The translations under genes and the position numbers were made by a program. Positions 1-64,000 of a stretch of DNA of 64,000 nt are shown in pieces. Position 1 is the first letter of the stretch. The number at the start of each line of letters is the position of its first letter. Location: contig NZ_BOMV01000059.1 of assembly GCF_016862375.1 (NCBI RefSeq), forward strand, positions 62,001 through 126,000, given 5' to 3'. The notes below the pieces were generated by a model that saw only the letters and a program-made list of their open reading frames with translations, did not search any database and was not told the origin of the DNA. Source of the DNA: Paractinoplanes rishiriensis. Its GTDB lineage: Bacteria; Actinomycetota; Actinomycetes; Mycobacteriales; Micromonosporaceae.

Positions 1-805
1 GGCTGAGCTGGGCGGTGACGCTGGAGCCCATGTCGCCCGAGGTGGCCGAACGGGTCACGATCAGACCGGTGGCGACCGAGAGCAGCAGCGCCGGCACCTG
101 GGAGACCAGGCCGTCGCCGATGCTCAGCATGCTGTAGTGGTTCATCGCGTCGGCCGCGCCCATGCCCTGCTGGAAGACGCCGACCGCGAAGCCGCCGATC
201 AGGTTGATCAGGGTGATGATGATGGCCGCGATGGCGTCGCCCTTGACGAATTTCGAGCCACCGTCCATGGCGCCGTAGAAGTCGGCCTCGGAGGCCACCT
301 CGGCCCGGCGCTTCTTGGCCTCGGCCTCGTCGATCAGGCCGGCGTTCAGGTCGGCGTCGATCGCCATCTGCTTGCCGGGCATCGCGTCCAGGGTGAACCG
401 GGCGCCGACCTCGGCGACCCGCTCGGCACCCTTGGTCACCACGATCATCTGGACGATCACCAGGATCGCGAAGATGACCAGTCCGATGACCAGGTTGCCA
501 CCGACCACGAAGCTGCCGAACGCGTGGATGACCTTGCCGGCGTCGCCGTCCCGCAGCACCAGCCGGGTCGCGCTGATGTTGAGTGCCAGCCGGAACAGGG
601 TGGCCACCAGCAGCAGTGCCGGGAAGACCGAGAAATCCAGCGGTTTCTGGACGAACATGCTGGTCAGCAGGATGAGCAGGGCGCCCGTGATGTTGATGGC
701 GATGAGCAGGTCCAGCAGGAACGTCGGCAACGGCACGACCATCATGATGATGATGCCGATGACCCCGATGGGTACGGCAAGCCGGCTGACGTTCTTGTTC
801 TTCAC
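1..805 (-). CDS. flhA: FlhA, flagellar export gate protein (3' part outside window)
   Basis: Only the first 268 codons are present; the gene runs off the left edge. FlhA is the inner-membrane export-gate subunit of the flagellar type III secretion apparatus. The frame opens with a GTG at 805 preceded by GGAAGG, and is hydrophobic from about residue 9. The FHIPEP family signature is intact: LDAMPGKQMAIDAD at residues 139-152, followed by FVKGDAIA and ITLINLIGG. It is the last visible gene of the fliM-to-flhA run; a 115-base gap separates it from flhB. Family identification is certain; the cytoplasmic substrate-docking domain cannot be judged here. Confidence 0.96.
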   Translation of the reverse strand, partial: MKNKNVSRLAVPIGVIGIIIMMVVPLPTFLLDLLIAINITGALLILLTSMFVQKPLDFSVFPALLLVATLFRLALNISATRLVLRDGDAGKVIHAFGSFVVGGNLVIGLVIFAILVIVQMIVVTKGAERVAEVGARFTLDAMPGKQMAIDADLNAGLIDEAEAKKRRAEVASEADFYGAMDGGSKFVKGDAIAAIIITLINLIGGFAVGVFQQGMGAADAMNHYSMLSIGDGLVSQVPALLLSVATGLIVTRSATSGDMGSSVTAQLS

Positions 806-920
806 AGCACCTTCCCGGACTGGACAACGTGGGCGCCATCCACGTACCGGGATGGCTCGCCCACAGCCCGATCTTCCCCCAATCGAGGGACCGATGTGAG
901 GAAATCTTATGAATTTTCGT

Positions 921-2012
921 TTATGCGGCTGTTGAGGCGGAGTTGGGGTTGCGGTGCAAACCAGCAGCCGATCCACGCGCCTTCAGGCTCATCACGAACG
1001 CCAGCACCTTGGCCACCGCACCGAAGAACTCGGCTGGGATCTCGGCACCGACCTCGACGCCCGCGTGCAGCGCCCGGGCCAGCGGCACGTCCTGCACCAT
1101 CGGCACCCGGTGCTCGGCGGCCAGTTCCCGGATCTTCGTGGCGACCGGGCCCTGCCCCTTGGCCACCACCCGCGGTGCGCCCTTGTTCGGCTCGTACCGC
1201 AGGGCCACCGCCACGTGCGTCGGGTTGACCATCACCACGTCCGCGGTCGGGATGTCGGCCATCTGGCGGTTCCGGGCCATGGCCATCTGCCGGGACCGGA
1301 TCTGGGCCTTGACCAGCGGGTCACCCTCGGTGTTCTTGTGCTCCTGCTTGACCTCTTCCTTGGACATCCGCAGCTGCTTGTTGGTACGCCGGCGGACCAC
1401 GAAGTAGTCGGCGGCGGCCATCGCGATACCGGCCCCCGCGGCCGCCTGGATCAGGCCGATGGTGGCGTCCTGCACCACCCCGAGCAACGACGCCAGCGGC
1501 AGGTGGCCGGCGTTCATCAGGATCGGGATGACGTCCTTGGTGGTGGTGTAGAGCACCCCGGCGAGCACCGCGGTCTTCACCAGCGCCTTGGTGCCCTCCC
1601 AGAGCGCCTGCGGCCCGAACATCTTCTTGATCCCGGGCAGCGGGTTGAGCCGGCTGAACTTCGGGATGAACAGCTTGGTGGCGACCCGGATGCCGCCCTG
1701 CGCGCCGGCCGCCGCGATGCCGACCGCCATCATGGTGGCGGCCAGCGGCAGCACCGCCCACATCGTGCCCATCCCGGCGTCCTTGAGCATGCCGAACACC
1801 AGGGCGGTGTCCGGGTTCTCGATGACCGCCGGCACCTTGGCCATCAGTTCCTCGGCGTACTCCAGCGCCGATCCGAAGGTTTTGGGCAGCATGATGCTCG
1901 CCGCGAGCATCCCGAACCAGGCGCCGATGTCCTGGCTGCGGCCGATCTGGCCCTCGCGCTTGGCCTTCTTGAGTTTCTGCGGTGTCGGCTGTTCGGTCTT
2001 CTCGCCGCTCAT
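921..2012 (-). CDS. flhB: FlhB, flagellar export switch protein
   Basis: FlhB (363 aa, usual family length) is a membrane protein of the flagellar secretion gate whose cytoplasmic domain switches export from rod/hook to filament substrates. The N-terminus has the family pattern EKTEQPTPQKLKKAKREGQI. Four hydrophobic stretches follow, and the autocleavage motif NPTH is at residues 263-266, so the substrate-specificity switch should work. The C-terminal tail after about residue 345 is short and Ser/Asn/Ala-rich. It starts 10 bases after fliR stops and is part of the fliM-flhA unit. Confidence 0.97.
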   Translation of the reverse strand: MSGEKTEQPTPQKLKKAKREGQIGRSQDIGAWFGMLAASIMLPKTFGSALEYAEELMAKVPAVIENPDTALVFGMLKDAGMGTMWAVLPLAATMMAVGIAAAGAQGGIRVATKLFIPKFSRLNPLPGIKKMFGPQALWEGTKALVKTAVLAGVLYTTTKDVIPILMNAGHLPLASLLGVVQDATIGLIQAAAGAGIAMAAADYFVVRRRTNKQLRMSKEEVKQEHKNTEGDPLVKAQIRSRQMAMARNRQMADIPTADVVMVNPTHVAVALRYEPNKGAPRVVAKGQGPVATKIRELAAEHRVPMVQDVPLARALHAGVEVGAEIPAEFFGAVAKVLAFVMSLKARGSAAGLHRNPNSASTAA

Positions 2013-2022
2013 CTCACCTCCC

Positions 2023-2787
2023 TCAGCCGCCGGTGAGGTTCAGGACCGCGTTGACCGCCTTCTCGACGAGCGTGTCGACCACCGCCGGCAGGGTGGTGAT
2101 GGCCAGCCCGGAGAGCAGCAGGACCAGGAAGATCTTGGCGGGAAAACCGAGCTGGAACGCGTTGAGCGCCGGCGCCACCCGGTTGAGGAGGCCGAACGCC
2201 ACGTCGGTGAGGAACAGCACGGCGATCAGCGGGCCGGCGATCTGCAGCGCGGCCAGGAACATCTCGCCGATGCCCTCGATCAGCAACTGGCTGAACGTGC
2301 TCATGTTGAGCCCGGCGTTGAGCGGAATCGTCTGGAACGACTGCAGAAATCCGCGCAGGATCAGCTGGTGCCCCTCGGTGGCGAACAGGAGGGTGGCCGC
2401 CACCAGGTTGTAGAACCGGCCGAACACCGAGCTCTGGTTCATCGACAGCGGGTCGTACCCCATCGCCAGGGTGAAGCCGCCGAACAGGTCCAGCAGGTCA
2501 CCGGCCGCTTGGAGCGCGGCGAACAGCAGCGCCGTGATGAAGCCCAGCGCGGCACCGATGAAGACCTGAAGCGCGGCACTCGCGATGATGTCGGCCGTCT
2601 CCAGGGACGGGATGGTGCTCCGCAGGTATGGCGCCATCGGCAGGGTGAGGCCGATGGAGAGCAGCACCTTGATGGTCCCGGGGATGAGCCGCGAGTTGAA
2701 CGGCGGGCAGATGATCATCCAGGCGCCGGTACGGGCCGCGCCCAGCATGATCGCCAGCAGCTCCGCGACCGGCACGTTCCAGTTCAT
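2023..2787 (-). CDS. fliR: FliR, flagellar export gate protein
   Basis: FliR (254 aa) is the single-copy subunit of the FliP-FliQ-FliR export gate in the flagellar basal body membrane. The protein is almost wholly hydrophobic with about six predicted membrane segments, and the family features are visible: FLAALQIAGPLIAVLF near the middle and a C-terminal hydrophobic region. Its ATG overlaps the TGA of fliP (ATGA), so the two are translationally coupled. Length is normal, so it is not fused to FliQ or FlhB. Notably no fliQ lies between it and fliP. Confidence 0.96.
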   Translation of the reverse strand: MNWNVPVAELLAIMLGAARTGAWMIICPPFNSRLIPGTIKVLLSIGLTLPMAPYLRSTIPSLETADIIASAALQVFIGAALGFITALLFAALQAAGDLLDLFGGFTLAMGYDPLSMNQSSVFGRFYNLVAATLLFATEGHQLILRGFLQSFQTIPLNAGLNMSTFSQLLIEGIGEMFLAALQIAGPLIAVLFLTDVAFGLLNRVAPALNAFQLGFPAKIFLVLLLSGLAITTLPAVVDTLVEKAVNAVLNLTGG

Positions 2788-3656
2788 CGGTATGACGCAA
2801 CCAGCGCGGTGAGAATCAGCCCCCAGCCGTTGACCAGGACGAATAACAGGAGCTTGAAGGGCAGGGCGACGGTCACCGGGGGCAGCATCATCATGCCCAG
2901 TGACATCAGTGACGCCGAGACCACCATGTCGATCAACAGGAACGGGATGAAGATGACGAAGCCGATGATGAATGCGGCCCGCAGCTCGGACAGCACGAAC
3001 GCCGGGATCAGCGTGGTCAGCTCGACGTCTTCCTTGTTCCGCGGACGCTCCTCGCCGGACAGCTTGACCATCAGGGCCACCTCGTCCTCACGGGTGGTCT
3101 TCCACATGAACTCGCGCAGCGGTTCCACGCCGTCCTTGAACGCCTGCGCCTGGTTCTTGTCGCCCTTCAGGTAGGGCTGCACGCCCTGCTCGTTCATGGC
3201 CGAGACGGTGGGGCCCATGATGAACAGGCTGAGGAACAGCGCGAGCCCGGCCAGCACCTGGTTGGGCGGCATGCTGGTCAGGCCCAGCGCGTTGCGGGTG
3301 ATGCCCAGCACCATGAAGATCTTGGTGAAACAGGTGCAGAGCAGCAGCAGGGCCGGCGCCACCGACAGCACGGTGAGGCCCAGCATGATCACCAGCGAGG
3401 TGGCCGGGCGACTGCCGTCCGGGTTGGTGCCGTTGACGTTCAGGTTGATGCTCGGCCGGTTCGGCGGCGCCGGCGGAGTGGGTGCCCGCGGCACGAGTTG
3501 CGGCAGGGCCACGGTCGTCGCGGTGGCCGCCACGGCGGCCGGCGGCGGGGTGGGTGCGGGCGCGGGGGCACGACCCGGCTCAGCCGCGGCAATTCCAGGC
3601 AGCAGTACGAGTGCCAGGCCGGCGCTCGCGAGCAGGAGCAGGATCGCGCGTCGCAT
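2784..3656 (-). CDS. fliP: FliP, flagellar export gate protein
   Basis: FliP (290 aa from the ATG at 3656) forms the core of the flagellar export gate. I chose this start because it gives a signal peptide (MRRAILLLLASAGLALVLLP, cut near AAA) which FliP proteins normally have; an upstream in-frame start would run through the end of fliO. After cleavage comes an unusual Pro/Ala-rich stretch (about residues 28-75), then the conserved body: LLLLCTCFTKIFMVLGITRN, PPNQVLAGLALFLSLFIMGP and the C-terminal MMMLPPVTVALPFKLLLFVL. The stop overlaps the fliR start. Confidence 0.96.
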   Translation of the reverse strand: MRRAILLLLASAGLALVLLPGIAAAEPGRAPAPAPTPPPAAVAATATTVALPQLVPRAPTPPAPPNRPSINLNVNGTNPDGSRPATSLVIMLGLTVLSVAPALLLLCTCFTKIFMVLGITRNALGLTSMPPNQVLAGLALFLSLFIMGPTVSAMNEQGVQPYLKGDKNQAQAFKDGVEPLREFMWKTTREDEVALMVKLSGEERPRNKEDVELTTLIPAFVLSELRAAFIIGFVIFIPFLLIDMVVSASLMSLGMMMLPPVTVALPFKLLLFVLVNGWGLILTALVASYR

Positions 3657-3657
3657 A

Positions 3658-4053
3658 TCAGTGCCTCGTGGTCCGGTCGCGCAGAAAGTCCAGGATCCGC
3701 CCCGAGCTCGAGACGTCGGCCGCCGCCGGATGGGCATCGGGCAGCTCGCCGGCCTCGTCCTCGGCCAGCACCACGCTGTCCCGCCGCTCCGGCGGGTGCT
3801 TCTCGAAGTCCGCCACCTCGGCCTCGCCCAGCAGGCTCACCTGCTGATCGGTGACGCCCAGGATGAGAGCCCGGTCGGCCACCCGGACCACGGTCACCGC
3901 CGCTCCCCGGGTCAGCTGCTGCCGGTTGAGCACCGCGAGCGGTCCGTGGCCGCGGCCCGCGCCCAGCGGCCGGCGCACCGCGCGGGCCAGGGCCCACATC
4001 AGGCCCAGGACGACCGCCAGCGAGAAGCCGACCTGAAGGACGAGCTCGATCAA
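3658..4053 (-). CDS. fliO: FliO, flagellar export assembly protein (TTG start)
   Basis: This 131-aa protein has one N-terminal membrane segment (LVLQVGFSLAVVLGLMWALA), then a cytoplasmic part with VLNRQQLTRGAAVTVVRVAD and a VTDQQVSLLGEA region typical of FliO, the scaffold that helps assemble the FliP/FliR gate. The start is a TTG at 4053, supported by GGGAG eight bases upstream; no ATG or GTG lies nearby, and the longer open frame in this register only shadows fliN. It begins 5 bases after the fliN stop and ends one base before the fliP start. FliO is poorly conserved, so part of the identification rests on position. Confidence 0.85.
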   Translation of the reverse strand: MIELVLQVGFSLAVVLGLMWALARAVRRPLGAGRGHGPLAVLNRQQLTRGAAVTVVRVADRALILGVTDQQVSLLGEAEVADFEKHPPERRDSVVLAEDEAGELPDAHPAAADVSSSGRILDFLRDRTTRH

Positions 4054-4058
4054 GGCGG

Positions 4059-4817
4059 TTACTCCCGTTCGGTGCCCGGCGAGACGATCTCGGTGATCCG
4101 GATACCGAAGTTCTCGTCCACCACGACCACCTCGCCCCGAGCGATCAACCGGCCGTTGACCAGCAGGTCGGCGGGGCTGCCGGCGGCCCGGTCCAGCTCG
4201 ACGATGGCGCCCGGGTTGAGCGAGAGCAGTTCGCGGACCGCCATCCGGGTGCGGCCCAGCTCGGCCGAGACCTCCATCTCGACGTCGTGCAGCATGTCGA
4301 GGCCGCCGCGCAGCTGGATGCCCGGCCCGGCGGACTGCTGGCGGGCCACGTCCATCTGGCCCGGTTCCTCGCCCGGCCACGGGCTCAGCGCGAGCGCGAG
4401 CACCGCCCGCACCTCCTCGCCCTCCACCAGCGGGACCGCGACGGCGTCCTCCTTGGTGGCCAGCGAGCTCATCGCCACGCCGGACTCCATCACCACGCCC
4501 GGATCGAGGACCACCGGCCCGAAGACCCGGGCTGCCGCCTCCAGGGCGGGCCGGACCGCGGCGGTGAGGTCGAGCTCGCCCAGCGGGCTCTCCTTGAGCG
4601 CGTCCGCGAGATCCTGGCCGACCACCACGACGACCTCGCCGTTGGCCGCGCCGCTGAACTTGGCCGTCACCGCCTGGCCGTCGGCGAGCACGTCGGCGGT
4701 CGCCGCGATCGGGGCGGCGGCGCTCAGCGCCCGGCTGGTGGGCAGCACGGCCAGCGCCGCGTCGGCGGCGTTCCGGGCGAGTGTGAGCTGCGGCGCGGTG
4801 ATGGTGGGCGCGGTCAT
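4059..4817 (-). CDS. fliN: FliN/FliY, flagellar motor switch protein
   Basis: This is a C-ring component of the flagellar motor switch, working with FliM and FliG. The C-terminal SpoA/FliN domain occupies about residues 175-252, with the family pattern DVEMEVSAELGRTRMAVREL, LNPGAIVELDR and NGRLIARGEVVVVDENFGIR. At 252 aa it is about twice as long as enterobacterial FliN: an extra N-terminal region (1-165) resembles the layout of FliY, but I cannot see the ExxN phosphatase motif of CheC, so I would not predict CheY-P dephosphorylation. Its start overlaps the end of fliM by four bases. Confidence 0.93.
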   Translation of the reverse strand: MTAPTITAPQLTLARNAADAALAVLPTSRALSAAAPIAATADVLADGQAVTAKFSGAANGEVVVVVGQDLADALKESPLGELDLTAAVRPALEAAARVFGPVVLDPGVVMESGVAMSSLATKEDAVAVPLVEGEEVRAVLALALSPWPGEEPGQMDVARQQSAGPGIQLRGGLDMLHDVEMEVSAELGRTRMAVRELLSLNPGAIVELDRAAGSPADLLVNGRLIARGEVVVVDENFGIRITEIVSPGTERE

Positions 4818-5761
4818 GGACGGCCAGACTCCTTGGACGACTCCTTGGGCGGCGGCACCACGAGGCAGGCGAGCCGGGCGCCCTGATTACCGGGAACTGC
4901 GTGAGCGAAAACGGTCTCGTTGACCGTCACCTCGAGCGGCCTGCTGGTCGGATGACCGAGCGGCACGACGTCACCGGGACGCAGGTCCACGATGTCATCG
5001 GTACGCATACGAATGGGCTGGAATCGGACCGCAACGTCGATCGGAGCCGAGAAAAGGCCGGCCGTGAGGTTGCGCAACGCGAGATCCCGGCTGGCCCGTT
5101 CCTTGTCGCTCAGCACGATCGTCTCGGTCCGGCTCAGCACCGGCAGGATCATGTTGAACGGCATGCAGATCGTGGCCATGCACTCCTCGGCACCGATCTT
5201 GAGGTCGAAGGTGGCGACCACGCAGGCGTCGCCGGGCGCGTGTGCCCGCAGGAACTGCGCGTTGTACTCGACTTCCTTGAGCGTCGGCGCCATGTCGACG
5301 AGCGCCTCGAAGCCGTACCGCAGCTCGCCCAGCATCCGTTCCAGGAGCCCGCGGAGCAGCGGCATCTCGACCTCGGTGAGCGGCCGCTCCGGCTGGGGCC
5401 CGCCGGGGCCGCCGAGCATGTGGTCGATGGCGGTCATCACGGCCGACGAGGACAGCTCCATGAGGGCCGTGCCGTCCAGCGGCTCGAGGGTCACCACGGC
5501 GATCACCGTCGGGTTGGCCAGCGCGGCCACGTATTCGTCGTAGTTGAGCTGCTCGATCGAGGCGAGCGTGACGCTGCTGACCACCCGCAGGCGAGTGGTC
5601 AGCAGGGTGCCGCAACTACGGGCGTACGTCTCGAACGCGGTCTGCAGCGTGCGGACGTGGTCCCGGGAGAGCTTGACCGGGCGCCGGAAGTCGTACGCGG
5701 TCGGCCCTCCGCCCTGGCCGCGACGCGACATCTTGCCCGGGGATCGAGTAGCGGAGGTCAC
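4814..5761 (-). CDS. fliM: FliM, flagellar motor switch protein
   Basis: FliM (315 aa) is the C-ring switch protein that binds phosphorylated CheY. The N-terminal part has YDFRRPVKLSRDHVRTLQ and the middle domain the family pattern MTAIDHMLGG, followed by PLTEVEMPLLRGLLERM; a C-terminal SpoA domain follows (FQPIRM, DLRPGDVVPLGH). The GTG at 5761 starts the frame; an ATG at 5731 is an alternative with no Shine-Dalgarno. A FliA-type promoter ends only eight bases before the GTG, so the mRNA may be leaderless. The CheY-binding LSQxEIDALL peptide at the extreme N-terminus of many FliMs is not evident. Confidence 0.95.
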   Translation of the reverse strand: MTSATRSPGKMSRRGQGGGPTAYDFRRPVKLSRDHVRTLQTAFETYARSCGTLLTTRLRVVSSVTLASIEQLNYDEYVAALANPTVIAVVTLEPLDGTALMELSSSAVMTAIDHMLGGPGGPQPERPLTEVEMPLLRGLLERMLGELRYGFEALVDMAPTLKEVEYNAQFLRAHAPGDACVVATFDLKIGAEECMATICMPFNMILPVLSRTETIVLSDKERASRDLALRNLTAGLFSAPIDVAVRFQPIRMRTDDIVDLRPGDVVPLGHPTSRPLEVTVNETVFAHAVPGNQGARLACLVVPPPKESSKESGRP

Positions 5762-5769
5762 GTCGTCCC

Positions 5770-5796
5770 CATCGGCTCATTTCCGGAACCGCTGAG
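5770..5796 (-). promoter_or_regulatory. Candidate FliA-type promoter for fliM operon
   Basis: On the minus strand, CTCA (5796-5793) and GCCGATG (5776-5770) are separated by 16 bases, like FliA/WhiG-class promoters. The same arrangement precedes flbD, flgD and cheA. It lies between the hairpin after fliL and fliM, with the -10-like element eight bases from the fliM GTG. Confidence 0.55.
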
Positions 5797-5828
5797 CGCG
5801 AGAAGCGTTTTTATCCCTGAATCGACGA

Positions 5829-5860
5829 ACGGGCGGACTCACCGGAGTGAGCCCGCCCGT
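5829..5860 (-). terminator. Hairpin after fliL
   Basis: Inverted repeat with 14-base arms (one mismatch) and a CGGA loop, located 24 bases after the fliL stop. No T-run follows on the minus strand, so it may be a U-less terminator or a 3'-end stabiliser. It separates the flbD-motA-motB-fliL unit from fliM. Confidence 0.6.
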
Positions 5861-5883
5861 CCGCTTTGCCGATTCGGAATCCC

Positions 5884-6339
5884 TTACTGGGTCACGAACT
5901 CGGTGTAGTAGATGTCCATGACCATCTTGACGTCCTTCTCGGTGTAGATCTTCACGATCTTCGTCAGCAGGTCGTGCTTGATGGTCTCGCGGCCCTTCTC
6001 GGTCGAGAGCTCGGCCACCTTGCGCCCGGTGTACTCGTCGATCGCCAGGTTGATCGCCTCGCTGAGGTCGACCTTCTCGGCGCCGGCCTCCTCGGTCTGC
6101 TGAAGCGCGAACTTGAACTTCAGGTAGTGGCCGTCGGCCAGGTTCACGGTCAGCGAGTCCTCGATCCCCACGACGATGCCCTTCACGGGCTCCTTCGCCG
6201 CCTCGGCCGAATCGCCCTTCATCATGAAGAACGCGCCGGCACCACCGCCCAGCAGCACGACTACCGCCACGATGATGATCATCAGCATCTTCTTGGACTT
6301 CTTCGGCGCCTCGGGGGCAGCAGCATCCTTGTCGCTCAT
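5884..6339 (-). CDS. fliL: FliL, basal body-associated stator protein
   Basis: FliL (151 aa) is a single-pass membrane protein that surrounds MotAB stators and supports torque. It has a charged N-terminus ending KKSKK, a membrane segment MLMIIIVAVVVLLGGGAGAF (about residues 18-37), and a periplasmic domain with the family elements NLADGHYLKFKFALQ and IYYTEFVTQ at the very end. The ATG at 6339 has GAGGAG seven bases upstream; the longer open frame upstream only shadows motB. It starts 14 bases after motB and is the last gene of the flbD unit. Confidence 0.95.
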   Translation of the reverse strand: MSDKDAAAPEAPKKSKKMLMIIIVAVVVLLGGGAGAFFMMKGDSAEAAKEPVKGIVVGIEDSLTVNLADGHYLKFKFALQQTEEAGAEKVDLSEAINLAIDEYTGRKVAELSTEKGRETIKHDLLTKIVKIYTEKDVKMVMDIYYTEFVTQ

Positions 6340-6353
6340 AGCAGCTCCTCTCG

Positions 6354-7379
6354 TCAGTCGTGCGGGGTGGTGGTCGGTGTGGTCGGGGTGGTGCTCGCGG
6401 CCGGCTCGGCCGCCTTCGCGATCGCCTCGGCCTGCGCCGTGGTCTGGCCGGTGTGCAGCTTGGCGTCCGAACCGGACGCGGTGGGCAGCAGTGCGGCCTG
6501 GTCGGCCGGCAGGGTGGTGAGGACGACGATGTCCACCCGGCGGTTCATCGTGATCGACCGCGGGTCGGCGGGGTCGATCAGTGGCTTGGTGTCGGAGAAC
6601 CCGACGGCACTCATCCGGTTCTTGGCGATGCCGTGGCTGGACAGGTACCGGACGGTGGTCGAGGCCCGCGCCGCGGACAGCTCCCAACCGCTCGGGTAGT
6701 ACTTGGTCCTGGCGTTCAGCTGGTTCGTGTTGCCGTCAACCTCGATGCTGTTCGGCAGCTTGGCCAGCGTCGGCGCGACGGCGTTGAGGATCTTCTGGCC
6801 ACCGGACTTGAGGTCCGCCCGGTCGCCGGCGAAGACGATCTCGTTGGTCACCACCGTGACCACCAGGCCGCGCCGGTCGATCGTGAACTTCACCTGGCCG
6901 AGCAGCTTCTGCTTGGCCAGCGCGTCCGAGATCTTGTTCTCGATCTTCTTCAGGTCCTCGGCTTCCTTGGTCGCCGCCTGAGCGTCCTTGGAGGCCTTGG
7001 CGCGGCTCTGCGCCACCAGGGCGTTCTGCACCGCCTGGATTTCCTTGGCGGTCATGTCGGAGGTGCCGGCCTTGCCGTCGCCGCTGCCGGCGCCCGGGTC
7101 GATCGACACGATCTGCGTGTTGTTGCCGGAACCCTCGAGCACTGCCTGCTTGCCCTGGAAGGCGGCGCTCTGCGCGCCGAATCCCTCGGAGAGACCGTTG
7201 GCGAGCTGCGCGAACTTCTTCATGTTCACGTCACTCATCGAGTAGAGCACCACGAACAGAACGAACAGCAGGGTGAGCATGTCGGCGTACGACACGAGCC
7301 AGCGCTCGTGATTGACGTGCTCCTCGTGCTCCTCATGCGGCTTCTTGCGCTTGCCGCCGCCGCCACCACCTGAACTCAT
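6354..7379 (-). CDS. motB: MotB, flagellar stator protein
   Basis: MotB (341 aa) anchors the stator to peptidoglycan and carries the ion-binding aspartate. The single membrane segment SYADMLTLLFVLFVVLYSMS follows residue 29, with the conserved Asp at 33; the YADMLT context is typical of proton-driven motors. A Gln/Ala/Lys-rich coiled region follows, then an OmpA-like peptidoglycan-binding domain at about 200-310 (LSAARASTTVRYL, GFSDTKPL, NRRVDIVV). The C-terminus is Ala/Thr/Pro-rich and low in complexity. It starts 3 bases after motA ends. Confidence 0.96.
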   Translation of the reverse strand: MSSGGGGGGKRKKPHEEHEEHVNHERWLVSYADMLTLLFVLFVVLYSMSDVNMKKFAQLANGLSEGFGAQSAAFQGKQAVLEGSGNNTQIVSIDPGAGSGDGKAGTSDMTAKEIQAVQNALVAQSRAKASKDAQAATKEAEDLKKIENKISDALAKQKLLGQVKFTIDRRGLVVTVVTNEIVFAGDRADLKSGGQKILNAVAPTLAKLPNSIEVDGNTNQLNARTKYYPSGWELSAARASTTVRYLSSHGIAKNRMSAVGFSDTKPLIDPADPRSITMNRRVDIVVLTTLPADQAALLPTASGSDAKLHTGQTTAQAEAIAKAAEPAASTTPTTPTTTPHD

Positions 7380-7382
7380 TCG

Positions 7383-8174
7383 TTATGCCGCCTTCTTGGT
7401 GTTCGCGGCCGCCTCGGCCTTGGCGGCCTCGTCCGGCGGGAGCAGACTGCGCAGCTTCTGGGCGACCAGTCGCGGGTTCGAGCCGGCCTGGATGGCCAGC
7501 ACACCGTCGACGACCAGTTCCATCTCCTCGGCCTCGACCTGGCTCAGCCGGGCGAGACGGGCCGCGATCGGCAGCCACATCAGGTTGGCACTCAGCACGC
7601 CCCAGAGGGTGGCGCAGAACGCCGCGGCGATCGAGTGGCCGAGCGTGTCGGGCTGGTCGAGGTTCTCCAGCACGTGCACCAGGCCCATGACCGTACCGAC
7701 GATGCCGATGGTCGGTGCGTAGCCGCCCATGTTCTCGAACAGCTTCGCGGAGGCCTTGTCGGACTTCTTCTTCGCGGCGATCTCGGCGTGCAGGATGTCG
7801 TGCAGCTCGTCCGGGTCGGTGCCGTCGATCGCGAGCTGCAGACCGCGCTTCAGGAACGGGTGCTCGACCGTCTTGACCGCGTCCTCGAGGGCGAGCAGGC
7901 CCTCGCGGCGGGCCCGCTCGGCCAGCTTGACGACGTTGTCGACCAGCTCGGTGGGCGGCAGGACCTTGGTGAGGAAGGCCTTCTTCAGCTGCGCGCCGAC
8001 GCCGGACCAGTCCTTCACCACACCGCCGGCCATCGCGGCGGCGAAGCCACCGCCGAACACCAGCAGCATCGAGGGGATCAGCAGGATGGAGGACGGCGAA
8101 CCACCCTCGAGGATCTGCACGGCGAAGACGATTACGAGGCCGGCGCCTACACCGACGATGGTGGAGATATCCAT
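7383..8174 (-). CDS. motA: MotA, flagellar stator protein
   Basis: MotA (263 aa) forms the ion channel of the stator with MotB. Four membrane segments are visible: two near the N-terminus (VGAGLVIVFAVQI; SILLIPSMLLVFGGGFAAAM), then PTIGIVGTVMGLVHVLENL and CATLWGVLSANLMWLPIAARL around residues 150-205. The charged cytoplasmic loop between segments 2 and 3 contains the ERARREGLLALED motif that faces FliG. Its ATG overlaps the flbD stop (TGATG), showing translational coupling. Confidence 0.96.
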   Translation of the reverse strand: MDISTIVGVGAGLVIVFAVQILEGGSPSSILLIPSMLLVFGGGFAAAMAGGVVKDWSGVGAQLKKAFLTKVLPPTELVDNVVKLAERARREGLLALEDAVKTVEHPFLKRGLQLAIDGTDPDELHDILHAEIAAKKKSDKASAKLFENMGGYAPTIGIVGTVMGLVHVLENLDQPDTLGHSIAAAFCATLWGVLSANLMWLPIAARLARLSQVEAEEMELVVDGVLAIQAGSNPRLVAQKLRSLLPPDEAAKAEAAANTKKAA

Positions 8175-8458
8175 CAGCGTTCCTTCCGGTGCAGCGGGAG
8201 CACCTTAGCGTCGAGGTCTTCGTGGTCGTCTGCGGTCAGGGCGGTGGCCGTGGGCTCGGCCTCCAGGCGACTCGCCTGGGCGATCAGCGAGGCGCGGTAG
8301 TGGCGGACCGAGTCGATGAATTCGGGCACGGACTCGGCGACGATGTACTTGGTGCCGTCAACCAGCGTTACGACCGTGTCGGGCGTGCACTCCACACGCT
8401 CGATCAGGTCCGGATTCAGGGCGAACACGGCACCGTTGATGCGGGTTACGAGGATCAC
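8174..8458 (-). CDS. flbD: FlbD family flagellar protein
   Basis: This small protein (94 aa) belongs to the FlbD family found in Gram-positive flagellar operons next to motA (not the Caulobacter sigma-54 activator of the same name). The family core is present: MILVTRINGAVFALNPDLIE, then DTVVTLVDGTKYIV. Its function is not well defined in the family. The GTG start at 8458 has AAGGA ten bases upstream. It is the first gene of the flbD-motA-motB-fliL unit, behind a terminator and a FliA-type promoter. The tail after residue 68 is low in conservation. Confidence 0.9.
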   Translation of the reverse strand: MILVTRINGAVFALNPDLIERVECTPDTVVTLVDGTKYIVAESVPEFIDSVRHYRASLIAQASRLEAEPTATALTADDHEDLDAKVLPLHRKER

Positions 8459-8525
8459 TTACATCCGTCCTTGGGTGGTGGTGTGGTCCTGGGCTGGTAG
8501 GCCGTCCGTGGCCCGTCACAAGGAG

Positions 8526-8553
8526 AATCGGCGACTTGACGGTTGCTGATGAG
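8526..8553 (-). promoter_or_regulatory. Candidate FliA-type promoter for flbD-motA-motB-fliL
   Basis: On the minus strand, CTCA (8553-8550) and GCCGATT (8532-8526) are 17 bases apart, resembling FliA/WhiG promoters. It lies about 70 bases before the flbD start and just after the flgE terminator. Confidence 0.5.
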
Positions 8554-8560
8554 ATCCATC

Positions 8561-8578
8561 CGGTCGCCTTACGGGTGC
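8561..8578 (-). promoter_or_regulatory. Candidate TcrA-box-like direct repeat
   Basis: On the minus strand GCACCCG, four bases, GCGACCG lies directly upstream of the FliA-type promoter of flbD. As I recall, the binding site described for Actinoplanes TcrA is two GCA(A/C)CCG units four bases apart; here one base differs. A TcrA-like regulator is encoded at 18164-18862. Confidence 0.35.
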
Positions 8579-8590
8579 AGCCGTTCGGGC

Positions 8591-8637
8591 AAAAGACGAC
8601 GGCCGGGACAGGCAGCGAACTGCCCGTCCCGGCCGTC
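8591..8637 (-). terminator. Rho-independent terminator after flgE
   Basis: Eighteen-base arms with one mismatch and a CGAA loop (8598-8637), followed on the minus strand by GTC and TTTT. It lies 18 bases after the flgE stop codon and ends the flgD-flgE unit. Confidence 0.85.
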
Positions 8638-8655
8638 GGCCGGCTACCGGTGGTG

Positions 8656-9948
8656 CTAGCGCTTCATGCTGACGAGCTCCTGGAGCAGCTCGTCGGAGGT
8701 GGTGATGATGCGGGAGTTCGCCTGGAAGCCACGCTGGGCGATGACCAGGTTGGTGAACTCCTGCGCGAGGTCGACGTTCGACATCTCCAGGGCGCCGTTG
8801 ACCACGCCGCCCATGCCGGCGCTGCCGGGCTGCCCGACCTGGGCATACCCGGAGTTGACGGTGGAGCGGTAGCTGGAGTTTCCGGTCTTCTCCAGGCCGT
8901 TGACGTTCTTGAAGGTCGCCATCGCGACTTGGCCGAGGACCTGTTTCATGCCGTTGCTGTAGACGCCGAGAATCTGGCCGGTCTCGTTCACGGTGTACGA
9001 GAGCGAGGTGAGCGCACCGGCAGCCTGGCCGTCGGTGTCGAACACGCGCGCGTCGGAGATACCGGAGAACGAGGTGACATCCGACAAATCAACGGTGTAG
9101 GCGCCGATCGTCATCGTCTTGCCGTCGGCATTGAGCGAGGCAGCACTCGGAAGGCCACCGGAGAAGTCCAGGTCATCCGTCGCGAGTGAGGTGCCGTCCT
9201 CGGCCCGCAGATCGATGTCCCAGCTTGAGGTCTGCGGATTGGCGGCGTTGTCAAGGTTGGTCCGGTGGAAGATGGCGACGACCGTATGGGTGGCGCCCTG
9301 CGCGTCGTACACCTTGACCGGAATGGTGGTCTCGTAACCGACCGAGTTGTTGGGAGGGCCGGGGTCGTAAACGCCGAACCCGGTGTTGGCCGGATTGTTC
9401 GGATCGGGCGTGACGTCACTGCTCAGATTTCCCTTGAGCGTGATGGTCTCGGTTGCCTTCGGCGCGATCGTGCTGCCCAGCGGCATCCGGATGTCGTCCG
9501 GCTTGGCCGAGGCGTTGACGACGCCGTCGGTCGCGGTCCAGCCCTGCACCGGCTCGCCGGTGGCGGTGACCAGCAGGCCGTTCGCGTCGAACGAGAACGA
9601 GCCGGCCCGGGTGTAGAGCATCTCGTTGCCGCTGCGGGTGACGAAGAAGCCGTCACCCTGGATCATCATGTCGCCGGAGCGGCCGGTGGTCTGCTGTGAG
9701 CCCTGTGCCCAGTTGGACAGGATGCCGGCGTTGGCCACACCGAGACCGACCTGTGCCGGGTTGGAGCCGCCCTGGCCGTTCTGCGGCGCACCTGCGGCGC
9801 CGAGCATCTGGCTGAGCGTGTCCTGGAACTGCATCGTGCTGGCCTTGAAGCCGACGGTGTTCACGTTGGCGATGTTGTTACCGGTGACGTCCATCATCTG
9901 CTGGTGGGCGTGCAGGCCGCTGATGCCTGAGTAGAGAGAGCGCAGCAT
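8656..9948 (-). CDS. flgE: FlgE, flagellar hook protein
   Basis: FlgE (430 aa) polymerises into the hook joining basal body and filament. The N-terminus MLRSLYSGISGLHAHQQMMD plus GNNIANVNTVGFKAS is the rod/hook family signature, and the C-terminus has GALEMSNVDLAQEFTNLVIA followed by QRGFQANSRII, the matching coiled-coil partner. The middle (about 150-340) is the variable surface domain. The ATG at 9948 was chosen because the family N-terminus begins there; the upstream in-frame extension shadows flgD. It starts 16 bases after flgD. Confidence 0.97.
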   Translation of the reverse strand: MLRSLYSGISGLHAHQQMMDVTGNNIANVNTVGFKASTMQFQDTLSQMLGAAGAPQNGQGGSNPAQVGLGVANAGILSNWAQGSQQTTGRSGDMMIQGDGFFVTRSGNEMLYTRAGSFSFDANGLLVTATGEPVQGWTATDGVVNASAKPDDIRMPLGSTIAPKATETITLKGNLSSDVTPDPNNPANTGFGVYDPGPPNNSVGYETTIPVKVYDAQGATHTVVAIFHRTNLDNAANPQTSSWDIDLRAEDGTSLATDDLDFSGGLPSAASLNADGKTMTIGAYTVDLSDVTSFSGISDARVFDTDGQAAGALTSLSYTVNETGQILGVYSNGMKQVLGQVAMATFKNVNGLEKTGNSSYRSTVNSGYAQVGQPGSAGMGGVVNGALEMSNVDLAQEFTNLVIAQRGFQANSRIITTSDELLQELVSMKR

Positions 9949-9964
9949 GGGTGGTGTCCTTAAA

Positions 9965-10489
9965 TTAGGCGGTCGCGGGACCGGTCGTCGGAGTGACGGA
10001 CGACGGCTTCGGGGCCGCCGGCGTGGCACTCGACTGCGGGGCGGTCGTACCGGCAGCGGCAGCGCCGGTCGCCATCGGCTGGACTTCCATGACCTTGGAC
10101 AGCGGCACATCCATGTTGCCGATCCGCAGGACCGGTTCGCTGTCTCCGTTGAGCTTGGCGGCCGAGATGACGCCCTCCTGGTGGGCACCCGACTCGTCCA
10201 TGTATTTGACCGAGTGCCCGACCAGCGCGCTCGCGCTGAGCATGCGCTGCGACTTGAGCATGTCGGCGATATCGCCCAGCTTCTCCACCTGGGTGAACTG
10301 GGCGGTCTGCGCCAGGAACTGGGTCGAGTCGGCCGGCTTGGTGGGGTCCTGGTACTTGAGCTGGGCGACGAGCAGCTTGAGGAACGTGTCCTTGTCCCCG
10401 AGTTCCTTGCTCTTGGCCGCGATGCTGGTGTTTCCCGGCACCGCGCTGGAGCCCGAACTGCCCGAGATTCCCGAGGTCGGCGAGGTCAT
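9965..10489 (-). CDS. flgD: FlgD, hook assembly scaffold protein
   Basis: FlgD (174 aa) caps the growing hook and is needed for FlgE polymerisation. The conserved N-terminal part is present (DKDTFLKLLVAQLKYQDPTK, then DSTQFLAQTAQFTQVEKL), followed by a short beta domain to about residue 135 and a low-complexity Ala/Pro/Thr-rich tail. It lacks the longer Ig-like C-terminal region of enteric FlgD. The ATG at 10489 has GGGAGA six bases upstream. It is the first gene of the flgD-flgE unit. Confidence 0.95.
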   Translation of the reverse strand: MTSPTSGISGSSGSSAVPGNTSIAAKSKELGDKDTFLKLLVAQLKYQDPTKPADSTQFLAQTAQFTQVEKLGDIADMLKSQRMLSASALVGHSVKYMDESGAHQEGVISAAKLNGDSEPVLRIGNMDVPLSKVMEVQPMATGAAAAGTTAPQSSATPAAPKPSSVTPTTGPATA

Positions 10490-10523
10490 GAATTTCTCCC
10501 GTCCGTTTGATGCTCTACCTACG

Positions 10524-10551
10524 CGATCGACCGGAGCGCGATTTTGCTTAG
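10524..10551 (-). promoter_or_regulatory. Candidate FliA-type promoter for flgD-flgE
   Basis: On the minus strand, CTAA (10551-10548), 16 bases, then GTCGATCG (10531-10524). It sits between the che operon terminator and flgD. It is the weakest of the four similar motifs in this locus. Confidence 0.35.
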
Positions 10552-10555
10552 CCCC

Positions 10556-10597
10556 AAAAAGGATCGCGGGCCCACCCACAGGGGTGGACCCGCGATC
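10556..10597 (-). terminator. Rho-independent terminator after the che operon
   Basis: Sixteen-base arms with one mismatch and a four-base loop (10562-10597), followed on the minus strand by CTTTTT (10561-10556). It lies 17 bases after the CheX-like gene stop. Confidence 0.85.
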
Positions 10598-10614
10598 GGA
10601 GAGAGAACCGTCAC

Positions 10615-11103
10615 TCAGGGCGCGAGCGACAGGCTGAACTTGCCCTTGCCGTACCGGTTGACCTCGACCAGCAGGTCGATCCGGCGGCCCAGGGCCATCA
10701 GGTGCGCCCGGGCGTCCGCGGGCAGCGGATCGCCGGGGTAGATCACCTGGTACATCTTGATGTGCGGGCTGCCCTCCCGGTTGAGCAGGCTGGTCAGCAC
10801 GTTGCACAGCTCGAAGACGTTCTCGGCGAGATTCGGGAAGAGCTTCTTCTCGTCGATGCTGTCCTCGGCCGCGCCGGCCGGCAACAGGCCGAGCGCGGCG
10901 CCGGCGTTGGCCGCCAGCGTGAGATCCATCCCGAGGACGCCGTAAATCTTCTGCGCGCTGTCGGTGAAAATGGCAACCGTGGCCGTGGCGATGTCGTCCG
11001 CGGAGAGCGGATCGCCGGGGCTGACGGTCACTTCGCGGCCGAGCAGGTCCTCGAAGAGGTTGCGAACGGCCACACTGCCTGGAAGAACCGAGACGTCGGA
11101 CAT
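10615..11103 (-). CDS. CheX/CheC-like protein, divergent
   Basis: A 162-aa protein at the end of the che operon. I read it as a divergent CheX-type domain: the segment NLAENVFELCNVLTSLLN resembles the ExxN helix of CheC/CheX/FliY phosphatases, and the overall alternation of strands and helices (TVAIFTDSAQKIYGVLGMDL, LPADARAHL) fits. A canonical glycine-asparagine pair after the ExxN motif, as in the neighbouring cheX, is missing. It could be a CheY-P phosphatase or a non-catalytic relative. It lies 7 bases after a cheY and the terminator follows directly. Confidence 0.55.
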   Translation of the reverse strand: MSDVSVLPGSVAVRNLFEDLLGREVTVSPGDPLSADDIATATVAIFTDSAQKIYGVLGMDLTLAANAGAALGLLPAGAAEDSIDEKKLFPNLAENVFELCNVLTSLLNREGSPHIKMYQVIYPGDPLPADARAHLMALGRRIDLLVEVNRYGKGKFSLSLAP

Positions 11104-11110
11104 GTCTTAA

Positions 11111-11473
11111 TCATCCCAAAATAGGAGCGAATACCTCATCGAATCGCTCAGCTGTGAACGGCTTGACGATGAAAAACAGGGATCCGGCCGCCTCCGCCGC
11201 CTGCTGCATCTCGGGCGTGCACTCGGAGGTGACGAATCCGAACTTGATGTCGTTACCGGCTGCTCGCAACTGCCGCAATACCTCGATACCGGTCATTTCG
11301 GGCATATTCCAGTCAGAAAGCACCAGATCGGGGTTCTCGGACTTGGCCAGGTCCAAGGCTTGCTTGCCGTCGACGGCCTCGATCAGCTCATGGTCGCCGA
11401 AGCCGGCCTGGCGCAGCGTGCGGACAACGATCTGCCGCATCACCCGGCTGTCATCGGCGATGAGAATCTTCAT
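11111..11473 (-). CDS. cheY: CheY-type response regulator 1
   Basis: A single receiver domain (120 aa), the diffusible signal from CheA to the flagellar switch. All key residues are present: Asp7 and Asp8, phospho-acceptor Asp54 in LVLSDWNMPEMTG, Thr82 and Lys104 in FIVKPF. There is no output domain. Its ATG overlaps the TGA of cheX (ATGA). One of two CheY proteins in the operon; the two share the DWNMPxMxG core but differ elsewhere, so one may be a phosphate sink. Confidence 0.93.
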   Translation of the reverse strand: MKILIADDSRVMRQIVVRTLRQAGFGDHELIEAVDGKQALDLAKSENPDLVLSDWNMPEMTGIEVLRQLRAAGNDIKFGFVTSECTPEMQQAAEAAGSLFFIVKPFTAERFDEVFAPILG

Positions 11474-11955
11474 TGCTGTTCCTCCTTGTCCTCACCGCGG
11501 CTCTGCCACATGGAAATGGACACCGGTTCGCCCTCCCACACGCCGTAGACGCCGCTGATCCGCTCGGTGTTCGGGAACCGGGCGGTAGTTTCGGGTGCCA
11601 GGACCACCTGGGGCAGGGAGAGAAGGGCGCCGGGCGGCAGCATCGCCTTCACATTGCCGCCGACGATGTTGGCCAACTCGCCGAGCACGTCGGAGATGTC
11701 CTCCTGGCTCACCTCGTCGGCCTCCATGGCGAGGAATGCGGCCGCGGCGCGGCGCGCCGCCTCGGTGGAGGACGCGTACACCAGGTGTCCGGTCCAGGAG
11801 CCGGTGATGGAGACCGACGAGTGCACCTCGGTGGGCTGGTTCTCGTCGTAGTTGGGGATCAGCGGGCTGACGCCCTCCGGATCCAGGTACGACATCCAGA
11901 CTTGCTCCACCATCTCGGCGAGGTCGTTCTCGTCGACCTCGACTTCGACGCTCAT
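11470..11955 (-). CDS. cheX: CheX-type chemotaxis phosphatase
   Basis: This 161-aa protein carries the CheC/CheX signature DVLGELANIVGGNVKAMLP at about residues 89-107, where the Glu and Asn of ELAN are the catalytic pair that removes phosphate from CheY-P. An acidic N-terminus precedes the domain. The gene lies between two cheY genes, overlapping each by four bases (ATGA at both ends), which fits a role in ending the CheY signal; no CheZ is present in the locus. The open frame upstream shadows cheY and cheR and is not coding. Confidence 0.88.
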   Translation of the reverse strand: MSVEVEVDENDLAEMVEQVWMSYLDPEGVSPLIPNYDENQPTEVHSSVSITGSWTGHLVYASSTEAARRAAAAFLAMEADEVSQEDISDVLGELANIVGGNVKAMLPPGALLSLPQVVLAPETTARFPNTERISGVYGVWEGEPVSISMWQSRGEDKEEQQ

Positions 11956-12338
11956 GAGTTCGCTCCGGTCGGGACAAGGCCCAGGAGGGCCAGCTTTTCG
12001 ATCATGGCGCCCTCGGTGAAGGGCTTGATCACGTACTCGTGGGCGCCCGCGGCGAGCGCCCGTACGATCTGGCTCTGTTCGCTCTCGGTGGTGACCATGA
12101 CCAGGGTCATCTCGCGCAGGCGCGGATCGGCCCGGACGTGGGTGACGAACTCGAGCCCATTCATGTTGGGCATGTTCCAGTCGATGAGGGCCAGTTCCGG
12201 CACCTCGGTCATCTCGGTGAGCAGGTCCAGCGCTTCCTTGCCGTCGCCTGCTTCCACCGCTTCGAAATTGAGCTTGGTGACAATGCGCTTGAGGATCATG
12301 CGCATTGCGCGGGAGTCGTCGATCACCATGGCGCGCAT
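11952..12338 (-). CDS. cheY: CheY-type response regulator 2
   Basis: A stand-alone receiver domain (128 aa) with Asp7, Asp8, phospho-acceptor Asp53 in LALIDWNMPNMNG, Thr83 and Lys105 in YVIKPF. It starts 6 bases after cheR ends and overlaps cheX. Which of the two CheY proteins binds FliM cannot be told from sequence. Confidence 0.93.
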   Translation of the reverse strand: MRAMVIDDSRAMRMILKRIVTKLNFEAVEAGDGKEALDLLTEMTEVPELALIDWNMPNMNGLEFVTHVRADPRLREMTLVMVTTESEQSQIVRALAAGAHEYVIKPFTEGAMIEKLALLGLVPTGANS

Positions 12339-12344
12339 CCGGCG

Positions 12345-13190
12345 TCATCCCCTTCTCGGAGCGCCCGCGGGCACCCCGCTTCGGACTCGGTAGGCAGAGG
12401 TGCGGCCGGCGGCCACCCGTTCGTAGTTGTCGTCGATGCCGATGGTCGTCTCGGCCGCACCCAGGAAGAGCCAGCCGTCCGGACGCAGCAGCTTGGCGGC
12501 GTTCTGCAACACGGTCCGCTTCGTCGCGACGTCGAAATAGATCAGGACATTTCGCAAGAAAATGATGTCGAACGGCTGCATCGGCGGCAGCGGGGCGGTG
12601 AGGTTCATCAGCTTGAACGAGACGTTGCGGCGCAGCGCCGGAGTGACCCGCCAGTGCGCACCGGCCCGCTCGAAGTACTGCACCAGCTGGCTCGCCGGCA
12701 GACCCCGGTTGACCTCCACCTGGCTGTACTCGGCGGTCTCCGCCCGCTTGACCATCTCGGTGGAGATGTCGGTACCCATGATCTCGTAGGTCCAGCCCGC
12801 CGGGAGCTTCTCCTGCATGGTGATGGCCAGGCTGTACGCCTCCTGGCCGCTGGAGCTCGCGGCCGACCAGATCCGGATCTTGCGGGCCGTCGCGCGCGAC
12901 TTGATCAGTTCCGGGAGGACCTGGTCGGTAAGGGCCGCGAACGGCTCCCGGTCCCGGAACCACGAGGTCTCGTTCGTGGTGAGCGCGTCGATGACCTTGC
13001 GCTGGTGCTGCGGGTTCGGGCGGCGCTGCAACTCCGCCAGGAACTCGGTGACGTTGGCCGCGCCGACCGCCCGCGCCACCGGGATGAGCCGCGCCTCGAC
13101 CAGGTACTCCTTGCCCGGGGCCAGGACGATCGAGGCTTCGCGCCGGACCAGCGTGGAGACGAAGTTGAACTCGGCCTGCGTGAGACTCAT
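12345..13190 (-). CDS. cheR: CheR, chemoreceptor methyltransferase
   Basis: CheR (281 aa) methylates glutamates of chemoreceptors using S-adenosylmethionine. The all-helical N-terminal domain is followed by the methyltransferase fold: TTNETSWFRD at about residues 71-80, the SAM loop IRIWSAASSSGQEAYSLAI, the acidic GTDIS strand end and FDIIFLRNVLIYFD. The ATG at 13190 overlaps the cheB stop (ATGA). No chemoreceptor gene lies in this window, so its substrates are elsewhere. Confidence 0.96.
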   Translation of the reverse strand: MSLTQAEFNFVSTLVRREASIVLAPGKEYLVEARLIPVARAVGAANVTEFLAELQRRPNPQHQRKVIDALTTNETSWFRDREPFAALTDQVLPELIKSRATARKIRIWSAASSSGQEAYSLAITMQEKLPAGWTYEIMGTDISTEMVKRAETAEYSQVEVNRGLPASQLVQYFERAGAHWRVTPALRRNVSFKLMNLTAPLPPMQPFDIIFLRNVLIYFDVATKRTVLQNAAKLLRPDGWLFLGAAETTIGIDDNYERVAAGRTSAYRVRSGVPAGAPRRG

Positions 13191-14362
13191 CGGGCCACCG
13201 CCGCCGAACGACCCGACTTGATCCGGTTGACCAGGAACGCGGCGATCCGGTCCAGCGGCAGAATCTCGTCGGCCAGACCGGCTCCGACGACCGCGCCCGG
13301 CATGCCCCACACCACCGAGGTGGCCTCGTCCTGCGCCAACACCTCGGCGCCAGCGTCCCTCAGCACCTTCGCTCCACCCCGTCCGTCATGTCCCATTCCG
13401 GTGAGTACGGTGGCGTACGCGGAAGCCCCGTACAGTTGCGCCACCGACCGGAACATCACGTCCACGGCCGGTCGGCAGGAGTTCTCCGGCGGCGCGCCGC
13501 TGAGCTGCGTGAGCGTTGCCGTGCCCCGGCGGTGGAACACCAGGTGGTGATCGCCCGGAGCGATGTAGGCCCAGCCGGGGGTCAGTTCCATCCCGTCGCC
13601 GGCCTCCACCACGCGCAGCGGCGTGCTGCGGTCCAGCCGCTCGGCGAACATCTTGGTGAAGACCGGTGGCATGTGCTGGGTGACCACGATCGGCACCGGG
13701 AAGTCGGCCGGGATGCCGGTCAGCACCTTGGTCAGGGCGTCCGGGCCACCGGTCGAGGAGCCGACCGCGAGGATGTCGATCCGGCCGCCGGGCGCGCCGC
13801 GCTTGGCCGGCCGAGCTGCGCCGGGCGGCGGGGCGCCGGGCCGGCCGGGACCGGACGGCGGCTGGCCGGCGCGCGGCGGGGCGGCACCGGGACGGGCCGG
13901 GGGTCCGGGCGACGCGGCGCCGGGACGGGCCGGCGGGCCGGACGGCGCGGCGGGCCGGCGCTTGCCGCCCAGCGCGTGGATCTTGGGGACCAGCTGCTCC
14001 CGGACCGCCGCGATGGACTCGTTGACCGACCCGACGTTGCTGGGCTTGGTCACGTAGTCGGTGGCACCGGCCGACAGCGCCTCCAGCGTCGCGCTGGCAC
14101 CCGCCGCGGACAGCGTGCTGAACATGATCACGGGAATCTGCTTGTGCCGCTTGCGCAATTCGCGCACCGCGGCGATGCCGTCCATCTGCGGCATCTCGAT
14201 GTCCATCGTGATCACGTCGGGCTTGAGCTGGTCGATCTTGGCTTGGGCCAGCAGGCCGTTCGACGCCGTGCCGACGACCTCGATGTTCTCGGCGCTGCCG
14301 AGGGCGTCGACGATGAGCCGACGAACCACGACCGAATCGTCGACGACGAGGACCGAAATCAT
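13187..14362 (-). CDS. cheB: CheB, receptor methylesterase/deamidase
   Basis: CheB (391 aa) demethylates chemoreceptors. The N-terminal receiver has Asp8/Asp9, phospho-acceptor Asp54 (ITMDIEMPQMDG) and Lys106; the C-terminal esterase has the triad Ser203 (AVGSSTGG), His230 (VTQHMPP) and Asp326 (GMGHDGRGG). The linker (about 133-193) is unusual: about 60 residues of Pro, Gly, Ala and Arg with a repeated PPARPGAA unit, much longer than in enteric CheB. The start overlaps nothing and lies 13 bases after the unknown gene upstream. Confidence 0.96.
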   Translation of the reverse strand: MISVLVVDDSVVVRRLIVDALGSAENIEVVGTASNGLLAQAKIDQLKPDVITMDIEMPQMDGIAAVRELRKRHKQIPVIMFSTLSAAGASATLEALSAGATDYVTKPSNVGSVNESIAAVREQLVPKIHALGGKRRPAAPSGPPARPGAASPGPPARPGAAPPRAGQPPSGPGRPGAPPPGAARPAKRGAPGGRIDILAVGSSTGGPDALTKVLTGIPADFPVPIVVTQHMPPVFTKMFAERLDRSTPLRVVEAGDGMELTPGWAYIAPGDHHLVFHRRGTATLTQLSGAPPENSCRPAVDVMFRSVAQLYGASAYATVLTGMGHDGRGGAKVLRDAGAEVLAQDEATSVVWGMPGAVVGAGLADEILPLDRIAAFLVNRIKSGRSAAVAR

Positions 14363-14375
14363 CGAACCACCCCCT

Positions 14376-15248
14376 TCACCCCAGCCACGCCGGGCCGAGT
14401 GCCGCGACCACCGGTGCGAGCAGCCGATGCGCCGTGGAGGTGTCCAGGAGGTCACGTACCACCAGCGCCTGCACGGCACCGCTGAGCATGTTCCAGACCC
14501 CGCCGGCCCGATCGGCCAGCGGAATGTCGGCCGTGTCGACGGCCTGTACCAACAGCATCTGCGCCGCGGCGGCGGTGCGGACCCGATCGGAGAGATACGC
14601 GGCCCAGGAAGCTGAGTGCACGGCGGGCGACCAGCCGCCGGCGTTGCGCCGGGCGTCCTCGGCCGAGGTCGCGAGCCGGCTGAGATCCTTCGACCGCAGT
14701 GAGCGCAGCCGGTCGAGCAGTGCCGACACCACGTAGTGATGCGGTCCCAGGTCGATCGGGGCACCCACCGGGAGTTTGCGCATGGCCGAGACCCAGCCGG
14801 CGCCGAGCCGGCGACGGGTGTCCGTGTCCAACACCTCGCGCAGGTAGCTGGCCACCGCGGCGTCGCAGAGCAGCGCGGTGGCGGCGGCCGCGGTGTCGCT
14901 CTGCTGCGCGTCCCGGCCGGTGCCCTGCCAGGTCCACGCCATCACGTCGTAGCGCAGACAGGTCAGCAGCGCGTCGACCGAACCGATCGGCGCCCGCTCG
15001 ACCAGCGCCAGGCTGCCGGCCGGATCGTCCTTCGACATGCCCTTGAGCGACGGCATCCGGCGCGCCGCGCTCTCCACCTCGACCCACAGCGGTCCACGGA
15101 CACCCTCGTCGGGCAGCCGCTCGGCGAGCACCGCCAGATCGGCGCTCTGCAGCCGCAGGCCACGCAGCACCACCTCGGCGGTCGCCGACCCGCCGCTGAG
15201 GCGGGTCAGGTCGAACCCGAGGACCGGGGCGCTGACCAGGCTGTACAT
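14376..15248 (-). CDS. Unknown protein encoded within the che operon
   Basis: I do not recognise this 290-aa protein. It is rich in Ala, Leu, Arg and Asp, probably mostly helical, and has no signal peptide, membrane segment or receiver, CheW or CheC motif that I can see. It is tightly placed in the operon: its ATG overlaps the cheW stop by one base (TGATG) and cheB follows after 13 bases, so it should be made with CheW and CheB. Features include SLKGMSKDDPAGSLALVER near residue 67 and a helical C-terminal third. A role in the chemotaxis array or receptor adaptation is inferred only from position. Confidence 0.8.
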   Translation of the reverse strand: MYSLVSAPVLGFDLTRLSGGSATAEVVLRGLRLQSADLAVLAERLPDEGVRGPLWVEVESAARRMPSLKGMSKDDPAGSLALVERAPIGSVDALLTCLRYDVMAWTWQGTGRDAQQSDTAAAATALLCDAAVASYLREVLDTDTRRRLGAGWVSAMRKLPVGAPIDLGPHHYVVSALLDRLRSLRSKDLSRLATSAEDARRNAGGWSPAVHSASWAAYLSDRVRTAAAAQMLLVQAVDTADIPLADRAGGVWNMLSGAVQALVVRDLLDTSTAHRLLAPVVAALGPAWLG

Positions 15249-15685
15249 CAGGTGGTGGCGCGGTACGTGTCGACGGCCTGGTTGACGTCGAGCGCCAGCA
15301 TCAGCCGTCCGTCCAGCTTGAACGTGCCCACGACCAGCTCCCGGGTCGGCCCGCTGAGCGTGTCGGGCGGCGGTTCGAAGGTGTCGTCGTCCAGGTCGAC
15401 CACCTCGCCGATCTTGTCGACCAGCAGGCTGACCGGTTCACCGTCGCCGCGCAGGATCACGTTCATCACCGGTCCCTGCAGGGCCTTGCGCGCGAGCCCG
15501 AGTTGCACCCGCAGGTCGACCGCCGGGATGACCTGGCCGCGCAGGTTGAACAGCCCGCCGACGGCCGGTGGGGCGAGCGGCACCGGGGTGTACTCGTTGT
15601 ACGAGAGCACCTCCTGCACGGTGTGCACCTCGACCCCGAAGAGCTGGTCCGCCACCTCGAACGTGGCGAACTGTCGGCTCGTCAT
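15248..15685 (-). CDS. cheW: CheW, chemotaxis coupling protein
   Basis: CheW (145 aa) links chemoreceptors to the CheA kinase. The fold is clear: FATFEVADQLFGVEVHTVQE at the start, PLAPPAVGGLFNLRGQVIPA with the receptor-contact NLRG motif, VSLLVDKIGEVVDL and the C-terminal LMLALDVNQ. It starts one base before the cheA stop and overlaps the unknown gene downstream. Confidence 0.96.
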   Translation of the reverse strand: MTSRQFATFEVADQLFGVEVHTVQEVLSYNEYTPVPLAPPAVGGLFNLRGQVIPAVDLRVQLGLARKALQGPVMNVILRGDGEPVSLLVDKIGEVVDLDDDTFEPPPDTLSGPTRELVVGTFKLDGRLMLALDVNQAVDTYRATT

Positions 15686-15686
15686 G

Positions 15687-18077
15687 TCAGGCCTCCACCA
15701 GCATCTCGTCGTGTTCCAGGTCGGTGTAGAAGTTGGGGTCGGCGGCCAGGATGGCGCGGCGCACGTCCAGCAGCTCGGTCACCCGCTGCTGGATGACCGC
15801 CGTGCCGACCAGCCCGTCCTCCTCGGCGTCCCGCCGCGTGGTGGTCGAGTTCTCGGCGATGTCGACGATCCGGTCCACCACCAGTGCCACGCTCCGCTCG
15901 CCCTCGCTGTAGACCACCACCGAGACGGTGTCGCCCTCGGGCTCCTCGCCGTACGCACCGAGCAGGTGCGACAGCCGCACCAGCGGAAGGATCTGGCCGC
16001 GGTACTGGACCACCTCGCGGGACCCGGCGTGCTCGATCCGCTCGCGCGGGAACTCCTCGAGCCGGGTGACGGTGTCCAGCGGGATCGCGACCCGCCGCTC
16101 GCCGACCGCGGTGACCAGCAGCCGCTCGCCGGTACCGCTGGCACCGGAGGCACGCGAGGACGCCTCGAGGTTCTGCCGCTCGGCGTCGGCGGCCAGGTGG
16201 CTGCGCCGGGCCAGCGACGAGACGTCCAGGATCAGGCCCACCTTGCCGTCGCCCAGGATGGTCGCTCCGGCGTACAGGCCAATGTCTTTGAACCGGCTGT
16301 TGAGGGCCTTGACCACGACCTCTTCGGTGTTCAGCACCCGGTCCACGACCAGGCCGAACCGCCGGCCGTCGGCCTGCAGCACCATGATGTAGACGCCCTG
16401 GTCGCCGCCCACGTCGAGGCCGAGCGCCCGGTCCAGCCGCACCAGCGGGAGAAGCTTGCCGCGCAGCCGGTAGACGGGCGCGCCGGAGGCGTACTCGATC
16501 TTGGTGGACTGGCCGTCGATGAAGACCAGCTCGAGCACCGCGACCTGCGGCACCACGTAGCGCTGGTCGCCGCAGTCGACGGTGAGCGCCTGGATGATGG
16601 CCAGGGTCAGCGGAATCGTGAGCCGCCAGACCGTGCCCTCGCCGGGCGTCGAGTCGACGCTGACCGCACCGCCGATGTTCTCGATGTTGGTCTTCACCAC
16701 GTCCATGCCCACGCCGCGGCCGGACACGTTGGTGACCTTGGCGGCGGTGGAGAAGCCGGGCTGGAAGACCATCGCCATGATGTCGCGACGGTCCATGTTG
16801 GGGATCTGGTCGGGACGCAGCAGGCCGTTCTCGACCGCCTTCTGCGCGATCCGCTCCACGTTCAGGCCGGCGCCGTCGTCGGCCACCTCGACCGCGACAT
16901 GCCCGCCCTCGTGGTACGCGCGCAGCGTGAGCGTGCCCTCCGGGCCCTTGCCCGAGGCGATCCGCTGCTCCGGGGTCTCGATGCCGTGGTCGACCGCGTT
17001 GCGCACCAGGTGGGTCAGCGGGTCCTTGACCGCCTCCAGCAGGCTCCGGTCGAGCTCGGTCTCCTTGCCCTCCATGACGAGCTGGACCTGCTTGTCCATC
17101 GAGTTGCTCAGGTCCCGGACGACTCGGGGCAGCTTGGACCAGATGTGCTCGATGGGCTGCATCCGGGTCTTCATGATGCCCTCTTGCAGCTCACTGGTGA
17201 TCATGCCGAGCCGCTGCGCGCTGCGCACCAGGGTGGCGTCGCCGATCTCCATGACGCCGCGGACCAGCTGGTTCCGGGCCAGGACCAGCTCGCCGACCAT
17301 GTTCATCAGGGTGTCCAGCAGGTCGACGTCGACCCGGATGGCGCTGTCCGCGATGCTCCGCTTGGGGGTCTGTGCCTGCAGCGCCTCGTTGACCGCGGCC
17401 GGCTTGGCCTTGCCCTCCTCCAGCAGGATCGTGCCGAGCTTGCGCTCGTCGCCCTCGAGCTGCTGCTGCAACGCCGAGCCGACGTCGGCGGGCTGGGCGG
17501 CACCGGACTCGACGAGCATCTCGCCGAGCGGGCGGCGCTGGCCCTCGACCGGCTCGGGCGCCGGGCGGACCGACGACTCCTCGAGCGGCTCGGGCTTCTC
17601 GGCGCTCTCGGCCGGCGCGGCCTCGGCGGTCTCGGCCGCCGCCTCCGCCGCCGGCGCACCGGCCTCGGCCGCCGCTTCGGCAGCCGCCTCACCGGCGTTC
17701 ATCTGCGCGTTGACCTGGGTGATGATGCTGTCGACGTCGACGTCGTTCTCGGAGCCGGTCTCCTCGATGGCGGTCAGCAGCGACCGTACGCCGTCGATCG
17801 TGGCCAGCAGCGTCGTGATGGTGGCCGGGGTTACCGGCTGCACGCCGTCGCGCAGCTTGGAGAGCAGCGACTCGCCGGCATGTGCGAGCTTCTCGAGCCG
17901 GCTGAAGGCCAGGAAGCCGCTGGTGCCCTTGATCGTGTGGATCGCCCGGAAAATCCGGGAGATCAGGTCGCGCGAATCTGGCTCCTGCTCAAGGGAGACC
18001 AGGTCGCGGTCGATCTGATCAAGGTTCTCGTGGCTTTCCATGAGGAATTCGCCAACGATCTCGCCAAGGTCTTCCAC
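15687..18077 (-). CDS. cheA: CheA, chemotaxis histidine kinase
   Basis: CheA (796 aa) autophosphorylates on receptor signals and passes phosphate to CheY and CheB. Domains in order: Hpt with His47 (RAIHTIKGTSGF); an Ala/Glu/Pro-rich linker (125-180); two LGxxLxE units (RPLGEMLVESG at 182 and KLGTILLEEG at 213) where the CheY-binding P2 domain is usually found; dimerisation domain from about 247 (DTLMNMVGELVLARNQL); ATPase with N-box VRNAVDHG and G-boxes DDGAG and GRGVGMD; then two CheW-like domains instead of one. The GTG start has AGGAGG ten bases upstream and a FliA-type promoter before it. Confidence 0.95.
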   Translation of the reverse strand: MEDLGEIVGEFLMESHENLDQIDRDLVSLEQEPDSRDLISRIFRAIHTIKGTSGFLAFSRLEKLAHAGESLLSKLRDGVQPVTPATITTLLATIDGVRSLLTAIEETGSENDVDVDSIITQVNAQMNAGEAAAEAAAEAGAPAAEAAAETAEAAPAESAEKPEPLEESSVRPAPEPVEGQRRPLGEMLVESGAAQPADVGSALQQQLEGDERKLGTILLEEGKAKPAAVNEALQAQTPKRSIADSAIRVDVDLLDTLMNMVGELVLARNQLVRGVMEIGDATLVRSAQRLGMITSELQEGIMKTRMQPIEHIWSKLPRVVRDLSNSMDKQVQLVMEGKETELDRSLLEAVKDPLTHLVRNAVDHGIETPEQRIASGKGPEGTLTLRAYHEGGHVAVEVADDGAGLNVERIAQKAVENGLLRPDQIPNMDRRDIMAMVFQPGFSTAAKVTNVSGRGVGMDVVKTNIENIGGAVSVDSTPGEGTVWRLTIPLTLAIIQALTVDCGDQRYVVPQVAVLELVFIDGQSTKIEYASGAPVYRLRGKLLPLVRLDRALGLDVGGDQGVYIMVLQADGRRFGLVVDRVLNTEEVVVKALNSRFKDIGLYAGATILGDGKVGLILDVSSLARRSHLAADAERQNLEASSRASGASGTGERLLVTAVGERRVAIPLDTVTRLEEFPRERIEHAGSREVVQYRGQILPLVRLSHLLGAYGEEPEGDTVSVVVYSEGERSVALVVDRIVDIAENSTTTRRDAEEDGLVGTAVIQQRVTELLDVRRAILAADPNFYTDLEHDEMLVEA

Positions 18078-18110
18078 GCTTCAGTACCTCCTGCTCGGCT
18101 TCCAGTGCCC

Positions 18111-18138
18111 TCATCGACGGGGGCACCCGCCTCCTGAG
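18111..18138 (-). promoter_or_regulatory. Candidate FliA-type promoter for the che operon
   Basis: On the minus strand, CTCA (18138-18135), 16 bases, then GTCGATGA (18118-18111), giving a leader of roughly 25-30 bases that contains the AGGAGG of cheA. It lies in the 86-base gap between the response regulator and cheA. Confidence 0.45.
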
Positions 18139-18163
18139 AACAACGCTGCCGGGATGACGGGAA

Positions 18164-18862
18164 TCAGGCTTCCCCGCCCGGCCGGCGGTAGCGGTAGCCG
18201 AATCCGCGGACGGATTCGATCGGCGACTCGTCGGGATCCGACCAGCCGAGCTTGCGGCGTAGCCGGAGTACTGCGAACTTGACCCGCTCCTGACCGATGC
18301 CGGTGGGGTCGTCCCACGCCTGGGTCAGCAGCTGATTGGGGCTCAGCACCGCACCGGCATGCCGGACCAGGGCGTTGAGCAGGCGGAACTCGGTGGGCGT
18401 GAGACGCTTCTCGTCGCCCTTGACGTAGACCCGGCGCTTGGTCGGGTCGAGGTGCACCAGGCCGTCGTCGTAGACCTGGCTGGCCCAGCTGTTCTGGCCG
18501 CTGGACGACCGGCGCAGCAGCGCCTCCACCCGGGCCAGGAGTTCGTTGTTCGCGAACGGCTTGGTGAGGTAGTCGTCCGCGCCGCCGCGCAGGCCGCGTA
18601 CCTTCTCCGCCTCCTGGCCGTGCGCGGTCAGCACCAGCACCGGCACGTCGGAGACGTCGCGCAGCCGCTCGAGGACCTGCCAGCCGTCCATCTCGGGCAG
18701 GCCGACGTCGAGGACCACCAGATCGGGGTGCTCGGCGTAGGCCTCCTTGAGACCGGTCCGGCCGTCGCCGGCGTGCGCCACCTCGTAGCCCGCACGGCTG
18801 AACAACAGCCGGAGGGCAAGGGCGATATCCGGGTCGTCCTCGACGACGAGAAGGCGACTCAT
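18164..18862 (-). CDS. tcrA: Orphan OmpR-type response regulator, TcrA-like
   Basis: A 232-aa regulator with an N-terminal receiver (Asp9, Asp10, phospho-acceptor Asp52 in VVLDVGLPEMDG, Lys near LTKPF) and a C-terminal winged-helix DNA-binding domain (KRLTPTEFRLLNALVRHAG, then ESVRGFGYRYRRP). No histidine kinase gene is adjacent. In Actinoplanes missouriensis the orphan regulator TcrA, as I recall linked to the chemotaxis genes, controls sporangium formation, dehiscence and flagellar genes; I assign this gene to TcrA by domain type and position, not by alignment. The ATG at 18862 follows AGGGTGAG; the longer frame adds a non-conserved Arg/Gly-rich stretch. Confidence 0.8.
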   Translation of the reverse strand: MSRLLVVEDDPDIALALRLLFSRAGYEVAHAGDGRTGLKEAYAEHPDLVVLDVGLPEMDGWQVLERLRDVSDVPVLVLTAHGQEAEKVRGLRGGADDYLTKPFANNELLARVEALLRRSSSGQNSWASQVYDDGLVHLDPTKRRVYVKGDEKRLTPTEFRLLNALVRHAGAVLSPNQLLTQAWDDPTGIGQERVKFAVLRLRRKLGWSDPDESPIESVRGFGYRYRRPGGEA

Positions 18863-19267
18863 CGTGTGCTCACCCTGGCCCCCACCCCTCGCTCGCGCGC
18901 CGCGTCCGCACACGGCCCACCGCCGAGTTCGCCGATGGGGCGACCCGTCCGGTCAGCTTCTTGCTCGGCGCCACTCGCAGACCGCGAGCGACGGAATCAA
19001 CCGCGCAAACCCACGATAGCGTGATGTCACGGTCTATTTACGGACAGTCACAGTTTAGCGGGCTATCGGGCGATCGGGGCCGGTCCGGCCGGATCCGCCA
19101 TCGGGAACGGTGAGGCCCGAGCGACGGGAGCGCACGACCATCCCACCAGCCTGACACTTTTGCGTACGCCGATTCCGGTTTCGCGGAAATAAGGGACGTA
19201 CGGCCGAGAAACGGATGCGATATCCACTGGTGGGCGACTCGGCCCCCTTCGGATTCGGGAGGCACCC
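18863..19267. other. Divergent intergenic region, no gene seen
   Basis: A 405-base gap between the response regulator (minus) and the CAP-domain gene (plus). I see no coding frame. It is locally AT-richer around 19010-19060 and 19150-19200, and holds a short dyad CGTGA-TG-TCACG (19020-19031) and GCCGATT (19168-19174) without a matching -35 element. It should hold promoters for both flanking genes. Confidence 0.6.
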
Positions 19268-19783
19268 GTGCTCGACCAGGTCGTACGACGTCTCGCCGTA
19301 CTGACGGCGGCACCCGCGCTGCTGGTCATGGCCGCGCCGGCGGACGCGAAGGTGCCGGCTCCGCCGCTCCCCAGGCACGCGCCGGCCGGGTCCGTCGCGC
19401 CGGCCGTGCTGATGTCCGAAGTGGTGACCAGGACCAACCAGCAGCGGCGCGCCAACGGCTGCGGCCAGCTCGGGGTCGACCGGGAGCTGACCGTGGCTTC
19501 CGTGCGGCAGAGCCTGTACATGGCCCGCACCGGCGTCTTCAGCCACGTCTGGCGGGACGGCACGACGTTCGTGGCCCGCTCGCATGCGGCCGGATACAGC
19601 CAGCCGTCCGGGGAGAACATCGCCTGGGGTTACCGCACCTCGGAGGAGGTCGTCGAGGCCTGGATGAACAGTCCGACGCACCGGGAGAACATCCTCAACT
19701 GCAGCGCCCACTCGATCGGCACCGGCGTCGCGTACGGAAAGAACGGTCTGCCTTATTTCACGCAGGTTTTCGGCTACGAGTGA
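19268..19783 (+). CDS. Secreted CAP (SCP/PR1) domain protein
   Basis: A 171-aa secreted protein. The GTG start has GGGAGG seven bases upstream. The N-terminus is a signal peptide (RRLAVLTAAPALLVMAAPAD, cleavage near ADAK), then a Pro-rich spacer and a CAP domain from about residue 45: VVTRTNQQRRANGC, FSHVWRDGTTFVARSHAAGY, GENIAWGY, WMNSPTHRENILNCSAHSIG and GTGVAYGKNGLPYFTQVFGY. The His and Glu residues of the CAP cavity are kept. Bacterial members are extracellular with mostly unknown function. It is convergent with murB and may or may not belong to the flagellar regulon. Confidence 0.93.
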   Translation: MLDQVVRRLAVLTAAPALLVMAAPADAKVPAPPLPRHAPAGSVAPAVLMSEVVTRTNQQRRANGCGQLGVDRELTVASVRQSLYMARTGVFSHVWRDGTTFVARSHAAGYSQPSGENIAWGYRTSEEVVEAWMNSPTHRENILNCSAHSIGTGVAYGKNGLPYFTQVFGYE

Positions 19784-19795
19784 ACCCCAGGGTGG

Positions 19796-20863
19796 TCAGA
19801 ACTCGCAGCCGACGAGGACCGGCTCCGGATGCAACTCGACACCGAACCGCGCGCGTACGCCGTCCCGGATGGTGCGGGCCAGGTCGAGCAGTGCCGTGGT
19901 GCTGCCCTCGCCGCGGTTGGTCAGCGCCAGCGTGTGCTTCGTCGAGATGGACACCCCGGCGCCCGGGTAGCCCCTGCCGAATCCGGCGTGCTCGATCAGC
20001 CAGGCCGCCGGGATCTTGACGCTGCCGTCCTCGCCGGGCCAGTGCGGCGCGTCCAGCGACAGCCCCTGCCAGACCTCGGTGGACACCACCGGATTGGTGA
20101 AGAACGAGCCCACCGACCAGGTGTCCCGGTCGTCCGGGTCGAGCACCATGCCCTTGCCGGCCCGCAGCTTGAGCACGGTGTCCCGGGCCTGTTGCAGCGG
20201 CACCCGGTCGCCCGGCTCGGCGCCGAGGCTGCGGGCCAGTTCGGCGTACCGGATCGGGGCCGAGCCGGGCGACACCGCGAGCCGGAAGTCGACCTCCAGC
20301 ACGAGGTAGCGGTCGCTGTGCTTGAAAACGCTGGAGCGGTACGCGAATTCGCACTCGGCCGGGGACATCGCGCGGATCGTGTCGCCCTCCCGGTCGTACG
20401 CGTGCACCGCCACGATCGTGTGCGCGACCTCCTGCCCGTACGCGCCCACGTTCTGGATCGGGGTGGCACCGGCCGAACCCGGGATGCCGGACAGGCACTC
20501 GATGCCGGACCAGCCCTGAGTCACCGCGTGCTCGACCAGGTCGTCCCACAGCTCACCGGCGGCCACCCGGAGGACCACGCTGCCGGCGTCGCTCGCCACC
20601 ACCCGGCTGCCCCGGGTGCGCAGCAGCAGCACCTCGCCCGGGAACCCGTCGTCACCGATCACCACGTTGCTGCCGCCGGCCAGAATCAGCACCGGGCGGC
20701 CGTCCGAGGCGGCCTTCCGTACAGTTTCCACTGCTTTGTCATGGTCGGTAGCGACGGTCAGGATGCCGGCCGGCCCGCCGAGGCGTAGCGTCGTGTACGC
20801 CGCGAGTGAACCGGCGGGCGTGGCAGTTTGGCGATCGCCGCTAACGTCAGACACGCCGTTCAC
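19796..20863 (-). CDS. murB: MurB, UDP-N-acetylenolpyruvoylglucosamine reductase
   Basis: MurB (355 aa) is the cytoplasmic FAD enzyme that reduces UDP-GlcNAc-enolpyruvate with NADPH to UDP-MurNAc in peptidoglycan synthesis. The FAD domain is visible (TTLRLGGPAG; LILAGGSNVVIGDDGFPG), then GIECLSGIPGSAGATPIQNV and GAYGQE, the catalytic Ser region SVGSFFTNP and the C-terminal Glu in LHPEPVLVG. The YRSSVFK segment marks the type I enzyme. It stands alone, convergent with the CAP gene and divergent from the next gene. Confidence 0.97.
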   Translation of the reverse strand: MNGVSDVSGDRQTATPAGSLAAYTTLRLGGPAGILTVATDHDKAVETVRKAASDGRPVLILAGGSNVVIGDDGFPGEVLLLRTRGSRVVASDAGSVVLRVAAGELWDDLVEHAVTQGWSGIECLSGIPGSAGATPIQNVGAYGQEVAHTIVAVHAYDREGDTIRAMSPAECEFAYRSSVFKHSDRYLVLEVDFRLAVSPGSAPIRYAELARSLGAEPGDRVPLQQARDTVLKLRAGKGMVLDPDDRDTWSVGSFFTNPVVSTEVWQGLSLDAPHWPGEDGSVKIPAAWLIEHAGFGRGYPGAGVSISTKHTLALTNRGEGSTTALLDLARTIRDGVRARFGVELHPEPVLVGCEF

Positions 20864-20922
20864 CCTAGGCTCAAGGGTTGGGGCACCTCATCGGCACCTC
20901 CGGTGGAGTGGAGAGAGATGCG

Positions 20923-21687
20923 ATGAACAGGCTGCACGCGACGAAGGACTTCTGGATGGCGGCCCTGCGCGCCGACAGCCCCGCGTTGCAGGACGCGGTG
21001 GCCCAGGCCGGGCCGACCGTCGAGGTGCCATCATGCCCCGGCTGGACCGGCACCGACCTGGTCGAGCACCTCACCGGCCTGCTGCACTGGGTCCGTGAGA
21101 CGGTGCCGCGCGGCACCACCGAGCGGCCGGCGACCAGCCCCGTCCGCGACGGCACGCCGCCCGGGTGGGACGAGGCGCTGGACGGCTTGCGCCGGGAACT
21201 CACCGGCACGATCGAGACGCTCGAGGCGGTCGAGTCCGACTTCCCGGCGTGGAACTGGGCACCCCAGGCGAAGAAGGCGCATTTCTGGCACCGCCGGATG
21301 GCCCACGAGATCTCCGTGCACCGCTGGGACGCCGAGGCTGCGGCCGGGCGGCCCACCCCGATCGAGACCAAGCTGGCCGCCGACGGGGTGAGCGAGGTGC
21401 TCGACACCTGGCTGCCCGCCGGACGCCGGAAGGGCCCCACCGATCTGCACGGCGTGGTGCACCTGGTCGCGAACGACGCCGGGCATGAGTGGTTTGTCCG
21501 GCTCCGCGGTGCCGGCGTGGCGCTGCTCGACACCGGCACGATCCTGGACACCGACGACCATCACGCCCGGGCCCAGGCGACCGGCACCGCCAGCGACCTG
21601 CTGCTCGCCCTGATGGGGCGCCAACGGGCAGACCGTCTGGTAGTGACGGGTGATCCTCGGCTGTTCACCGCACTTCGCACCGGCTGA
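20923..21687 (+). CDS. Maleylpyruvate isomerase family (DinB-like) protein
   Basis: A 254-aa protein of the mycothiol-dependent maleylpyruvate isomerase family (DinB-like four-helix fold). Family features: VPSCPGWTGTDLVEHLTGLL near the N-terminus and the metal-binding RRMAHEISVHRWDAE with the paired His residues, then a C-terminal SCP2-like domain ending GDPRLFTALRTG. Many actinobacterial paralogues exist and their substrates are unknown, so only a mycothiol-linked transferase or isomerase role can be suggested. The ATG at 20923 has GGAGAGAG upstream; the in-frame TTG at 20878 is less likely. Confidence 0.85.
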   Translation: MNRLHATKDFWMAALRADSPALQDAVAQAGPTVEVPSCPGWTGTDLVEHLTGLLHWVRETVPRGTTERPATSPVRDGTPPGWDEALDGLRRELTGTIETLEAVESDFPAWNWAPQAKKAHFWHRRMAHEISVHRWDAEAAAGRPTPIETKLAADGVSEVLDTWLPAGRRKGPTDLHGVVHLVANDAGHEWFVRLRGAGVALLDTGTILDTDDHHARAQATGTASDLLLALMGRQRADRLVVTGDPRLFTALRTG

Positions 21688-21735
21688 CCCGGCAGTATTC
21701 GTCTTACCGGCCCTCGTCGTCGCGAAATTCGCGCC

Positions 21736-21752
21736 TATGATTAACCGGTTAA
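21736..21752 (+). promoter_or_regulatory. LacI-type operator and -10 element before beta-glucosidase
   Basis: The perfect palindrome TTAACCGGTTAA (21741-21752) with central CG is typical of LacI-family operators, and its first base is the last base of a -10-like TATGAT (21736-21741). The LacI-family gene is directly downstream of the glucosidase, so autoregulated repression is likely. Confidence 0.75.
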
Positions 21753-21789
21753 GTTGACTCGGGAGCACACCAGGAAGCGGGGAAACCGC

Positions 21790-23214
<1,425 letters not shown>

Positions 23215-23218
23215 CCTG

Positions 23219-24229
23219 GTGGTGACGCGGGAGCGGCCAACCCTGGAGGCGGTGGCGCGACGCGCCGGAGTTTCCCGGGCCACCGTTTCCCGTGTCGTCA
23301 ACGGTTCCACCTCGGTGGCCGCTTCCATCCGCGAGGCAGTCACCCGGGCCGTCGAGGAACTGGGCTACGTGCCCAACCAGGCGGCCCGCAGCCTGGTGAC
23401 CCAGCGCACCGAGTCGATCGCGTTGATCCTGCCGGAGACGGCCAACCGGGTCTTCTCCGACGACCTGTTCTTCCCCGCGATCATCCGCGGCGTGGGCGGC
23501 GAACTCGAGGCTGCCGACAAGCAACTCGTGCTCATGATGGCCGGCTCCGCCAAGAGCCACGACCGCGTGGAGCGGTACGCGGTGGCCGGTCACGTGGACG
23601 GCGTCATGTTCGCCTCGATGCACGGCGCCGACCCGCTGCCAGGCACACTGGTCCGCCTCGGCATCCCAGTGGTGTGCAGCGGCCGGCCCATCGGCGAGGC
23701 CGCGGTGCCGTACGTGGACGTCGACCACTTCGGCGGGGTGGTCGGCGCGGTCCGCCACCTGGTCACCTCGGGCCGCCGCCGGATCGCCACCATCGCCGGA
23801 CCGCAGGACATGGTGGCCGGCATCGACCGGCTGGCCGGCTATCGGGCCACGTTGGAGGAGGCCGGCCTGGCCCAGCACGTGGCGGTCGGCGACTTCACCC
23901 GCGAGTCCGGCATCGTGGCGATGCGCTCGCTGCTCGCCGACGACCCCAAGCTGGACGCGGTCTTCGTGGCGTCCGACATGATGGCGCACGGCGCGCTGCT
24001 GGCCCTCAAGGACGCCGGCCGCCGGGTGCCCGGCGACGTCGCGGTGATCGGCTTCGACGACTTCGAGATCAGCCGCTACAGCGAGCCACCACTCACCACG
24101 GTCCGGCAACCCATCGTCGAGATGGGCCGGACCATGGCCCGCCAGCTGCTCGGGCTGATCAACGGCGAGCCACACCAGCCGGACGCCGTGGTGCTACCGA
24201 CCGAGCTGGTGATCCGCGAGTCCGCCTGA
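23219..24229 (+). CDS. LacI-family repressor of the beta-glucosidase
   Basis: A 336-aa LacI/GalR-type regulator. The N-terminal helix-turn-helix and hinge are typical (TLEAVARRAGVSRATVSRVV, then SIREAVTRAVEELGYVPNQA). The periplasmic-binding-protein-like effector domain follows with VFVASDMMAHGAL and VIGFDDFEISRY. The start is one of two adjacent GTG codons at 23219. It is most likely the repressor acting at 21741-21752 with a beta-glucoside as inducer. Its 3' end overlaps the convergent EI24 gene by 36 bases. Confidence 0.94.
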   Translation: MVTRERPTLEAVARRAGVSRATVSRVVNGSTSVAASIREAVTRAVEELGYVPNQAARSLVTQRTESIALILPETANRVFSDDLFFPAIIRGVGGELEAADKQLVLMMAGSAKSHDRVERYAVAGHVDGVMFASMHGADPLPGTLVRLGIPVVCSGRPIGEAAVPYVDVDHFGGVVGAVRHLVTSGRRRIATIAGPQDMVAGIDRLAGYRATLEEAGLAQHVAVGDFTRESGIVAMRSLLADDPKLDAVFVASDMMAHGALLALKDAGRRVPGDVAVIGFDDFEISRYSEPPLTTVRQPIVEMGRTMARQLLGLINGEPHQPDAVVLPTELVIRESA

Positions 24230-25000
24230 CCGGGCCTGTCCTGCCCCGGTTACCGGGTGGCCGAGGACGGTCCTGGACAGCAGCGTGGCGCCGGCGACCG
24301 CGGCCGGCATCAGCAGGATGGCACCGAGCGGGATCAGGAAGCAGCAGAAGACGGCGACGCCGAAGCCGAGCACGAGCGGTCGCTGCGTCCACAGAGCGTG
24401 CCGCCGCTGCCGCAGCCGCTGGCCGCGCCGCTGGAACGGGACGCCGGACAGCTCGACCGCGAGCAGCCAGCCGGCCACCGTCGCGCCGAGCACCGGGATC
24501 ACGGTCTGCCCGATCACCGGCACGAATCCGAGCAGGAACAACGGGATACCGATCAGGACGGACAGCCCGATCAGCCGCAGCGAATCGACCAGGCTGCGCC
24601 CCAGCGACGGCCAGAACCGGACCTCCACGGCGTTCGGCACCCCGCCGAACCGGTCTTCGATCCGCTCCGAGATCCGCTCGTAGAACGGGTCGCCGATGAG
24701 CAGCGTCACCGCGGTGAAGGTCAGGACTCCGAAGAGCGCGGCCACGCCGAGCAGGCCGACGCCGGCGAAGACCCGGATCAGCTCGCGCCAGAACTCCGCC
24801 CAGTCGGCGGCGAACCAGGTGACCGTGCGGGACAGCCGGGGCAGGAAGTTGAGCAGGACGACCAGGGCAACGGTGTAGAGCACGCCGGAGATCAGCGCGG
24901 GCAGCAGGCCGAGCCCGAGCAGCTTGGGGCTGCGCAGGATCAGGCCGAGACCGCGGCCGAGGAGGGCGGCCCCCTGTAGGAACTGCCGAACAGGAGTCAC
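24194..25000 (-). CDS. EI24 (CysZ-like) membrane protein
   Basis: A 268-aa integral membrane protein of the EI24/CysZ family. It begins with an amphipathic stretch (VRQFLQGAALLGRGLGLILR), has about four long hydrophobic segments, the family element LLIGDPFYERISERIEDRFG and the loop ELSGVPFQRRGQRLRQRRH. CysZ of enterics admits sulfate, but actinobacterial EI24 members are not tied to sulfur uptake by any gene here, so the substrate is unknown. The GTG at 25000 is the family start; the frame stays open upstream only because of high GC. Confidence 0.85.
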   Translation of the reverse strand: MTPVRQFLQGAALLGRGLGLILRSPKLLGLGLLPALISGVLYTVALVVLLNFLPRLSRTVTWFAADWAEFWRELIRVFAGVGLLGVAALFGVLTFTAVTLLIGDPFYERISERIEDRFGGVPNAVEVRFWPSLGRSLVDSLRLIGLSVLIGIPLFLLGFVPVIGQTVIPVLGATVAGWLLAVELSGVPFQRRGQRLRQRRHALWTQRPLVLGFGVAVFCCFLIPLGAILLMPAAVAGATLLSRTVLGHPVTGAGQARSGGLADHQLGR

Positions 25001-25056
25001 GATCCGGCAGCTTAGGACCTGCGGGCCGGTCCCGCTCGCCGGCCGCCCCCGGAACC

Positions 25057-25506
25057 CTAGGGCGTGGTGGCGGTGCTGCTCGGTTCGGACGGTGTCGCGC
25101 TCGGTGGGCCGGCCGGTGAGCTCACGTCGGTGGGCGTCGGCACCGGGGGCAGCGTCAGCGGCGGCAGCGTGGGCGCCGACGTCGCGGTCGGCGGGGTCGC
25201 CGTCACGGTCGTCGAGGGCAGGACGGTCACCGGCGCGCTCGCGGCCGCACTCGGCGGCACGGGTGCCGACGACAGACCCGGGCGCGGGGGCTGGGACGAG
25301 TAGTCCACCGCGGTGACCGGCTGCCGCTGGCCGCCCCGTTCCGGTGCCGCGCCGAGACCGCCGGCGCCGATGCCGCCGGTTCCGGTGGGTGCACCGACCG
25401 GAGCCGGTTTGCGCGCCGGGCTGGCCAGGGTCCACCCGATCGCCAGAGAGATCGGGAGCCCGAAAGCCACTAGTCCGAAAAAGATGGATTTAGCCGATAG
25501 CCGCAC
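25057..25506 (-). CDS. Pro/Thr-rich single-pass membrane protein
   Basis: I do not recognise this 149-aa protein. It has an N-terminal membrane segment or uncleaved signal (SIFFGLVAFGLPISLAIGWT, residues 8-27), a Gly-rich part, and from about residue 60 a low-complexity tail rich in Pro, Ser, Thr and Val that is probably outside the cell. No domain is visible. Reading frame usage fits neighbouring genes (third-position GC), but low complexity makes any homology search weak. Confidence 0.65.
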   Translation of the reverse strand: MRLSAKSIFFGLVAFGLPISLAIGWTLASPARKPAPVGAPTGTGGIGAGGLGAAPERGGQRQPVTAVDYSSQPPRPGLSSAPVPPSAAASAPVTVLPSTTVTATPPTATSAPTLPPLTLPPVPTPTDVSSPAGPPSATPSEPSSTATTP

Positions 25507-25567
25507 GCCGAGAACACCGGTCGGCGGCAGGGAAAAGTTACGGGTCGGGCTTGATCAATACGGTCGA

Positions 25568-26452
25568 TCAAGCGTTGAGGAACGCGGAGATGCGGTCGCG
25601 CAACTCGGCCCGGTGCGTCCACAGGACCGCAGGGCGGTCGTAAACGTGCAGGTCGGAGCCAGGGAGCAGGCCGGCCAGCCGCTCCGCCCAGCCCGCCGGG
25701 TGCGCATCGTCGCCGAGACAGCCGATGACCAGCGCCCGGCCCCGGAACTCGGCCAGCGCCGCCTCGTCGGGCACCGCCGGTTCGTGCCAGAGGGTGGTCA
25801 GTTCGGCCGCGAGCCCGTCCCGCTGCAACTGCTCGACCCGCTGCCGCAGGTAGCTCCAGCCGGTCGGAGTGTTGCGCACCGGCGCCGGCAACTCGCCCTC
25901 GACCGCGGCCGCGATCGACGCCGCCTCGCCCGACTCGACGGCGGCGAGCAGCCGTTCCATCCGGGCCTCGGCGGCCGCCGGGCGGGTGCCGTCCAGTGCG
26001 GCGGGCAGGTAACAGACCACCCGCTCGAACCGGCCCGGCGACTCGCTGAGCAGCCGGCACAGCGCGGCGGCGCCCATGCTGACGCCCAGCGCCCGGGTGG
26101 CGCCGGCCAGGTCGGCCACGGCGCGCAGGTCCTGGGCGAGGTCGGCGAACGTCCACGGGCCGACCGGCGCGTCGGAGCGGCCGTGCCCGCGGAAGTGGAA
26201 GAAGACCCGGCGGCCGCCGACCGCGCTGGCCAGCGGCCGGGTGCCGGCGATGTCACCGGCGAGGCCGTGCGCGAACACGGTCACCGGGTCGCCGGCGCCG
26301 GTGACCAGTTGTTCGAGGCGTACGCCGCCGGGCGTGCCGACCAACTCGGTGGATGGACCGGGCAGGGTGGGCCGGCCCGAACGCGGGCCGGTCGGATCGG
26401 CCCGGTGCAGGCGCGGCCCGCCGTCCGGCGGAGGCGGACCGAACCGCCTCAC
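25568..26452 (-). CDS. Alpha/beta hydrolase
   Basis: A 294-aa alpha/beta-hydrolase. The oxyanion region TVFAHGLAGD, the elbow LGVSMGAAA with nucleophile Ser125, and a C-terminal His in LWTHRAEL are present. The start was set at the GTG 26452 because GGAG lies eight bases upstream and the upstream gene stops ten bases before; a longer frame would run into that gene. The N-terminal 40 residues are Pro/Arg/Gly-rich and lie before the fold. Substrate unknown. It is downstream of, and probably co-transcribed with, the DUF2516 gene. Confidence 0.88.
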   Translation of the reverse strand: MRRFGPPPPDGGPRLHRADPTGPRSGRPTLPGPSTELVGTPGGVRLEQLVTGAGDPVTVFAHGLAGDIAGTRPLASAVGGRRVFFHFRGHGRSDAPVGPWTFADLAQDLRAVADLAGATRALGVSMGAAALCRLLSESPGRFERVVCYLPAALDGTRPAAAEARMERLLAAVESGEAASIAAAVEGELPAPVRNTPTGWSYLRQRVEQLQRDGLAAELTTLWHEPAVPDEAALAEFRGRALVIGCLGDDAHPAGWAERLAGLLPGSDLHVYDRPAVLWTHRAELRDRISAFLNA

Positions 26453-26462
26453 CTGAAGCTCC

Positions 26463-26777
26463 TCACCAGAAGCCTTTGCCGTCCGACAGGTCTTTGAGGC
26501 CGGGACGGACATCCAGGAGATAGATCAGGGCAGCTGCGACACCGATCAGGCCGAAGATGCCGATCGGGCCGCTGAACAGCAGAGTCAACACGATGCAGAC
26601 ACCCAGGATCGCCGCCCAGGCGCCCTTTGGCAGGGTGCCGATCGCCTGGAATCCGTCGCCCCGCTGGGTCAGACAGTGGATCAGCGCAACCGCCTGGACG
26701 ACCAGCGAAAAGATCAAAATGAGCAGGTTGAGGTAGCTGACGACTGCCAGGTAGAAGATCGGCGCGGAAGAGGCCAT
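26463..26777 (-). CDS. DUF2516 family membrane protein
   Basis: A 104-aa protein with three membrane segments: YLAVVSYLNLLILIFSLVVQ, AAILGVCIVLTLLF and IFGLIGVAAALIYLLDVRP. This pattern and the closing DVRPGLKDL region match the actinobacterial DUF2516 family, of unknown function. It follows an HbhA-like gene and a strong hairpin, an arrangement common in actinobacteria as far as I recall. Confidence 0.85.
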   Translation of the reverse strand: MASSAPIFYLAVVSYLNLLILIFSLVVQAVALIHCLTQRGDGFQAIGTLPKGAWAAILGVCIVLTLLFSGPIGIFGLIGVAAALIYLLDVRPGLKDLSDGKGFW

Positions 26778-26794
26778 GAGGGGAAGTCTATGCC

Positions 26795-26822
26795 GCGGGC
26801 CCCGGCCGTCGCCGGGGCCCGC
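26795..26822 (-). terminator. GC hairpin between hbhA-like gene and DUF2516 gene
   Basis: Perfect 12-base arms (GCGGGCCCCGGC and its complement) around a CGTC loop, nine bases after the HbhA-like stop. No T-run follows; such U-less hairpins often serve as terminators in actinobacteria. Confidence 0.65.
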
Positions 26823-26831
26823 TGATCATGC

Positions 26832-27275
26832 TTATTCGCCGGCCGGCTTCGCGGCACGCTTGCGCGGCTTGCCGTCGGGAGCGGCCGTGACAGCCTTGGG
26901 CTCCTCGGTCGCCTCGATGTCGGCGTTCACCACGTCGGCGCTGGCCACGATGCCACTGCCGACCACCCGCTCGCCGCGGGCCACCAGGGCGGTGTACGCC
27001 GTGACGGCGCGGTCCTGGGCCAGCTGGGCCAGCGAGGTGGCGACGCTGGCGGCGTTGCCACGCAGGGCGTCGAAGTCGGTGGTGCCGGCCTTCTCGCGGA
27101 GCTGGGCGGCCTTGGTGCTGGCCTGCTCGTTGTAGGTGCGCAGCGACGCGGCGGCGCGCTCGCTCAGCTCGGTGACCACGGCCGGCAGCTTGCGCAGCTG
27201 CTGATAGGCGAGGTCACCGGCACCGGCCGCGGCGTACAGCGGGGCGGGGAATCGGGTCTTGGTCTGCTCGGTCAT
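26832..27275 (-). CDS. Heparin-binding hemagglutinin (HbhA)-like protein
   Basis: A 147-aa helical protein like mycobacterial HbhA: PAPLYAAAGAGDLAYQQLRK at the start, a long amphipathic coiled-coil-like region (residues 30-100), and a C-terminal Lys/Arg/Ala/Pro segment (GKPRKRAAKPAGE). The basic tail is much shorter than the heparin-binding tail of M. tuberculosis HbhA, so adhesion should not be assumed; in free-living actinomycetes it may bind membranes or nucleic acid. Its start overlaps the XRE regulator stop (ATGA). Confidence 0.82.
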   Translation of the reverse strand: MTEQTKTRFPAPLYAAAGAGDLAYQQLRKLPAVVTELSERAAASLRTYNEQASTKAAQLREKAGTTDFDALRGNAASVATSLAQLAQDRAVTAYTALVARGERVVGSGIVASADVVNADIEATEEPKAVTAAPDGKPRKRAAKPAGE

Positions 27276-27658
27276 TTCGTCTCCTCGGCATCCTCATTGG
27301 GTTCGGGTGTGTGCCGGGCGTTCTCGTTGCGGAACGTCTCGTAGATCTGCGACAGCGACTGTTTCTGGGCAATCGTGAGGTCCGGGTCCACCGCGATCGC
27401 GGCCAGCACCCCCTGCTGACCTTCGCCGTCCAGCAGGCCTGCCCGCAGGTACATCGCCGGAGTTGACACCCGCAGGGCACTGGCAATCTGCTGCAACACC
27501 TCGGCACTGGGCTTGCGCAGGCCACGCTCGATCTGGCTGAGGTACGGGTTGCTGACGCCGGCTTTGTCGGCGAGCTGGCGCAGCGAGATCTGGGCGGTCT
27601 GCCTCAGGTCACGGATGAAGGCACCGATGTCCTGCGGCAGATCCTTGGGCGTGGCCAT
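27272..27658 (-). CDS. XRE-family transcriptional regulator
   Basis: A 128-aa regulator with an N-terminal Cro/C1-type helix-turn-helix (IRDLRQTAQISLRQLADKAG, then VSNPYLSQIERG), followed by a short C-terminal region with VDPDLTIAQKQSLSQIYETF that resembles regulators found upstream of hbhA genes. The ATG at 27658 is preferred over an in-frame start 36 bases earlier, which would add a segment not seen in the family. A dyad in the upstream gap may be its operator. Confidence 0.9.
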   Translation of the reverse strand: MATPKDLPQDIGAFIRDLRQTAQISLRQLADKAGVSNPYLSQIERGLRKPSAEVLQQIASALRVSTPAMYLRAGLLDGEGQQGVLAAIAVDPDLTIAQKQSLSQIYETFRNENARHTPEPNEDAEETK

Positions 27659-27701
27659 GCATTCGAAGGTAGCCGCGGGTGCTAGCTGTTGCAAGCAAAA
27701 C

Positions 27702-27713
27702 GCTAACTTTAGC
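27702..27713. promoter_or_regulatory. Dyad upstream of XRE-hbhA, candidate operator
   Basis: GCTAA-CT-TTAGC (27702-27713), flanked by two GCTAGC palindromes at 27681-27686 and 27712-27717. The 69-base AT-richer gap also holds the promoter of the XRE gene, so autoregulation is plausible. Confidence 0.4.
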
Positions 27714-27727
27714 TAGCGTGAGTCGTC

Positions 27728-28570
27728 TCACCTACCGGGCAGGCCGAGCAGCTCCCGGGTGGCCGCGGCGGTCAGCGGCGGCCGCTGCGCGAGCTGCGCG
27801 AACCCGGCGGCCCGGGCCACCAGCTGCATGTTCGACTCGACCGGCTGACCCTTCGCGTACGTGATCGTGTCTTCCATACCGACCCGAAGGTGACCACCGG
27901 CCGCGAGCGCCGCCAGCATCACCGGGATGGTGCTGCGGCCGATGCCGGTGGCCGAGAACGTGGTGCCCGCCGGCAGGTCCCGGATGGCCTGCTCGCACGC
28001 GACCAGCGCGGCGGCCGTCCCGGGCATCCCACCGGGCACACCCATCACGAGGTCGACGTGGACGTGGCCGCCGGCCGGCAGGCCGTACTTGCCGAGCAAC
28101 CGCTGGAGCGTGGTCAGCTGGCCCAGGTCGAAGATCTCGTACTCCGGCACGATGCCGCGTTCCTGCATCCGGGTGTGCAGGTCGACGATGAACTCCCAGC
28201 GGTTGAGGAACACGCCGTCGCCGAAGTTGACGGTGCCCATCGTGCACGAGGCCATCTCGGGCGCGGCGTCCAGCACGGCGAGCCGGTCGGACTCCGGGTC
28301 GGTGACCGCGCCGCCCGAGGACAGCTGGACGATCAGGTCGGTGGCCTCCCGCAACGCCGCCACGGTCGCGCGCAGGCGGCCCTGGTCGAGGGTGGGCTCG
28401 GCGGCGGCGTCCCGGATGTGCACGTGGATGATCGACGCGCCGAGGGCCTCGCACTCCTTGGCGGTCGACACCAGCTCGTCGATGGTGACGGGCAGCGCGG
28501 GAACGTCGGACTTGCGATTTTCCGCGCCGGTCGGAGCAACGGTGATCACGGTACCGGTCATGCTCAGCAT
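27728..28570 (-). CDS. BKACE family enzyme (beta-keto acid cleavage)
   Basis: A 280-aa enzyme of the BKACE family (DUF849), zinc enzymes that condense a beta-keto acid with acetyl-CoA, as in 3-keto-5-aminohexanoate cleavage. Visible features: VITVAPTGAENRKSDVPALP at the start, the metal site IIHVHIRD, GTVNFGDGVFLN, the second His pair in GGHVHVDLVMGVPGG and the C-terminal VGMEDTITYAKGQ. The substrate is unknown, as for most members. An ATG at 28561 is an alternative start. Between it and ygfZ lies a tandem dyad repeat. Confidence 0.92.
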   Translation of the reverse strand: MLSMTGTVITVAPTGAENRKSDVPALPVTIDELVSTAKECEALGASIIHVHIRDAAAEPTLDQGRLRATVAALREATDLIVQLSSGGAVTDPESDRLAVLDAAPEMASCTMGTVNFGDGVFLNRWEFIVDLHTRMQERGIVPEYEIFDLGQLTTLQRLLGKYGLPAGGHVHVDLVMGVPGGMPGTAAALVACEQAIRDLPAGTTFSATGIGRSTIPVMLAALAAGGHLRVGMEDTITYAKGQPVESNMQLVARAAGFAQLAQRPPLTAAATRELLGLPGR

Positions 28571-28582
28571 CCTGTCACGAGC

Positions 28583-28647
28583 GACGGTTCAGGCATGAAC
28601 GATGGTTCAGGCATGAACGATGGTTCAGGCATGATCGATGGTTCAGG
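28583..28647. repeat. Tandem 18-base repeats, each a dyad (3.6 copies)
   Basis: Units at 28583-28600, 28601-28618 and 28619-28636 and a partial unit at 28637-28647, all variants of GATGGTTCAGGCATGAAC. Each full unit contains GTTCA-GGCA-TGAAC; the third has one change in the right arm. The array fills the gap between ygfZ and the BKACE gene, and the ygfZ stop lies in the last copy. It may be a multi-site operator or a minisatellite. Confidence 0.85.
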
Positions 28648-29683
28648 CCGGGTCCACGGCCGCCACCGAGTCGCCCACCCGCAGCTCGGCATCGTCGGCC
28701 ACGTTGCGCTTGAGCACGGCCAGCGCGATCAGGCCCAGCTCGTGGTGCCGGACCGCGGTGCCGACGAAGCCGACCGCACGGCCGTCCAGGGTCACCGGGG
28801 TGCCCTGCGCCGGCGGCTGGTCGGTGGCGATGCCGTCCAGATGCAGCAGTGCGAGGCGGCGCGGCGGCCGGCCGAGGTGGTGCACCCGGGCCACCGTCTC
28901 CTGGCCGCGGTAGCAGCCCTTGTCGAGGTGGACGGCCGGTGCGGTGAACCCGGCCTCGGCCGGAAGGGTGCGGTGGTCGGTCTCCCAGCCCAGGCGCGGG
29001 ATGCGGTGTTCGACCCGGATGGCCTCGTACGCCCACAGGCCGGCGAGCGGCACGCCGAGTTTCTCGATCACGGCCGTCCGGGCGGCGCGCGGCACGAGCA
29101 GGTCGACGCCCAGCGGGACCCGCCGGGCCAGGCCACCCTCGTACGGGCGTACGGCGTAATTGCTCGTTGCCTGTGCCGGCACCTGGCCGGCGGCGAATTT
29201 CGGACCCGGCACCACCGCCACCCGGGGTGGCGCGAGATCGGGGAACAGGTCGGCCGCGCCGGGACCGACCAGCGACAACACCGCGATCTCGGCGGACGCG
29301 TCGCGCGGCTCGACCCGGGTGAAGAACCGCATCATCTCGAGGTATTTGAGCAGGCCCGCCCCGGCGCCCGGCTCGGTGTCGAGCCACGCCGTCGAGCCGT
29401 CCTCGGTCACGTACGCGTGCTGCTCAACATGCCCGTGCGGGGACAGCACCATCAGCTCGGAGCCCTGCAGGGCGGACAAGCCGGTCAGGTGCTGGGTGGT
29501 CAGCGTGTGCAGCCAACTGGCGCGTTCCTCGCCCGGCACCGCCACCACATCGCGGTGCGACCGGTCGACCAGGCCCACCGCGGTGGCCAGCAGGCGCTGC
29601 TCCCGCATCGGGTCGCCCAGGTGCGCGGCAACCCCCGCGTCGGCGGACGAAGGATCGAGGTCCTCGACCATCACGACGGTCAT
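28643..29683 (-). CDS. ygfZ: YgfZ/GcvT-like folate-binding protein
   Basis: A 346-aa protein of the YgfZ family, tetrahydrofolate-binding relatives of GcvT needed for maintenance of some iron-sulfur enzymes. The family signature KGCYRGQE is intact within VHLDKGCYRGQETVARVHH (about residue 240), and the GcvT-type beginning is present (ERASWLHTLTTQHLTGLSAL). The ATG at 29683 begins two bases before the Fur-type gene ends, so both are likely co-transcribed. The C-terminal end lies within the 18-base repeat. Confidence 0.92.
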   Translation of the reverse strand: MTVVMVEDLDPSSADAGVAAHLGDPMREQRLLATAVGLVDRSHRDVVAVPGEERASWLHTLTTQHLTGLSALQGSELMVLSPHGHVEQHAYVTEDGSTAWLDTEPGAGAGLLKYLEMMRFFTRVEPRDASAEIAVLSLVGPGAADLFPDLAPPRVAVVPGPKFAAGQVPAQATSNYAVRPYEGGLARRVPLGVDLLVPRAARTAVIEKLGVPLAGLWAYEAIRVEHRIPRLGWETDHRTLPAEAGFTAPAVHLDKGCYRGQETVARVHHLGRPPRRLALLHLDGIATDQPPAQGTPVTLDGRAVGFVGTAVRHHELGLIALAVLKRNVADDAELRVGDSVAAVDPA

Positions 29684-29684
29684 C

Positions 29685-30104
29685 TCACGGCTCCTTACAG
29701 TCCTCGCAGACGCCGAAGAGCGAGACGTGGCCCACATCGACCCGGAAGCCCCGCTCCGACAGCAGCCAGTCGGTGACCGGCAGCATCACCGTCGGGTCTA
29801 CCTCACTGATCGAGCCACATCCACGGCAGACCAGGTGAACGTGCTGATCCTCACCCGCCGGGTGGTAGGTGGGCGAGCCGTGCGACAGGTGGGTGTGGTT
29901 GACCAGGCCCAGCTCCTCGAGCAGTTCGAGGGTGCGGTAGACGGTCGTGATGTTGACGCCCGCGACGCGTTCGCGCACCGCCGTATGGACCTGCTCGGGG
30001 GTGGCATGACCTAGGTCGTGCACCGCCTCCAGGATCAGCTGGCGCTGCGGCGTCAGGCGCAGGCCGCGCTCCCGGAGCATTTCGGCTAGCGATGAGCTGG
30101 ACAC
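29685..30104 (-). CDS. Fur-family metal regulator
   Basis: A 139-aa Fur-family repressor. The winged-helix part has RGLRLTPQRQLILEAV and VNITTVYRTLELLEELGLVN; the metal/dimer part has HVHLVCRGCGSISEVD and a second pair CEDC at the end, forming the structural zinc site. Which metal it senses (iron, zinc or peroxide) cannot be told. The GTG at 30104 is the best start because the upstream extension is Arg-rich noise over the divergent aminotransferase; the start-to-start gap is only 38 bases. It is co-transcribed with ygfZ, an iron-sulfur maintenance gene. Confidence 0.92.
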   Translation of the reverse strand: MSSSSLAEMLRERGLRLTPQRQLILEAVHDLGHATPEQVHTAVRERVAGVNITTVYRTLELLEELGLVNHTHLSHGSPTYHPAGEDQHVHLVCRGCGSISEVDPTVMLPVTDWLLSERGFRVDVGHVSLFGVCEDCKEP

Positions 30105-30142
30105 CTCACGAGCATAGTTCGAATCGCGGTTACGCTCCGCCC

Positions 30143-30934
30143 GTGACCGAGCGACTAGTGGTCTCCCCCGCCGAGTTGTTCGGCGACGGCGTCTTCGAGA
30201 CGGTGCACCTGCGGCCGGACGGGCCGTGGCTGCTCGACGAGCACCTCGACCGGCTGGCCCGGTCGGCCGGCATGCTCGAGCTGACGCTGCCACCGCGTAC
30301 CGAAATCGCGGAGCGGGTGTCGGCGGCCGTGACCGGCTTCCCCGGCGCCGAGGGCGCCCTCCGGATCATCTGCACCCGCGAGGCGATGCACGTCACGGTC
30401 GGTGCCGTTCCGGCGGCAGCGGTGCGCGAGCGGCGCGACGGCATCCGGCTGATCAGCGCCGAGGCGGGCCGGCCGGCGCCCTGGTCACTCTCCGGTGCCA
30501 AGATTTTGTCGTACGCGACCAACTTCGCGGCCCGGCGATGGGCGCGGGACCGGGGTGCGGACGACCTGCTCTGGCTCACCCCGGAGGGGTACGCGCTGGA
30601 GGGGCCCACGGCGTCGCTGGTGTGGCTGGCCGGCGACGAACTGGGCACGGTGCCGCCGGACGAGGCCGCCATCCTGCCGGGCACGACCGTGGCCCGGCTG
30701 CTCGACGTGGCGGGCTCGGCCGGACTCCGCCCGGTGCGCCGCATGATCACCATCGACGAACTGCGCACGGTGGACGGCATCTGGCTGGCGTCCGCGCTGC
30801 GCGGGCTGGCCGAGGCGATCAGTGTGGACGGACAGCCGCGGGACCGTTCGGCGTGGACCCCGCGGCTGCTCGCCCTGCTGGGCTATGTCGACCTGCGGGG
30901 ATGGTCAGCCGCCGATCCGCAACAGGCGGGCTGA
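30143..30934 (+). CDS. Class IV aminotransferase (PabC-like)
   Basis: A 263-aa fold-type IV PLP enzyme, the family of aminodeoxychorismate lyase, branched-chain and D-amino acid aminotransferases. Visible: FGDGVFETVHLR at the start, catalytic Lys in SGAKILSYATNFAARRWA, and LEGPTASLVWL with the cofactor-contact Glu. The length fits 4-amino-4-deoxychorismate lyase of folate synthesis, but no pab genes are adjacent. The GTG at 30143 is chosen; a longer frame overlaps the divergent Fur gene. Confidence 0.88.
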   Translation: MTERLVVSPAELFGDGVFETVHLRPDGPWLLDEHLDRLARSAGMLELTLPPRTEIAERVSAAVTGFPGAEGALRIICTREAMHVTVGAVPAAAVRERRDGIRLISAEAGRPAPWSLSGAKILSYATNFAARRWARDRGADDLLWLTPEGYALEGPTASLVWLAGDELGTVPPDEAAILPGTTVARLLDVAGSAGLRPVRRMITIDELRTVDGIWLASALRGLAEAISVDGQPRDRSAWTPRLLALLGYVDLRGWSAADPQQAG

Positions 30935-31513
30935 CATGTGCGGGCGCATGCCGCTGTCGTCGATCGCCATCTCGTGCGCGTACAGCAGGGCGCCCTCGAC
31001 GATGCCGAAGAGCCGGTGCACGCCGGTCACGTGCAGGCCGGACGGCGTGTAGGCCACCGCGTCGGCGGCCATCTCGAGCCGGGTGGTGCCGATGGTCTTG
31101 CCCAGGTAGAGCTCGGCCGTGCCCTCCGGGGTGACGATGGTCGCTTCCATCTCGTCGGACGCGCGGCCGTCCACCAGCACCGGACGCCAGAACCCGGACT
31201 CGTCCAGCCACATGCCGGCCGGCTGCGAGTCGTCGTCGAGCAGCCAGGACCGCGACTCGTAGCGCAGGAACGGCCGGCCGTCGTGGCTGATCCGGACCTC
31301 CTGGGCGAAGTTGTAATCCTTGTCGGCCGGGAAGCCGCCCTGCCCGCGACCGCGCCACAGACCCACGAACGGCAGCAGCCCGAGCAGCCCCGGATGCAGG
31401 TCGGCACCCTCGCGCAGGTCGTGGGTGGCCTGGTCGGCATAGGGGTAGCGCTCAACCGGCGGAGCGTGCAACCAGGGCGGTGGGCCCAGAGGATTGTCCG
31501 ACTCGCCGCTCAC
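30905..31513 (-). CDS. Nitrobindin-like heme protein (peroxynitrite isomerase family)
   Basis: A 202-aa FABP-like beta-barrel protein. The nitrobindin motif GxWxGxGxG is present at residues 51-59 (GLWRGRGQG), followed by FAQEVRISHDGRPFLRYESR and, near the end, GVHRLFGIVEGALLYAHEM with candidate axial His. Family members bind heme and convert peroxynitrite to nitrate. The GTG at 31513 has GAGGGGG upstream and overlaps the stop of a small membrane protein. Its 3' end overlaps the convergent aminotransferase by 30 bases. Confidence 0.9.
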   Translation of the reverse strand: MSGESDNPLGPPPWLHAPPVERYPYADQATHDLREGADLHPGLLGLLPFVGLWRGRGQGGFPADKDYNFAQEVRISHDGRPFLRYESRSWLLDDDSQPAGMWLDESGFWRPVLVDGRASDEMEATIVTPEGTAELYLGKTIGTTRLEMAADAVAYTPSGLHVTGVHRLFGIVEGALLYAHEMAIDDSGMRPHMSARLLRIGG

Positions 31514-31614
31514 CAACGCCCCCTCGCAATGCGTATCGCCACATAGCCGAAGCCGCCGGCCAGCGCACCCAGGCCGGCCACCAGCAGACTCACGAACCCG
31601 ATCTCGGTAACCAT
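31510..31614 (-). CDS. Small single-pass membrane protein (34 aa)
   Basis: A short frame MVTEIGFVSLLVAGLGALAG... ending RGRW, with one clear membrane helix and a basic C-terminal end. Its TGA overlaps the GTG of the nitrobindin gene (GTGA), the pattern of coupled genes. The upstream SD is weak. I recognise no family. Coupling and a clean helix are the support; it could instead be a translated leader. Confidence 0.45.
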   Translation of the reverse strand: MVTEIGFVSLLVAGLGALAGGFGYVAIRIARGRW

Positions 31615-31628
31615 GACGGGCCCATCTT

Positions 31629-32003
31629 ATGCTGGCCCGCATGGCACGTTTGCTGGTCGTCAAGGCCACCGCCGGCGCGGACGCACCCGAGCGCTGCTCA
31701 CAGGCGTTCACGGTGGCGAGCACGGCCGCCGTGTCCGGGGTGGACGTGTCGTTCTGGCTCACCGGCGAGTCCACCTGGTTCGCGCTGCCCGGCCGCGCCG
31801 CCCAGTTCGAGCTGCCGCACGCCGCGCCCCTGCCCGACCTGCTCGAGCTGCTGCTGGCAAACGGCCGGGTGACGGCCTGCACGCAGTGCGCGGCCCGCCG
31901 GGCGGTCGGCCCCGACGACGTGCTGCCGGGCATCCGGATAGCGGGCGCCGCCGTCTTCGTCGAAGAGATCACCGCCGACGGCGCTCAGGCGATCGTCTAC
32001 TGA
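31629..32003 (+). CDS. DsrE-like family protein
   Basis: A 124-aa DsrE/DsrF-like protein: ARLLVVKATAGADAPERCSQ at the start, SGVDVSFWLTGESTWFALPG in the middle, and a C-terminal ACTQCAARRAVGPDDVLPGI with a Cys pair (CTQC) that could take part in sulfur relay. The true start may be the ATG at 31641 (MARLLVVKAT). It is divergent from the small membrane protein/nitrobindin pair. Its function is unknown. Confidence 0.8.
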   Translation: MLARMARLLVVKATAGADAPERCSQAFTVASTAAVSGVDVSFWLTGESTWFALPGRAAQFELPHAAPLPDLLELLLANGRVTACTQCAARRAVGPDDVLPGIRIAGAAVFVEEITADGAQAIVY

Positions 32004-32028
32004 GCGCAGGCTCCGCAGCACACCCGCA

Positions 32029-33330
32029 CTAGCGGCGCACGCTCCGCAGCACCACACCGGCCAGGGTGGCGCCGAAGCCGGCCACGATCAGCCAGATCAG
32101 CGCCGGTCCGGTCACCGGCAGGTCGCTGTCGCCGCTGCCGGCCTGCACCGTGATGTCGAGGCGTAGCGCCCGGAACTCACCGCTCGGATCGACGCCGGCG
32201 GCCACGAACGAGTGCAGACCCGCGCTCAAGATTTCCGGGACGATGACCGCCTGCCGGAACGCACCCGCCTCGTCGGTGGTCACGGTGGCCAGCACGATCG
32301 GGTCGGAGTAGACGGTGATCGTGACGGTCGAGTACGGCGCGTAGCCGTCGCCGATGACGACCAGTTCCTCGCCGGGCTCGGTGGCCGAGATGTCGCCGTC
32401 GCCGGTCCCCAGCGGCAGGTCGGTCACCGGCGGGGTGGTGCTGATGTCGGGCACGGTCGGCACCACGGTGTCCGAGGCGGCCGAGGTGGCGGCGGCGCCG
32501 GTCGCGGAGTAGGCGGTCACCGTCACGGTGTACGCGATGCCGGCCTCACCGCCGAGAACGCAGGAGGTCGCGTCGGTGGTGGTGCAGGAGGCCGGTCCGG
32601 GGTCGGCCACGGCCCGGTAGCTGGCGGCCGGCGCACCGCCGGCGGCGGAGGCGGTCCAGGAGACCTTGATCGAGGAGTAGCCGGCCACGACGGTCACGCC
32701 GGTGGGCGCGGCGGGGGCGCCCGGGTCAGGAGTGGTGCCAGTCGGGGTGGGGGTGGCCGTGGGGGTCGGCGTCACCGTCACGGTCGAGGTCGGCGTGGCC
32801 GTCACCGTCGAGGTCGGCGTGGCCGTCACCGTCGGGGTGGGGGTCGCCGTCAGAGTGGGCATCACGGTGTCCGTCGGGGTCGGCGTGGGTGTGCCGGTGG
32901 GCGTCTCCGACGGTGTCGGCGTCGAGGTGACCGTCGGGGTCGCCTCCGGCACGCAGGGTTCGTCGGTCGAGGCGCCAGCGGTCGGCGGCGCCGGAGCGAC
33001 CATAGGCGCGACCGTCGAAGGCGACGGATGGGAAGCCTCAGATGACGCGAGCGGGTTCGACTCCGACGAGGACAGATCGGACTCCGAAGACGCCGACGGG
33101 TCCGGCTCCGGTGAAGACGCCGACGGATCCGGTTCCGCCGAAGACGCCGACGGGTCCGGGGATGACGAGGTCGCCGTAGGGCACGGGTTGGCCGCTTGCA
33201 GCACCATGCCCGGGCCGCCCTGCACCACCAGATTGACGGCGCCTACCAGCAACAACAGCCCGCAGATCACGATCGCCGGGAGGACCGGCCCGTACTGCGA
33301 TGCCCGCCTGTGCTTTCCCCGCGAATACAT
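32029..33330 (-). CDS. Sortase-anchored surface protein, Ser/Asp/Pro and Thr/Pro repeats
   Basis: A 433-aa cell-wall protein. An N-terminal membrane/signal segment (VLPAIVICGLLLLVGAVNLV) is followed by DPSASSxEP repeats (about 55-85), a Thr-Pro repeat stalk (130-200, units TATPTSTV), a fibronectin type III domain (about 205-290), a second beta domain (300-390), and a C-terminal sortase signal: LPVTG at 404-408, a hydrophobic segment and a basic tail SVRR. The layout suggests a domain held out from the wall on a glycosylatable stalk. No sortase gene is nearby. Its role in adhesion or envelope structure is inferred. Confidence 0.85.
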   Translation of the reverse strand: MYSRGKHRRASQYGPVLPAIVICGLLLLVGAVNLVVQGGPGMVLQAANPCPTATSSSPDPSASSAEPDPSASSPEPDPSASSESDLSSSESNPLASSEASHPSPSTVAPMVAPAPPTAGASTDEPCVPEATPTVTSTPTPSETPTGTPTPTPTDTVMPTLTATPTPTVTATPTSTVTATPTSTVTVTPTPTATPTPTGTTPDPGAPAAPTGVTVVAGYSSIKVSWTASAAGGAPAASYRAVADPGPASCTTTDATSCVLGGEAGIAYTVTVTAYSATGAAATSAASDTVVPTVPDISTTPPVTDLPLGTGDGDISATEPGEELVVIGDGYAPYSTVTITVYSDPIVLATVTTDEAGAFRQAVIVPEILSAGLHSFVAAGVDPSGEFRALRLDITVQAGSGDSDLPVTGPALIWLIVAGFGATLAGVVLRSVRR

Positions 33331-33463
33331 GCCGCATCCCCACGCACGCCGGATCGAAAGCGGCCCTCATGTGGCGGGGCCGCCGCCTGCACACGCTATG
33401 GCGGCCGGAATTTGCCTACCCGACTTTTCTGGAAATGGCTGAATATCAGGACGTTTACAGTTC

Positions 33464-34318
33464 TCAGCAGCCACTGCTGACGCTTATTCGCACATTCTTT
33501 TCATCCGGCACGACCACCACGGAGTCACCATCCAGGCGGTACGCCCAGACTGACTCGTCGGCGCGCAGCAGGGTCCCGCCGGCGCTGGCCTCCCGCATCC
33601 GGCCCTCGAACCCGGCCGGCGCCGCCACCTCGTCGACGGCGTAGGTGGCCGCCACCCCGCCCTCGGGGCAGTTCACCGCGGTGACCATGGACGGCTCTGA
33701 CGGCGTACCGCCTAATGCGTTGACCAGCGCGCTCAGCGCAACCGGCGCCCCACCCGGCACCGGATCGGCCCTGTCGGGCTCCGTGCCACCACGTGGCCGG
33801 CACCCGGTGGTGACGCGCACGGTCAGCGCGCCGGCCCCGGCCTCGGCATCCCCGTCGATCGCCACGAAATTTCCCGCGTCCGCAAACAGCGACAATCGGG
33901 TCCCGCCCCGCAACTCGGACACTTCCGCGCGATAATCGCTCGGCAGTCCCGCCGCGATGGCGTCAAACGCCGTCCGGGCCTCGCCCTCGGCCACATAGAC
34001 GGTCACCTCGCGGCTGGCGATCATCCCCCGCCGCACCGGCGTGACCCGGCAGTCCGGCACCATGTCGAGCCCACCGAGCACCACGGCCCGCCCGTCCCCG
34101 TCGGCCGCCGCGAACAGCACCCCGACGGTCCGCTGCAGGTCGCCGACCGCGGTCACGATGTCCCGCTGCTCCGGAACGGTCGCCGCATCCCGCCGAACCG
34201 ACCACGCGCCCAGCCCGGACACCACCACAACCCAGGCCGCCGCAAGCCAGATCAGCCAGACTCGCCGCCGCTTCCGCCGCGGCACCCCACTGTTCTCCGG
34301 CTCGCTCACGGCAGCCAT
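33464..34318 (-). CDS. Unknown membrane-anchored extracellular protein
   Basis: I do not recognise this 284-aa protein. It has a basic N-terminus (RRKRRR), one membrane helix (VWLIWLAAAWVVVVSGLGAW, residues 19-38) and an external part with two Cys pairs and recurrent short beta elements (DCRVTPVRRGMIASREVTVY; CPEGGVAATYAVDE), ending VRISVSSGC. It lies 133 bases upstream of the surface protein gene and may be linked with it, though an AT-rich gap follows it. Confidence 0.72.
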   Translation of the reverse strand: MAAVSEPENSGVPRRKRRRVWLIWLAAAWVVVVSGLGAWSVRRDAATVPEQRDIVTAVGDLQRTVGVLFAAADGDGRAVVLGGLDMVPDCRVTPVRRGMIASREVTVYVAEGEARTAFDAIAAGLPSDYRAEVSELRGGTRLSLFADAGNFVAIDGDAEAGAGALTVRVTTGCRPRGGTEPDRADPVPGGAPVALSALVNALGGTPSEPSMVTAVNCPEGGVAATYAVDEVAAPAGFEGRMREASAGGTLLRADESVWAYRLDGDSVVVVPDEKNVRISVSSGC

Positions 34319-34333
34319 GGTGACACGCCCGCG

Positions 34334-34636
34334 TCAGAGCGCGAGCGCCGCCCGCAACGCCATATCGACCATCTCGACACTCGCCGGCGCCAGCACACCG
34401 GACTGCTTGATCAGCGACGCTTTGCTGACCTCGCCGACCCGCGGGATCTGGGCCACGCCGAGCGCACTGCCATCACCGTCAGCGACGACCGGTTGGACGA
34501 GACCAGGGTCCGTGACATCAGAAATCGGCACGACGAGGACGTATGGCCGGGTAGCAGTGAGACCGTCGTTTCCTACCACCACAACCTTGTACTCGTGCCC
34601 GAGCCGGGACTTGACCCAGACGTCACCACGCTTCAT
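34334..34636 (-). CDS. MazF/PemK-type toxin
   Basis: A 100-aa protein of the MazF/PemK endoribonuclease fold: it opens MKRGDVWVKSRLGHEYKVVV, has RPYVLVVPISDV in the middle and VGEVSKASLIKQSG near the end. The usual Ser/Thr of MazF active sites lies in the SDVT region but the loop is altered (no clear RPxVI), so activity is not certain. Its ATG overlaps the stop of the upstream antitoxin (TGATG), the normal order for a TA pair. Confidence 0.82.
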   Translation of the reverse strand: MKRGDVWVKSRLGHEYKVVVVGNDGLTATRPYVLVVPISDVTDPGLVQPVVADGDGSALGVAQIPRVGEVSKASLIKQSGVLAPASVEMVDMALRAALAL

Positions 34637-34866
34637 CAGTCACCCTCCCGGAACATGCAGTCCTCCACGTCATCCGCCCAACCGGGAGGTTCGTCGGGAA
34701 ATCGGCGATCGTTCTCGGCCGCCTGCTCGGCGGCGATCACCATGCCCTGCTCGCGGGCAACCTTGGAGAGCCAGTCTCCGAGCGACAGGTGCGCCGCCTC
34801 GGCCGCCCCCCGCGCGAGGTAGAGCGCTGTTTTGTCCATTTCGACGGTGACTTGTTCGGTGGGCAT
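34636..34866 (-). CDS. Antitoxin of the MazEF-type pair
   Basis: A 76-aa protein: an N-terminal part TEQVTVEMDKTALYLARGAA, followed by SLGDWLSKVAREQG, and an acidic C-terminal tail (PPGWADDVEDCMFREGD). The acidic tail is typical of antitoxins that wrap around MazF. The ATG at 34866 is preferred over a TTG/GTG further upstream that would cover the promoter. It should repress its own operon. Confidence 0.75.
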   Translation of the reverse strand: MPTEQVTVEMDKTALYLARGAAEAAHLSLGDWLSKVAREQGMVIAAEQAAENDRRFPDEPPGWADDVEDCMFREGD

Positions 34867-34884
34867 GCGTCTCAAGCTAGTGCA

Positions 34885-34915
34885 ATTATCTGCAACAAGA
34901 GGGGTCATGAGTCAA
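34885..34915 (-). promoter_or_regulatory. Candidate sigma-70-like promoter of the TA pair
   Basis: On the minus strand TTGACT (34915-34910) and GATAAT (34890-34885) are 19 bases apart, slightly long. It is the most AT-rich spot of the region and lies right after dinG. TGCA repeats around the -10 could bind the antitoxin. Confidence 0.4.
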
Positions 34916-34920
34916 CTATA

Positions 34921-36987
34921 CTAGTGACTAGCGTCTTTGGCGAGACGCTGGAGGGCACCAACAGCAACGTCGGGGCGGGTGGTGTACCAGAACGGGGGCA
35001 GGGACTTGCGCAGGAAAGCGCCGTAACCCCGGGCCGTCTCGAGGCGGGAGTCGAGCACCGCGACCACGCCCTTGTCGCCGGTGGAGCGGATCAGGCGGCC
35101 TACGCCCTGTGCCAGGCGGATCGCGGCTATCGGGACGCTCACCGAGGCGAAGCCGGAGCCGCCGGCGGCGTCGACCGCGGCGGCTCGGGCGGCGGCCAGG
35201 GGCTCGTCGGGACGGGGAAACGGGAGGCGGTCGATGACCACCAGCTGGCAGGCGTCGCCGGGGACGTCGACGCCCTGCCACAGGGACATGACGCCGAACA
35301 GGCAGCTGGGCTTGTCTTCCCGGAACTTGCGGACCAGCAGCGGCAGCGCCTCCTCGCCCTGGAGCAGGATCGGCAGGTCGGTGCGGGCGCGCAGCAGCTC
35401 GGCGGCCTGGGTGGCGGCGCGCCGCGACGAGAACAGGCCCAGGGTGCGGCCGCCCAGGGCCTCGACCAGCTTGAGCAGCTCGGCACCGGCCTGGTCGGGC
35501 AGGCCCGAGGCGGCCGGGCGGGGCAGGTGTGCCGCGACGTAGAGGATGCCCTGCTTGGGGTAGTCGAAAGGGGAACCTACGTCTAGTGAGGTCCAACCAT
35601 CACCTGTTGTGGGCGGGGCGTCCGCGGTCAGTGCGCCGGGTGCGGCCGTCTCGGCAACCGCGGTGCGGGCGGACGGGACCGCGGGGGTGGCGGCGGGCAG
35701 GCCCAGCGAGCGGGCCACCGTGTCGAAGCGGCCGCCCAGGGTGAGCGTGGCCGAGGTGGCCACCACGGTGCGGTCGGCGTAGAGGCCCTGCGCCAGGGTG
35801 CCGGCCACCGAGAGCGGGGCGACCACCAGGGCGCGGCGGCCGCTGCCCAGGTCGGAGCGTTCGACCCAGGCGACGTCGAAGTCGGACTCCTCGAGCAGGC
35901 GCTGCGCGGTGTCGCTGAGGTCGCCCAGGGCCGCCTTGGCCTGCTGTTTGCGGACCGGGTCGGGGTCGTCGGCCTTGATGTCGCCGATCGCGGTGAGTGC
36001 GGCCCGGGTGGCGGTCTCGAGCAGGGTGACGGCCTGGCGGACCAGCGGGGGCAGGCCGGTGGTGAGGCGGCCGGCGGGCAGGTCGGCGAGGCCGACCGTG
36101 AGCGCGTCGGCGGCCTCGGCCAGGGACTCTGCCGCGGCCGGCGGGATCAGGGTGCGGGCTCTTTTCGCCGTACGCTCGATGGCGTCGGGGGTGAGCTCGG
36201 CCTGAGCGGCCGAGGAAACCCGATCGGCCAGCTCGTGCGCCTCGTCGACGATCAGCAGCTTGTGCGGCGGGACGATGTGCCGGTCGGCCAGCATGTCGAC
36301 GGCCAGCAGGCTGTGGTTGGTGACCACGATGTCGGCCTCGCGGGCGCGGGCCCGGGACGCCTCGGCGAAGCACTCGGCACCGTATGGGCATTTCTGCGCG
36401 CCCACGCAGTCGCGGGCCGGCATCGAGACCTGGCGCCAGGCCGTGTCGTCGACGCCGGGGTCCAACTCGTCACGGTCGCCGGTCGCCGTCTTTTCCGACC
36501 AGGCCTGCAGGCGCTGGATCTGCTTGCCGAGCTTGCCCGCCTCGCCGAGCCACTGGGTGGCCCGCGGCGGCGCGTCGTCGAAGAGCGTGTCGGTCGGCGC
36601 CTCCTCGTCGGCGTGCTCCATCTTGGCCAGGCAGAGGTAGTGGTGCCGGCCCTTGAGGACGGCGAACGTGGGCTTCTTGCCGAGGACCGGCTCGACCGCG
36701 GCGGCGAGCCGGGGCAGATCGTGTTCGACCAGCTGGTTTTGCAGGGCCAGGGTGGCGGTGGAGACGACCACCGGGCCGTCGACCAGCAGCGCGGGCGTGA
36801 GGTAGGCCAGGCTCTTGCCGGTGCCCGTGCCGGCCTGGACGAGCAGGTGCTCACGGTCGCGGACGGCCTTGTCGATGGCGGCCACCATGGCCTGCTGACC
36901 GGGTCGGGAGGCGCCGCCGGGGACGGCACCCACGGCGGCGTTCAGGAGATCTTCGGCGGACGCCTTCTTGCGGGTTGCTGCGGGCAC
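34921..36987 (-). CDS. dinG: DinG-family ATP-dependent DNA helicase
   Basis: A 688-aa XPD/DinG-type superfamily 2 helicase, 5' to 3', for DNA repair and removal of R-loops and other structures. Walker A is GTGTGKS near residue 54, the iron-sulfur cysteines are visible (HYLCLAKM, then ARDCVGAQKCPYGAECF), the DEAH box is IVDEAHE, and the C-terminal motif VI region is IRLAQGVGRLIRS. An alternating-charge insert lies around 440-470. It is divergent from the DUF402 gene; the toxin-antitoxin pair follows it on the same strand. Confidence 0.96.
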   Translation of the reverse strand: MPAATRKKASAEDLLNAAVGAVPGGASRPGQQAMVAAIDKAVRDREHLLVQAGTGTGKSLAYLTPALLVDGPVVVSTATLALQNQLVEHDLPRLAAAVEPVLGKKPTFAVLKGRHHYLCLAKMEHADEEAPTDTLFDDAPPRATQWLGEAGKLGKQIQRLQAWSEKTATGDRDELDPGVDDTAWRQVSMPARDCVGAQKCPYGAECFAEASRARAREADIVVTNHSLLAVDMLADRHIVPPHKLLIVDEAHELADRVSSAAQAELTPDAIERTAKRARTLIPPAAAESLAEAADALTVGLADLPAGRLTTGLPPLVRQAVTLLETATRAALTAIGDIKADDPDPVRKQQAKAALGDLSDTAQRLLEESDFDVAWVERSDLGSGRRALVVAPLSVAGTLAQGLYADRTVVATSATLTLGGRFDTVARSLGLPAATPAVPSARTAVAETAAPGALTADAPPTTGDGWTSLDVGSPFDYPKQGILYVAAHLPRPAASGLPDQAGAELLKLVEALGGRTLGLFSSRRAATQAAELLRARTDLPILLQGEEALPLLVRKFREDKPSCLFGVMSLWQGVDVPGDACQLVVIDRLPFPRPDEPLAAARAAAVDAAGGSGFASVSVPIAAIRLAQGVGRLIRSTGDKGVVAVLDSRLETARGYGAFLRKSLPPFWYTTRPDVAVGALQRLAKDASH

Positions 36988-37042
36988 GGGGAGACGGTAC
37001 CCGCCACCACCGACAGAAGCCGACCACCGTTAGGGTTCTCGC

Positions 37043-37549
37043 ATGCCGCACGAGATGGTCCGGGTCGTCTACACGAAGTACGACGGCTCGGCCCACCGTG
37101 ACTATCCGGCCCGCCGGTTCGACGAGGACGACCTGGGGGTCTGGGTCGGCGTCACGCACGGCACGCCCTCGGTCTACCACGGCCGGCAGTCCGTCGAGCA
37201 GATCCCGTTCGTGCTGCTGATCCCGCATCACGCGTGGTGGACCGGCATGTTCAACCCGCCACCGCGGACCAGCGAGGTGTACTGCGACATCACCACCCCG
37301 GCCCGGTGGGAGGGTGACACCGTACACATCATTGATCTTGATCTGGACGTGGTGCGGCGCCGGGAGACCGGCCTGGTCGAGTTGCGCGACGAGGACGAGT
37401 TCGACGAGCACCGGGTCGAGTTCGGTTACCCGGACGACCTGGTGGCCGAGGCCCGGGCGGCGGCCGGCCGGCTGATGGCGGCGCTCGGCGACGGCACCGA
37501 GCCGTTCGCCTCGCAGTACCACAAGTACCTACAGCAGGTCGTTCAATAA
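37043..37549 (+). CDS. DUF402 family protein
   Basis: A 168-aa DUF402/FomD-like protein. The core is visible: YPARRFDEDDLGVWVGV, WWTGMFNPPPRTSEVYCDIT with conserved Trp/Asn/Tyr, and HIIDLDLDVVRRRETGLVEL followed by DEDEFDEH, which supplies the metal-binding Asp/Glu. Relatives hydrolyse nucleotide phosphates or are found beside RNase G/E; the substrate here is unknown. Its last 21 bases overlap the convergent sigma factor gene. Confidence 0.88.
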   Translation: MPHEMVRVVYTKYDGSAHRDYPARRFDEDDLGVWVGVTHGTPSVYHGRQSVEQIPFVLLIPHHAWWTGMFNPPPRTSEVYCDITTPARWEGDTVHIIDLDLDVVRRRETGLVELRDEDEFDEHRVEFGYPDDLVAEARAAAGRLMAALGDGTEPFASQYHKYLQQVVQ

Positions 37550-38431
37550 AAGCTTGTTCGGGTTCAGCTGGTTGAACAGGCCGGTGATCCGCCCGTCGGC
37601 GACGGCCGGCGCCAGCACCGAGAGCAGCGGCCGGCCGTCGGCGAATGTCCCCCGGATGAGCACCGCCGCCGACGTGCCGTTGACCAGCACCGGCTCCACC
37701 GTGGCCTCGGCCAGCTTGGTGCCGATGATGCCGAGGTAGAAGCGGGCCACCTTGTCGGCGCCGACGATCGCGCGGGTGCCCACGCCGGGCACGAGACCGC
37801 CACCGTCGCCGATGGCCACCACGTCGGGCGCCAGCACCGCGGCCAGGGCCTGCACGTCGCCGGTGTTCGCCGCCTCGAGGAACGCGCCGAGCACCCGGCG
37901 CTGCTCGGCCAGCCCGGCGTTGTGCCGGACGCCACCGGCGGCAACCGCCCGGCGGCCGCGCGAGGCGTGCTGCCGGGCCGCGGTCTCGGTGGTGCCGAGC
38001 ACGGTGGCCACGTCTTCGAACGGCACCGCGAAGGCGTCGTGCAGCACCAGCGCGACCCGCTGCTCGGGGGTCAGTCGTTCGAGGACGACCAGGAGGGCGA
38101 GGGCGACCTGGTCGCTCATCTCGACCCGCCCGGCGGGATCGGCATCCGGATCGACCAGGTACGGCGGCAGCCACTGCCCCGGATAGGCCTCGCGACTCAC
38201 CCGGGCCGACTTGAGGACGTCCAGGCAGATCCGGCCGGTGACCGTGGTGAGCCAGCCGCGCAGATCGCGGATCTCGCCGCCGGTGCGCGCCTTGGCGTAC
38301 CGCAACCAGGCCTCCTGCACGGCGTCCTCGGCCTCGGCGCGGCTGCCCAGCATGCGGTAGGCGACGGCGAGCAGGTGCGGTCGCTCGGCCTCGAACTCCG
38401 TCTCGGGCGACGTGGTGGGCGGCAACGGCAT
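37529..38431 (-). CDS. sigJ: ECF sigma factor, SigJ/ECF41 type with SnoaL domain
   Basis: A 300-aa ECF sigma factor: region 2 (LLAVAYRMLGSRAEAEDAVQ), region 4 (RLTPEQRVALVLHDAF; VLGTTETAARQHASRGRRAV), then a SnoaL-like domain from about 180 in place of an anti-sigma partner. The ECF41 motifs are recognisable: WLPPY near region 2-4 linker, DGGGLVPG and the C-terminal NPNKLL. ECF41 members are autoregulated through their own C-terminal domain. No carboxymuconolactone decarboxylase-type partner gene, usual for this group, is adjacent. Confidence 0.9.
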   Translation of the reverse strand: MPLPPTTSPETEFEAERPHLLAVAYRMLGSRAEAEDAVQEAWLRYAKARTGGEIRDLRGWLTTVTGRICLDVLKSARVSREAYPGQWLPPYLVDPDADPAGRVEMSDQVALALLVVLERLTPEQRVALVLHDAFAVPFEDVATVLGTTETAARQHASRGRRAVAAGGVRHNAGLAEQRRVLGAFLEAANTGDVQALAAVLAPDVVAIGDGGGLVPGVGTRAIVGADKVARFYLGIIGTKLAEATVEPVLVNGTSAAVLIRGTFADGRPLLSVLAPAVADGRITGLFNQLNPNKLLLNDLL

Positions 38432-38473
38432 GGAGGGAATTCTGCGCGAGATTGCCCGGCCGGGGGTAACACT

Positions 38474-38480
38474 TGTGACA
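38474..38480 (-). promoter_or_regulatory. Candidate ECF41-type -35 element
   Basis: TGTCACA on the minus strand, identical to the -35 described for ECF41 promoters, 43 bases before the sigJ start. A CGTC -10 at the expected 16-base spacing is not found, so this is only half of the motif. Confidence 0.3.
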
Positions 38481-38521
38481 CAGTAGGAAACGCCTAATTC
38501 GGACTAATCGGATGGTGTGGT

Positions 38522-39487
38522 GTGAACGACAACGGTGCTACCTTCGCCGGCGGCCTGGCCGGCCTCGCCGGTGTGGCCGGCGCCGTTTCGATCGGCAACA
38601 CGCTGCTGCGCCGGCCCGGGCCCTACCTGCCGGCCGCGCACGCGATCGCCAGCCCGCGCGCCGCCGACCCGCTGCCCGGCGTGTTGCGGCTCGGACTCGG
38701 CGGCCTGACCGTACCGGTCACCCCGGGCCCGCACGGCGAACTGTTCCTCGGTCCGGGCGGCCCGCAGCCGGGTCACACGCTGCGCCGGCTCGTCCTCACG
38801 CCACTGTTCGCCCGGGCCAAGACCCGCGGTGGACGGCTCGCCCGCGACCAGCAGGTGCCGTTCCGGCTGGTGGTCGAGTTCGTCGGGGCCAACCGGGAAC
38901 CGGAGACGCTGCTGCGCGCGTACCAGATGCTCGATCAGCAGTTGCGCGACCACGCGGCGCTCCTCAGTCATTGCGACGGAAACACCCTGGTGCCGGGCGC
39001 GGTCACCGTGTCGGTTGCGGGCATTGTCGACGTACGCGAACTGCTTGCGGCCCAGCGCAAGCGGTACTGCTTCGCCGACGGCACGTTCGACGACCTCGGA
39101 TCGCGCTCGGCACCACCCACCCTGGTCCCGATGATCAGCGAGCCGTGGGGGCGGCGGTTCGGGTGGGACGGCCGCGAGCCGATCCCGGCCGAGGAACGCC
39201 ACCTGCTGCACGCCATGGTGCGGTCGGCGCACGACGACGGCCGTACCGTGCGGATCTCCGGCCTGCCGGAAGGCTCCCGCCGGGCCCGCCGCGCGGTGTG
39301 GACCGAACTGGGTGCGGCCGGCGTCGACGTGATCGCCGACGGAGACCAGCATGGACTCGTACGCCATCTGCGCCGGCACCCGGTGAGCCGTTGGGTACCC
39401 CGCGCGCCGCTGCCCACCCGAGCGGTCCGCCGCAGCTCACCACGCCCGAACGCACCCCGGCCAGAACGTCGCCACGAACCCGTTTAG
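38522..39487 (+). CDS. Degenerate glycerophosphodiester phosphodiesterase-like protein
   Basis: A 321-aa protein whose C-terminal two thirds resemble the AIM6-like GDPD/PI-PLC family: FADGTFDDLGSRSAPPTLVP, MISEPWGRRFGWDGREPIPA, ERHLLHAMVRSAHDDGRTVR and WTELGAAGVDVIADGDQHGL. Where relatives carry HSHNDY and a metal-binding Glu/Asp pair, this protein has AHAIASP and LGGLTVPVTPG, so catalytic residues appear lost. It has a hydrophobic Gly/Ala N-terminus and a basic C-terminus. GTG start; weak SD. I infer a non-catalytic relative; function unknown. Confidence 0.68.
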   Translation: MNDNGATFAGGLAGLAGVAGAVSIGNTLLRRPGPYLPAAHAIASPRAADPLPGVLRLGLGGLTVPVTPGPHGELFLGPGGPQPGHTLRRLVLTPLFARAKTRGGRLARDQQVPFRLVVEFVGANREPETLLRAYQMLDQQLRDHAALLSHCDGNTLVPGAVTVSVAGIVDVRELLAAQRKRYCFADGTFDDLGSRSAPPTLVPMISEPWGRRFGWDGREPIPAEERHLLHAMVRSAHDDGRTVRISGLPEGSRRARRAVWTELGAAGVDVIADGDQHGLVRHLRRHPVSRWVPRAPLPTRAVRRSSPRPNAPRPERRHEPV

Positions 39488-39489
39488 CA

Positions 39490-39507
39490 GGCGAACGCAA
39501 GGTGAAT
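39490..39507 (-). promoter_or_regulatory. PHO-box-like repeat before DUF47-PiT
   Basis: On the minus strand ATTCACC and GTTCGCC, 11 bases apart, resemble two GTTCACC units bound by PhoP. It lies about 60 bases before the phosphate uptake pair but in reverse orientation, so it is weaker than the one before pstS. Confidence 0.25.
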
Positions 39508-39568
39508 CCAGGGGGACCGCTAGCATTCGTGGAGATCCAACCCACGCCCGTCGATCGAGGTCCGCGCC

Positions 39569-40195
39569 GTGAAGTTCTCCTTCCGCCCCGTGGAGGGCGC
39601 TTTCTACGATCTCTTCACCAAGGCTGCGCAAAATCTGGTCAAGGGCACCGAGCTGCTGAACGAACTGGCGCTGCCGGGTGTGGACGTGCAATCGGTCAGC
39701 GAACGGCTGACCGATGTGGAGCACGACAGCGACCAGATCACGCACGAGCTGTACCGCAAAATCAACTCGACCTTCATCACCCCGTTCGACCGGGCCGACA
39801 TCTATTCGCTCGGCTCCCAGCTGGACGATGTGATGGACCACCTGGAGGCGGTCGGCAACCTGCTTTACCTGTACGGGTTGACCGAGTTGCCGTCGCTGCC
39901 GCGCGAGATGCACGAACTCATCACGGTCCTCGACCAGCAGGCCAAACTGACCGCCGAGGCGATGCCCAACCTGCGCTCGATGAAGGGCCTCGACGAGTAC
40001 TGGATCGAGATCAACCGCCTGGAGAACGACGGCGACCGCGCGTACCGGATGCTCTTGGTTCGTCTTTTCTCCGGGGAGTACGACGCGCTGACCGTACTCA
40101 AGATGAAGGAGGTCGCCGACGAGTTGGAGGCGGCCTGCGACGCGTTCGAGCACGTGGCGAACACGGTCGAGACGATCGCCGTCAAGGAGTCGTAG
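39569..40195 (+). CDS. DUF47 (PhoU-like) phosphate transport regulator
   Basis: A 208-aa protein of the DUF47/TIGR00153 family, helical PhoU relatives that accompany PiT-type transporters. Visible: VEGAFYDLFTKAAQNLVKGT, RLTDVEHDSDQITHELYRKI, the metal-site-like FITPFDRADIYSLGSQLDDV and ADELEAACDAFEHVANTVET with ExxxD pairs. GTG start with GAGG upstream. The pit gene begins 3 bases after its stop, so they form one unit. Confidence 0.94.
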   Translation: MKFSFRPVEGAFYDLFTKAAQNLVKGTELLNELALPGVDVQSVSERLTDVEHDSDQITHELYRKINSTFITPFDRADIYSLGSQLDDVMDHLEAVGNLLYLYGLTELPSLPREMHELITVLDQQAKLTAEAMPNLRSMKGLDEYWIEINRLENDGDRAYRMLLVRLFSGEYDALTVLKMKEVADELEAACDAFEHVANTVETIAVKES

Positions 40196-40198
40196 ACT

Positions 40199-41206
40199 TT
40201 GTCTCCCGAGCTCGTAGCAGCTCTCGCGGTGATCCTGGCTGCGATGGCGTTCGACTACACGAACGGCTTCCACGACGCGGCGAACGCGATCGCCACCAGC
40301 GTCAGCACCCGCGCGCTCACCCCGCGGGCCGCGCTGGCGATGGCCGCGGTGGGCAACTTCATCGGCGCCCACTTCGGCGCCGGCGTGGCGAAAACCGTCG
40401 GTGACGGCCTGGTCAAGCTCCCGGTCGGCATCCCCAGCCTGGGCGTGGTCTTCGCCGGCGTGCTGGGGGCCATCGCCTGGAACCTGATCACCTGGTACTT
40501 CGGCCTGCCGTCCAGCTCGTCGCACGCCCTGTTCGGCGGCCTGGTCGGTGCCACCCTGTGGTACACCAACGGCACCGTCGAGTGGCTCACCATCACCGAG
40601 AAGGTGCTGATCCCGATGGTCGCCTCGCCGATCGTCGGCCTGCTCCTCGGCTTCGCCGCCATGGTCGCGATCATGTGGATCTTCCGCCGCGGCAACCCCG
40701 GCAAGCTCAACCGCGGCTTCCGCATCGCCCAGACCGTCTCGGCCGCCGCGATGTCCGTCGGCCACGGCATGCAGGACGCGGCCAAGACCATGGGCATCGT
40801 GGTGCTCGCGCTGTACACGGCCGGCTTCCAGGAGAGCTCCACGCACATCCCGTGGTGGGTGTTCTGGACGTCGGCGGCGGTCCTGGCGGCCGGCACCTAC
40901 GCCGGCGGCTGGCGCATCATCCGGACCCTGGGCCGCAAAATCATCGACCTGGGCCCGTCCGAGGGCTTCGCGGCCGAGACGGTGGCCAGCTCGGTGCTGT
41001 TCTTCAACGCCCTGGTCCTGCACGCCCCGATCTCGACGACCCACACGATCACTTCGGCCATCATGGGTGTAGGCGCCACGAAGCGGCTGAGCGCGGTCCG
41101 CTGGAACGTGGCCGGCAACATCGTGATCGCCTGGATCACCACGTTCCCGGCGGCGGCGCTGTTCGCCAGCCTCTTCTACTTCGCCGTCCGGCCCCTCTTC
41201 ACCTGA
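40199..41206 (+). CDS. pitA: PiT-family inorganic phosphate transporter
   Basis: A 335-aa integral membrane transporter for metal-phosphate symport with protons. The two inverted PD001131-type repeats are clear: FDYTNGFHDAANAIATSVST at the N-terminus and VGHGMQDAAKTMGIVVLAL near residue 185; also GLPSSSSHALFGGLVGA and the C-terminal APISTTHTITSAIMGVGATK. About ten hydrophobic segments. It starts with TTG. It is the low-affinity counterpart of the pst system encoded 5 kb downstream. Confidence 0.95.
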   Translation: MSPELVAALAVILAAMAFDYTNGFHDAANAIATSVSTRALTPRAALAMAAVGNFIGAHFGAGVAKTVGDGLVKLPVGIPSLGVVFAGVLGAIAWNLITWYFGLPSSSSHALFGGLVGATLWYTNGTVEWLTITEKVLIPMVASPIVGLLLGFAAMVAIMWIFRRGNPGKLNRGFRIAQTVSAAAMSVGHGMQDAAKTMGIVVLALYTAGFQESSTHIPWWVFWTSAAVLAAGTYAGGWRIIRTLGRKIIDLGPSEGFAAETVASSVLFFNALVLHAPISTTHTITSAIMGVGATKRLSAVRWNVAGNIVIAWITTFPAAALFASLFYFAVRPLFT

Positions 41207-41215
41207 TCTTCAGGG

Positions 41216-41392
41216 CCGGCGGCGCTCGAGGAGCTGGCCGAGGCCGGAATCCTGAGCCGGAAGCGCGTCGCCCGCGGCACCGTCGCTTACCTCGCGCGCG
41301 ACGTGTTCAACCTGCTCACCTTGACCGAGCGGCAGTTGGCGAGCACGCGTTGGGACACACCCCGGCGCCCCGCCCCGGCCCGACCCCAAGCG
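41216..41392 (+). pseudogene. Remnant of a Fic-family protein C-terminus
   Basis: Directly after the pitA stop, in the same frame, ALEELAEAGILSRKRVARGT, then YLARDVFNLLTLTERQLAST and RWDTP read like the C-terminal winged-helix end of actinobacterial Fic proteins. There is no start codon or Fic core (HPFxxGNGR), so this appears to be a 60-codon leftover. The identification is from memory of the family. Confidence 0.5.
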
Positions 41393-41414
41393 GGTCGGAC
41401 CGGTCAGGGACAAC

Positions 41415-43043
41415 TCAGAGGGACCACCAGACGGTGGTGTCGGGCGGGAGTATGGCGGTGCCGTCCTCCATGGTCAGCGGGCCGCTCGCGATCAGCAGTT
41501 CGCCCGGCCGGTTGAGGCGGAGGGGCTCGGTGGTCATGTTGACCGTGCAGCGGAAGCCCTCGCCGCGGTCGAAGGCCAGTACGCCCTCGGGCGCGTCCTG
41601 CCAGGTCAGGTCTTCGTTGTGGAAGACCTTGCGGCGTAGCGCCAAGGCGTCGCGGTACATCGTCAGGGTGGCGCCGGGCACGCCGTCCTGGGCCTGGACG
41701 CTCAGGGCGGCCCAGGAGGGGGGCTGCGGGAGCCAGGTCGGGGCGCCCGCCGGGCCGAAGCCGTACGGGGTCTCGGCGCCGCTCCACGGGATCGGGACGC
41801 GGCAGCCGTCGCGGTAGCCGTCCTGACCGGTGGCGCGGTGGAACGCCGGGTCCTGGCGCACCTCCGGCGGCAGGTCGATCACCTCAGGCAGGCCCAGTTC
41901 CTCGCCCTGATAGAGGTACGCCGAGCCGGGCAACGCCAGCAGCAGCAGCGACGCCGCCCGGGCCCGGTGCAGGCCCGCCACCGGGTCGACCTCGGTGGGG
42001 CGGCGGCCGGCGACGTCGCCCTGGGTGTCCTGCATCAGGCGGTTGGTGTGCCGGACCACGTCGTGATTCGAGAGCGTCCACGTGGTGGGTGCGCCCACCG
42101 CACCCATCGCGTTGAGCGACGCGGCGATCATTTTGCGCTGGTCGCCGGCGTTCCATGAGGTGCCCAGGTAGCTGAAGTTGAACGCCTGGTGCAGCTCGTC
42201 GGCGCGAACGTAGTCGGCCACCCGGGACAGCGTGGGCGCCCACGCCTCGGCCACCGCGATCCGCTCGCCGGGGTACTCGTCGAGGATTCTGCGCCAGCTG
42301 CGGTAGATCTCGTGGACGCCGTCGCGGTCGAAGCACGGGCTCTCGCCGACGTCGAGCAGATGCCACTCGGTGGGGCGGCCGATGTCCGGCAGCCCGGCCT
42401 CTTTGACCAGGCCGTGCGCCACGTCGATGCGGAAGCCGTCGACGCCCAGGTCGAGCCAGAAGCGCAGGATGGTGCGGAACTCGTCGGCCACCGCGGGGTG
42501 GTCCCAGTTGAAGTCGGGCTGCTCGGCGGCGAACAGGTGCAGGTACCACTGGCCGTCGGGAACCTGCGTCCAGGCCGGGCCGCCGAAGATGGACGGCCAG
42601 TCGTTCGGCGGAAGAGAGCCGCGACCCTCCCGGAAGTGATAGCGGGCCCGCAGCGGCGACCCCGGGCCCTCAGCCAGCGCCTGCTGGAACCATTCGTGCT
42701 GGTCGGACGAGTGGTTCGGCACCAGGTCGACGATCACCCGCAGACCCAGGTCGTGGGCGTCGGTGACCAGGCCGCGGGCGTCCTCGACGGTGCCGAAGAT
42801 CGGGTCCACGGTGCGGTAGTCGGCCACGTCGTAGCCGGCGTCGGCCTGCGGTGACAGGTAGAAGGGCGACAGCCACACCGCGTCGACGCCCAGGTCGCGC
42901 AGGTACGGCAGGCGGCTGCGGATGCCGGGCAGGTCGCCGATGCCGTCGCCGTTCGCGTCGGCGAAGCTGCGCGGATAAATCTGGTAGATGACCGCGTCTC
43001 GCCACCAAGGAGCGGGGGGACGCGGCGCGAGGAGATCGGTCAT
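41415..43043 (-). CDS. GH13 alpha-glucosidase
   Basis: A 542-aa GH13 enzyme of the oligo-1,6-/alpha-glucosidase type, cytoplasmic. It starts WWRDAVIYQIYPRSFADANG; the four GH13 regions are present: DLVPNHSS, GFRIDVAHG with nucleophile Asp207, VAEAW with acid/base Glu267 and SNHD with Asp328. The Val in DLVPNH and the QIYPRSF motif fit hydrolysis of alpha-1,4/1,6 oligosaccharides. It lies downstream of a LacI gene on the same strand with an operator between them; a maltose transporter is not in the window. Confidence 0.95.
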   Translation of the reverse strand: MTDLLAPRPPAPWWRDAVIYQIYPRSFADANGDGIGDLPGIRSRLPYLRDLGVDAVWLSPFYLSPQADAGYDVADYRTVDPIFGTVEDARGLVTDAHDLGLRVIVDLVPNHSSDQHEWFQQALAEGPGSPLRARYHFREGRGSLPPNDWPSIFGGPAWTQVPDGQWYLHLFAAEQPDFNWDHPAVADEFRTILRFWLDLGVDGFRIDVAHGLVKEAGLPDIGRPTEWHLLDVGESPCFDRDGVHEIYRSWRRILDEYPGERIAVAEAWAPTLSRVADYVRADELHQAFNFSYLGTSWNAGDQRKMIAASLNAMGAVGAPTTWTLSNHDVVRHTNRLMQDTQGDVAGRRPTEVDPVAGLHRARAASLLLLALPGSAYLYQGEELGLPEVIDLPPEVRQDPAFHRATGQDGYRDGCRVPIPWSGAETPYGFGPAGAPTWLPQPPSWAALSVQAQDGVPGATLTMYRDALALRRKVFHNEDLTWQDAPEGVLAFDRGEGFRCTVNMTTEPLRLNRPGELLIASGPLTMEDGTAILPPDTTVWWSL

Positions 43044-43066
43044 AGCCGATCACAGTATCAGGTTAC

Positions 43067-43078
43067 TAACTCGTGTTA
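43067..43078 (-). promoter_or_regulatory. LacI-type operator before GH13 glucosidase
   Basis: TAACTCGTGTTA: a dyad TAAC/GTTA around a central CG, as in LacI-family operators, 23 bases upstream of the glucosidase ATG and overlapping the lacI-type gene's stop codon. Confidence 0.6.
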
Positions 43079-44122
43079 CATCCGTGGTTTCGCCGCCGAC
43101 TCGCGAACCATCAGGGTGGTGCCGAGGAACTGGTGCGGATGCTGGTCCTCGCCGCGGACCGCGGAGATCAGGAAGCTGGCGGCGCTGCGGCCCTTGGTGA
43201 CGATGGGCTGCCGCACGGTGGTCAGCCGGGGGCGGAACCAGGCCGACTCGGCCAGGTCGTCGAAGCCGGTCACCGAGACGTCCCCGGGCACGTCCAGGCC
43301 CAGTTCGCCGAGGGCGTCGACGGCGCCGTACGCGAGCACGTCGGACAGCGCCAGGATCGCGGTCGGCCGCTCGGCGGCGGACATCAGCTGCTTGGTGGCG
43401 CGGTATCCCTCGTACCGGCTCACCGGCACCTCGGCCAGCGCGACGTCGGACATCGCGAGGCCCGCGGTGGCCAGCGCCTCGGCGATCCCGGTCAGCCGGC
43501 GGCCGAGCGGGCCGCGGTAACCCCGGGTCGCCACGTCCGGACCCGGGCCGATGGACAGCAGCGCGATCCGCCGGTGGCCGAGTTCGAGCAGGTAGCGGGC
43601 CACGTCGTGAGCCCCGCCCCGGTCGTCGACCTCGACGCTCGCCGCGTTCTCGAAGCGGTCGCTGTCGACCAGGACGTACGGGATGCCGCGGCGCTCCAGC
43701 TCGACCACCTCGGCGCCCTCGGTCTCCAGACCGCAGACGATGAAGCCGTCCACCGCCGCGTACGGGATCGCCTTGAGCACCGAATCCCCCAGCGGCGGGG
43801 TGAGCAGCAGCGTGTAGCCCTCCTGGTCGCAGATCTGCCCGACGCCCATCAGGAAGCGGGCGTAGTACGGGTTTTCCATGACCTGGGCCAGCCGCTGCGG
43901 CAGCAGCACCCCGATCGAAGTGGTGGTGCCGGCCTGCAGCATCCGGGCGAGCGTGTTCGGCGTGTAGCCGAGCGCGGCGGCCGCCGCGAGAATGCGTTCA
44001 CGGGTTGCCGCCGAGATCCGCTGCGGGTTGTTGAACGCGAACGAGACGGCCGACCGGGACACCCCGGCGGCCGCGGCCACGTCGCTCGACGTCGGCTTGC
44101 CGCCGACTTTCCTCGACGGCAT
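43076..44122 (-). CDS. LacI-family regulator, probably of the GH13 glucosidase
   Basis: A 348-aa LacI/GalR regulator: DNA-binding part TSSDVAAAAGVSRSAVSFAF, hinge YTPNTLARMLQ, then the effector domain with AILALSDVLAYGAV and VTGFDDLAESAWF. It lies 32 bases upstream of the GH13 gene on the same strand and is likely its repressor, sensing a maltose-type sugar. It begins 13 bases after the upstream oxidoreductase gene ends. Confidence 0.94.
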   Translation of the reverse strand: MPSRKVGGKPTSSDVAAAAGVSRSAVSFAFNNPQRISAATRERILAAAAALGYTPNTLARMLQAGTTTSIGVLLPQRLAQVMENPYYARFLMGVGQICDQEGYTLLLTPPLGDSVLKAIPYAAVDGFIVCGLETEGAEVVELERRGIPYVLVDSDRFENAASVEVDDRGGAHDVARYLLELGHRRIALLSIGPGPDVATRGYRGPLGRRLTGIAEALATAGLAMSDVALAEVPVSRYEGYRATKQLMSAAERPTAILALSDVLAYGAVDALGELGLDVPGDVSVTGFDDLAESAWFRPRLTTVRQPIVTKGRSAASFLISAVRGEDQHPHQFLGTTLMVRESAAKPRM

Positions 44123-44135
44123 GGGCCCACAATAG

Positions 44136-45113
44136 TCAGTACGCGACGCCGATCTCGTCGCGGATCGTGTCGAGCAGCCCCATGATCTCCAAAGTGGTGG
44201 CGTGCGGGACGTGCGGGCTCTCCAGGTCGCCGGCCAGGATGCACCGCTGCACCTCGGCCGCCTCGAACTGGTAACCGTTGCCCTCGAACGGGAACTGGAA
44301 CGTCTCCGGCGCGTGGTTCGGCCGGTTCAGCACGAACTCGCGCGGCACGAAGAAGCCGGGCGGCAGGTCGATCCGGCCGTCGGTGCCGGTGATCGACGCG
44401 CCGTTCCGGCTGTTGCCGTTGATGCTGCAGGTGAGGGCCGCGACCGCGCCCGCCTCCCAGCCGAGCAGGACGCCGGTGTTCTCGTCCACGCCCTCCGGGG
44501 TCAGGTGCGCCCAGGCCTGCACCGACCGCGGCGCGCCCATGATCAGGTGGGCCAGGTGGATCGGGTAGACGCCCAGGTCGAGCAGCGCGCCGCCGCCCAG
44601 CTTCGGGTTGCGCAGCCGGTGCTCGGCCTCGAACGGGCCCTGGAGACCGAAGTCCGCGTGGATGGCGCTGACCCAGCCGATCGCCCCCTCGGCGACCAGT
44701 TCGGCCACCTTGAGCACGGCCGGGTTGAGGCGCATCCACATCGCCTCCATGAGGAACACGCCCCTGGTGTGCGCGGCCTGCACCAGCGACGCCGCCGACG
44801 CCAGGTCCAGCGTGATCGGCTTTTCCACCAGGACGGCCTTGCCGCCCTCGATGCAGGTCAGGGCCGCGTCCAGGTGCTGCGCGTGCGGCGTGGCCACATA
44901 GACGACGTCCACGTCCGGGTCGGCGGCGAGTTCGGCATAGGAGCCGTAGGCGCGGGCGAAGCCGAACCGTTCGGCGAACGCGGCGGCGGTCTCCGCGGAC
45001 CGCGAACCGACCGCGGCGAGTTCGGCGCCCGGCGCGAGCGGCAGGTCCCGGGCGAACTGTGCGGCGATCCCGCCGAGGCCGACGATGCCCCAGCGGACCT
45101 TCTGTTCGGTCAT
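44136..45113 (-). CDS. Gfo/Idh/MocA-family oxidoreductase
   Basis: A 325-aa NAD(P)-dependent sugar-type dehydrogenase. The Rossmann start is VRWGIVGLGGIAAQFARDL, the family motif is VLVEKPITLD with the catalytic Lys, and GGGALLDLGVYPIHLAHLIM carries the substrate-contact Asp and His. The set fits the trans-1,2-dihydrobenzenediol/glucose-fructose oxidoreductase subgroup; substrate unknown. The ATG at 45113 is supported by the Rossmann start; it may be co-transcribed with the LacI and GH13 genes. Confidence 0.92.
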   Translation of the reverse strand: MTEQKVRWGIVGLGGIAAQFARDLPLAPGAELAAVGSRSAETAAAFAERFGFARAYGSYAELAADPDVDVVYVATPHAQHLDAALTCIEGGKAVLVEKPITLDLASAASLVQAAHTRGVFLMEAMWMRLNPAVLKVAELVAEGAIGWVSAIHADFGLQGPFEAEHRLRNPKLGGGALLDLGVYPIHLAHLIMGAPRSVQAWAHLTPEGVDENTGVLLGWEAGAVAALTCSINGNSRNGASITGTDGRIDLPPGFFVPREFVLNRPNHAPETFQFPFEGNGYQFEAAEVQRCILAGDLESPHVPHATTLEIMGLLDTIRDEIGVAY

Positions 45114-45160
45114 GATCGCCACGGTAGTACCTCGGCCGCCTCCAATGGCAGGATCGACGG

Positions 45161-46018
45161 GTGACCGACTCGAATGCGGGCCGACCGGCCGAGGTATCCG
45201 CGATGTCGTTACCACCCGCTCTGGTGCAGCGCGCCCGCGAGTTTCGCGGCGAACCCGCGCCCGTGCGCCCCGCGGCCACCGTCGTTCTCCTACGCCCCGA
45301 GGGTGGCAAATTCCAGCTGTACGTGGTGAAGCGAGCCGCCACCATGGTCTTCGGCGGCCTGTACGCCTTCCCCGGCGGCGGCGTGGACCCGTCCGACCGG
45401 CCCGAGACGATCCGCCACGACTGGGCCGACCGGCTCGGCGTGCCCGACGAGCAGGCCCGGGCCGTGGTCGGCGCGGCCGCCCGGGAACTGTTCGAGGAGG
45501 CCGGCGTGCTGCTGGCCGGCCCGGTCGGCGAACTCGACCGGACGGTGAGCGACGGCACGCTGACCGGCGTGGTGTCGCACGGGGTCGTCGGCGACGTGAG
45601 CGCGGACGACTGGGAGGCCGACCGCGCGGCCGTGGCGGCCCGCGAGCTGACCATGACCGAGTTGCTGGCCCGGCGCGGGCTGCGGTTGCGCGACGACCTG
45701 TTGCTGCCCTGGGCGCGCTGGATCACACCGGAGTTCGAGCCGCGGCGCTTCGACACGTGGTTCTTCGTGGCCCTGCTGCCGGACGGCCAGACGGCCCGCG
45801 ACGTGTCCGGCGAGAGCGAGGCGGTCAGCTGGATCGACCCCTCGGCCGCGGACGGTTTGGCCATGCTCCCGCCGACCCGCTCGACCGTCGACTCGCTCTC
45901 GGCGTACCGCCGCATTGAAGAAGTGGTCGCGGCCGCGACGCGCCGCGATGCCGCAACCCCGGTCATGCCTCGCGTGGAGATCACGCCGGAGGGCGGCGCC
46001 GTCCTGCACCTGCCGTGA
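45161..46018 (+). CDS. Nudix hydrolase
   Basis: A 285-aa Nudix protein. The box is split: GGLYAFPGGGVDPSDRP, then an insert of about 30 residues before AAARELFEEAGVLL, which supplies the catalytic RExxEE. The insert and overall length resemble NUDT19-type (acyl-CoA) hydrolases, but the substrate cannot be assigned. GTG start. It is divergent from the oxidoreductase and convergent with pstB, with a hairpin across its stop codon. Confidence 0.92.
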   Translation: MTDSNAGRPAEVSAMSLPPALVQRAREFRGEPAPVRPAATVVLLRPEGGKFQLYVVKRAATMVFGGLYAFPGGGVDPSDRPETIRHDWADRLGVPDEQARAVVGAAARELFEEAGVLLAGPVGELDRTVSDGTLTGVVSHGVVGDVSADDWEADRAAVAARELTMTELLARRGLRLRDDLLLPWARWITPEFEPRRFDTWFFVALLPDGQTARDVSGESEAVSWIDPSAADGLAMLPPTRSTVDSLSAYRRIEEVVAAATRRDAATPVMPRVEITPEGGAVLHLP

Positions 46019-46030
46019 GACGGCGCCGCC
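45992..46030. terminator. Bidirectional hairpin between Nudix gene and pstB
   Basis: Perfect 12-base arms GGCGGCGCCGTC (45992-46003) and GACGGCGCCGCC (46019-46030), 15-base loop, spanning the Nudix stop and ending 10 bases before the pstB stop. Suits a shared terminator of two convergent genes. Confidence 0.6.
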
Positions 46031-46039
46031 GGGCCGTGA

Positions 46040-46825
46040 TTAGCCGAAGCGACCGGTGATGTAGTCCTCGGTCTTCTTCTCGGTCGGGTTGCTGAAGATC
46101 TTCTGGGTGTCGTCGTATTCGATCAGGCGGCCCGGGTCGCCGGTCTTGTCGATCGAGAAGAACCCGGTCCGGTCGCTGACCCGGGCGGCCTGCTGCATGT
46201 TGTGCGTGACGATGATGATCGTGAAGCGGTCCTTCAGCTTGAACATCAGGTCCTCGATCGCCAGCGTCGAGATCGGGTCGAGCGCCGAACAGGGCTCGTC
46301 CATGAGCACCACCTGCGGCTCGACCGCGATGGTGCGGGCGATGCAGAGCCGCTGCTGCTGGCCGCCGGACAGGCCGGCACCGGGACGGCCGAGCCGGTCC
46401 TTGACCTCCTCCCAGAGGTTGGCCGAGCGCAGCGACTGCTCGCACGCGTCGTCCAGCAGAGACTTCTTCTTGACCCCGTTGAGCTTGAGGCCGGCCACCA
46501 CGTTCTCGTAGATCGACATGGTGGGGAACGGGTTGGGCCGCTGGAAGACCATGCCGATCATGCGACGGACCGCGGTGACGTCCACGTCGGCGTCGTAGAT
46601 GTTCTGGTCGTCGATGGTCAGCCGGCCCTCGATGCGGGCGTTCGGCAGCACCTCGTGCATCCGGTTGATCGACCGCAGGAAGGTGGACTTGCCGCAACCG
46701 GACGGCCCGATCAGAGCGGTGATCGTCTTGGGTTCGACGGTCATCGAGATACTGTCGATCGCCTTGAACGAGCCGTAGTAGGAGGAGACGTTGCTCGCCT
46801 CGATGCGCTTGGCCATGGTGGACAC
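46040..46825 (-). CDS. pstB: PstB, phosphate ABC transporter ATPase
   Basis: PstB (261 aa) powers high-affinity phosphate uptake. Walker A is GPSGCGKST, the Q-loop [17 protein letters not shown] is the PstB hallmark, the signature is LSGGQQQR and Walker [13 protein letters not shown], followed by [13 protein letters not shown]. An ATG at 46816 (MAKRIEAS) may be the true start. Last gene of pstSCAB; starts three bases after pstA ends. Confidence 0.97.
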
Positions 46826-46828
46826 CTC

Positions 46829-47914
46829 TTAACGGGACAGACTGTTGCGACGGGCGAGCATCTTGGCCGCGATCGTCAGGATGAGCACGAGGGCGACGAG
46901 CGTCAGCGCGGCGGTCCAGGCGCGCGCCGGTGCGTACCGGGAGGCGTCGCCGGCCTGCTGGTACACGAAGAGCGCCAGGGACGACTGATTGCCGCCGAAC
47001 GGATCGAAGTTGATCGCGGCGGCACCGCCGGCGACCAGCAGGACCGGGGCCGTCTCGCCGGCCGCCCGGGCGACCGCGAGCATGATGCCGGTGACGATGC
47101 CGGGCAGCGCGGTCGGCACCACGATCTTGAGGATCGTCTTCCACTGCGGCACGCCGAGCGCGTACGCGCCCTCCCGCAGCGGCCCCGGCACCAGTCGCAA
47201 CATCTCCTCGGTGGAGCGGACGATGGTCGGCAACATCAGCACCGACAGCGCCAGCGCGGCGGCGAAGCCGGAGAAGCGCGGCTGCCCGTCGTTGAACCAG
47301 GGGCTGACGATCAGCACCCAGAACGCCAGGATGAACAGGCCGGCCACGATGGACGGGATGCCGGTCATCACGTCCACGAAGAAGCGGACCGTGTTGGCGA
47401 ACCGCCCCCGGCCGTACTCGACCAGGTAGATCGCGCCGAGCACGCCGAGTGGCACGGCGATCAGGGTGGCGATGGCGACCTGCTCGAGGGTGCCGATGAT
47501 GGCGTGATAGGCGCCGCCGTTCGGGTCGCGGGCGCCGATGTTGTTCATCGAGGTTCCGAAGAAGTCACCGTCCAGCCGCTCGACGCCCTTGGAGATCAAC
47601 GTCCACACCACCGAGGCGAGCGGCAGGATGGCGAGCACGCAGGCCGAGTAGATCAGCGACTTCCAGGCCCGGTTGCGGGCGGCGCGCCGGCCCTCCACCC
47701 GGCTCGCCGCCGCGAACAGGCCGGCCAGGTAGAGGATGCCGGCCACCACCAGCACCAGGACCCAGTTGCCGATGCCGAGGCCGTAGACGACGACGGCACC
47801 GAGCAGCACGGCGAGGACCGCGATGCCGATGTTCACGCCGAGCGACAGCTTCCTGGTCCGAATGTTGTCCGGCGTCATGACGACGCTCTTGAGCTCGCGT
47901 TCGAGAAGACTCAT
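46829..47914 (-). CDS. pstA: PstA, phosphate ABC transporter permease
   Basis: PstA (361 aa) is a membrane permease of the phosphate importer. The body has the permease features GAIYLVEYGRGRFANTVRFF, VDVMTGIPSIVAGLFILAFW and the EAA loop REGAYALGVPQWKTILKIVV. Extra N-terminal membrane segments (about residues 27-100) precede the core. The ATG at 47914 overlaps the pstC stop by four bases (ATGA); the longer upstream frame shadows pstC. Confidence 0.96.
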   Translation of the reverse strand: MSLLERELKSVVMTPDNIRTRKLSLGVNIGIAVLAVLLGAVVVYGLGIGNWVLVLVVAGILYLAGLFAAASRVEGRRAARNRAWKSLIYSACVLAILPLASVVWTLISKGVERLDGDFFGTSMNNIGARDPNGGAYHAIIGTLEQVAIATLIAVPLGVLGAIYLVEYGRGRFANTVRFFVDVMTGIPSIVAGLFILAFWVLIVSPWFNDGQPRFSGFAAALALSVLMLPTIVRSTEEMLRLVPGPLREGAYALGVPQWKTILKIVVPTALPGIVTGIMLAVARAAGETAPVLLVAGGAAAINFDPFGGNQSSLALFVYQQAGDASRYAPARAWTAALTLVALVLILTIAAKMLARRNSLSR

Positions 47915-48972
47915 GCGGCACTGTCCCGGAATTCGCGGCGGCGGTAGATGATCGCCCGGGCCGCCATGTTGACCACCAGGGTGATGGCGAACAGCACCAG
48001 ACCGGACGCGATGAGCGCGCCGCGGCCGGTGGCGTTGGCCTCGCCGAAGGTGTTGGCGATGTTGGCGGCGATCGAGTTGCCGCCGTTTTCGATCACGTTG
48101 AACGAGATGTTGAAGACCGTGCCGAGCGTCAGCGCCAGGGCGATCGTCTCGCCGAGCGCGCGGCCCAGGCCGAGCATCACCGCGGCGATCACGCCGGGCT
48201 TGCCGTAGGGCAGCACCGAGGTCCGGATCATCTCCCATTTGGTGGCGCCCAGGGCGAGCGCCGCCTCCTCGTTCATGGCCGGGGTCTGCTGGAAGACCTC
48301 CCGGGAGAGCGAGGTGACGATCGGTAGCACCATGATCGCCAGGACCAGGCTGCCGAGCAGAACCGAGCGGCCGAACGGTCCGTCACCGCCGAAGATCGGA
48401 ATCCAGCTGAAGTACGTGTTGAGCCAGACCGAGAAGTCCCGGACCGGCTCGAGGAAGACGTCCCGCCCCCACAGGCCGAACACCACACTGGGCACAGCGG
48501 CGAGCAGATCGATGGTGAAACCCAGCGGGTTGGCGAGCCGCTTGGGCGCGTAGTGCGACAGGAACAGCGCGATGCCCAGCGCGATGGGAACCGCCACGAT
48601 GAGCGCGATGATCGAGGTCAGCACCGTGCCGAAGGCCAGGGCCGCGATGCCGAACTTGGGCTCGGAGTCGTTCGGGAACCACTGCTTGAAGGTCAGGAAG
48701 TTCTCGGTGTCGGCCTGGATCGCGGGCACGGCCTTCGAGATCAGGAAGACCGCGATGGCCACGATGATGACCAGCACCATCGCGCCGGCCGCGGTCGAGA
48801 CGCCGCGGAACCCGGTCTCCATCGAGAACCGGGCCTTCTTGGGCAGGGCTCCACCGCCGCCGATCGGGGGTTGTTTGTAGCTTCTCGGCGAAACGCCGGT
48901 GCCGGCGGACCGGGGATCAGTACCCGGGCCGCCGGCGGTGGCGTTCGTCGAGCGGGAGGGGTAGTCACCCAT
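47911..48972 (-). CDS. pstC: PstC, phosphate ABC transporter permease
   Basis: PstC (353 aa) pairs with PstA. A Gly/Pro/Ser-rich cytoplasmic N-terminus of about 50 residues is followed by membrane segments, the FWxxxEPKFGIAALAFGT-like motif (NDSEPKFGIAALAFGTVLTS), DLLAAVPSVVFGLWG and the EAA loop NEEAALALGATKWEMIRTSV. The gap to pstS is 41 bases. Confidence 0.97.
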   Translation of the reverse strand: MGDYPSRSTNATAGGPGTDPRSAGTGVSPRSYKQPPIGGGGALPKKARFSMETGFRGVSTAAGAMVLVIIVAIAVFLISKAVPAIQADTENFLTFKQWFPNDSEPKFGIAALAFGTVLTSIIALIVAVPIALGIALFLSHYAPKRLANPLGFTIDLLAAVPSVVFGLWGRDVFLEPVRDFSVWLNTYFSWIPIFGGDGPFGRSVLLGSLVLAIMVLPIVTSLSREVFQQTPAMNEEAALALGATKWEMIRTSVLPYGKPGVIAAVMLGLGRALGETIALALTLGTVFNISFNVIENGGNSIAANIANTFGEANATGRGALIASGLVLFAITLVVNMAARAIIYRRREFRDSAA

Positions 48973-49013
48973 CTGCTCGCTCGCTGTCGTTCGGAGGGAT
49001 GTGGTGTACGGCG

Positions 49014-50111
49014 TCAGCTGATCGAGGCGACCGAAGCCTCGACCTTGGCGCGCACGGACTCGGGCAGCGGCGCGTAGCCGAGTTCGGCCAGTGCCGACTG
49101 GCCGCCGGTGCTCGCGGTGTAGGACAGGAACGCCTTGATGTCGGCGGCCTTCGCGGAACCCTTGCTGCAGGTGATCTCGTACGTGATCAGGACGATCGGG
49201 TACGCGCCGGCGGTGCTGGTGGCGTAGTCGATCTCCATCTTGAGGTCGCTGCCGGTGCCGGTGACCTTGGCGCCCTCGATGGCCTTACCGGCGCTCTCGC
49301 CGGTCAGCTCGACGAACTCGCCGGCGCCGTTCTTGACCTTCGCCTGCTGGAGCTCGCTGTTCTCGGCGAACGACAGCTCGACGTACGAGATCGTGCCCGG
49401 GGTGCTCTTGACCTGGCTGGCCACCCCATCGGACTTGGCCGCACCGGTGCCGCCCGGGGCCTTCCACGCCTTGGCGTTGCCGAACGTCCAGTCGGCCTCG
49501 GCGGTCTTGCTCAGGTACTTGGTGAAGTTGTCCGTGGTGCCGGACTCGTCCGAGCGGTGCACCGACTGGATCGTCGTGGCCGGCAGCTTGGCGCCGCTGT
49601 TCAGCGCCGCGATGGCCGGGTCGTCCCACTTGGTGATCTTGCCGCCGAAGATCTTGGCGAGGGTAGAGGCGTCCAGTTGGAGGCCGTCGACACCCTCGAG
49701 GTTGTAGACGACGGCGATCGGGCCGATCACCATCGGCAGGTGCAGAGCGGCACCGCCGCCGCACTTCGCGTCGGCCTGGGTCTGCTCGTCCTCCTTGAGG
49801 GCGGAGTCCGAACCGGCGAAGTCGGCGGTGCCGGAAATGAAGGCCTGGATACCGGCGCCGGAGCCGGTGCCCTGGTAGTCGATCTTGGCGTTCGAACACT
49901 GACCCTGGTAGGTCTTGATCCACTCGTCCATGGCGTTCTTCTGGGCCGTGGAGCCCTGCGCCGTCAGACTGCCAGACGAGCAGTTACCAGCCGCCACGGA
50001 AGCGTCGGAGCTTCCGCCCGCCGGCGTGTTGTTGTCCGAGCCGCACGCGGCGAGCGCGAGCGTCGCAGTCAAAGCAATGCCGGCCAGGTAACCGGACCGC
50101 TGGAGCTTCAC
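49014..50111 (-). CDS. pstS: PstS, phosphate-binding lipoprotein
   Basis: PstS (365 aa) captures phosphate outside the membrane. It has a lipoprotein signal with the lipobox LAAC (lipidated Cys23), then the binding motifs LTAQGSTAQKNAMDEW, YQGTGSGAGIQAFISGTADF, AGSDSAL and VHRSDESGTTDNFTKYL. The GTG at 50111 has AGGGA upstream; the longer frame extends into the promoter. First gene of the operon, behind a PHO box. Confidence 0.97.
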   Translation of the reverse strand: MKLQRSGYLAGIALTATLALAACGSDNNTPAGGSSDASVAAGNCSSGSLTAQGSTAQKNAMDEWIKTYQGQCSNAKIDYQGTGSGAGIQAFISGTADFAGSDSALKEDEQTQADAKCGGGAALHLPMVIGPIAVVYNLEGVDGLQLDASTLAKIFGGKITKWDDPAIAALNSGAKLPATTIQSVHRSDESGTTDNFTKYLSKTAEADWTFGNAKAWKAPGGTGAAKSDGVASQVKSTPGTISYVELSFAENSELQQAKVKNGAGEFVELTGESAGKAIEGAKVTGTGSDLKMEIDYATSTAGAYPIVLITYEITCSKGSAKAADIKAFLSYTASTGGQSALAELGYAPLPESVRAKVEASVASIS

Positions 50112-50203
50112 AATCGTCCCTTCGGGGTGAGGTGCACAGATGCCGATCTCGCACCGGCACACCCGAAACCTAAATTCGGTAGGTAGACGCCGCCCCGGCC
50201 ACA

Positions 50204-50221
50204 AATGAACGAGCGGTGAAC
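50204..50221 (-). promoter_or_regulatory. PHO box before pstS
   Basis: On the minus strand GTTCACC (50221-50215) and GTTCATT (50210-50204), 11-base spacing, matching the PhoP direct repeat of Streptomyces. It lies about 100 bases upstream of pstS. A further GTTCAC lies at 50276-50271. The remaining 289-base gap (50112-50400) holds no gene I can see. Confidence 0.7.
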
Positions 50222-50400
50222 AGGTGCGGCCCGCGAGGTGGCCTTGCCCTGAGCCCGAGTTGTCCGTTCCGTGAACTGGGAGGTCGGAGTCCGTAATGAC
50301 GGATAAGTCGGCGAATCCCGGCCCGGCCGGCGCACCGCGTGAACCCGAATCGGCGGTCGCGGAAAGACACTGGTGACAACTCTTCGTCGAGGAGGTTCCC

Positions 50401-50985
50401 GTGGCCCGGGTCGAAGCCCAAGGTGACGCCGAGGTGATGCGGGCGTCGATCGCCGAGCCGGACCGGTTCGCGACGCTGTACGACCGGTACGCCGGAGCCC
50501 TCTACCGGTACGCGCACCAGCGGGTCGGTCCGCAGGCGGCGCAGGACGTCGTCGCGGAGACGTTCCTGGCCGCGTTCCAGCGGCGGACCGCCTACGACGC
50601 GAACCGGCCCGAGGCCCGACCGTGGCTGTTCGGCATTCTCACCCGCAAGCTGGCCCGCTACCGCCGGTCGGAACGGGCCGACTATCGGGCCCTGTCCCGT
50701 TCCTCGGTGGACACGACGATCGACGGTCCGGCCGACGTGGTGGCCGAACGCGTCACGGCGCACGCCGCGCGGGCCGCGCTGGGCGCGGCGCTGGCCGGCC
50801 TGCCGGCCCGCGACCGGGACGTCCTGCTGCTGGTGGCGTGGGGCGAACTGAGCTACGAGGAGGTCGCGGCCGCGCTCGGCATCCCGGTGGGCACGGTGCG
50901 GTCCCGCCTCAACCGCGCCCGCCGGAAGGTCAAGGAATCCCTGGGCGGCGTCAACCCGATCAGTGCAACGGAGGACGACCGATGA
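50401..50985 (+). CDS. ECF-family RNA polymerase sigma factor
   Basis: A 194-aa sigma-70 family factor with region 2 (FATLYDRYAGALYRYAHQRV; AQDVVAETFLAAFQRR; RPWLFGILTRKLARYRR) and region 4 (LAGLPARDRDVLLLVAW, then LSYEEVAAALGIPVGTVRSR). The GTG has GAGGAGG eight bases upstream. It overlaps the downstream membrane protein gene by four bases (ATGA), a pairing typical of an extracytoplasmic sigma factor and its membrane partner. Confidence 0.94.
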   Translation: MARVEAQGDAEVMRASIAEPDRFATLYDRYAGALYRYAHQRVGPQAAQDVVAETFLAAFQRRTAYDANRPEARPWLFGILTRKLARYRRSERADYRALSRSSVDTTIDGPADVVAERVTAHAARAALGAALAGLPARDRDVLLLVAWGELSYEEVAAALGIPVGTVRSRLNRARRKVKESLGGVNPISATEDDR

Positions 50986-52037
50986 CAAACGACCTGATGC
51001 TGCTCCGCGAACTCGGCGAGGACCGCGGGCCCGGCGCCGGCGCGCCACCGGCCGACCTGCGCCGCCGGGTCCTCACCGGGGCGCCCCGCCGGCACCGTCC
51101 GGCGGTCTGGCGGCTCGCCGGGCTGGGCGCGGCCGCGGTAGCCGTCGCCCTGGCCGGCAGCCAGGCGCTGAACACGCCGGCCCCGGTGGTTCCGGATCCG
51201 CCGTCCACCGGCGCGGTGGCCGCGAAGCCGGAGGCCGCGGTCGTGCTGCGCCTGGCCGCGCAGCACGTCACGGCCGCGCCGGCGCCGACCGGGCGGGCCG
51301 ACCAGTTCGTCTTCGTCGCCTACGTGCAGGCCGGCATCCGCATCCACAACCAGGGCCGGGACGACGCCGGCCACCGGGTGGTCCGGGTGACGCCGGCGCC
51401 GCCGCGTTCGGTCGAGGAGTGGCGATCGGTCGACGGCAAACACGACGGGGTGAGCCGGTCCCGGGAGTATTCGTCGTCGCAGGAGTGGGTGCGGGTGCCG
51501 GTCCCCGGCTGCCGGAACGGCCGGTGGGCGCCGACCCTCGACCGGCCCGGACACACCGAGTCGTGCACGCCGCAGCCGGCGAGCCGGCCGGACCTGCCGA
51601 CCGATCCCGCGGCCATGCGGCGCTACCTCTACCGGGCGGAGGCCGGGTCCGAGGGGTTCGGCGGTAACGTGCCGGCCGACCAGCGGGCGTTCCGCCGGGC
51701 CACCGAGGTGCTCCGGGTCAGCCTGCTCAGGCCGCAGGTGCAGGCCGCGGTGTTCGAGGCGGTCTCCACCGTCCCCGGCACCACCGTGCGGACCGGCGCC
51801 CGGGACGTCACCGGCCGGCCCGGCGTGGCCGTCACCCGGGTGGCCGAGGGCATCCGCGACGAACTGCTCTTCGACCCGTCGTCCTACGCCTACCTGGGCG
51901 CCAACTCGACCGTGGTCACCGCGACCGCGCTGTCGTCCGCCGACCTGCGGGTCACCGGGCTGCGGCCGGGCGACGCCATCGCCCGGGAGGCCATCCTCTC
52001 GGCGGCCGTCGCCGACACCGCGGGCCGGCGGCCCTAG
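50982..52037 (+). CDS. CU044_5270-family membrane protein (sigma partner)
   Basis: A 351-aa protein: an N-terminal cytoplasmic segment of about 42 residues (LRRRVLTGAPRRHR), one membrane helix (VWRLAGLGAAAVAVALAG), and a large external part with QFVFVAYVQAGIRI, EWRSVDGKHDGVSR and ending in a region with GTTVRTGARDVTGRPGVAVT. This is the CU044_5270 type often coupled to ECF sigma genes. It lacks a clear zinc-binding anti-sigma motif (HxxxCxxC), so anti-sigma activity is inferred from context only. Confidence 0.8.
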   Translation: MTNDLMLLRELGEDRGPGAGAPPADLRRRVLTGAPRRHRPAVWRLAGLGAAAVAVALAGSQALNTPAPVVPDPPSTGAVAAKPEAAVVLRLAAQHVTAAPAPTGRADQFVFVAYVQAGIRIHNQGRDDAGHRVVRVTPAPPRSVEEWRSVDGKHDGVSRSREYSSSQEWVRVPVPGCRNGRWAPTLDRPGHTESCTPQPASRPDLPTDPAAMRRYLYRAEAGSEGFGGNVPADQRAFRRATEVLRVSLLRPQVQAAVFEAVSTVPGTTVRTGARDVTGRPGVAVTRVAEGIRDELLFDPSSYAYLGANSTVVTATALSSADLRVTGLRPGDAIAREAILSAAVADTAGRRP

Positions 52038-52897
52038 GGTCGCTGGTAGTTGACGTCGGTCTTGTGGACCTCGAAGCCGAGCCGGCGGTACAGCGCCACG
52101 GCCGCCTCGTTCGACTCGTCGACGTACAGCATGGCCTGGGTGAGGCCGGCCGACGCCAGGTGGCGCAGGCCGGCCACGCTCAGCGCCGCGCCCAGGCCGC
52201 GCCGGTGGCCACCCGGGACGACACCCAGCACGTAGATCTCGCCGAGGGCAGGTTCGCCGCCCGCGGGTGGGTGGACCTTGGTCCAGTGGAAGCCGACCAG
52301 GGTGTCCGCGGCGTCGACGGCCAGCAGGAAGCCGTCCGGGTCGAACCACGGCTCGGCCTCGCGCACCAGCACGTCGTCGAGGGTCCAGCGGCCCTGCTCG
52401 GGATGGTGGGCGAAGGCCCGGGAGTTGACCCCCAGCCAGGCCGGCTCGTCCTGCCCCGGGCGGAACGCGCGCAGCGTCACGCCGTCGGGCAGCGGCAGCG
52501 AGGGCAGGGGGGTGCCCAGTGGACGCCGCATCTGCCACAGGACGCGGACCCGGTCGAAACCGTGCCGCGCCGCGAACTCGCGGGCGCCGGGCTCGTCGCC
52601 GTGTGCCCAGAAGGCCAGCGGTCCGGCACCGGCCGCCACCAGCAGGGCGGTGCCGTGGCCGCGACGACGGAACGCCGGATGCACGACCAACTCGCCGGAA
52701 CTGTCGACATAGGCGTAACCGGCCAGCGTGTCGTCGGCGTACGAGAGCAGGTGCTTGCCGCCGCCGTTGCGGACGCGGAGCACGGTGTCCTCGGAGAGCG
52801 GATAAGCACCGTCGAACCGTTCGGCGGCGGCGGCCAACGTCAGGACGTCGGCCGCCTCCCCGGCGGTCAACCGGTCCGTGGACCGGACTTTCGTCAT
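52034..52897 (-). CDS. mshD: MshD, mycothiol synthase
   Basis: MshD (287 aa) acetylates Cys-GlcN-Ins to give mycothiol, the main actinobacterial thiol. It has two GNAT domains: the N-terminal one with LVVHPAFRRRGHGTALLVAA, the C-terminal one with GEIYVLGVVPGGHRRGLGAA and LYVDESNEAAVALYRRLGFE, where acetyl-CoA binds. It lies 16 bases downstream of glnR and is likely co-transcribed. Its presence confirms an actinobacterium. Confidence 0.96.
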   Translation of the reverse strand: MTKVRSTDRLTAGEAADVLTLAAAAERFDGAYPLSEDTVLRVRNGGGKHLLSYADDTLAGYAYVDSSGELVVHPAFRRRGHGTALLVAAGAGPLAFWAHGDEPGAREFAARHGFDRVRVLWQMRRPLGTPLPSLPLPDGVTLRAFRPGQDEPAWLGVNSRAFAHHPEQGRWTLDDVLVREAEPWFDPDGFLLAVDAADTLVGFHWTKVHPPAGGEPALGEIYVLGVVPGGHRRGLGAALSVAGLRHLASAGLTQAMLYVDESNEAAVALYRRLGFEVHKTDVNYQRP

Positions 52898-52913
52898 TCG
52901 AGCGGGGCGGGGG

Positions 52914-53630
52914 TCAGACCGGCAGCGAGACCGGCTCGTTGTCGGGCAGCTGGCGGCCGCTCGGCGGGACGACGAACTTGTAGCCCACCTGGCGGACGGT
53001 GCCGATCATCGACTCGTACTCGGAGCCGAGCTTGGCGCGCAGGCGCCGCACGTGCACGTCGACCGTGCGGGTACCGCCGAAGTAGTCGTAGCCCCAGACC
53101 TCGCGCAGCAACTGGTCGCGGGTGAAGACCCGGCCGGGGTGCTGGGCCAGGAACTTGAGCAGCTCGAACTCCTTGTAGGTGAGGTCGAGCGGGCGGCCCT
53201 TGAGCTTGGCCGCGTAGGTGTCCGGATCGATGTTGAGCTCGCCGGCCCGGATCGAGCCGCCGGCTCCCGCGGTCGCGTTGTTGAGGCGGCCGACGCCCAG
53301 GCGCAGGCGCGCCTCGACCTCGGCGGGACCGGCGCTGGCCAGGATGACGTCGTCGACGCCCCAGTCGGCGTTCAGCGCGATCAGGCCGGCCTCGGTCACC
53401 ACGGCGAGCAGCGGTACGCCGATGCCGGTCGCGTGCAGCATGCGGCAGGTGGCGCGGGCCTCGGAGAGTTCGGAGCGGGCGTCCACCAGCACCGCGTCCG
53501 GGCTCGGCCCGGACACCAGCGTGCGCACGTCGCGCGGTGCGGTGCGTACGGAGTGGGGAAGCAGATCCAACGCGGGCAGTACGGTCGAGGTTTCCCCCGC
53601 ACGTGCTGTCACCAACAAGAGGATTTCCAC
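52914..53630 (-). CDS. glnR: GlnR, global nitrogen regulator
   Basis: A 238-aa OmpR-type orphan regulator that matches Streptomyces GlnR, activator of glnA, amtB and other nitrogen genes. The receiver has [40 protein letters not shown] and [16 protein letters not shown]; the winged helix reads [40 protein letters not shown] and [14 protein letters not shown]. In GlnR the receiver works without phosphorylation. I chose the GTG at 53630 because GGAGG lies five bases upstream; the GTG at 53636 lies within that SD. Confidence 0.92.
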
Positions 53631-53833
53631 ACTCACCTCCGTCCTTGCGGCGCGTGGGCCGCGCGGGTGACCCGGATCGCGGCCGCTCATAGCGCCGCGC
53701 CCGGAGGACATTTCTCCCCGGCGTCACCGACGGGTGGGCTGGCGTTACCTTAACCGATCCAGCAGCCCGAACGCCCTCATCGTGTGAGCAAGTGATGCAG
53801 TGAACGCCCGTACGGTGACCGAACGGCTGATTC

Positions 53834-53849
53834 GTTACCGGCCTTTTAC
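53834..53849 (-). promoter_or_regulatory. GlnR-box-like half sites upstream of glnR
   Basis: On the minus strand GTAAA-n6-GTAAC, similar to the gTnAC-n6-GaAAC half-site pair of GlnR, about 200 bases upstream of glnR. The surrounding 302-base gap (53631-53932) holds no gene I can see; only this motif and promoters for both flanking genes are expected. Confidence 0.3.
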
Positions 53850-53932
53850 CCGAGTGGAACGCACCGCCCGAAATAAGGCGGAAACAAAGCGCGGAATTGG
53901 GCCGCGCGAGCCGTTCTGGCACGATCGCAGGC

Positions 53933-54946
53933 GTGTTCCCCTCCATGCCGCAGGACGAGCCCTGGGATGCCGACGCCTCGCGCGAGATCGCACGCTCGGG
54001 CCCGGGGCGGCCACCGGCCGGCTTTTACAGCGCGGTGCCGGACGAGGCCGAGGCGCGCGACCCGGACGCCGACGAGCCCGACCAGGACGACGAGGCGGGC
54101 GAGGAGGAGGTCGAGGTCGTCCCGGTGCGCCGCCAGTTGTCGCTGGCCATCGCCGGGTTCGCCGGGTTGCTAGCGCTCGGCCTCGCGCTCGGCGCGCAGA
54201 CGTCCGCCCCGGATTACCGCGCCCCCTTCGCGATCGTCCTCTTCGGGGTCCAGGTGCTCTATCTGCTGGCCTGGACCATGGCCCTGCATCCGCCGGCGCC
54301 CGGCCCGACCGCCGGGGTCTGCGTGGTGGTCGCGCTGGTGTCCGACTATCTCGCTGTTTCCCGTACGCCCGCCGGACTGTTCCCGCTGGTCTTGGTGGTA
54401 CTCGCGGGCTTCGTGGCGGCCCTGGCCGGTCAGCTGATCCGGCCGGAGGACCGGGCCAAGGCCAAGGACTCCTGGCGGATCACCCTGATCATCGTGTCCG
54501 GCGTGGCCGCGTACGCGATCCCGCTGATCCTCACCCGGCAGGAGGTCGGCACCCAGGTGGTGGTGGTCAGCGCCGTGGGCGCGGGGGTGGCGCTGCTGGT
54601 CGCCCGGGCCGCCGACGCGATCTTCCCGAAGCCGCGGATCGCGCCGCAGGTGCCGCGCGGCGCGACCGGCGTGGTGCTCGGCGCCATGCTGGGCACGCTG
54701 GCGGCGGCCGCGCTGGGCAGCGTGCTGGTGCTGCCGTTCACCCCGGCCAAGGGCGCGGTGGTTGGCCTGATCGCCGCCGTGGTGGCCAGCCTGGTCGACC
54801 TCGCGGTCAATTTCGACGAGGCGGGACGGCGGCTGGCCGGCGACGCACCGACGTTCTGGGTGGCCCGGCACATGCAGGGTCCGCTGGGCGCGTTCGCGCT
54901 CACCGCGCCGTTCGCCTACGCGCTGGCACACTGGTATCTCCAGTAA
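53933..54946 (+). CDS. Multi-pass membrane protein of unknown function
   Basis: A 337-aa protein with an acidic cytoplasmic N-terminus (DEAEARDPDADEPDQDDEAG, about residues 37-60) and about nine membrane helices from residue 68 (LSLAIAGFAGLLALGLALG; ALHPPAPGPTAGVCVVVALV; VLGAMLGTLAAAALG). The closing VNFDEAGRRLAGD loop and HMQGPLGAFALTAPFAYALA suggest a CdsA-like or related polytopic family, but I cannot name it. An ATG at 53945 is an alternative start. It lies before the DUF2993 gene with a 70-base gap. Confidence 0.8.
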   Translation: MFPSMPQDEPWDADASREIARSGPGRPPAGFYSAVPDEAEARDPDADEPDQDDEAGEEEVEVVPVRRQLSLAIAGFAGLLALGLALGAQTSAPDYRAPFAIVLFGVQVLYLLAWTMALHPPAPGPTAGVCVVVALVSDYLAVSRTPAGLFPLVLVVLAGFVAALAGQLIRPEDRAKAKDSWRITLIIVSGVAAYAIPLILTRQEVGTQVVVVSAVGAGVALLVARAADAIFPKPRIAPQVPRGATGVVLGAMLGTLAAAALGSVLVLPFTPAKGAVVGLIAAVVASLVDLAVNFDEAGRRLAGDAPTFWVARHMQGPLGAFALTAPFAYALAHWYLQ

Positions 54947-55016
54947 CCGTTTCGACGCACCTGTCTTCCGGGCAAGTAGCCGGAATCAATGGCGTTCGAG
55001 AAGTTGAGGAGGACCG

Positions 55017-55808
55017 GTGAGCGAGGTCTACGGTGCGCGCGTCCGGCCACGGCGGCGCTGGGGACGGCGCTTTCTGATCTTCCTTCTCGTGCTGCTGGTC
55101 CTGGTGGCCGTGGCGCTCGTGGTGGGTGACCGCTACGCCCGGTCGTACGCCGAACGGACGATCTCGGACCGGGTCGCCGAACAGATCGCCAACCAGAAGG
55201 CGACCAGCGAGAAGCCGCAGGTCACGGTCGAGGGCTTCCCGTTCCTCACCCAGGTGGCGGCCGGTCGCTACGACGCGATCCACATTGAGGTCCCCGGCTT
55301 CAGCGGTCCGGCGGGCAACGGCCGGACCATCTCCACCAAGCTTCTGGACGTACGCGCCACCGACGTGCGGGCGCCGCTCGAGACGATCCGCACCGGCACC
55401 GGTGAGATCACCGCGGGCGCGGTCACCGGCACCGGCCTCATCGAGTACGCCCAACTCGTCGAACTGGTCGGCCAGCAGGGCCTGGAACTCAGCGAGAAGG
55501 ACGGCAAGCTGATCGGCAAGGCCCCGGTGCAGGCGCTGGGTCAGACCTTCACGGTCCGAGCCGCGGCGGCCCTCACCGTCAAGAGCGGCGTGGTCCAGGT
55601 GCGGTTCAGCGAGGTGCAGACCGACGGCCTGCCCAACAACTCGGTGATCCGCGGGCTGATCAACACGTACGTGCAACGCCTCGCCTTCGACCTTCGGGTG
55701 CCGCCGCTGCCGCTCAAGCTGGCCGTGGAAAAGGTCCAGCCGCTGGCGGACGGCCTCGAGTTCACCGCGGGCGCGCGGGACGTACCGCTCAATTCGAGCG
55801 GTCTGTGA
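55017..55808 (+). CDS. DUF2993 (LmeA-like) lipid-binding protein
   Basis: A 263-aa protein with a basic N-terminus and one membrane anchor (FLIFLLVLLVLVAVALVVGD, residues 19-38), then a TULIP-type extracellular fold of the DUF2993 family: VTVEGFPFLTQVAAGRYDAI, LLDVRATDVRAPLETIRTGT and VQVRFSEVQTDGLPNNSVIR. Mycobacterial LmeA of this family binds phospholipid and supports lipomannan synthesis; the ligand here is unknown. GTG start with GGAGGACC upstream. Confidence 0.9.
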   Translation: MSEVYGARVRPRRRWGRRFLIFLLVLLVLVAVALVVGDRYARSYAERTISDRVAEQIANQKATSEKPQVTVEGFPFLTQVAAGRYDAIHIEVPGFSGPAGNGRTISTKLLDVRATDVRAPLETIRTGTGEITAGAVTGTGLIEYAQLVELVGQQGLELSEKDGKLIGKAPVQALGQTFTVRAAAALTVKSGVVQVRFSEVQTDGLPNNSVIRGLINTYVQRLAFDLRVPPLPLKLAVEKVQPLADGLEFTAGARDVPLNSSGL

Positions 55809-55864
55809 TCCCGGCCTCCTTCCCGGATGGTGGTCGAGGCTGTTCCGCGGTCTGGAACCGCTGG

Positions 55865-55870
55865 TAGGGT
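55865..55870 (+). promoter_or_regulatory. Candidate -10 element of the leader peptide transcript
   Basis: TAGGGT ends eight bases before the ATG of the leader peptide at 55879, so transcription would start at or near the ATG (leaderless). Confidence 0.45.
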
Positions 55871-55878
55871 CGCTTTCC

Positions 55879-55956
55879 ATGAGCCCCTTGCTCACCAAGA
55901 GGCGTGCGGTCGACCTGTGCCGCATGGCCGCCTGCCTGTGTCGCCCTGTCCTCTGA
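55879..55956 (+). CDS. Cysteine-rich leader peptide (attenuator uORF)
   Basis: A 25-aa frame, MSPLLTKRRAVDLCRMAACL followed by CRPVL, with Cys at 14, 19 and 21. It has the pattern (RRxVDLCR, then clustered Cys) of actinobacterial putative leader peptides before sulfur genes. In mycobacteria such leaderless cysteine-rich uORFs attenuate the downstream operon when cysteine is plentiful. It ends 161 bases before the rhodanese gene. Confidence 0.85.
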   Translation: MSPLLTKRRAVDLCRMAACLCRPVL

Positions 55957-56084
55957 CGGGGCCACCAGTGCTGAGCATGTTCTAGCTCGATTTCCGCCCG
56001 GCAGTGGCGCCGTCGCAGCCCGAGATCCCGTCCGTTTTGAATTGGGTCCCGCGCGGGGTGCGACCAGATCTCCGTGCGCTGACT

Positions 56085-56110
56085 CTCCCCTATCTCACCC
56101 ATCAAGGGAG
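56085..56110 (+). promoter_or_regulatory. Possible hairpin hiding the rhodanese Shine-Dalgarno
   Basis: CTCCC (56085-56089) can pair with GGGAG (56106-56110) of the AAGGGAG ribosome site of the sulfurtransferase. In the known mechanism ribosomes on the leader control such a structure. Only 5 base pairs, so it needs folding with the whole 161-base leader. Confidence 0.35.
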
Positions 56111-56117
56111 TGAACCG

Positions 56118-56966
56118 ATGAGTCGCGACACCGCACTCGTCTCGGCCGACTGGGCCGAGAAGAACCTCGACGCTCCGGGCGTCGTCTTCGTCGAGGTCGA
56201 CGAGGACACCACCGCCTACGACGGCGGCCACATCCCCGGCGCCATCAAGCTCGACTGGAAGAAGGACCTCCAGGACCCGGTGCGCCGGGACTTCGTCAAC
56301 CAGGAGCAGTTCTCGGCGCTGCTGTCCGAGCGCGGCATCGGCAACGACGACACCGTGGTGCTCTACGGCGGCAACAACAACTGGTTCGCCGCGTATGCGT
56401 ACTGGTACTTCAAGCTGTACGGCCACGACCAGGTCAAGCTGCTCGACGGCGGCCGCAAGAAGTGGGAGCTCGACGCCCGCGCGTACACCAAGGACGTGCC
56501 GAGCCGCGCGAAGACCAACTACCAGGCGTCCGCCCCGGACCTGTCGATCCGCGCGTTCCGCGACGAGGTCGTGCAGGCCATCGGCGTGAAGAACCTGGTC
56601 GACGTGCGCAGCCCCGACGAGTATGCGGGCCGCCTGCTCGCCCCCGCCCACCTGCCGCAGGAGCAGTCGCAGCGCGGTGGCCACATCCCGACCGCGCTCA
56701 GCGTGCCGTGGAGCAAGGCCGCCAACGAGGACGGCACCTTCAAGTCCGACGAGGAGCTCACCAAGATCTACGGTGAGGCCGGTCTGGACGGTGGCAAGGA
56801 CACCATCGCGTACTGCCGGATCGGCGAGCGTTCCTCGCACACCTGGTTCGTGCTCAAGGAGCTGCTCGGCCACCAGAACGTGAAGAACTACGACGGCTCG
56901 TGGACCGAGTACGGCTCACTCATCGGCGTCCCGATCGCGCTCGGCGACGAACCCGGAAAGGCCTGA
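56118..56966 (+). CDS. Thiosulfate sulfurtransferase (rhodanese, SseA/CysA2 type)
   Basis: A 282-aa tandem-domain rhodanese that transfers sulfur from thiosulfate to a thiol acceptor. First domain: VFVEVDEDTTAYDGGHIPGA; second domain: NLVDVRSPDEYAGRLLAPAH and the active-site loop AYCRIGERSSHTW with catalytic Cys233. The CRxGxRS loop with Glu follows the thiosulfate-type. The ATG at 56118 has AAGGGAG seven bases upstream. It forms an operon with DUF1416 behind the cysteine leader peptide, matching the conserved actinobacterial sulfur arrangement. Confidence 0.95.
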   Translation: MSRDTALVSADWAEKNLDAPGVVFVEVDEDTTAYDGGHIPGAIKLDWKKDLQDPVRRDFVNQEQFSALLSERGIGNDDTVVLYGGNNNWFAAYAYWYFKLYGHDQVKLLDGGRKKWELDARAYTKDVPSRAKTNYQASAPDLSIRAFRDEVVQAIGVKNLVDVRSPDEYAGRLLAPAHLPQEQSQRGGHIPTALSVPWSKAANEDGTFKSDEELTKIYGEAGLDGGKDTIAYCRIGERSSHTWFVLKELLGHQNVKNYDGSWTEYGSLIGVPIALGDEPGKA

Positions 56967-56968
56967 TC

Positions 56969-57301
56969 ATGACTTCTCCGTCCAACGTCGCGGCCGGTTG
57001 CGCCGCGCCCGATCAGTCGGCGCCCCTCCCCGCCAGCGTCGACCTCGAGAAGGAAACCGTCATCACCGGCATCGTGCGCAACGCCGACGGTGAGGCCGTC
57101 GGCGGCGCGTACGTGCGGCTGCTGGACGCCTCCGGCGAGTTCACCGCCGAGGTCGTCACCTCGCCCGAGGGTCTGTTCCGGTTCTTCGCGGCGCCGGGGT
57201 CGTGGACCCTGCGGGCGCTGAGCCGGCACGGCAACGGCGAACTGGCCGTCGACGCCGCCCGCGGCATCAACGAGGTCGCGCTCTCGGTGGCCGTGGCCTG
57301 A
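56969..57301 (+). CDS. DUF1416 protein (sulfurtransferase partner)
   Basis: A 110-aa protein of DUF1416, a single Ig-like/carboxypeptidase regulatory-like domain (VITGIVRNADGEAVGGAYVR; VVTSPEGLFRFFAAPGSWTL; ALSRHGNGE). It begins three bases after the rhodanese gene, a conserved pair in actinobacteria. A Cys at residue 11 (NVAAGCAAP) lies in the tail. Its biochemical role is not known. Confidence 0.92.
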   Translation: MTSPSNVAAGCAAPDQSAPLPASVDLEKETVITGIVRNADGEAVGGAYVRLLDASGEFTAEVVTSPEGLFRFFAAPGSWTLRALSRHGNGELAVDAARGINEVALSVAVA

Positions 57302-57313
57302 TTTCCCAGTGCG

Positions 57314-57337
57314 GGGGGCGGGGTTGTCCCCGCCCCC
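57314..57337. terminator. Bidirectional GC hairpin
   Basis: Perfect 10-base arms GGGGGCGGGG / CCCCGCCCCC with a TTGT loop between convergent DUF1416 and AI-2E genes; the right arm ends at the base before the AI-2E stop. Confidence 0.7.
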
Positions 57338-58591
57338 TCAACTGTCCTTGGTGGCCACCACCACGGCGGTCGGCGGCACCTCGGGGCGGCGGCGCGACAG
57401 CCTCCGGACGGCCGTGTTCAGGACCGCGATCAGCGGCACGGCGATCAGCGCGCCGATGATGCCGGCCAGGGTCACCCCGCAGGCGATCCCGATGATCACG
57501 ACGAGCGGGTGGATCGCCACCGCCCGGCCCATGATCAGCGGTTGCAGGACGTGTCCCTCCAGCTGCTGCACCAGGATCACGGCGCCGAGCAGGACGAGCG
57601 CCACCACCCAGCCCTTGTCGACCAGGGCCACCAGCACTGCCACGGCGCCGGAGACGCTCGCACCGACGATCGGGATGAACGCGCCCAGGAAGACGAGCGC
57701 GGCCAGCGGCAGCGGGAACTGGACGTTCAGCACCACCAGGGCGATGCCGATGCCGATCGCGTCGATGAACGCGACCAGCACGGTGGCCCGCACGTACGAA
57801 CCCAGGGTGCCCCAGGAGGCGTCGCCGGCGTCGGCCAGCGACCAGCGCGCGTTCACCGGGAACAGCCGCACGATGAACCGCCAGATCTTGCGGCCGTCGC
57901 GCAGGAAGAAGAACGTCGAGAACAGCACCAGCAGCATGCCGGTGACCACCTCGAACACGGTCGCCGCGGTGGCGATGCCGGTCGAGGTCAGCGACGCGGT
58001 GTTGGCGCTGACCCACTGCTGCGCGTTGTCGATGGCCTGGGTGACCTGATCGTCGGACAGGTGCAGCGGGCCGGTCTTGAGCCACTCCTGGATCTGCCGG
58101 ACACCCGCGCCCGCGTTCTGGGTCAGCTCGGGAATGCCCTCCACGAACTGGTTGATCACCAGGGTCAGCGTGCCGGCGACCGCACCGATCCCGCAGATCA
58201 GCACCAGGAACGTGGCCAGCGAACTGGGCACCCGGAGCCGGAGCAGCCAGCTCACCGCCGGTGACAGCAGGGCGGACAGCAGCAGGGCGATGGCCAGCGG
58301 GATCACCACGATGCTGACCGTGCCGACGAATTTGAGCAGCGCCCAGCCGACGACGCCGACCACGATGAGGCGCCAGCTCCAGGCGGCCGCTATCCGCAGC
58401 GGGTGCGGCACCTCGGCGTCGTCCCGGCTGTTCGTCGATCTGTGCACCAGCTCCGGCTCGGCGGGCGGCTGGAACTCCTCGGTGCGGTCCGGTTCGCCGG
58501 TGGTCTCGTCGACGCGCGCGGAACGCACCGACTCCCGGCCCGAATCGTAGGCCCGGCGCAGGTTGTCCCGGACACGCTGCAGGCGAATCAA
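57338..58591 (-). CDS. AI-2E family transporter
   Basis: A 417-aa membrane protein of the AI-2E/PerM family (family named for autoinducer-2 export but most members have other or unknown substrates). About eight membrane segments; hallmarks: PLAIALLLSALLSPAVSWLL, STFFFLRDGRKIWRF, GAFIPIVGASVSGAVAVLVA and VQQLEGHVLQPLIMGRAVAI, plus VVIIGIACGVTLAGIIGALI near the end. The N-terminal 70 residues are charged. The TTG at 58591 has AAGGGGG seven bases upstream; a GTG at 58618 without SD is the alternative. It is divergent from the GroES-like gene. Confidence 0.88.
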   Translation of the reverse strand: MIRLQRVRDNLRRAYDSGRESVRSARVDETTGEPDRTEEFQPPAEPELVHRSTNSRDDAEVPHPLRIAAAWSWRLIVVGVVGWALLKFVGTVSIVVIPLAIALLLSALLSPAVSWLLRLRVPSSLATFLVLICGIGAVAGTLTLVINQFVEGIPELTQNAGAGVRQIQEWLKTGPLHLSDDQVTQAIDNAQQWVSANTASLTSTGIATAATVFEVVTGMLLVLFSTFFFLRDGRKIWRFIVRLFPVNARWSLADAGDASWGTLGSYVRATVLVAFIDAIGIGIALVVLNVQFPLPLAALVFLGAFIPIVGASVSGAVAVLVALVDKGWVVALVLLGAVILVQQLEGHVLQPLIMGRAVAIHPLVVIIGIACGVTLAGIIGALIAVPLIAVLNTAVRRLSRRRPEVPPTAVVVATKDS

Positions 58592-58690
58592 CCGCCAACC
58601 CCCTTGCCGTAGCGTCACGCACCCACCACCGTAGTGGTCGGTGCCGACCACGGCGCAGGCGCGCCGGATCACCGGCGTACCGTCTGCTTC

Positions 58691-59029
58691 GTGAGCGCCG
58701 ACACCCACACCGAGACCGGGCTGCCGATCCGGATGCTGCATGACCGTGTCCTCGTCCGTCAGGACGGGGGTGAGGGGGAACGCCGGTCCTCGGCCGGGAT
58801 CGTGATTCCGGCGACGGCCTCGGTCGGGCGGCGGCTGTCCTGGGCCACCGCCGTGGGCATCGGGCCCAACGTGCGGTCGATAGTCGTGGGTGACCGGGTG
58901 CTGTTCGACCCGGACGACCGGTCCGAGGTCGAACTGCACGGCCGGGAGTATGTGCTGCTCCGCGAGCGGGACGTACACGCGGTGGCCGCGTCCCGGGTGG
59001 AGTCGGACGGGACCGGCCTCTATCTCTAG
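58691..59029 (+). CDS. GroES-like (Cpn10) protein
   Basis: A 112-aa Cpn10-fold protein: IRMLHDRVLVR, then a loop with GIVIPATASVG, VGIGPN, GDRVLFDPDDRSEVELHG and EYVLLRERDVHAV. The mobile loop that binds GroEL differs from the usual (EEKTAGGLVLP), and no groEL lies nearby, so it may not be the main co-chaperonin. A start at the ATG 58733 (MLHDRVLV) is possible; the GTG at 58691 has no clear SD. It is convergent with the PrsW gene, overlapping by four bases. Confidence 0.82.
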   Translation: MSADTHTETGLPIRMLHDRVLVRQDGGEGERRSSAGIVIPATASVGRRLSWATAVGIGPNVRSIVVGDRVLFDPDDRSEVELHGREYVLLRERDVHAVAASRVESDGTGLYL

Positions 59030-60717
59030 GGCTGCTGCTGTGGGGGGCCCTCCGGCTGAGCCGGCGGCTGCGGGAACGGCGGCGCCGACGAGATGACCGG
59101 CGGGCCGTAGGGCGGCGCGTAATACTGCGGAGGCGGCGCGTAATACTGCTGGGGTGGACCGTAGTTGGGCTGGCCATAACTCGGCATGCCGTAGTGGTAA
59201 CCGCCGTAGCCTCCGTAACCGGGCGGCGGGCCGTACCCCGGGAAGCCGTAGGCCGGCGGGGCGTACACCGGAAAGGCCGGTGCCAGCCGCACCGGCACCG
59301 GGACCACCGGCTCGGCCGGGGCGGGCACCGTGCGGGTCTGGCCGTCCGGGAAGGTCACCTGGTAGTTGAGGCCGTCCCAGAACGCCCTCGGGGTCTGCGG
59401 ATCGCGGTTGGCGAAGGCATCCCGGTAACCCTGCATGGACGTCAGCAGGCGGTGTTCCTCGGTGGCGTTCTTGTGCAGGTCGCGCGGGTCGGTGTGCAGG
59501 CCCCGGTTCATGCCGTCGCGCAGCAGGGCAAGTTGGGTGGCGGCAAACTGGAAGTTACGCATCGCCTTCTGTCCCGCCTCACCGGCCACCCGCCGGGCCC
59601 AATGCCGGGCCGAGTGCCGGCGGGCCAGGCTGCCCAGCGCGGCCACCTCGGGCGGCGAGAACCAGCCGGCCCGCACGTAGAACGGCAGGATCCGCTCGGT
59701 GAGGCGGCCCTCCCAGGAGCGCAGCGCGATCGCGAAGCCGACCACGGCGAAGAAGAACGGGACCATGAAGCCCAGGTAGCCGTACAGCATGATGTACGGC
59801 TGGGCGAGGCTCACCGACAGCGTGGGCAGCAGGTTGAACAGGCCGTGCAGCAGCATCGCCAGCAGCAGGCCGGCGATCGGGGCGAGCCAGCGCACCCGGC
59901 GGTCGCCGGAGCGGGCCGCGATGCCCAGGCCGATGCCGGTCATGGCGCTGAACAGGGGGTGCGCGAAGCCGGTGAACAGAATGCGCACGATGAAGATCAG
60001 GAAGAGGTTTTGCAGGCCGGTCGCCGGTCCGAACTCCTCGACGCCCGTCGCGTATCCGTGCTTGCCCAGGTAGAGCACGTTTTCGACCATGGCGAAGCCG
60101 AGCGCCGACATGCCGCAGTAGACGATGCCGTCGGTGATGCCGGACCATTCCCGACGCCGGCGCCAGACCAGCAGGATCGGGGCCAGCGCCTTCATCAGCT
60201 CCTCGATGAACGGCGCCACCAGCACCGCCACCAGCGACTCGGGCAGCCCGATCCGGTCGAACAGCAGGGCCGAGCCGGTGTTGACCGCCAGCGCCACCGA
60301 GGTCGCGATCGCGGCTCCCCAGGCGAAGCAGAAGGCCAGGTAGCGGATCGGCTCGGGCTCGTAGCGGTCAAGCCAGAGGAAGCTGGCGACCAGCAGCGGC
60401 ACCGGCACCACGGCCGCGGTGAGGCCGACCGCGAGGTTGGCCGGGCCCATGTCGACGCCGAGGAAGAGCAGCATGCCCACGGCGCTGATGAGCAGGAACG
60501 TGATGACGGCCGCGATCGGGAGCCAGCGGCGCCAGCCGATGCGGCGCACCGGCGACTCCAGCGCCGCCGTCACCTCACCCTGCGGCTGCTGCTCCGCCGG
60601 CGGCGGCGCCGAGAACGCCTGGGTGAGCGCCGCCGGCTGCGGCGGCTCGACCACCGTCGGGGCAGCCGGTGATGGGGCGCTCTGGTCGGGCGGCCCGCCC
60701 GGCGAAACGTCGGCCAT
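59026..60717 (-). CDS. PrsW-like intramembrane protease with Tyr/Gly/Pro-rich tail
   Basis: A 563-aa membrane protein. The Pro/Ala/Gln-rich N-terminus is followed by the PrsW fold (about residues 60-290): APFIEELMKALAPILLVWRR with the EExxK glutamates, FAMVENVLYLGKHG, FAHPLFSAMTGIGLG and LLHGLFNLLP, i.e. the paired Glu and His of the family. PrsW of Bacillus cuts an anti-sigma factor. A cytoplasmic domain and a prion-like tail with repeated GYGG, YGQP and QYYAPPP units (about 460-563) follow. The ATG at 60717 is chosen; GTG 60735 is possible. Confidence 0.86.
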   Translation of the reverse strand: MADVSPGGPPDQSAPSPAAPTVVEPPQPAALTQAFSAPPPAEQQPQGEVTAALESPVRRIGWRRWLPIAAVITFLLISAVGMLLFLGVDMGPANLAVGLTAAVVPVPLLVASFLWLDRYEPEPIRYLAFCFAWGAAIATSVALAVNTGSALLFDRIGLPESLVAVLVAPFIEELMKALAPILLVWRRRREWSGITDGIVYCGMSALGFAMVENVLYLGKHGYATGVEEFGPATGLQNLFLIFIVRILFTGFAHPLFSAMTGIGLGIAARSGDRRVRWLAPIAGLLLAMLLHGLFNLLPTLSVSLAQPYIMLYGYLGFMVPFFFAVVGFAIALRSWEGRLTERILPFYVRAGWFSPPEVAALGSLARRHSARHWARRVAGEAGQKAMRNFQFAATQLALLRDGMNRGLHTDPRDLHKNATEEHRLLTSMQGYRDAFANRDPQTPRAFWDGLNYQVTFPDGQTRTVPAPAEPVVPVPVRLAPAFPVYAPPAYGFPGYGPPPGYGGYGGYHYGMPSYGQPNYGPPQQYYAPPPQYYAPPYGPPVISSAPPFPQPPAQPEGPPQQQP

Positions 60718-60764
60718 GTGAGCAAGCGTAGTCACCCGAACGAGGACGGGCGCCCCCGCTCTGA

Positions 60765-60790
60765 CCGCTCTATCCGTCCGCTCTATCCGT
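60765..60790. repeat. Exact 13-base tandem repeat
   Basis: CCGCTCTATCCGT occurs twice head to tail (60765-60777 and 60778-60790) over the stop codon of the FUSC gene, in the 65-base gap before PrsW. Two copies only; no function evident. Confidence 0.8.
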
Positions 60791-61946
60791 GACCGGGCAT
60801 CGGCGGTGGTGTGCGGCCGGCCCGGCGCCGGGACCGGCTGTGCCAACCGGCGGCCCGGCGGACCAGCCGGGGCGCCTCGGCGAAGTCGACCCCGGTGGCC
60901 CGCAACAGGTCGGCGGCGGCCGAGCGGATCTGCGCGAAGATCACGCCGCCGGAGAAGCCGACGCCGTCCTCGTACGCCTTGGCGGCCTCGGCCACCGCCC
61001 GCAGCGCGCGCTCGCGGGTGGCCAGCGGCTCGACATCCTTGGCCCACTCCTGTTTGAGCAGTTCCACCGCGTCGCCGAGCAGGCCCACGGAGTTCGCCAG
61101 CACCTCGGGGATCTGTTCCTGGTCGGCCAGCGCCGTCCCCACCCGGCGGATCAGCACCCGGACGTTGCGCAGCGCGTGGGTGACCTGGGTGGCGCCCTCC
61201 ACATACCGGGTGAGCGCGCCGCGGGTGCGCCACCGCGCCGGGGCGAAGGCCACGTTCTCCCGGGCGGCGGCGACCGCGGCCGAGAAGCCGGCGAAGTCCG
61301 CCTCGGCCGCCCGCAGCCGGGCCAGCACCTCGTCGATCCGGTCCGCGTCGCCGGCCCGGATGCCGTCGGCCACGCTGCGCAACCCGTCGGCCAGGGCCTG
61401 CAGGGCCGGTCCGGCGGCGCGTTGCACCACGGTGAGCGGGTTGAGCGGCAGCAGCACCGTCATCACGGCGAGGCCGACTCCCCCGCCCACCAGCGCGTCC
61501 AGGAACCTGGTCCAGGGCAGCCCGGTGGCCGAGGTCAGGGTGGCCACCAGCACGGCCGAGGAGGCGGACTGCACGACCAACGGGGTGCCGCCGCCGACCG
61601 CGGTGGCCACCAGCACCGCGAGCAGCACAATCAGCCCGATCTGCCACGGCCCCGAGCCGATCAGCAGGATGATGGCGTCGCCGATCCCGATCCCGATGGC
61701 AACACCCAACACCAGTTCAGCGGTACGCCGGGCGCGTTGCCCGACCGACGAGGCCAGCGTGATCACGGCGGCGATCGGCGCGAAGAACGGCATCGGCCGC
61801 CCGAACAGGTCGTGCGCCACATACCAGGCCAGCGCCGCGGCCACCCCCGCCTGCGCGGCCAGCGCCAGACCACCGCGCACCCGGTGCAGGCCGGCGGCCA
61901 CCCCGGCGCGCGACCGCGCACCGACACGAGCGAGGACCGGCGTCAT
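60783..61946 (-). CDS. FUSC-family membrane protein
   Basis: A 387-aa protein of the FUSC/aromatic acid exporter family: about six membrane helices in the N-terminal 170 residues (ALAAQAGVAAALAWYVAHDL; FFAPIAAVITLASSVGQRAR; IGLIVLLAVLVATAVGGG) with the Pro/Ile AAVITL segment typical of FUSC, then a helical cytoplasmic region (about 170-370). Transported substrate unknown. The ATG at 61946 was chosen; upstream frame overlaps the divergent HD gene. Confidence 0.88.
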   Translation of the reverse strand: MTPVLARVGARSRAGVAAGLHRVRGGLALAAQAGVAAALAWYVAHDLFGRPMPFFAPIAAVITLASSVGQRARRTAELVLGVAIGIGIGDAIILLIGSGPWQIGLIVLLAVLVATAVGGGTPLVVQSASSAVLVATLTSATGLPWTRFLDALVGGGVGLAVMTVLLPLNPLTVVQRAAGPALQALADGLRSVADGIRAGDADRIDEVLARLRAAEADFAGFSAAVAAARENVAFAPARWRTRGALTRYVEGATQVTHALRNVRVLIRRVGTALADQEQIPEVLANSVGLLGDAVELLKQEWAKDVEPLATRERALRAVAEAAKAYEDGVGFSGGVIFAQIRSAAADLLRATGVDFAEAPRLVRRAAGWHSRSRRRAGRTPPPMPGHG

Positions 61947-61986
61947 GCCTGCAGACCATACTGACAGCCGTGCCAGGATGACCCGC

Positions 61987-62619
61987 GTGACATCACCAGT
62001 GGATCGATTCGTCGCCGCAGCCCGCTCGGCCGGCGCCACCGCCGACCGGTCCGACCTGGCCGCCGCCGGTGAGTACCTGCTGTCCCGCTGGTCCGAGCCG
62101 CAGCGCCACTACCACACCGTCGCGCACCTGACCGCCGTACTGGATGTGGTTGATCGGTTTGCTGGTCTTGCTCCACACCCCGACCGGGTCCGGCTGGCCG
62201 CCTGGATGCACGACGCGGTGTACGACCCGCGGGCACTCGGCGACGCCAACGAGCGGGACAGCGCCGAGTTCGCCGCCGGCCTGCTGGCCACCCTGGGCGT
62301 CCCCGACGAGGCGATCACCGAGGTGGCCCGCCTGGTAAACCTGACCGCGGGTCACGCCACCGACGACAAAGATCCGGACGGCGAGCTACTCTGCGACGCC
62401 GACCTGGCCATCCTGGCCAGCGACGACGAGGCGTACCAGGCCTACGTGACGGCGATCCGGCGCGAGTACGCCCACGTGCCCGACGAGGACTTCCAAGCCG
62501 GCCGGGCCCGGGTCCTGACCGCCCTATTGGAGTTGCCGTCGATCTATCGGCTGCCACCATTGCGCGAGGCGTGGGAGGCCAAGGCCCGGGCAAACCTGGA
62601 ACGCGAACTCAAAAGCTGA
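61987..62619 (+). CDS. HD-domain metal-dependent hydrolase
   Basis: A 210-aa HD-superfamily protein. Metal ligands are visible: HYHTVAHL, the paired RLAAWMHDAVYDPR, RDSAEF and CDADLAIL. This matches the predicted HD phosphohydrolase family of actinobacteria, substrate unknown. The GTG at 61987 has AGGA eight bases upstream; the ATG at 61978 is an alternative. It is divergent from the FUSC gene by about 40 bases. Confidence 0.88.
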   Translation: MTSPVDRFVAAARSAGATADRSDLAAAGEYLLSRWSEPQRHYHTVAHLTAVLDVVDRFAGLAPHPDRVRLAAWMHDAVYDPRALGDANERDSAEFAAGLLATLGVPDEAITEVARLVNLTAGHATDDKDPDGELLCDADLAILASDDEAYQAYVTAIRREYAHVPDEDFQAGRARVLTALLELPSIYRLPPLREAWEAKARANLERELKS

Positions 62620-62846
62620 GCAGGTGCCCAGCCACCGCCGTCTCCGCTGCCCGCCTCGAACGGGAACTCGCCACGATCTATCGGTGGCGCGACGTTACAA
62701 GGTATTAAGCGGCTTTTGCCCAGGAGGGTGTCCCGGCGAGTGGAATGAGCGTCCGCAATCCAGGACATGCCCACGAGGCGGTCAGCAGATCCCGGCATGC
62801 GGTGACGGCGGCGGGAGAAGAGGTGCGCCGCTGTGGGAAGCGGGCC
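62620..62846. other. Intergenic, no gene seen
   Basis: A 227-base gap between the HD-domain gene and DUF4031. I see no conserved frame; a TATTAAGCGGCTTTT stretch near 62700 is locally AT-rich. Confidence 0.5.
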
Positions 62847-63122
62847 TCAGCGCGGGGCCGGCGCACGCAGATGCTTGGGGCGGCGCAGGCCGGCTGCCTG
62901 CAGGCGGGCCACCAGGTCGCGGGAGGGCAGCAGGGTGGCGCCCAGCCAGAGGGCCGGGCGGAAGCGGAACTCCGGGATGTCGTAGTGGTCGCGGTCGAAG
63001 GCACGCCGGGGCGCGCCCAGCATTTCGGCGAACACGTGCAACTCGGCGTAGGAGACGTCGCTGACCAGGTGGGACCAGAGACGGCCGCGGGCGGGCCAGC
63101 GCGGCTCGTCGACGAGGATCAA
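62847..63122 (-). CDS. DUF4031 family protein
   Basis: A 91-aa DUF4031 protein with the family start MILVDEPRWPARGRLWSHLV and SDVSYAELHVFAEMLGAPRR, then DRDHYDIPE. Function unknown; the His/Asp-rich pattern may mark a small hydrolase fold. TTG start that overlaps the glpD stop (TTGA), so it is translated behind glpD. The pairing of glpD with DUF4031 is unexplained. Confidence 0.85.
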   Translation of the reverse strand: MILVDEPRWPARGRLWSHLVSDVSYAELHVFAEMLGAPRRAFDRDHYDIPEFRFRPALWLGATLLPSRDLVARLQAAGLRRPKHLRAPAPR

Positions 63123-64000
63123 AGATCGATCTCGAGCAGGTCTATCCCCCGGTCGGCGGCGAAGCCCCGGACGTCGGGCACGCCGATGCGGGCCGCGTCG
63201 GCGGTCAGGTCGTCGGGCATGGTCTGGGACTGGCGCTCGGCGGCGACCCGGGCCAGGTAGTGCTCGACCTCGCGGGCCCGGACCACCTTGTCCCAGCCGA
63301 GCGCGTCGCCCATCACGGCGGCCGCGTGCTCGGCCGACTCGGCGCCCCGGTGCGGGGTCTCGATCGAGATGCGGGTGCGCCTGGTCAGGACGTCGTCCAG
63401 GTGCAGGGCGCCCTCGGCCAGGGCCGCATAGGCGATCTCGGCGGTCAGATATTCCGGCGCGCCGGTTAGCGGGGTGGCCAGACCGGGCTCGGCGGCGATC
63501 ATGGCCAGCAGGTGGACGGTCAGGGTGCCGTACCGCTCCAGCAGATGCTCGATCACCCCGGCCGTGACGCCGTGCCGCCGGGCCGTGTCCTGGCGGTCGC
63601 GCCAGGCGGCGTTGAAGCCGTCGGCACCGAGCAGCGGCAGTTGGTCGGTGCGCGAGGGGCGGGGCGGGCCACCGAGGCGGCGCACCGCGCGGTCGATCAC
63701 GTCGGCCGCCATCACCCGGTACGTCGTGTATTTGCCGCCGGCCACCAGCATCAGGCCGAGCATCGGCTCGACCACGGCGTGTTCGCGGGACAGCTTGGAT
63801 GTCGAGTCGGCCTCGCCGGAGAGCAGCGGGCGCAGTCCGGCGTACACGCCCTCGATGTCATCGGTGGTCAGCGGGCGGTCGAGCACCACGTTGACCTGGT
63901 CGAGCAGGTAGCGGATGTCGCGCGCCGAGGCGGCCGGATGGGACCGGTCGAGTTTCCAGTCGGTGTCCGTGGTGCCGATGATCCAGTGGCCGCCCCACGG
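63119..64000 (-). CDS. glpD: GlpD, glycerol-3-phosphate dehydrogenase (5' part outside window)
   Basis: The last 293 codons of an FAD-dependent, membrane-linked sn-glycerol-3-phosphate dehydrogenase, which yields dihydroxyacetone phosphate. The first codons read PWGGHWIIGTTDTDWKL, a GlpD hallmark, followed by DDIEGVYAGLRPLLSGE and LMLVAGGKYTTYRVMAADVI with the GGK(Y/F)TT motif. The C-terminal domain follows. The start lies beyond 64000; an internal GTG at 63889 is not the start. Confidence 0.95.
   Translation of the reverse strand, partial: PWGGHWIIGTTDTDWKLDRSHPAASARDIRYLLDQVNVVLDRPLTTDDIEGVYAGLRPLLSGEADSTSKLSREHAVVEPMLGLMLVAGGKYTTYRVMAADVIDRAVRRLGGPPRPSRTDQLPLLGADGFNAAWRDRQDTARRHGVTAGVIEHLLERYGTLTVHLLAMIAAEPGLATPLTGAPEYLTAEIAYAALAEGALHLDDVLTRRTRISIETPHRGAESAEHAAAVMGDALGWDKVVRAREVEHYLARVAAERQSQTMPDDLTADAARIGVPDVRGFAADRGIDLLEIDL

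Follow-up and report, generated by a model that had tools for sequence, protein, structure and literature searches.

The window, a stretch of 64,000 nucleotides (C59:62001-126000 of genome G000), carries on its minus strand a run of flagellar genes in the order flbD-like, motA, motB, fliL, fliM, fliN, fliO, fliP, fliR, flhB and flhA. The features of the run and of the DNA upstream of it are as follows.

1..805, minus strand: 5' part of flhA, which runs off the window, read by eye (GTG at 805-803; N-terminus VKNKNVSRLAVPIGVIG...PLPTFLLD)
921..2012, minus strand: flhB, an open reading frame matching TIGR00328 (E 1.9e-98; score 329.8, slightly below the NCBIfam cut-off of 349.25)
2023..2787, minus strand: fliR, an open reading frame matching TIGR01400 (E 3.8e-49; score 167.5, slightly below the NCBIfam cut-off of 168.6)
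2784..2787, minus strand: ATGA overlap of the fliP stop and the fliR start, read in the sequence; the site of fliQ in other genera of the family
2784..3656, minus strand: fliP, over the TIGR01103 cut-off (score 254.6, cut-off 217.45; E 6e-76)
3658..4060, minus strand: fliO (approximate start), a reading frame with a 42-63% match to outgroup loci
4059..4817, minus strand: fliN, an open reading frame found in order in outgroup flagellar loci
4814..5761, minus strand: fliM, an open reading frame found in order in outgroup flagellar loci
5884..6340, minus strand: fliL (approximate start), within the open reading frame 5884-6687, matching outgroup loci
6354..7379, minus strand: motB, an open reading frame matching outgroup loci
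7383..8174, minus strand: motA, an open reading frame matching outgroup loci
8174..8458, minus strand: small open reading frame, which we take to be flbD-like, the probable first gene of the motA to flhB run
8527..8553, minus strand: CTCA-N17-GCCGAT, a promoter-like element just downstream of the TcrA-box-like repeat, read from the sequence
8561..8578, minus strand: TcrA-box-like direct repeat GCACCCG-n4-GCGACCG upstream of the run, with one mismatch to the published box

The genes fliP, fliQ and fliR usually form a tight trio. In the window, the TGA stop of fliP shares the ATGA at 2787-2784 with the start of fliR, which leaves zero space for a fliQ gene of about 89 codons. This confirms the reading of the first-pass annotation that fliQ is absent between the two overlapping genes, as well as its statement that FliR is unfused and of normal length (254 amino acids). 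Among the 67 genomes of the genus, here Actinoplanes in its wide sense, 60 were measured at this junction. In 59 of the 60 the distance from fliP to fliR ranges from -4 to +43 bp, 40 genomes having the value -4, and no fliQ lies between the two; the other is the draft G032, whose match to fliR is split in two, without a clear junction. A base error hiding the gene in the window was rejected, since fliQ is missing at the junction in these 59 genomes. The genus shares the three gate genes and the FliQ family (TIGR01402) with the canonical fliP-fliQ-fliR operon, but the canonical operon has fliQ at the junction, whereas here it stands alone elsewhere.

The first-pass annotation had proposed that FliQ must be encoded elsewhere or replaced, and the profile search that it suggested, of this genome and its relatives, decided for the former. 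No match was found on the contig of the window (C59), while the genome contains exactly two PF01313 matches outside the locus, at C1:174875-175093 (minus strand) and C55:190423-190641 (plus strand), each with E 3.5e-26. The two genes encode identical proteins of 89 amino acids and differ by one base in 264 of coding sequence. The protein scores 94.5 bits against PF01313 (cut-off 25) and 92.2 bits against TIGR01402 (cut-off 88.9), and is nearer to TIGR01402 than to the SctS models. Loss of FliQ followed by its replacement by an unrelated protein or a fusion, for which only the gap in the operon speaks, has a negligible probability and was rejected: FliQ genes are present over the Pfam cut-off in this genome and in all 67 of the genus, the protein of this genome passes the TIGR01402 equivalog cut-off, and a profile built from the FliQ of 13 relatives retrieves solved FliQ chains. 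Given the family of the protein and the presence of the partner genes in the cluster, both copies probably work in the FliP-FliQ-FliR gate.

The copy on C1 sits between genes that we take to be pdxS and pdxT, and the copy on C55 is flanked by a gene partly similar to TIGR03086/TIGR03083 proteins (under the cut-off) and by a gene that is presumably glgX. These contexts are unrelated, and each copy has its own promoter region; the DNA common to both extends over about 400 bp and comprises the promoter region, the gene and part of the following hairpin. The assembly of this genome consists of 181 contigs with an estimated contamination of 5.56%, and the second copy might on that account be an assembly error or a contaminant. 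This is very improbable, since both copies lie at least 34 kb from the ends of contigs of 325 and 226 kb, the contexts of both are common to relatives, and two or three copies occur also in 10 of the 20 genomes that are assembled in one or two contigs. Draft assemblies rather seem to drop copies than to add them.

Two or three fliQ matches were found in 20 of the 67 genomes of the genus, with multiple copies in 10 of 20 genomes of one or two contigs versus 10 of 47 genomes of more contigs (Fisher p 0.039). Drafts probably undercount the copies, because in G045, at a place that is occupied in its relatives (place B, see below), the locus breaks off within fliQ, evidently at the end of a contig; multiple fliQ genes are therefore easy to miss, at least one draft assembly being broken inside a copy. 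The fliP gene is single in 20 of 20 genomes searched, including 18 of the 20 with multiple fliQ.

Outside the genus, the arrangement is the canonical one. In a sample of 150 genomes of the family, FliQ was found in 41, of which 15 belong to the genus and 26 to nine other genera. We examined 20 of these 26 genomes at the DNA level (12 loci and 8 further genomes), covering all nine genera, and fliQ lies between fliP and fliR in every one. Because the other genera keep fliQ at this position, its absence from the operon is a derived state of the genus. A scan of the neighbours of fliQ in named loci (80 kept of 245), reaching 4 kb or to the end of the shorter stored flank, gave the same division: 24 loci have both fliP and fliR beside fliQ, and 56 have neither. 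The former come from Dactylosporangium, Virgisporangium, Planosporangium, Spirilliplanes, Pilimelia, one Micromonospora, Actinokineospora, Actinophytocola, Planomonospora and MAGs. The latter all bear the name Actinoplanes or that of a genus split from it (Paractinoplanes, Amorphoplanes, Winogradskya, Couchioplanes, Pseudosporangium, Nucisporomicrobium, Jidongwangia, Mangrovihabitans or Symbioplanes), and several named genomes have two or three loci, such as Amorphoplanes auranticolor (L250, L263, L264) and Amorphoplanes nipponensis (L262, L266, L268). Horizontal transfer of fliQ between species was considered and is not supported, as the fliQ tree, compared by eye, largely tracks the tree of FliP, FliR and FlhB.

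A fliQ gene outside the cluster has probably been described before. Jang et al. (2016, J Bacteriol 198:2219) reportedly noted fliQ as the sole exception outside the 33-gene flagellar cluster of Actinoplanes missouriensis. The separation from the cluster is the same in that species and in the genus as analysed here, but A. missouriensis is said to have one fliQ, whereas 20 of the 67 genomes have two or three, located at several places and homogenised.

To describe these locations, we grouped 87 copies from 63 genomes by the similarity of their flanking DNA, leaving out four copies of G198-G201. All 87 encode a single-domain protein of 89 or 90 amino acids without fusion, and they fall into nine recurring contexts and four single ones, as listed here with presumed names for the neighbouring genes.

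Place A: beside pdxS/pdxT, 14 copies
Place B: between an ABC-transporter ATPase gene and a glyoxalase-type gene, 21 copies
Place C: 9 copies
Place c: before glgX, 4 copies
Place D: 11 copies
Place E: 10 copies
Place F: 9 copies
Place G: near glgX, 3 copies
Place H: 2 copies
Single contexts: 4 copies

Multi-copy genomes mix these places (for example A+B+F, D+E or A+E+G), while in G058 the only copy is at place B. Places C and c have the upstream gene in common and c and G the downstream gene, and the three may go back to one old place whose sides were rearranged. At place A, fliQ occurs in either orientation among species (opposite in G000, G013 and G020), and in three genomes it lies upstream of pdxS instead of between pdxT and pdxS; these loose arrangements point to an inversion or to insertion a second time. 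Species also differ in the order of pdxS and pdxT, as seen in the place-A loci L039, L041, L045, L065, L083, L086 and others. The orthology of the places has its best support in A, B and some pairs of D and E, because elsewhere (place F and several comparisons of D, E and G) the DNA nearest to the gene hardly aligns between species. The occurrence of the same places in several species indicates that the duplication is older than the species compared, most strongly for A and B in G019 and G021. The open reading frames beside 15 representative copies look, by eye, like ordinary cellular genes.

We also analysed the same neighbourhoods where fliQ is missing. A search of 30 pdxS loci without fliQ (tblastn, E up to 0.01) revealed no FliQ-like translation, and none was found in the loci without fliQ beside the neighbours of places B and c. 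In G014, G016 and G032 the empty B place, and in G037 the empty c place, is a short intergenic stretch. Among the matches listed, those between empty places and the flanks or coding part of the unit reach up to 69 bp, and the short ones inspected are DNA of neighbouring genes, intergenic DNA or of a size expected by chance. Matches of 26 bases in G037, considered as a scar of fliQ, proved to be the end of the neighbouring gene and intergenic DNA, and the place is empty. The immediate neighbour of fliQ at place F in G010 was found in one of 20 genomes searched, namely G010 itself.

Copies within a genome resemble each other more than they resemble their counterparts at the same place in other genomes. 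In 27 of 28 within-genome pairs the mutual identity (94.3-100%) is above the best same-place match of either copy in another genome, and in 22 of the 28 the proteins are identical. Without G006, which has a segmental or large inverted duplication at one place, and G018, in which one copy is at an unshared place, 25 of 26 informative pairs group by genome. The exception is G023, whose own copies show 87.5% DNA identity and differ at 14 of 89 residues, indicating that homogenisation is not unfailing. In a tree of 40 copies from 18 genomes, again without G006 and G018, the genome label changes 17 times, which is the minimum, and the place label 25 times. The AU test rejected clades by place for three groups (p 2e-99, 1e-8 and 1e-86), which were chosen after the first tree had been viewed and were tested under a simple model on 264 columns.

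Informative sites of the coding sequence, counted as those grouping by genome to those grouping by place, number 9 to 1 for G019/G021, 19 to 0 for G015/G044, 8 to 0 for G010/G036, 3 to 0 for G012/G054, 15 to 0 for G025/G038 (places A and E), 31 to 0 for G047/G010, and 9 to 0, with one crossed, for G023/G010. Altogether, the 17 comparisons of two genomes and two places, which overlap in genomes, have 3 to 41 sites by genome and none by place, or one in two of the comparisons. In the close pair G019 and G021, promoter and flanks have 89-97% identity when compared by place but 49-63% when different places of one genome are compared, while the coding sequence is 98-100% alike within a genome versus 95-97% by place. 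These data indicate that the dispersed fliQ copies evolve in concert.

The agent is most likely gene conversion of a promoter-to-terminator unit of about 360-420 bp. We favour it because a fresh duplication would bring its own promoter, and in G019 and G021 the coding part only has been homogenised; in other genomes, homogenisation extends into the promoter. The case for conversion is weaker at place F and in part of D, E and G, where flanks compared by place scarcely align. The main competitor is repeated fresh duplication, in which a species recently copied fliQ again into the same favoured places, replacing older copies or following their loss. On the left the homology frequently ends near -92, and on the right at the stop or where the terminator ends. 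This pattern, as in a unit with fixed ends, agrees with fresh duplication, as do the two orientations at place A and the dissimilar near flanks at place F. Fresh duplication is nevertheless quite unlikely to account for the data, given that the promoters and flanks of G019 and G021 are specific to the place and common to both species up to about -15, and that new hits on the same intergenic point in many species are less economical than conversion. At the level of sequence, conversion cannot be told apart completely from repeated re-insertion into one and the same place.

The edges of the unit were measured in 27 within-genome pairs (G006 dropped). On the left, the homology ends between -89 and -96 in 13 pairs, at 14-17 bp upstream in four, 68-73 in four and 110-151 in six; on the right, it ends 0-2 bp past the stop in 15 pairs, 9-12 bp in three and 42-61 bp, approximately the end of the hairpin, in nine. 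The motif ACTTGA is present within 150 bp upstream of 40 of the 87 copies, at -91 or -92 in 34 of them, and ACTTGAGG at the left edge (about -92) may either mark where the copied unit ends or be the control element that lies farthest out. In four place-B copies (L062, L050, L059 and L061), the 8-mer CCTCAAGT, the reverse complement of ACTTGAGG, lies in the promoter spacer at about -24.

A duplicated fliQ that has remained in the operon was found in the genus g7 of the same family, and fliQ duplication is thus not confined to Actinoplanes. In four of four genomes fetched, a tandem pair of fliQ genes, 588-721 bp apart, lies between fliP and fliR (L126 5700-6930; L127 5877-6998; L128 5550-6706; L129 5344-6601), and a fifth genome (G065) has two partial matches on different contigs. 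The tandem genes resemble the copies of Actinoplanes in being duplicated and partly homogenised, and within a g7 genome they are 89-94% alike. Unlike them, they stay in the operon, and their informative sites are mixed, some grouping by genome and some by copy; the last 14 residues or so are specific to each copy, and the remainder is partly homogenised. This duplication in place might represent an intermediate step towards dispersal. Between the tandem genes there is a family-wide hairpin-forming repeat, CTTTGCTCTGCTTAC...GTAAGCAGAGCAAAG (L126 6274-6373), which also lies upstream of fliQ in G005 (L089 2818-3017). It is dispersed in 4 of 10 genomes searched (G005, with 77 exact matches, G125, G141 and G067) and absent from the other six (G000, G010, G046, G058, G173 and G087).

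These observations bear on another possibility, that the fliQ unit travels on a small mobile element without an enzyme of its own, ending in ACTTGAGG at about -92 and possibly tied to the hairpin repeat GTAAGCAGAGCAAAG. The left edges that cluster at -89 to -96, the position of ACTTGA in 34 of the 87 copies, and the repeat beside fliQ in four g7 genomes and in G005 are compatible with such an element. We regard it as unlikely: comparison by eye of occupied and empty places A and c showed no direct target repeat and no matching right end, ACTTGAGG could be merely the outermost promoter element, and the hairpin repeat is missing from six of the ten genomes, G000 included. The repeat as the carrier of fliQ is therefore not supported in those six.

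The sequences upstream of fliQ are conserved in position. A half-site of the TcrA box (published sequence as given in PMC12691653) occurs upstream of 76 of the 87 copies, and 74 of these have it at -60/-61 or -48/-49. The expectation from the window frequency is 0.07 per 150 bp; the 87 copies, being related, are not independent observations. The other half of the box is frequently imperfect upstream of fliQ. GCACTC starts at -37 to -39 in 60 copies and CCGAA at -14 in 72. Upstream of the operon in the window, the site at 8578-8561 is the only match to the published box with one mismatch, among 11 matches with up to two mismatches against 9.6 expected, a count not above chance. GCAACCG (15 versus 16 expected) and ACTTGA (13 versus 8.4 expected) are likewise not clearly enriched in the window. 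Jang et al. (2016) are said to have given the promoter consensus CTCA(N15-17)GCCGAA. The exact consensus has no match in the window, and CTCA-N17-GCCGAT at 8553-8527 differs from it by one mismatch. The position of the TcrA-box-like repeat upstream of the run, together with this neighbouring promoter-like element, suggests that the repeat is functional. The operon and fliQ are likely to be under common control; because enrichment in the window is lacking, this is based on the conserved positions upstream of fliQ and on the one site upstream of the operon.

Taken together, we propose that fliQ left the fliP-fliQ-fliR operon in the ancestor of the genus and became a self-contained transcription unit at another chromosomal site, consisting of a promoter region of about 92 bp, a gene of 89-90 codons and often a terminator hairpin. 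Copies of this unit would have entered new intergenic places and disappeared from earlier ones, resulting in one to three copies at a few recurring places; the loss can only be inferred, because no fliQ remnants were found at the empty places. RecA-type gene conversion would most likely keep the copies within a genome nearly or fully alike, so that in most multi-copy genomes the two or three places would yield a single FliQ protein. The stand-alone FliQ would then join the FliP and FliR encoded in the cluster in a normal export gate, with its expression matched to that of the operon by a similar promoter layout. We give this scenario as a whole, from the exit from the operon and copying between places to homogenisation and function in the gate, a probability of roughly 0.8. 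A stronger version, to which we give somewhat less than even odds, is that of a nomadic fliQ cassette: a unit complete from promoter to terminator, fixed at its left end, would again and again gain new intergenic places and give up old ones, its copies within a genome being kept alike by gene conversion. If true, a core gate subunit would be uncoupled from its operon, with a position that changes and a sequence that is passed on vertically.

Concerted evolution of dispersed duplicates has precedents. PMC6053082 describes concertedly evolving prokaryotic genes, including tuf and flagellin (fla), names gene conversion as the agent and states that many of these genes encode proteins of stable complexes; words beginning with 'fli' do not occur in its main text. 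The fliQ copies agree with duplicates of the tuf type, as described there, in having different contexts, in being alike within species and in a gene tree that follows the species tree. They differ in that tuf copies, as we understand it, keep their old places, whereas the places of fliQ turn over and its copies number one to three. The portions covered of the literature combining fliQ with gene conversion, duplication, zoospores or Actinoplanes contain no multiple or homogenised fliQ; the phrase 'copies of fliq' occurs there in PMC9114704 and PMC7064499, which by title and abstract are Salmonella and structural papers. A multi-copy, place-changing and homogenised fliQ thus appears to be new, as a variant of the concerted evolution of dispersed duplicates with turnover of places.

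The finding matters for flagellar phylogenies that use FliQ as a single-copy marker, as in PMC10746217, which places it among the universal proteins whose genes occur in a single copy. It matters also for knock-out work, where the removal of one copy may show nothing. Close species with occupied and empty places and with one to three near-identical copies make conversion, dosage and the relocation of a gate subunit testable.

A different arrangement was observed on contig C6 of G006 (74268-95199; L091 and L092), where fliQ and the same open reading frames over about 2.6 kb on each side occur twice, in opposite orientation and about 20 kb apart.
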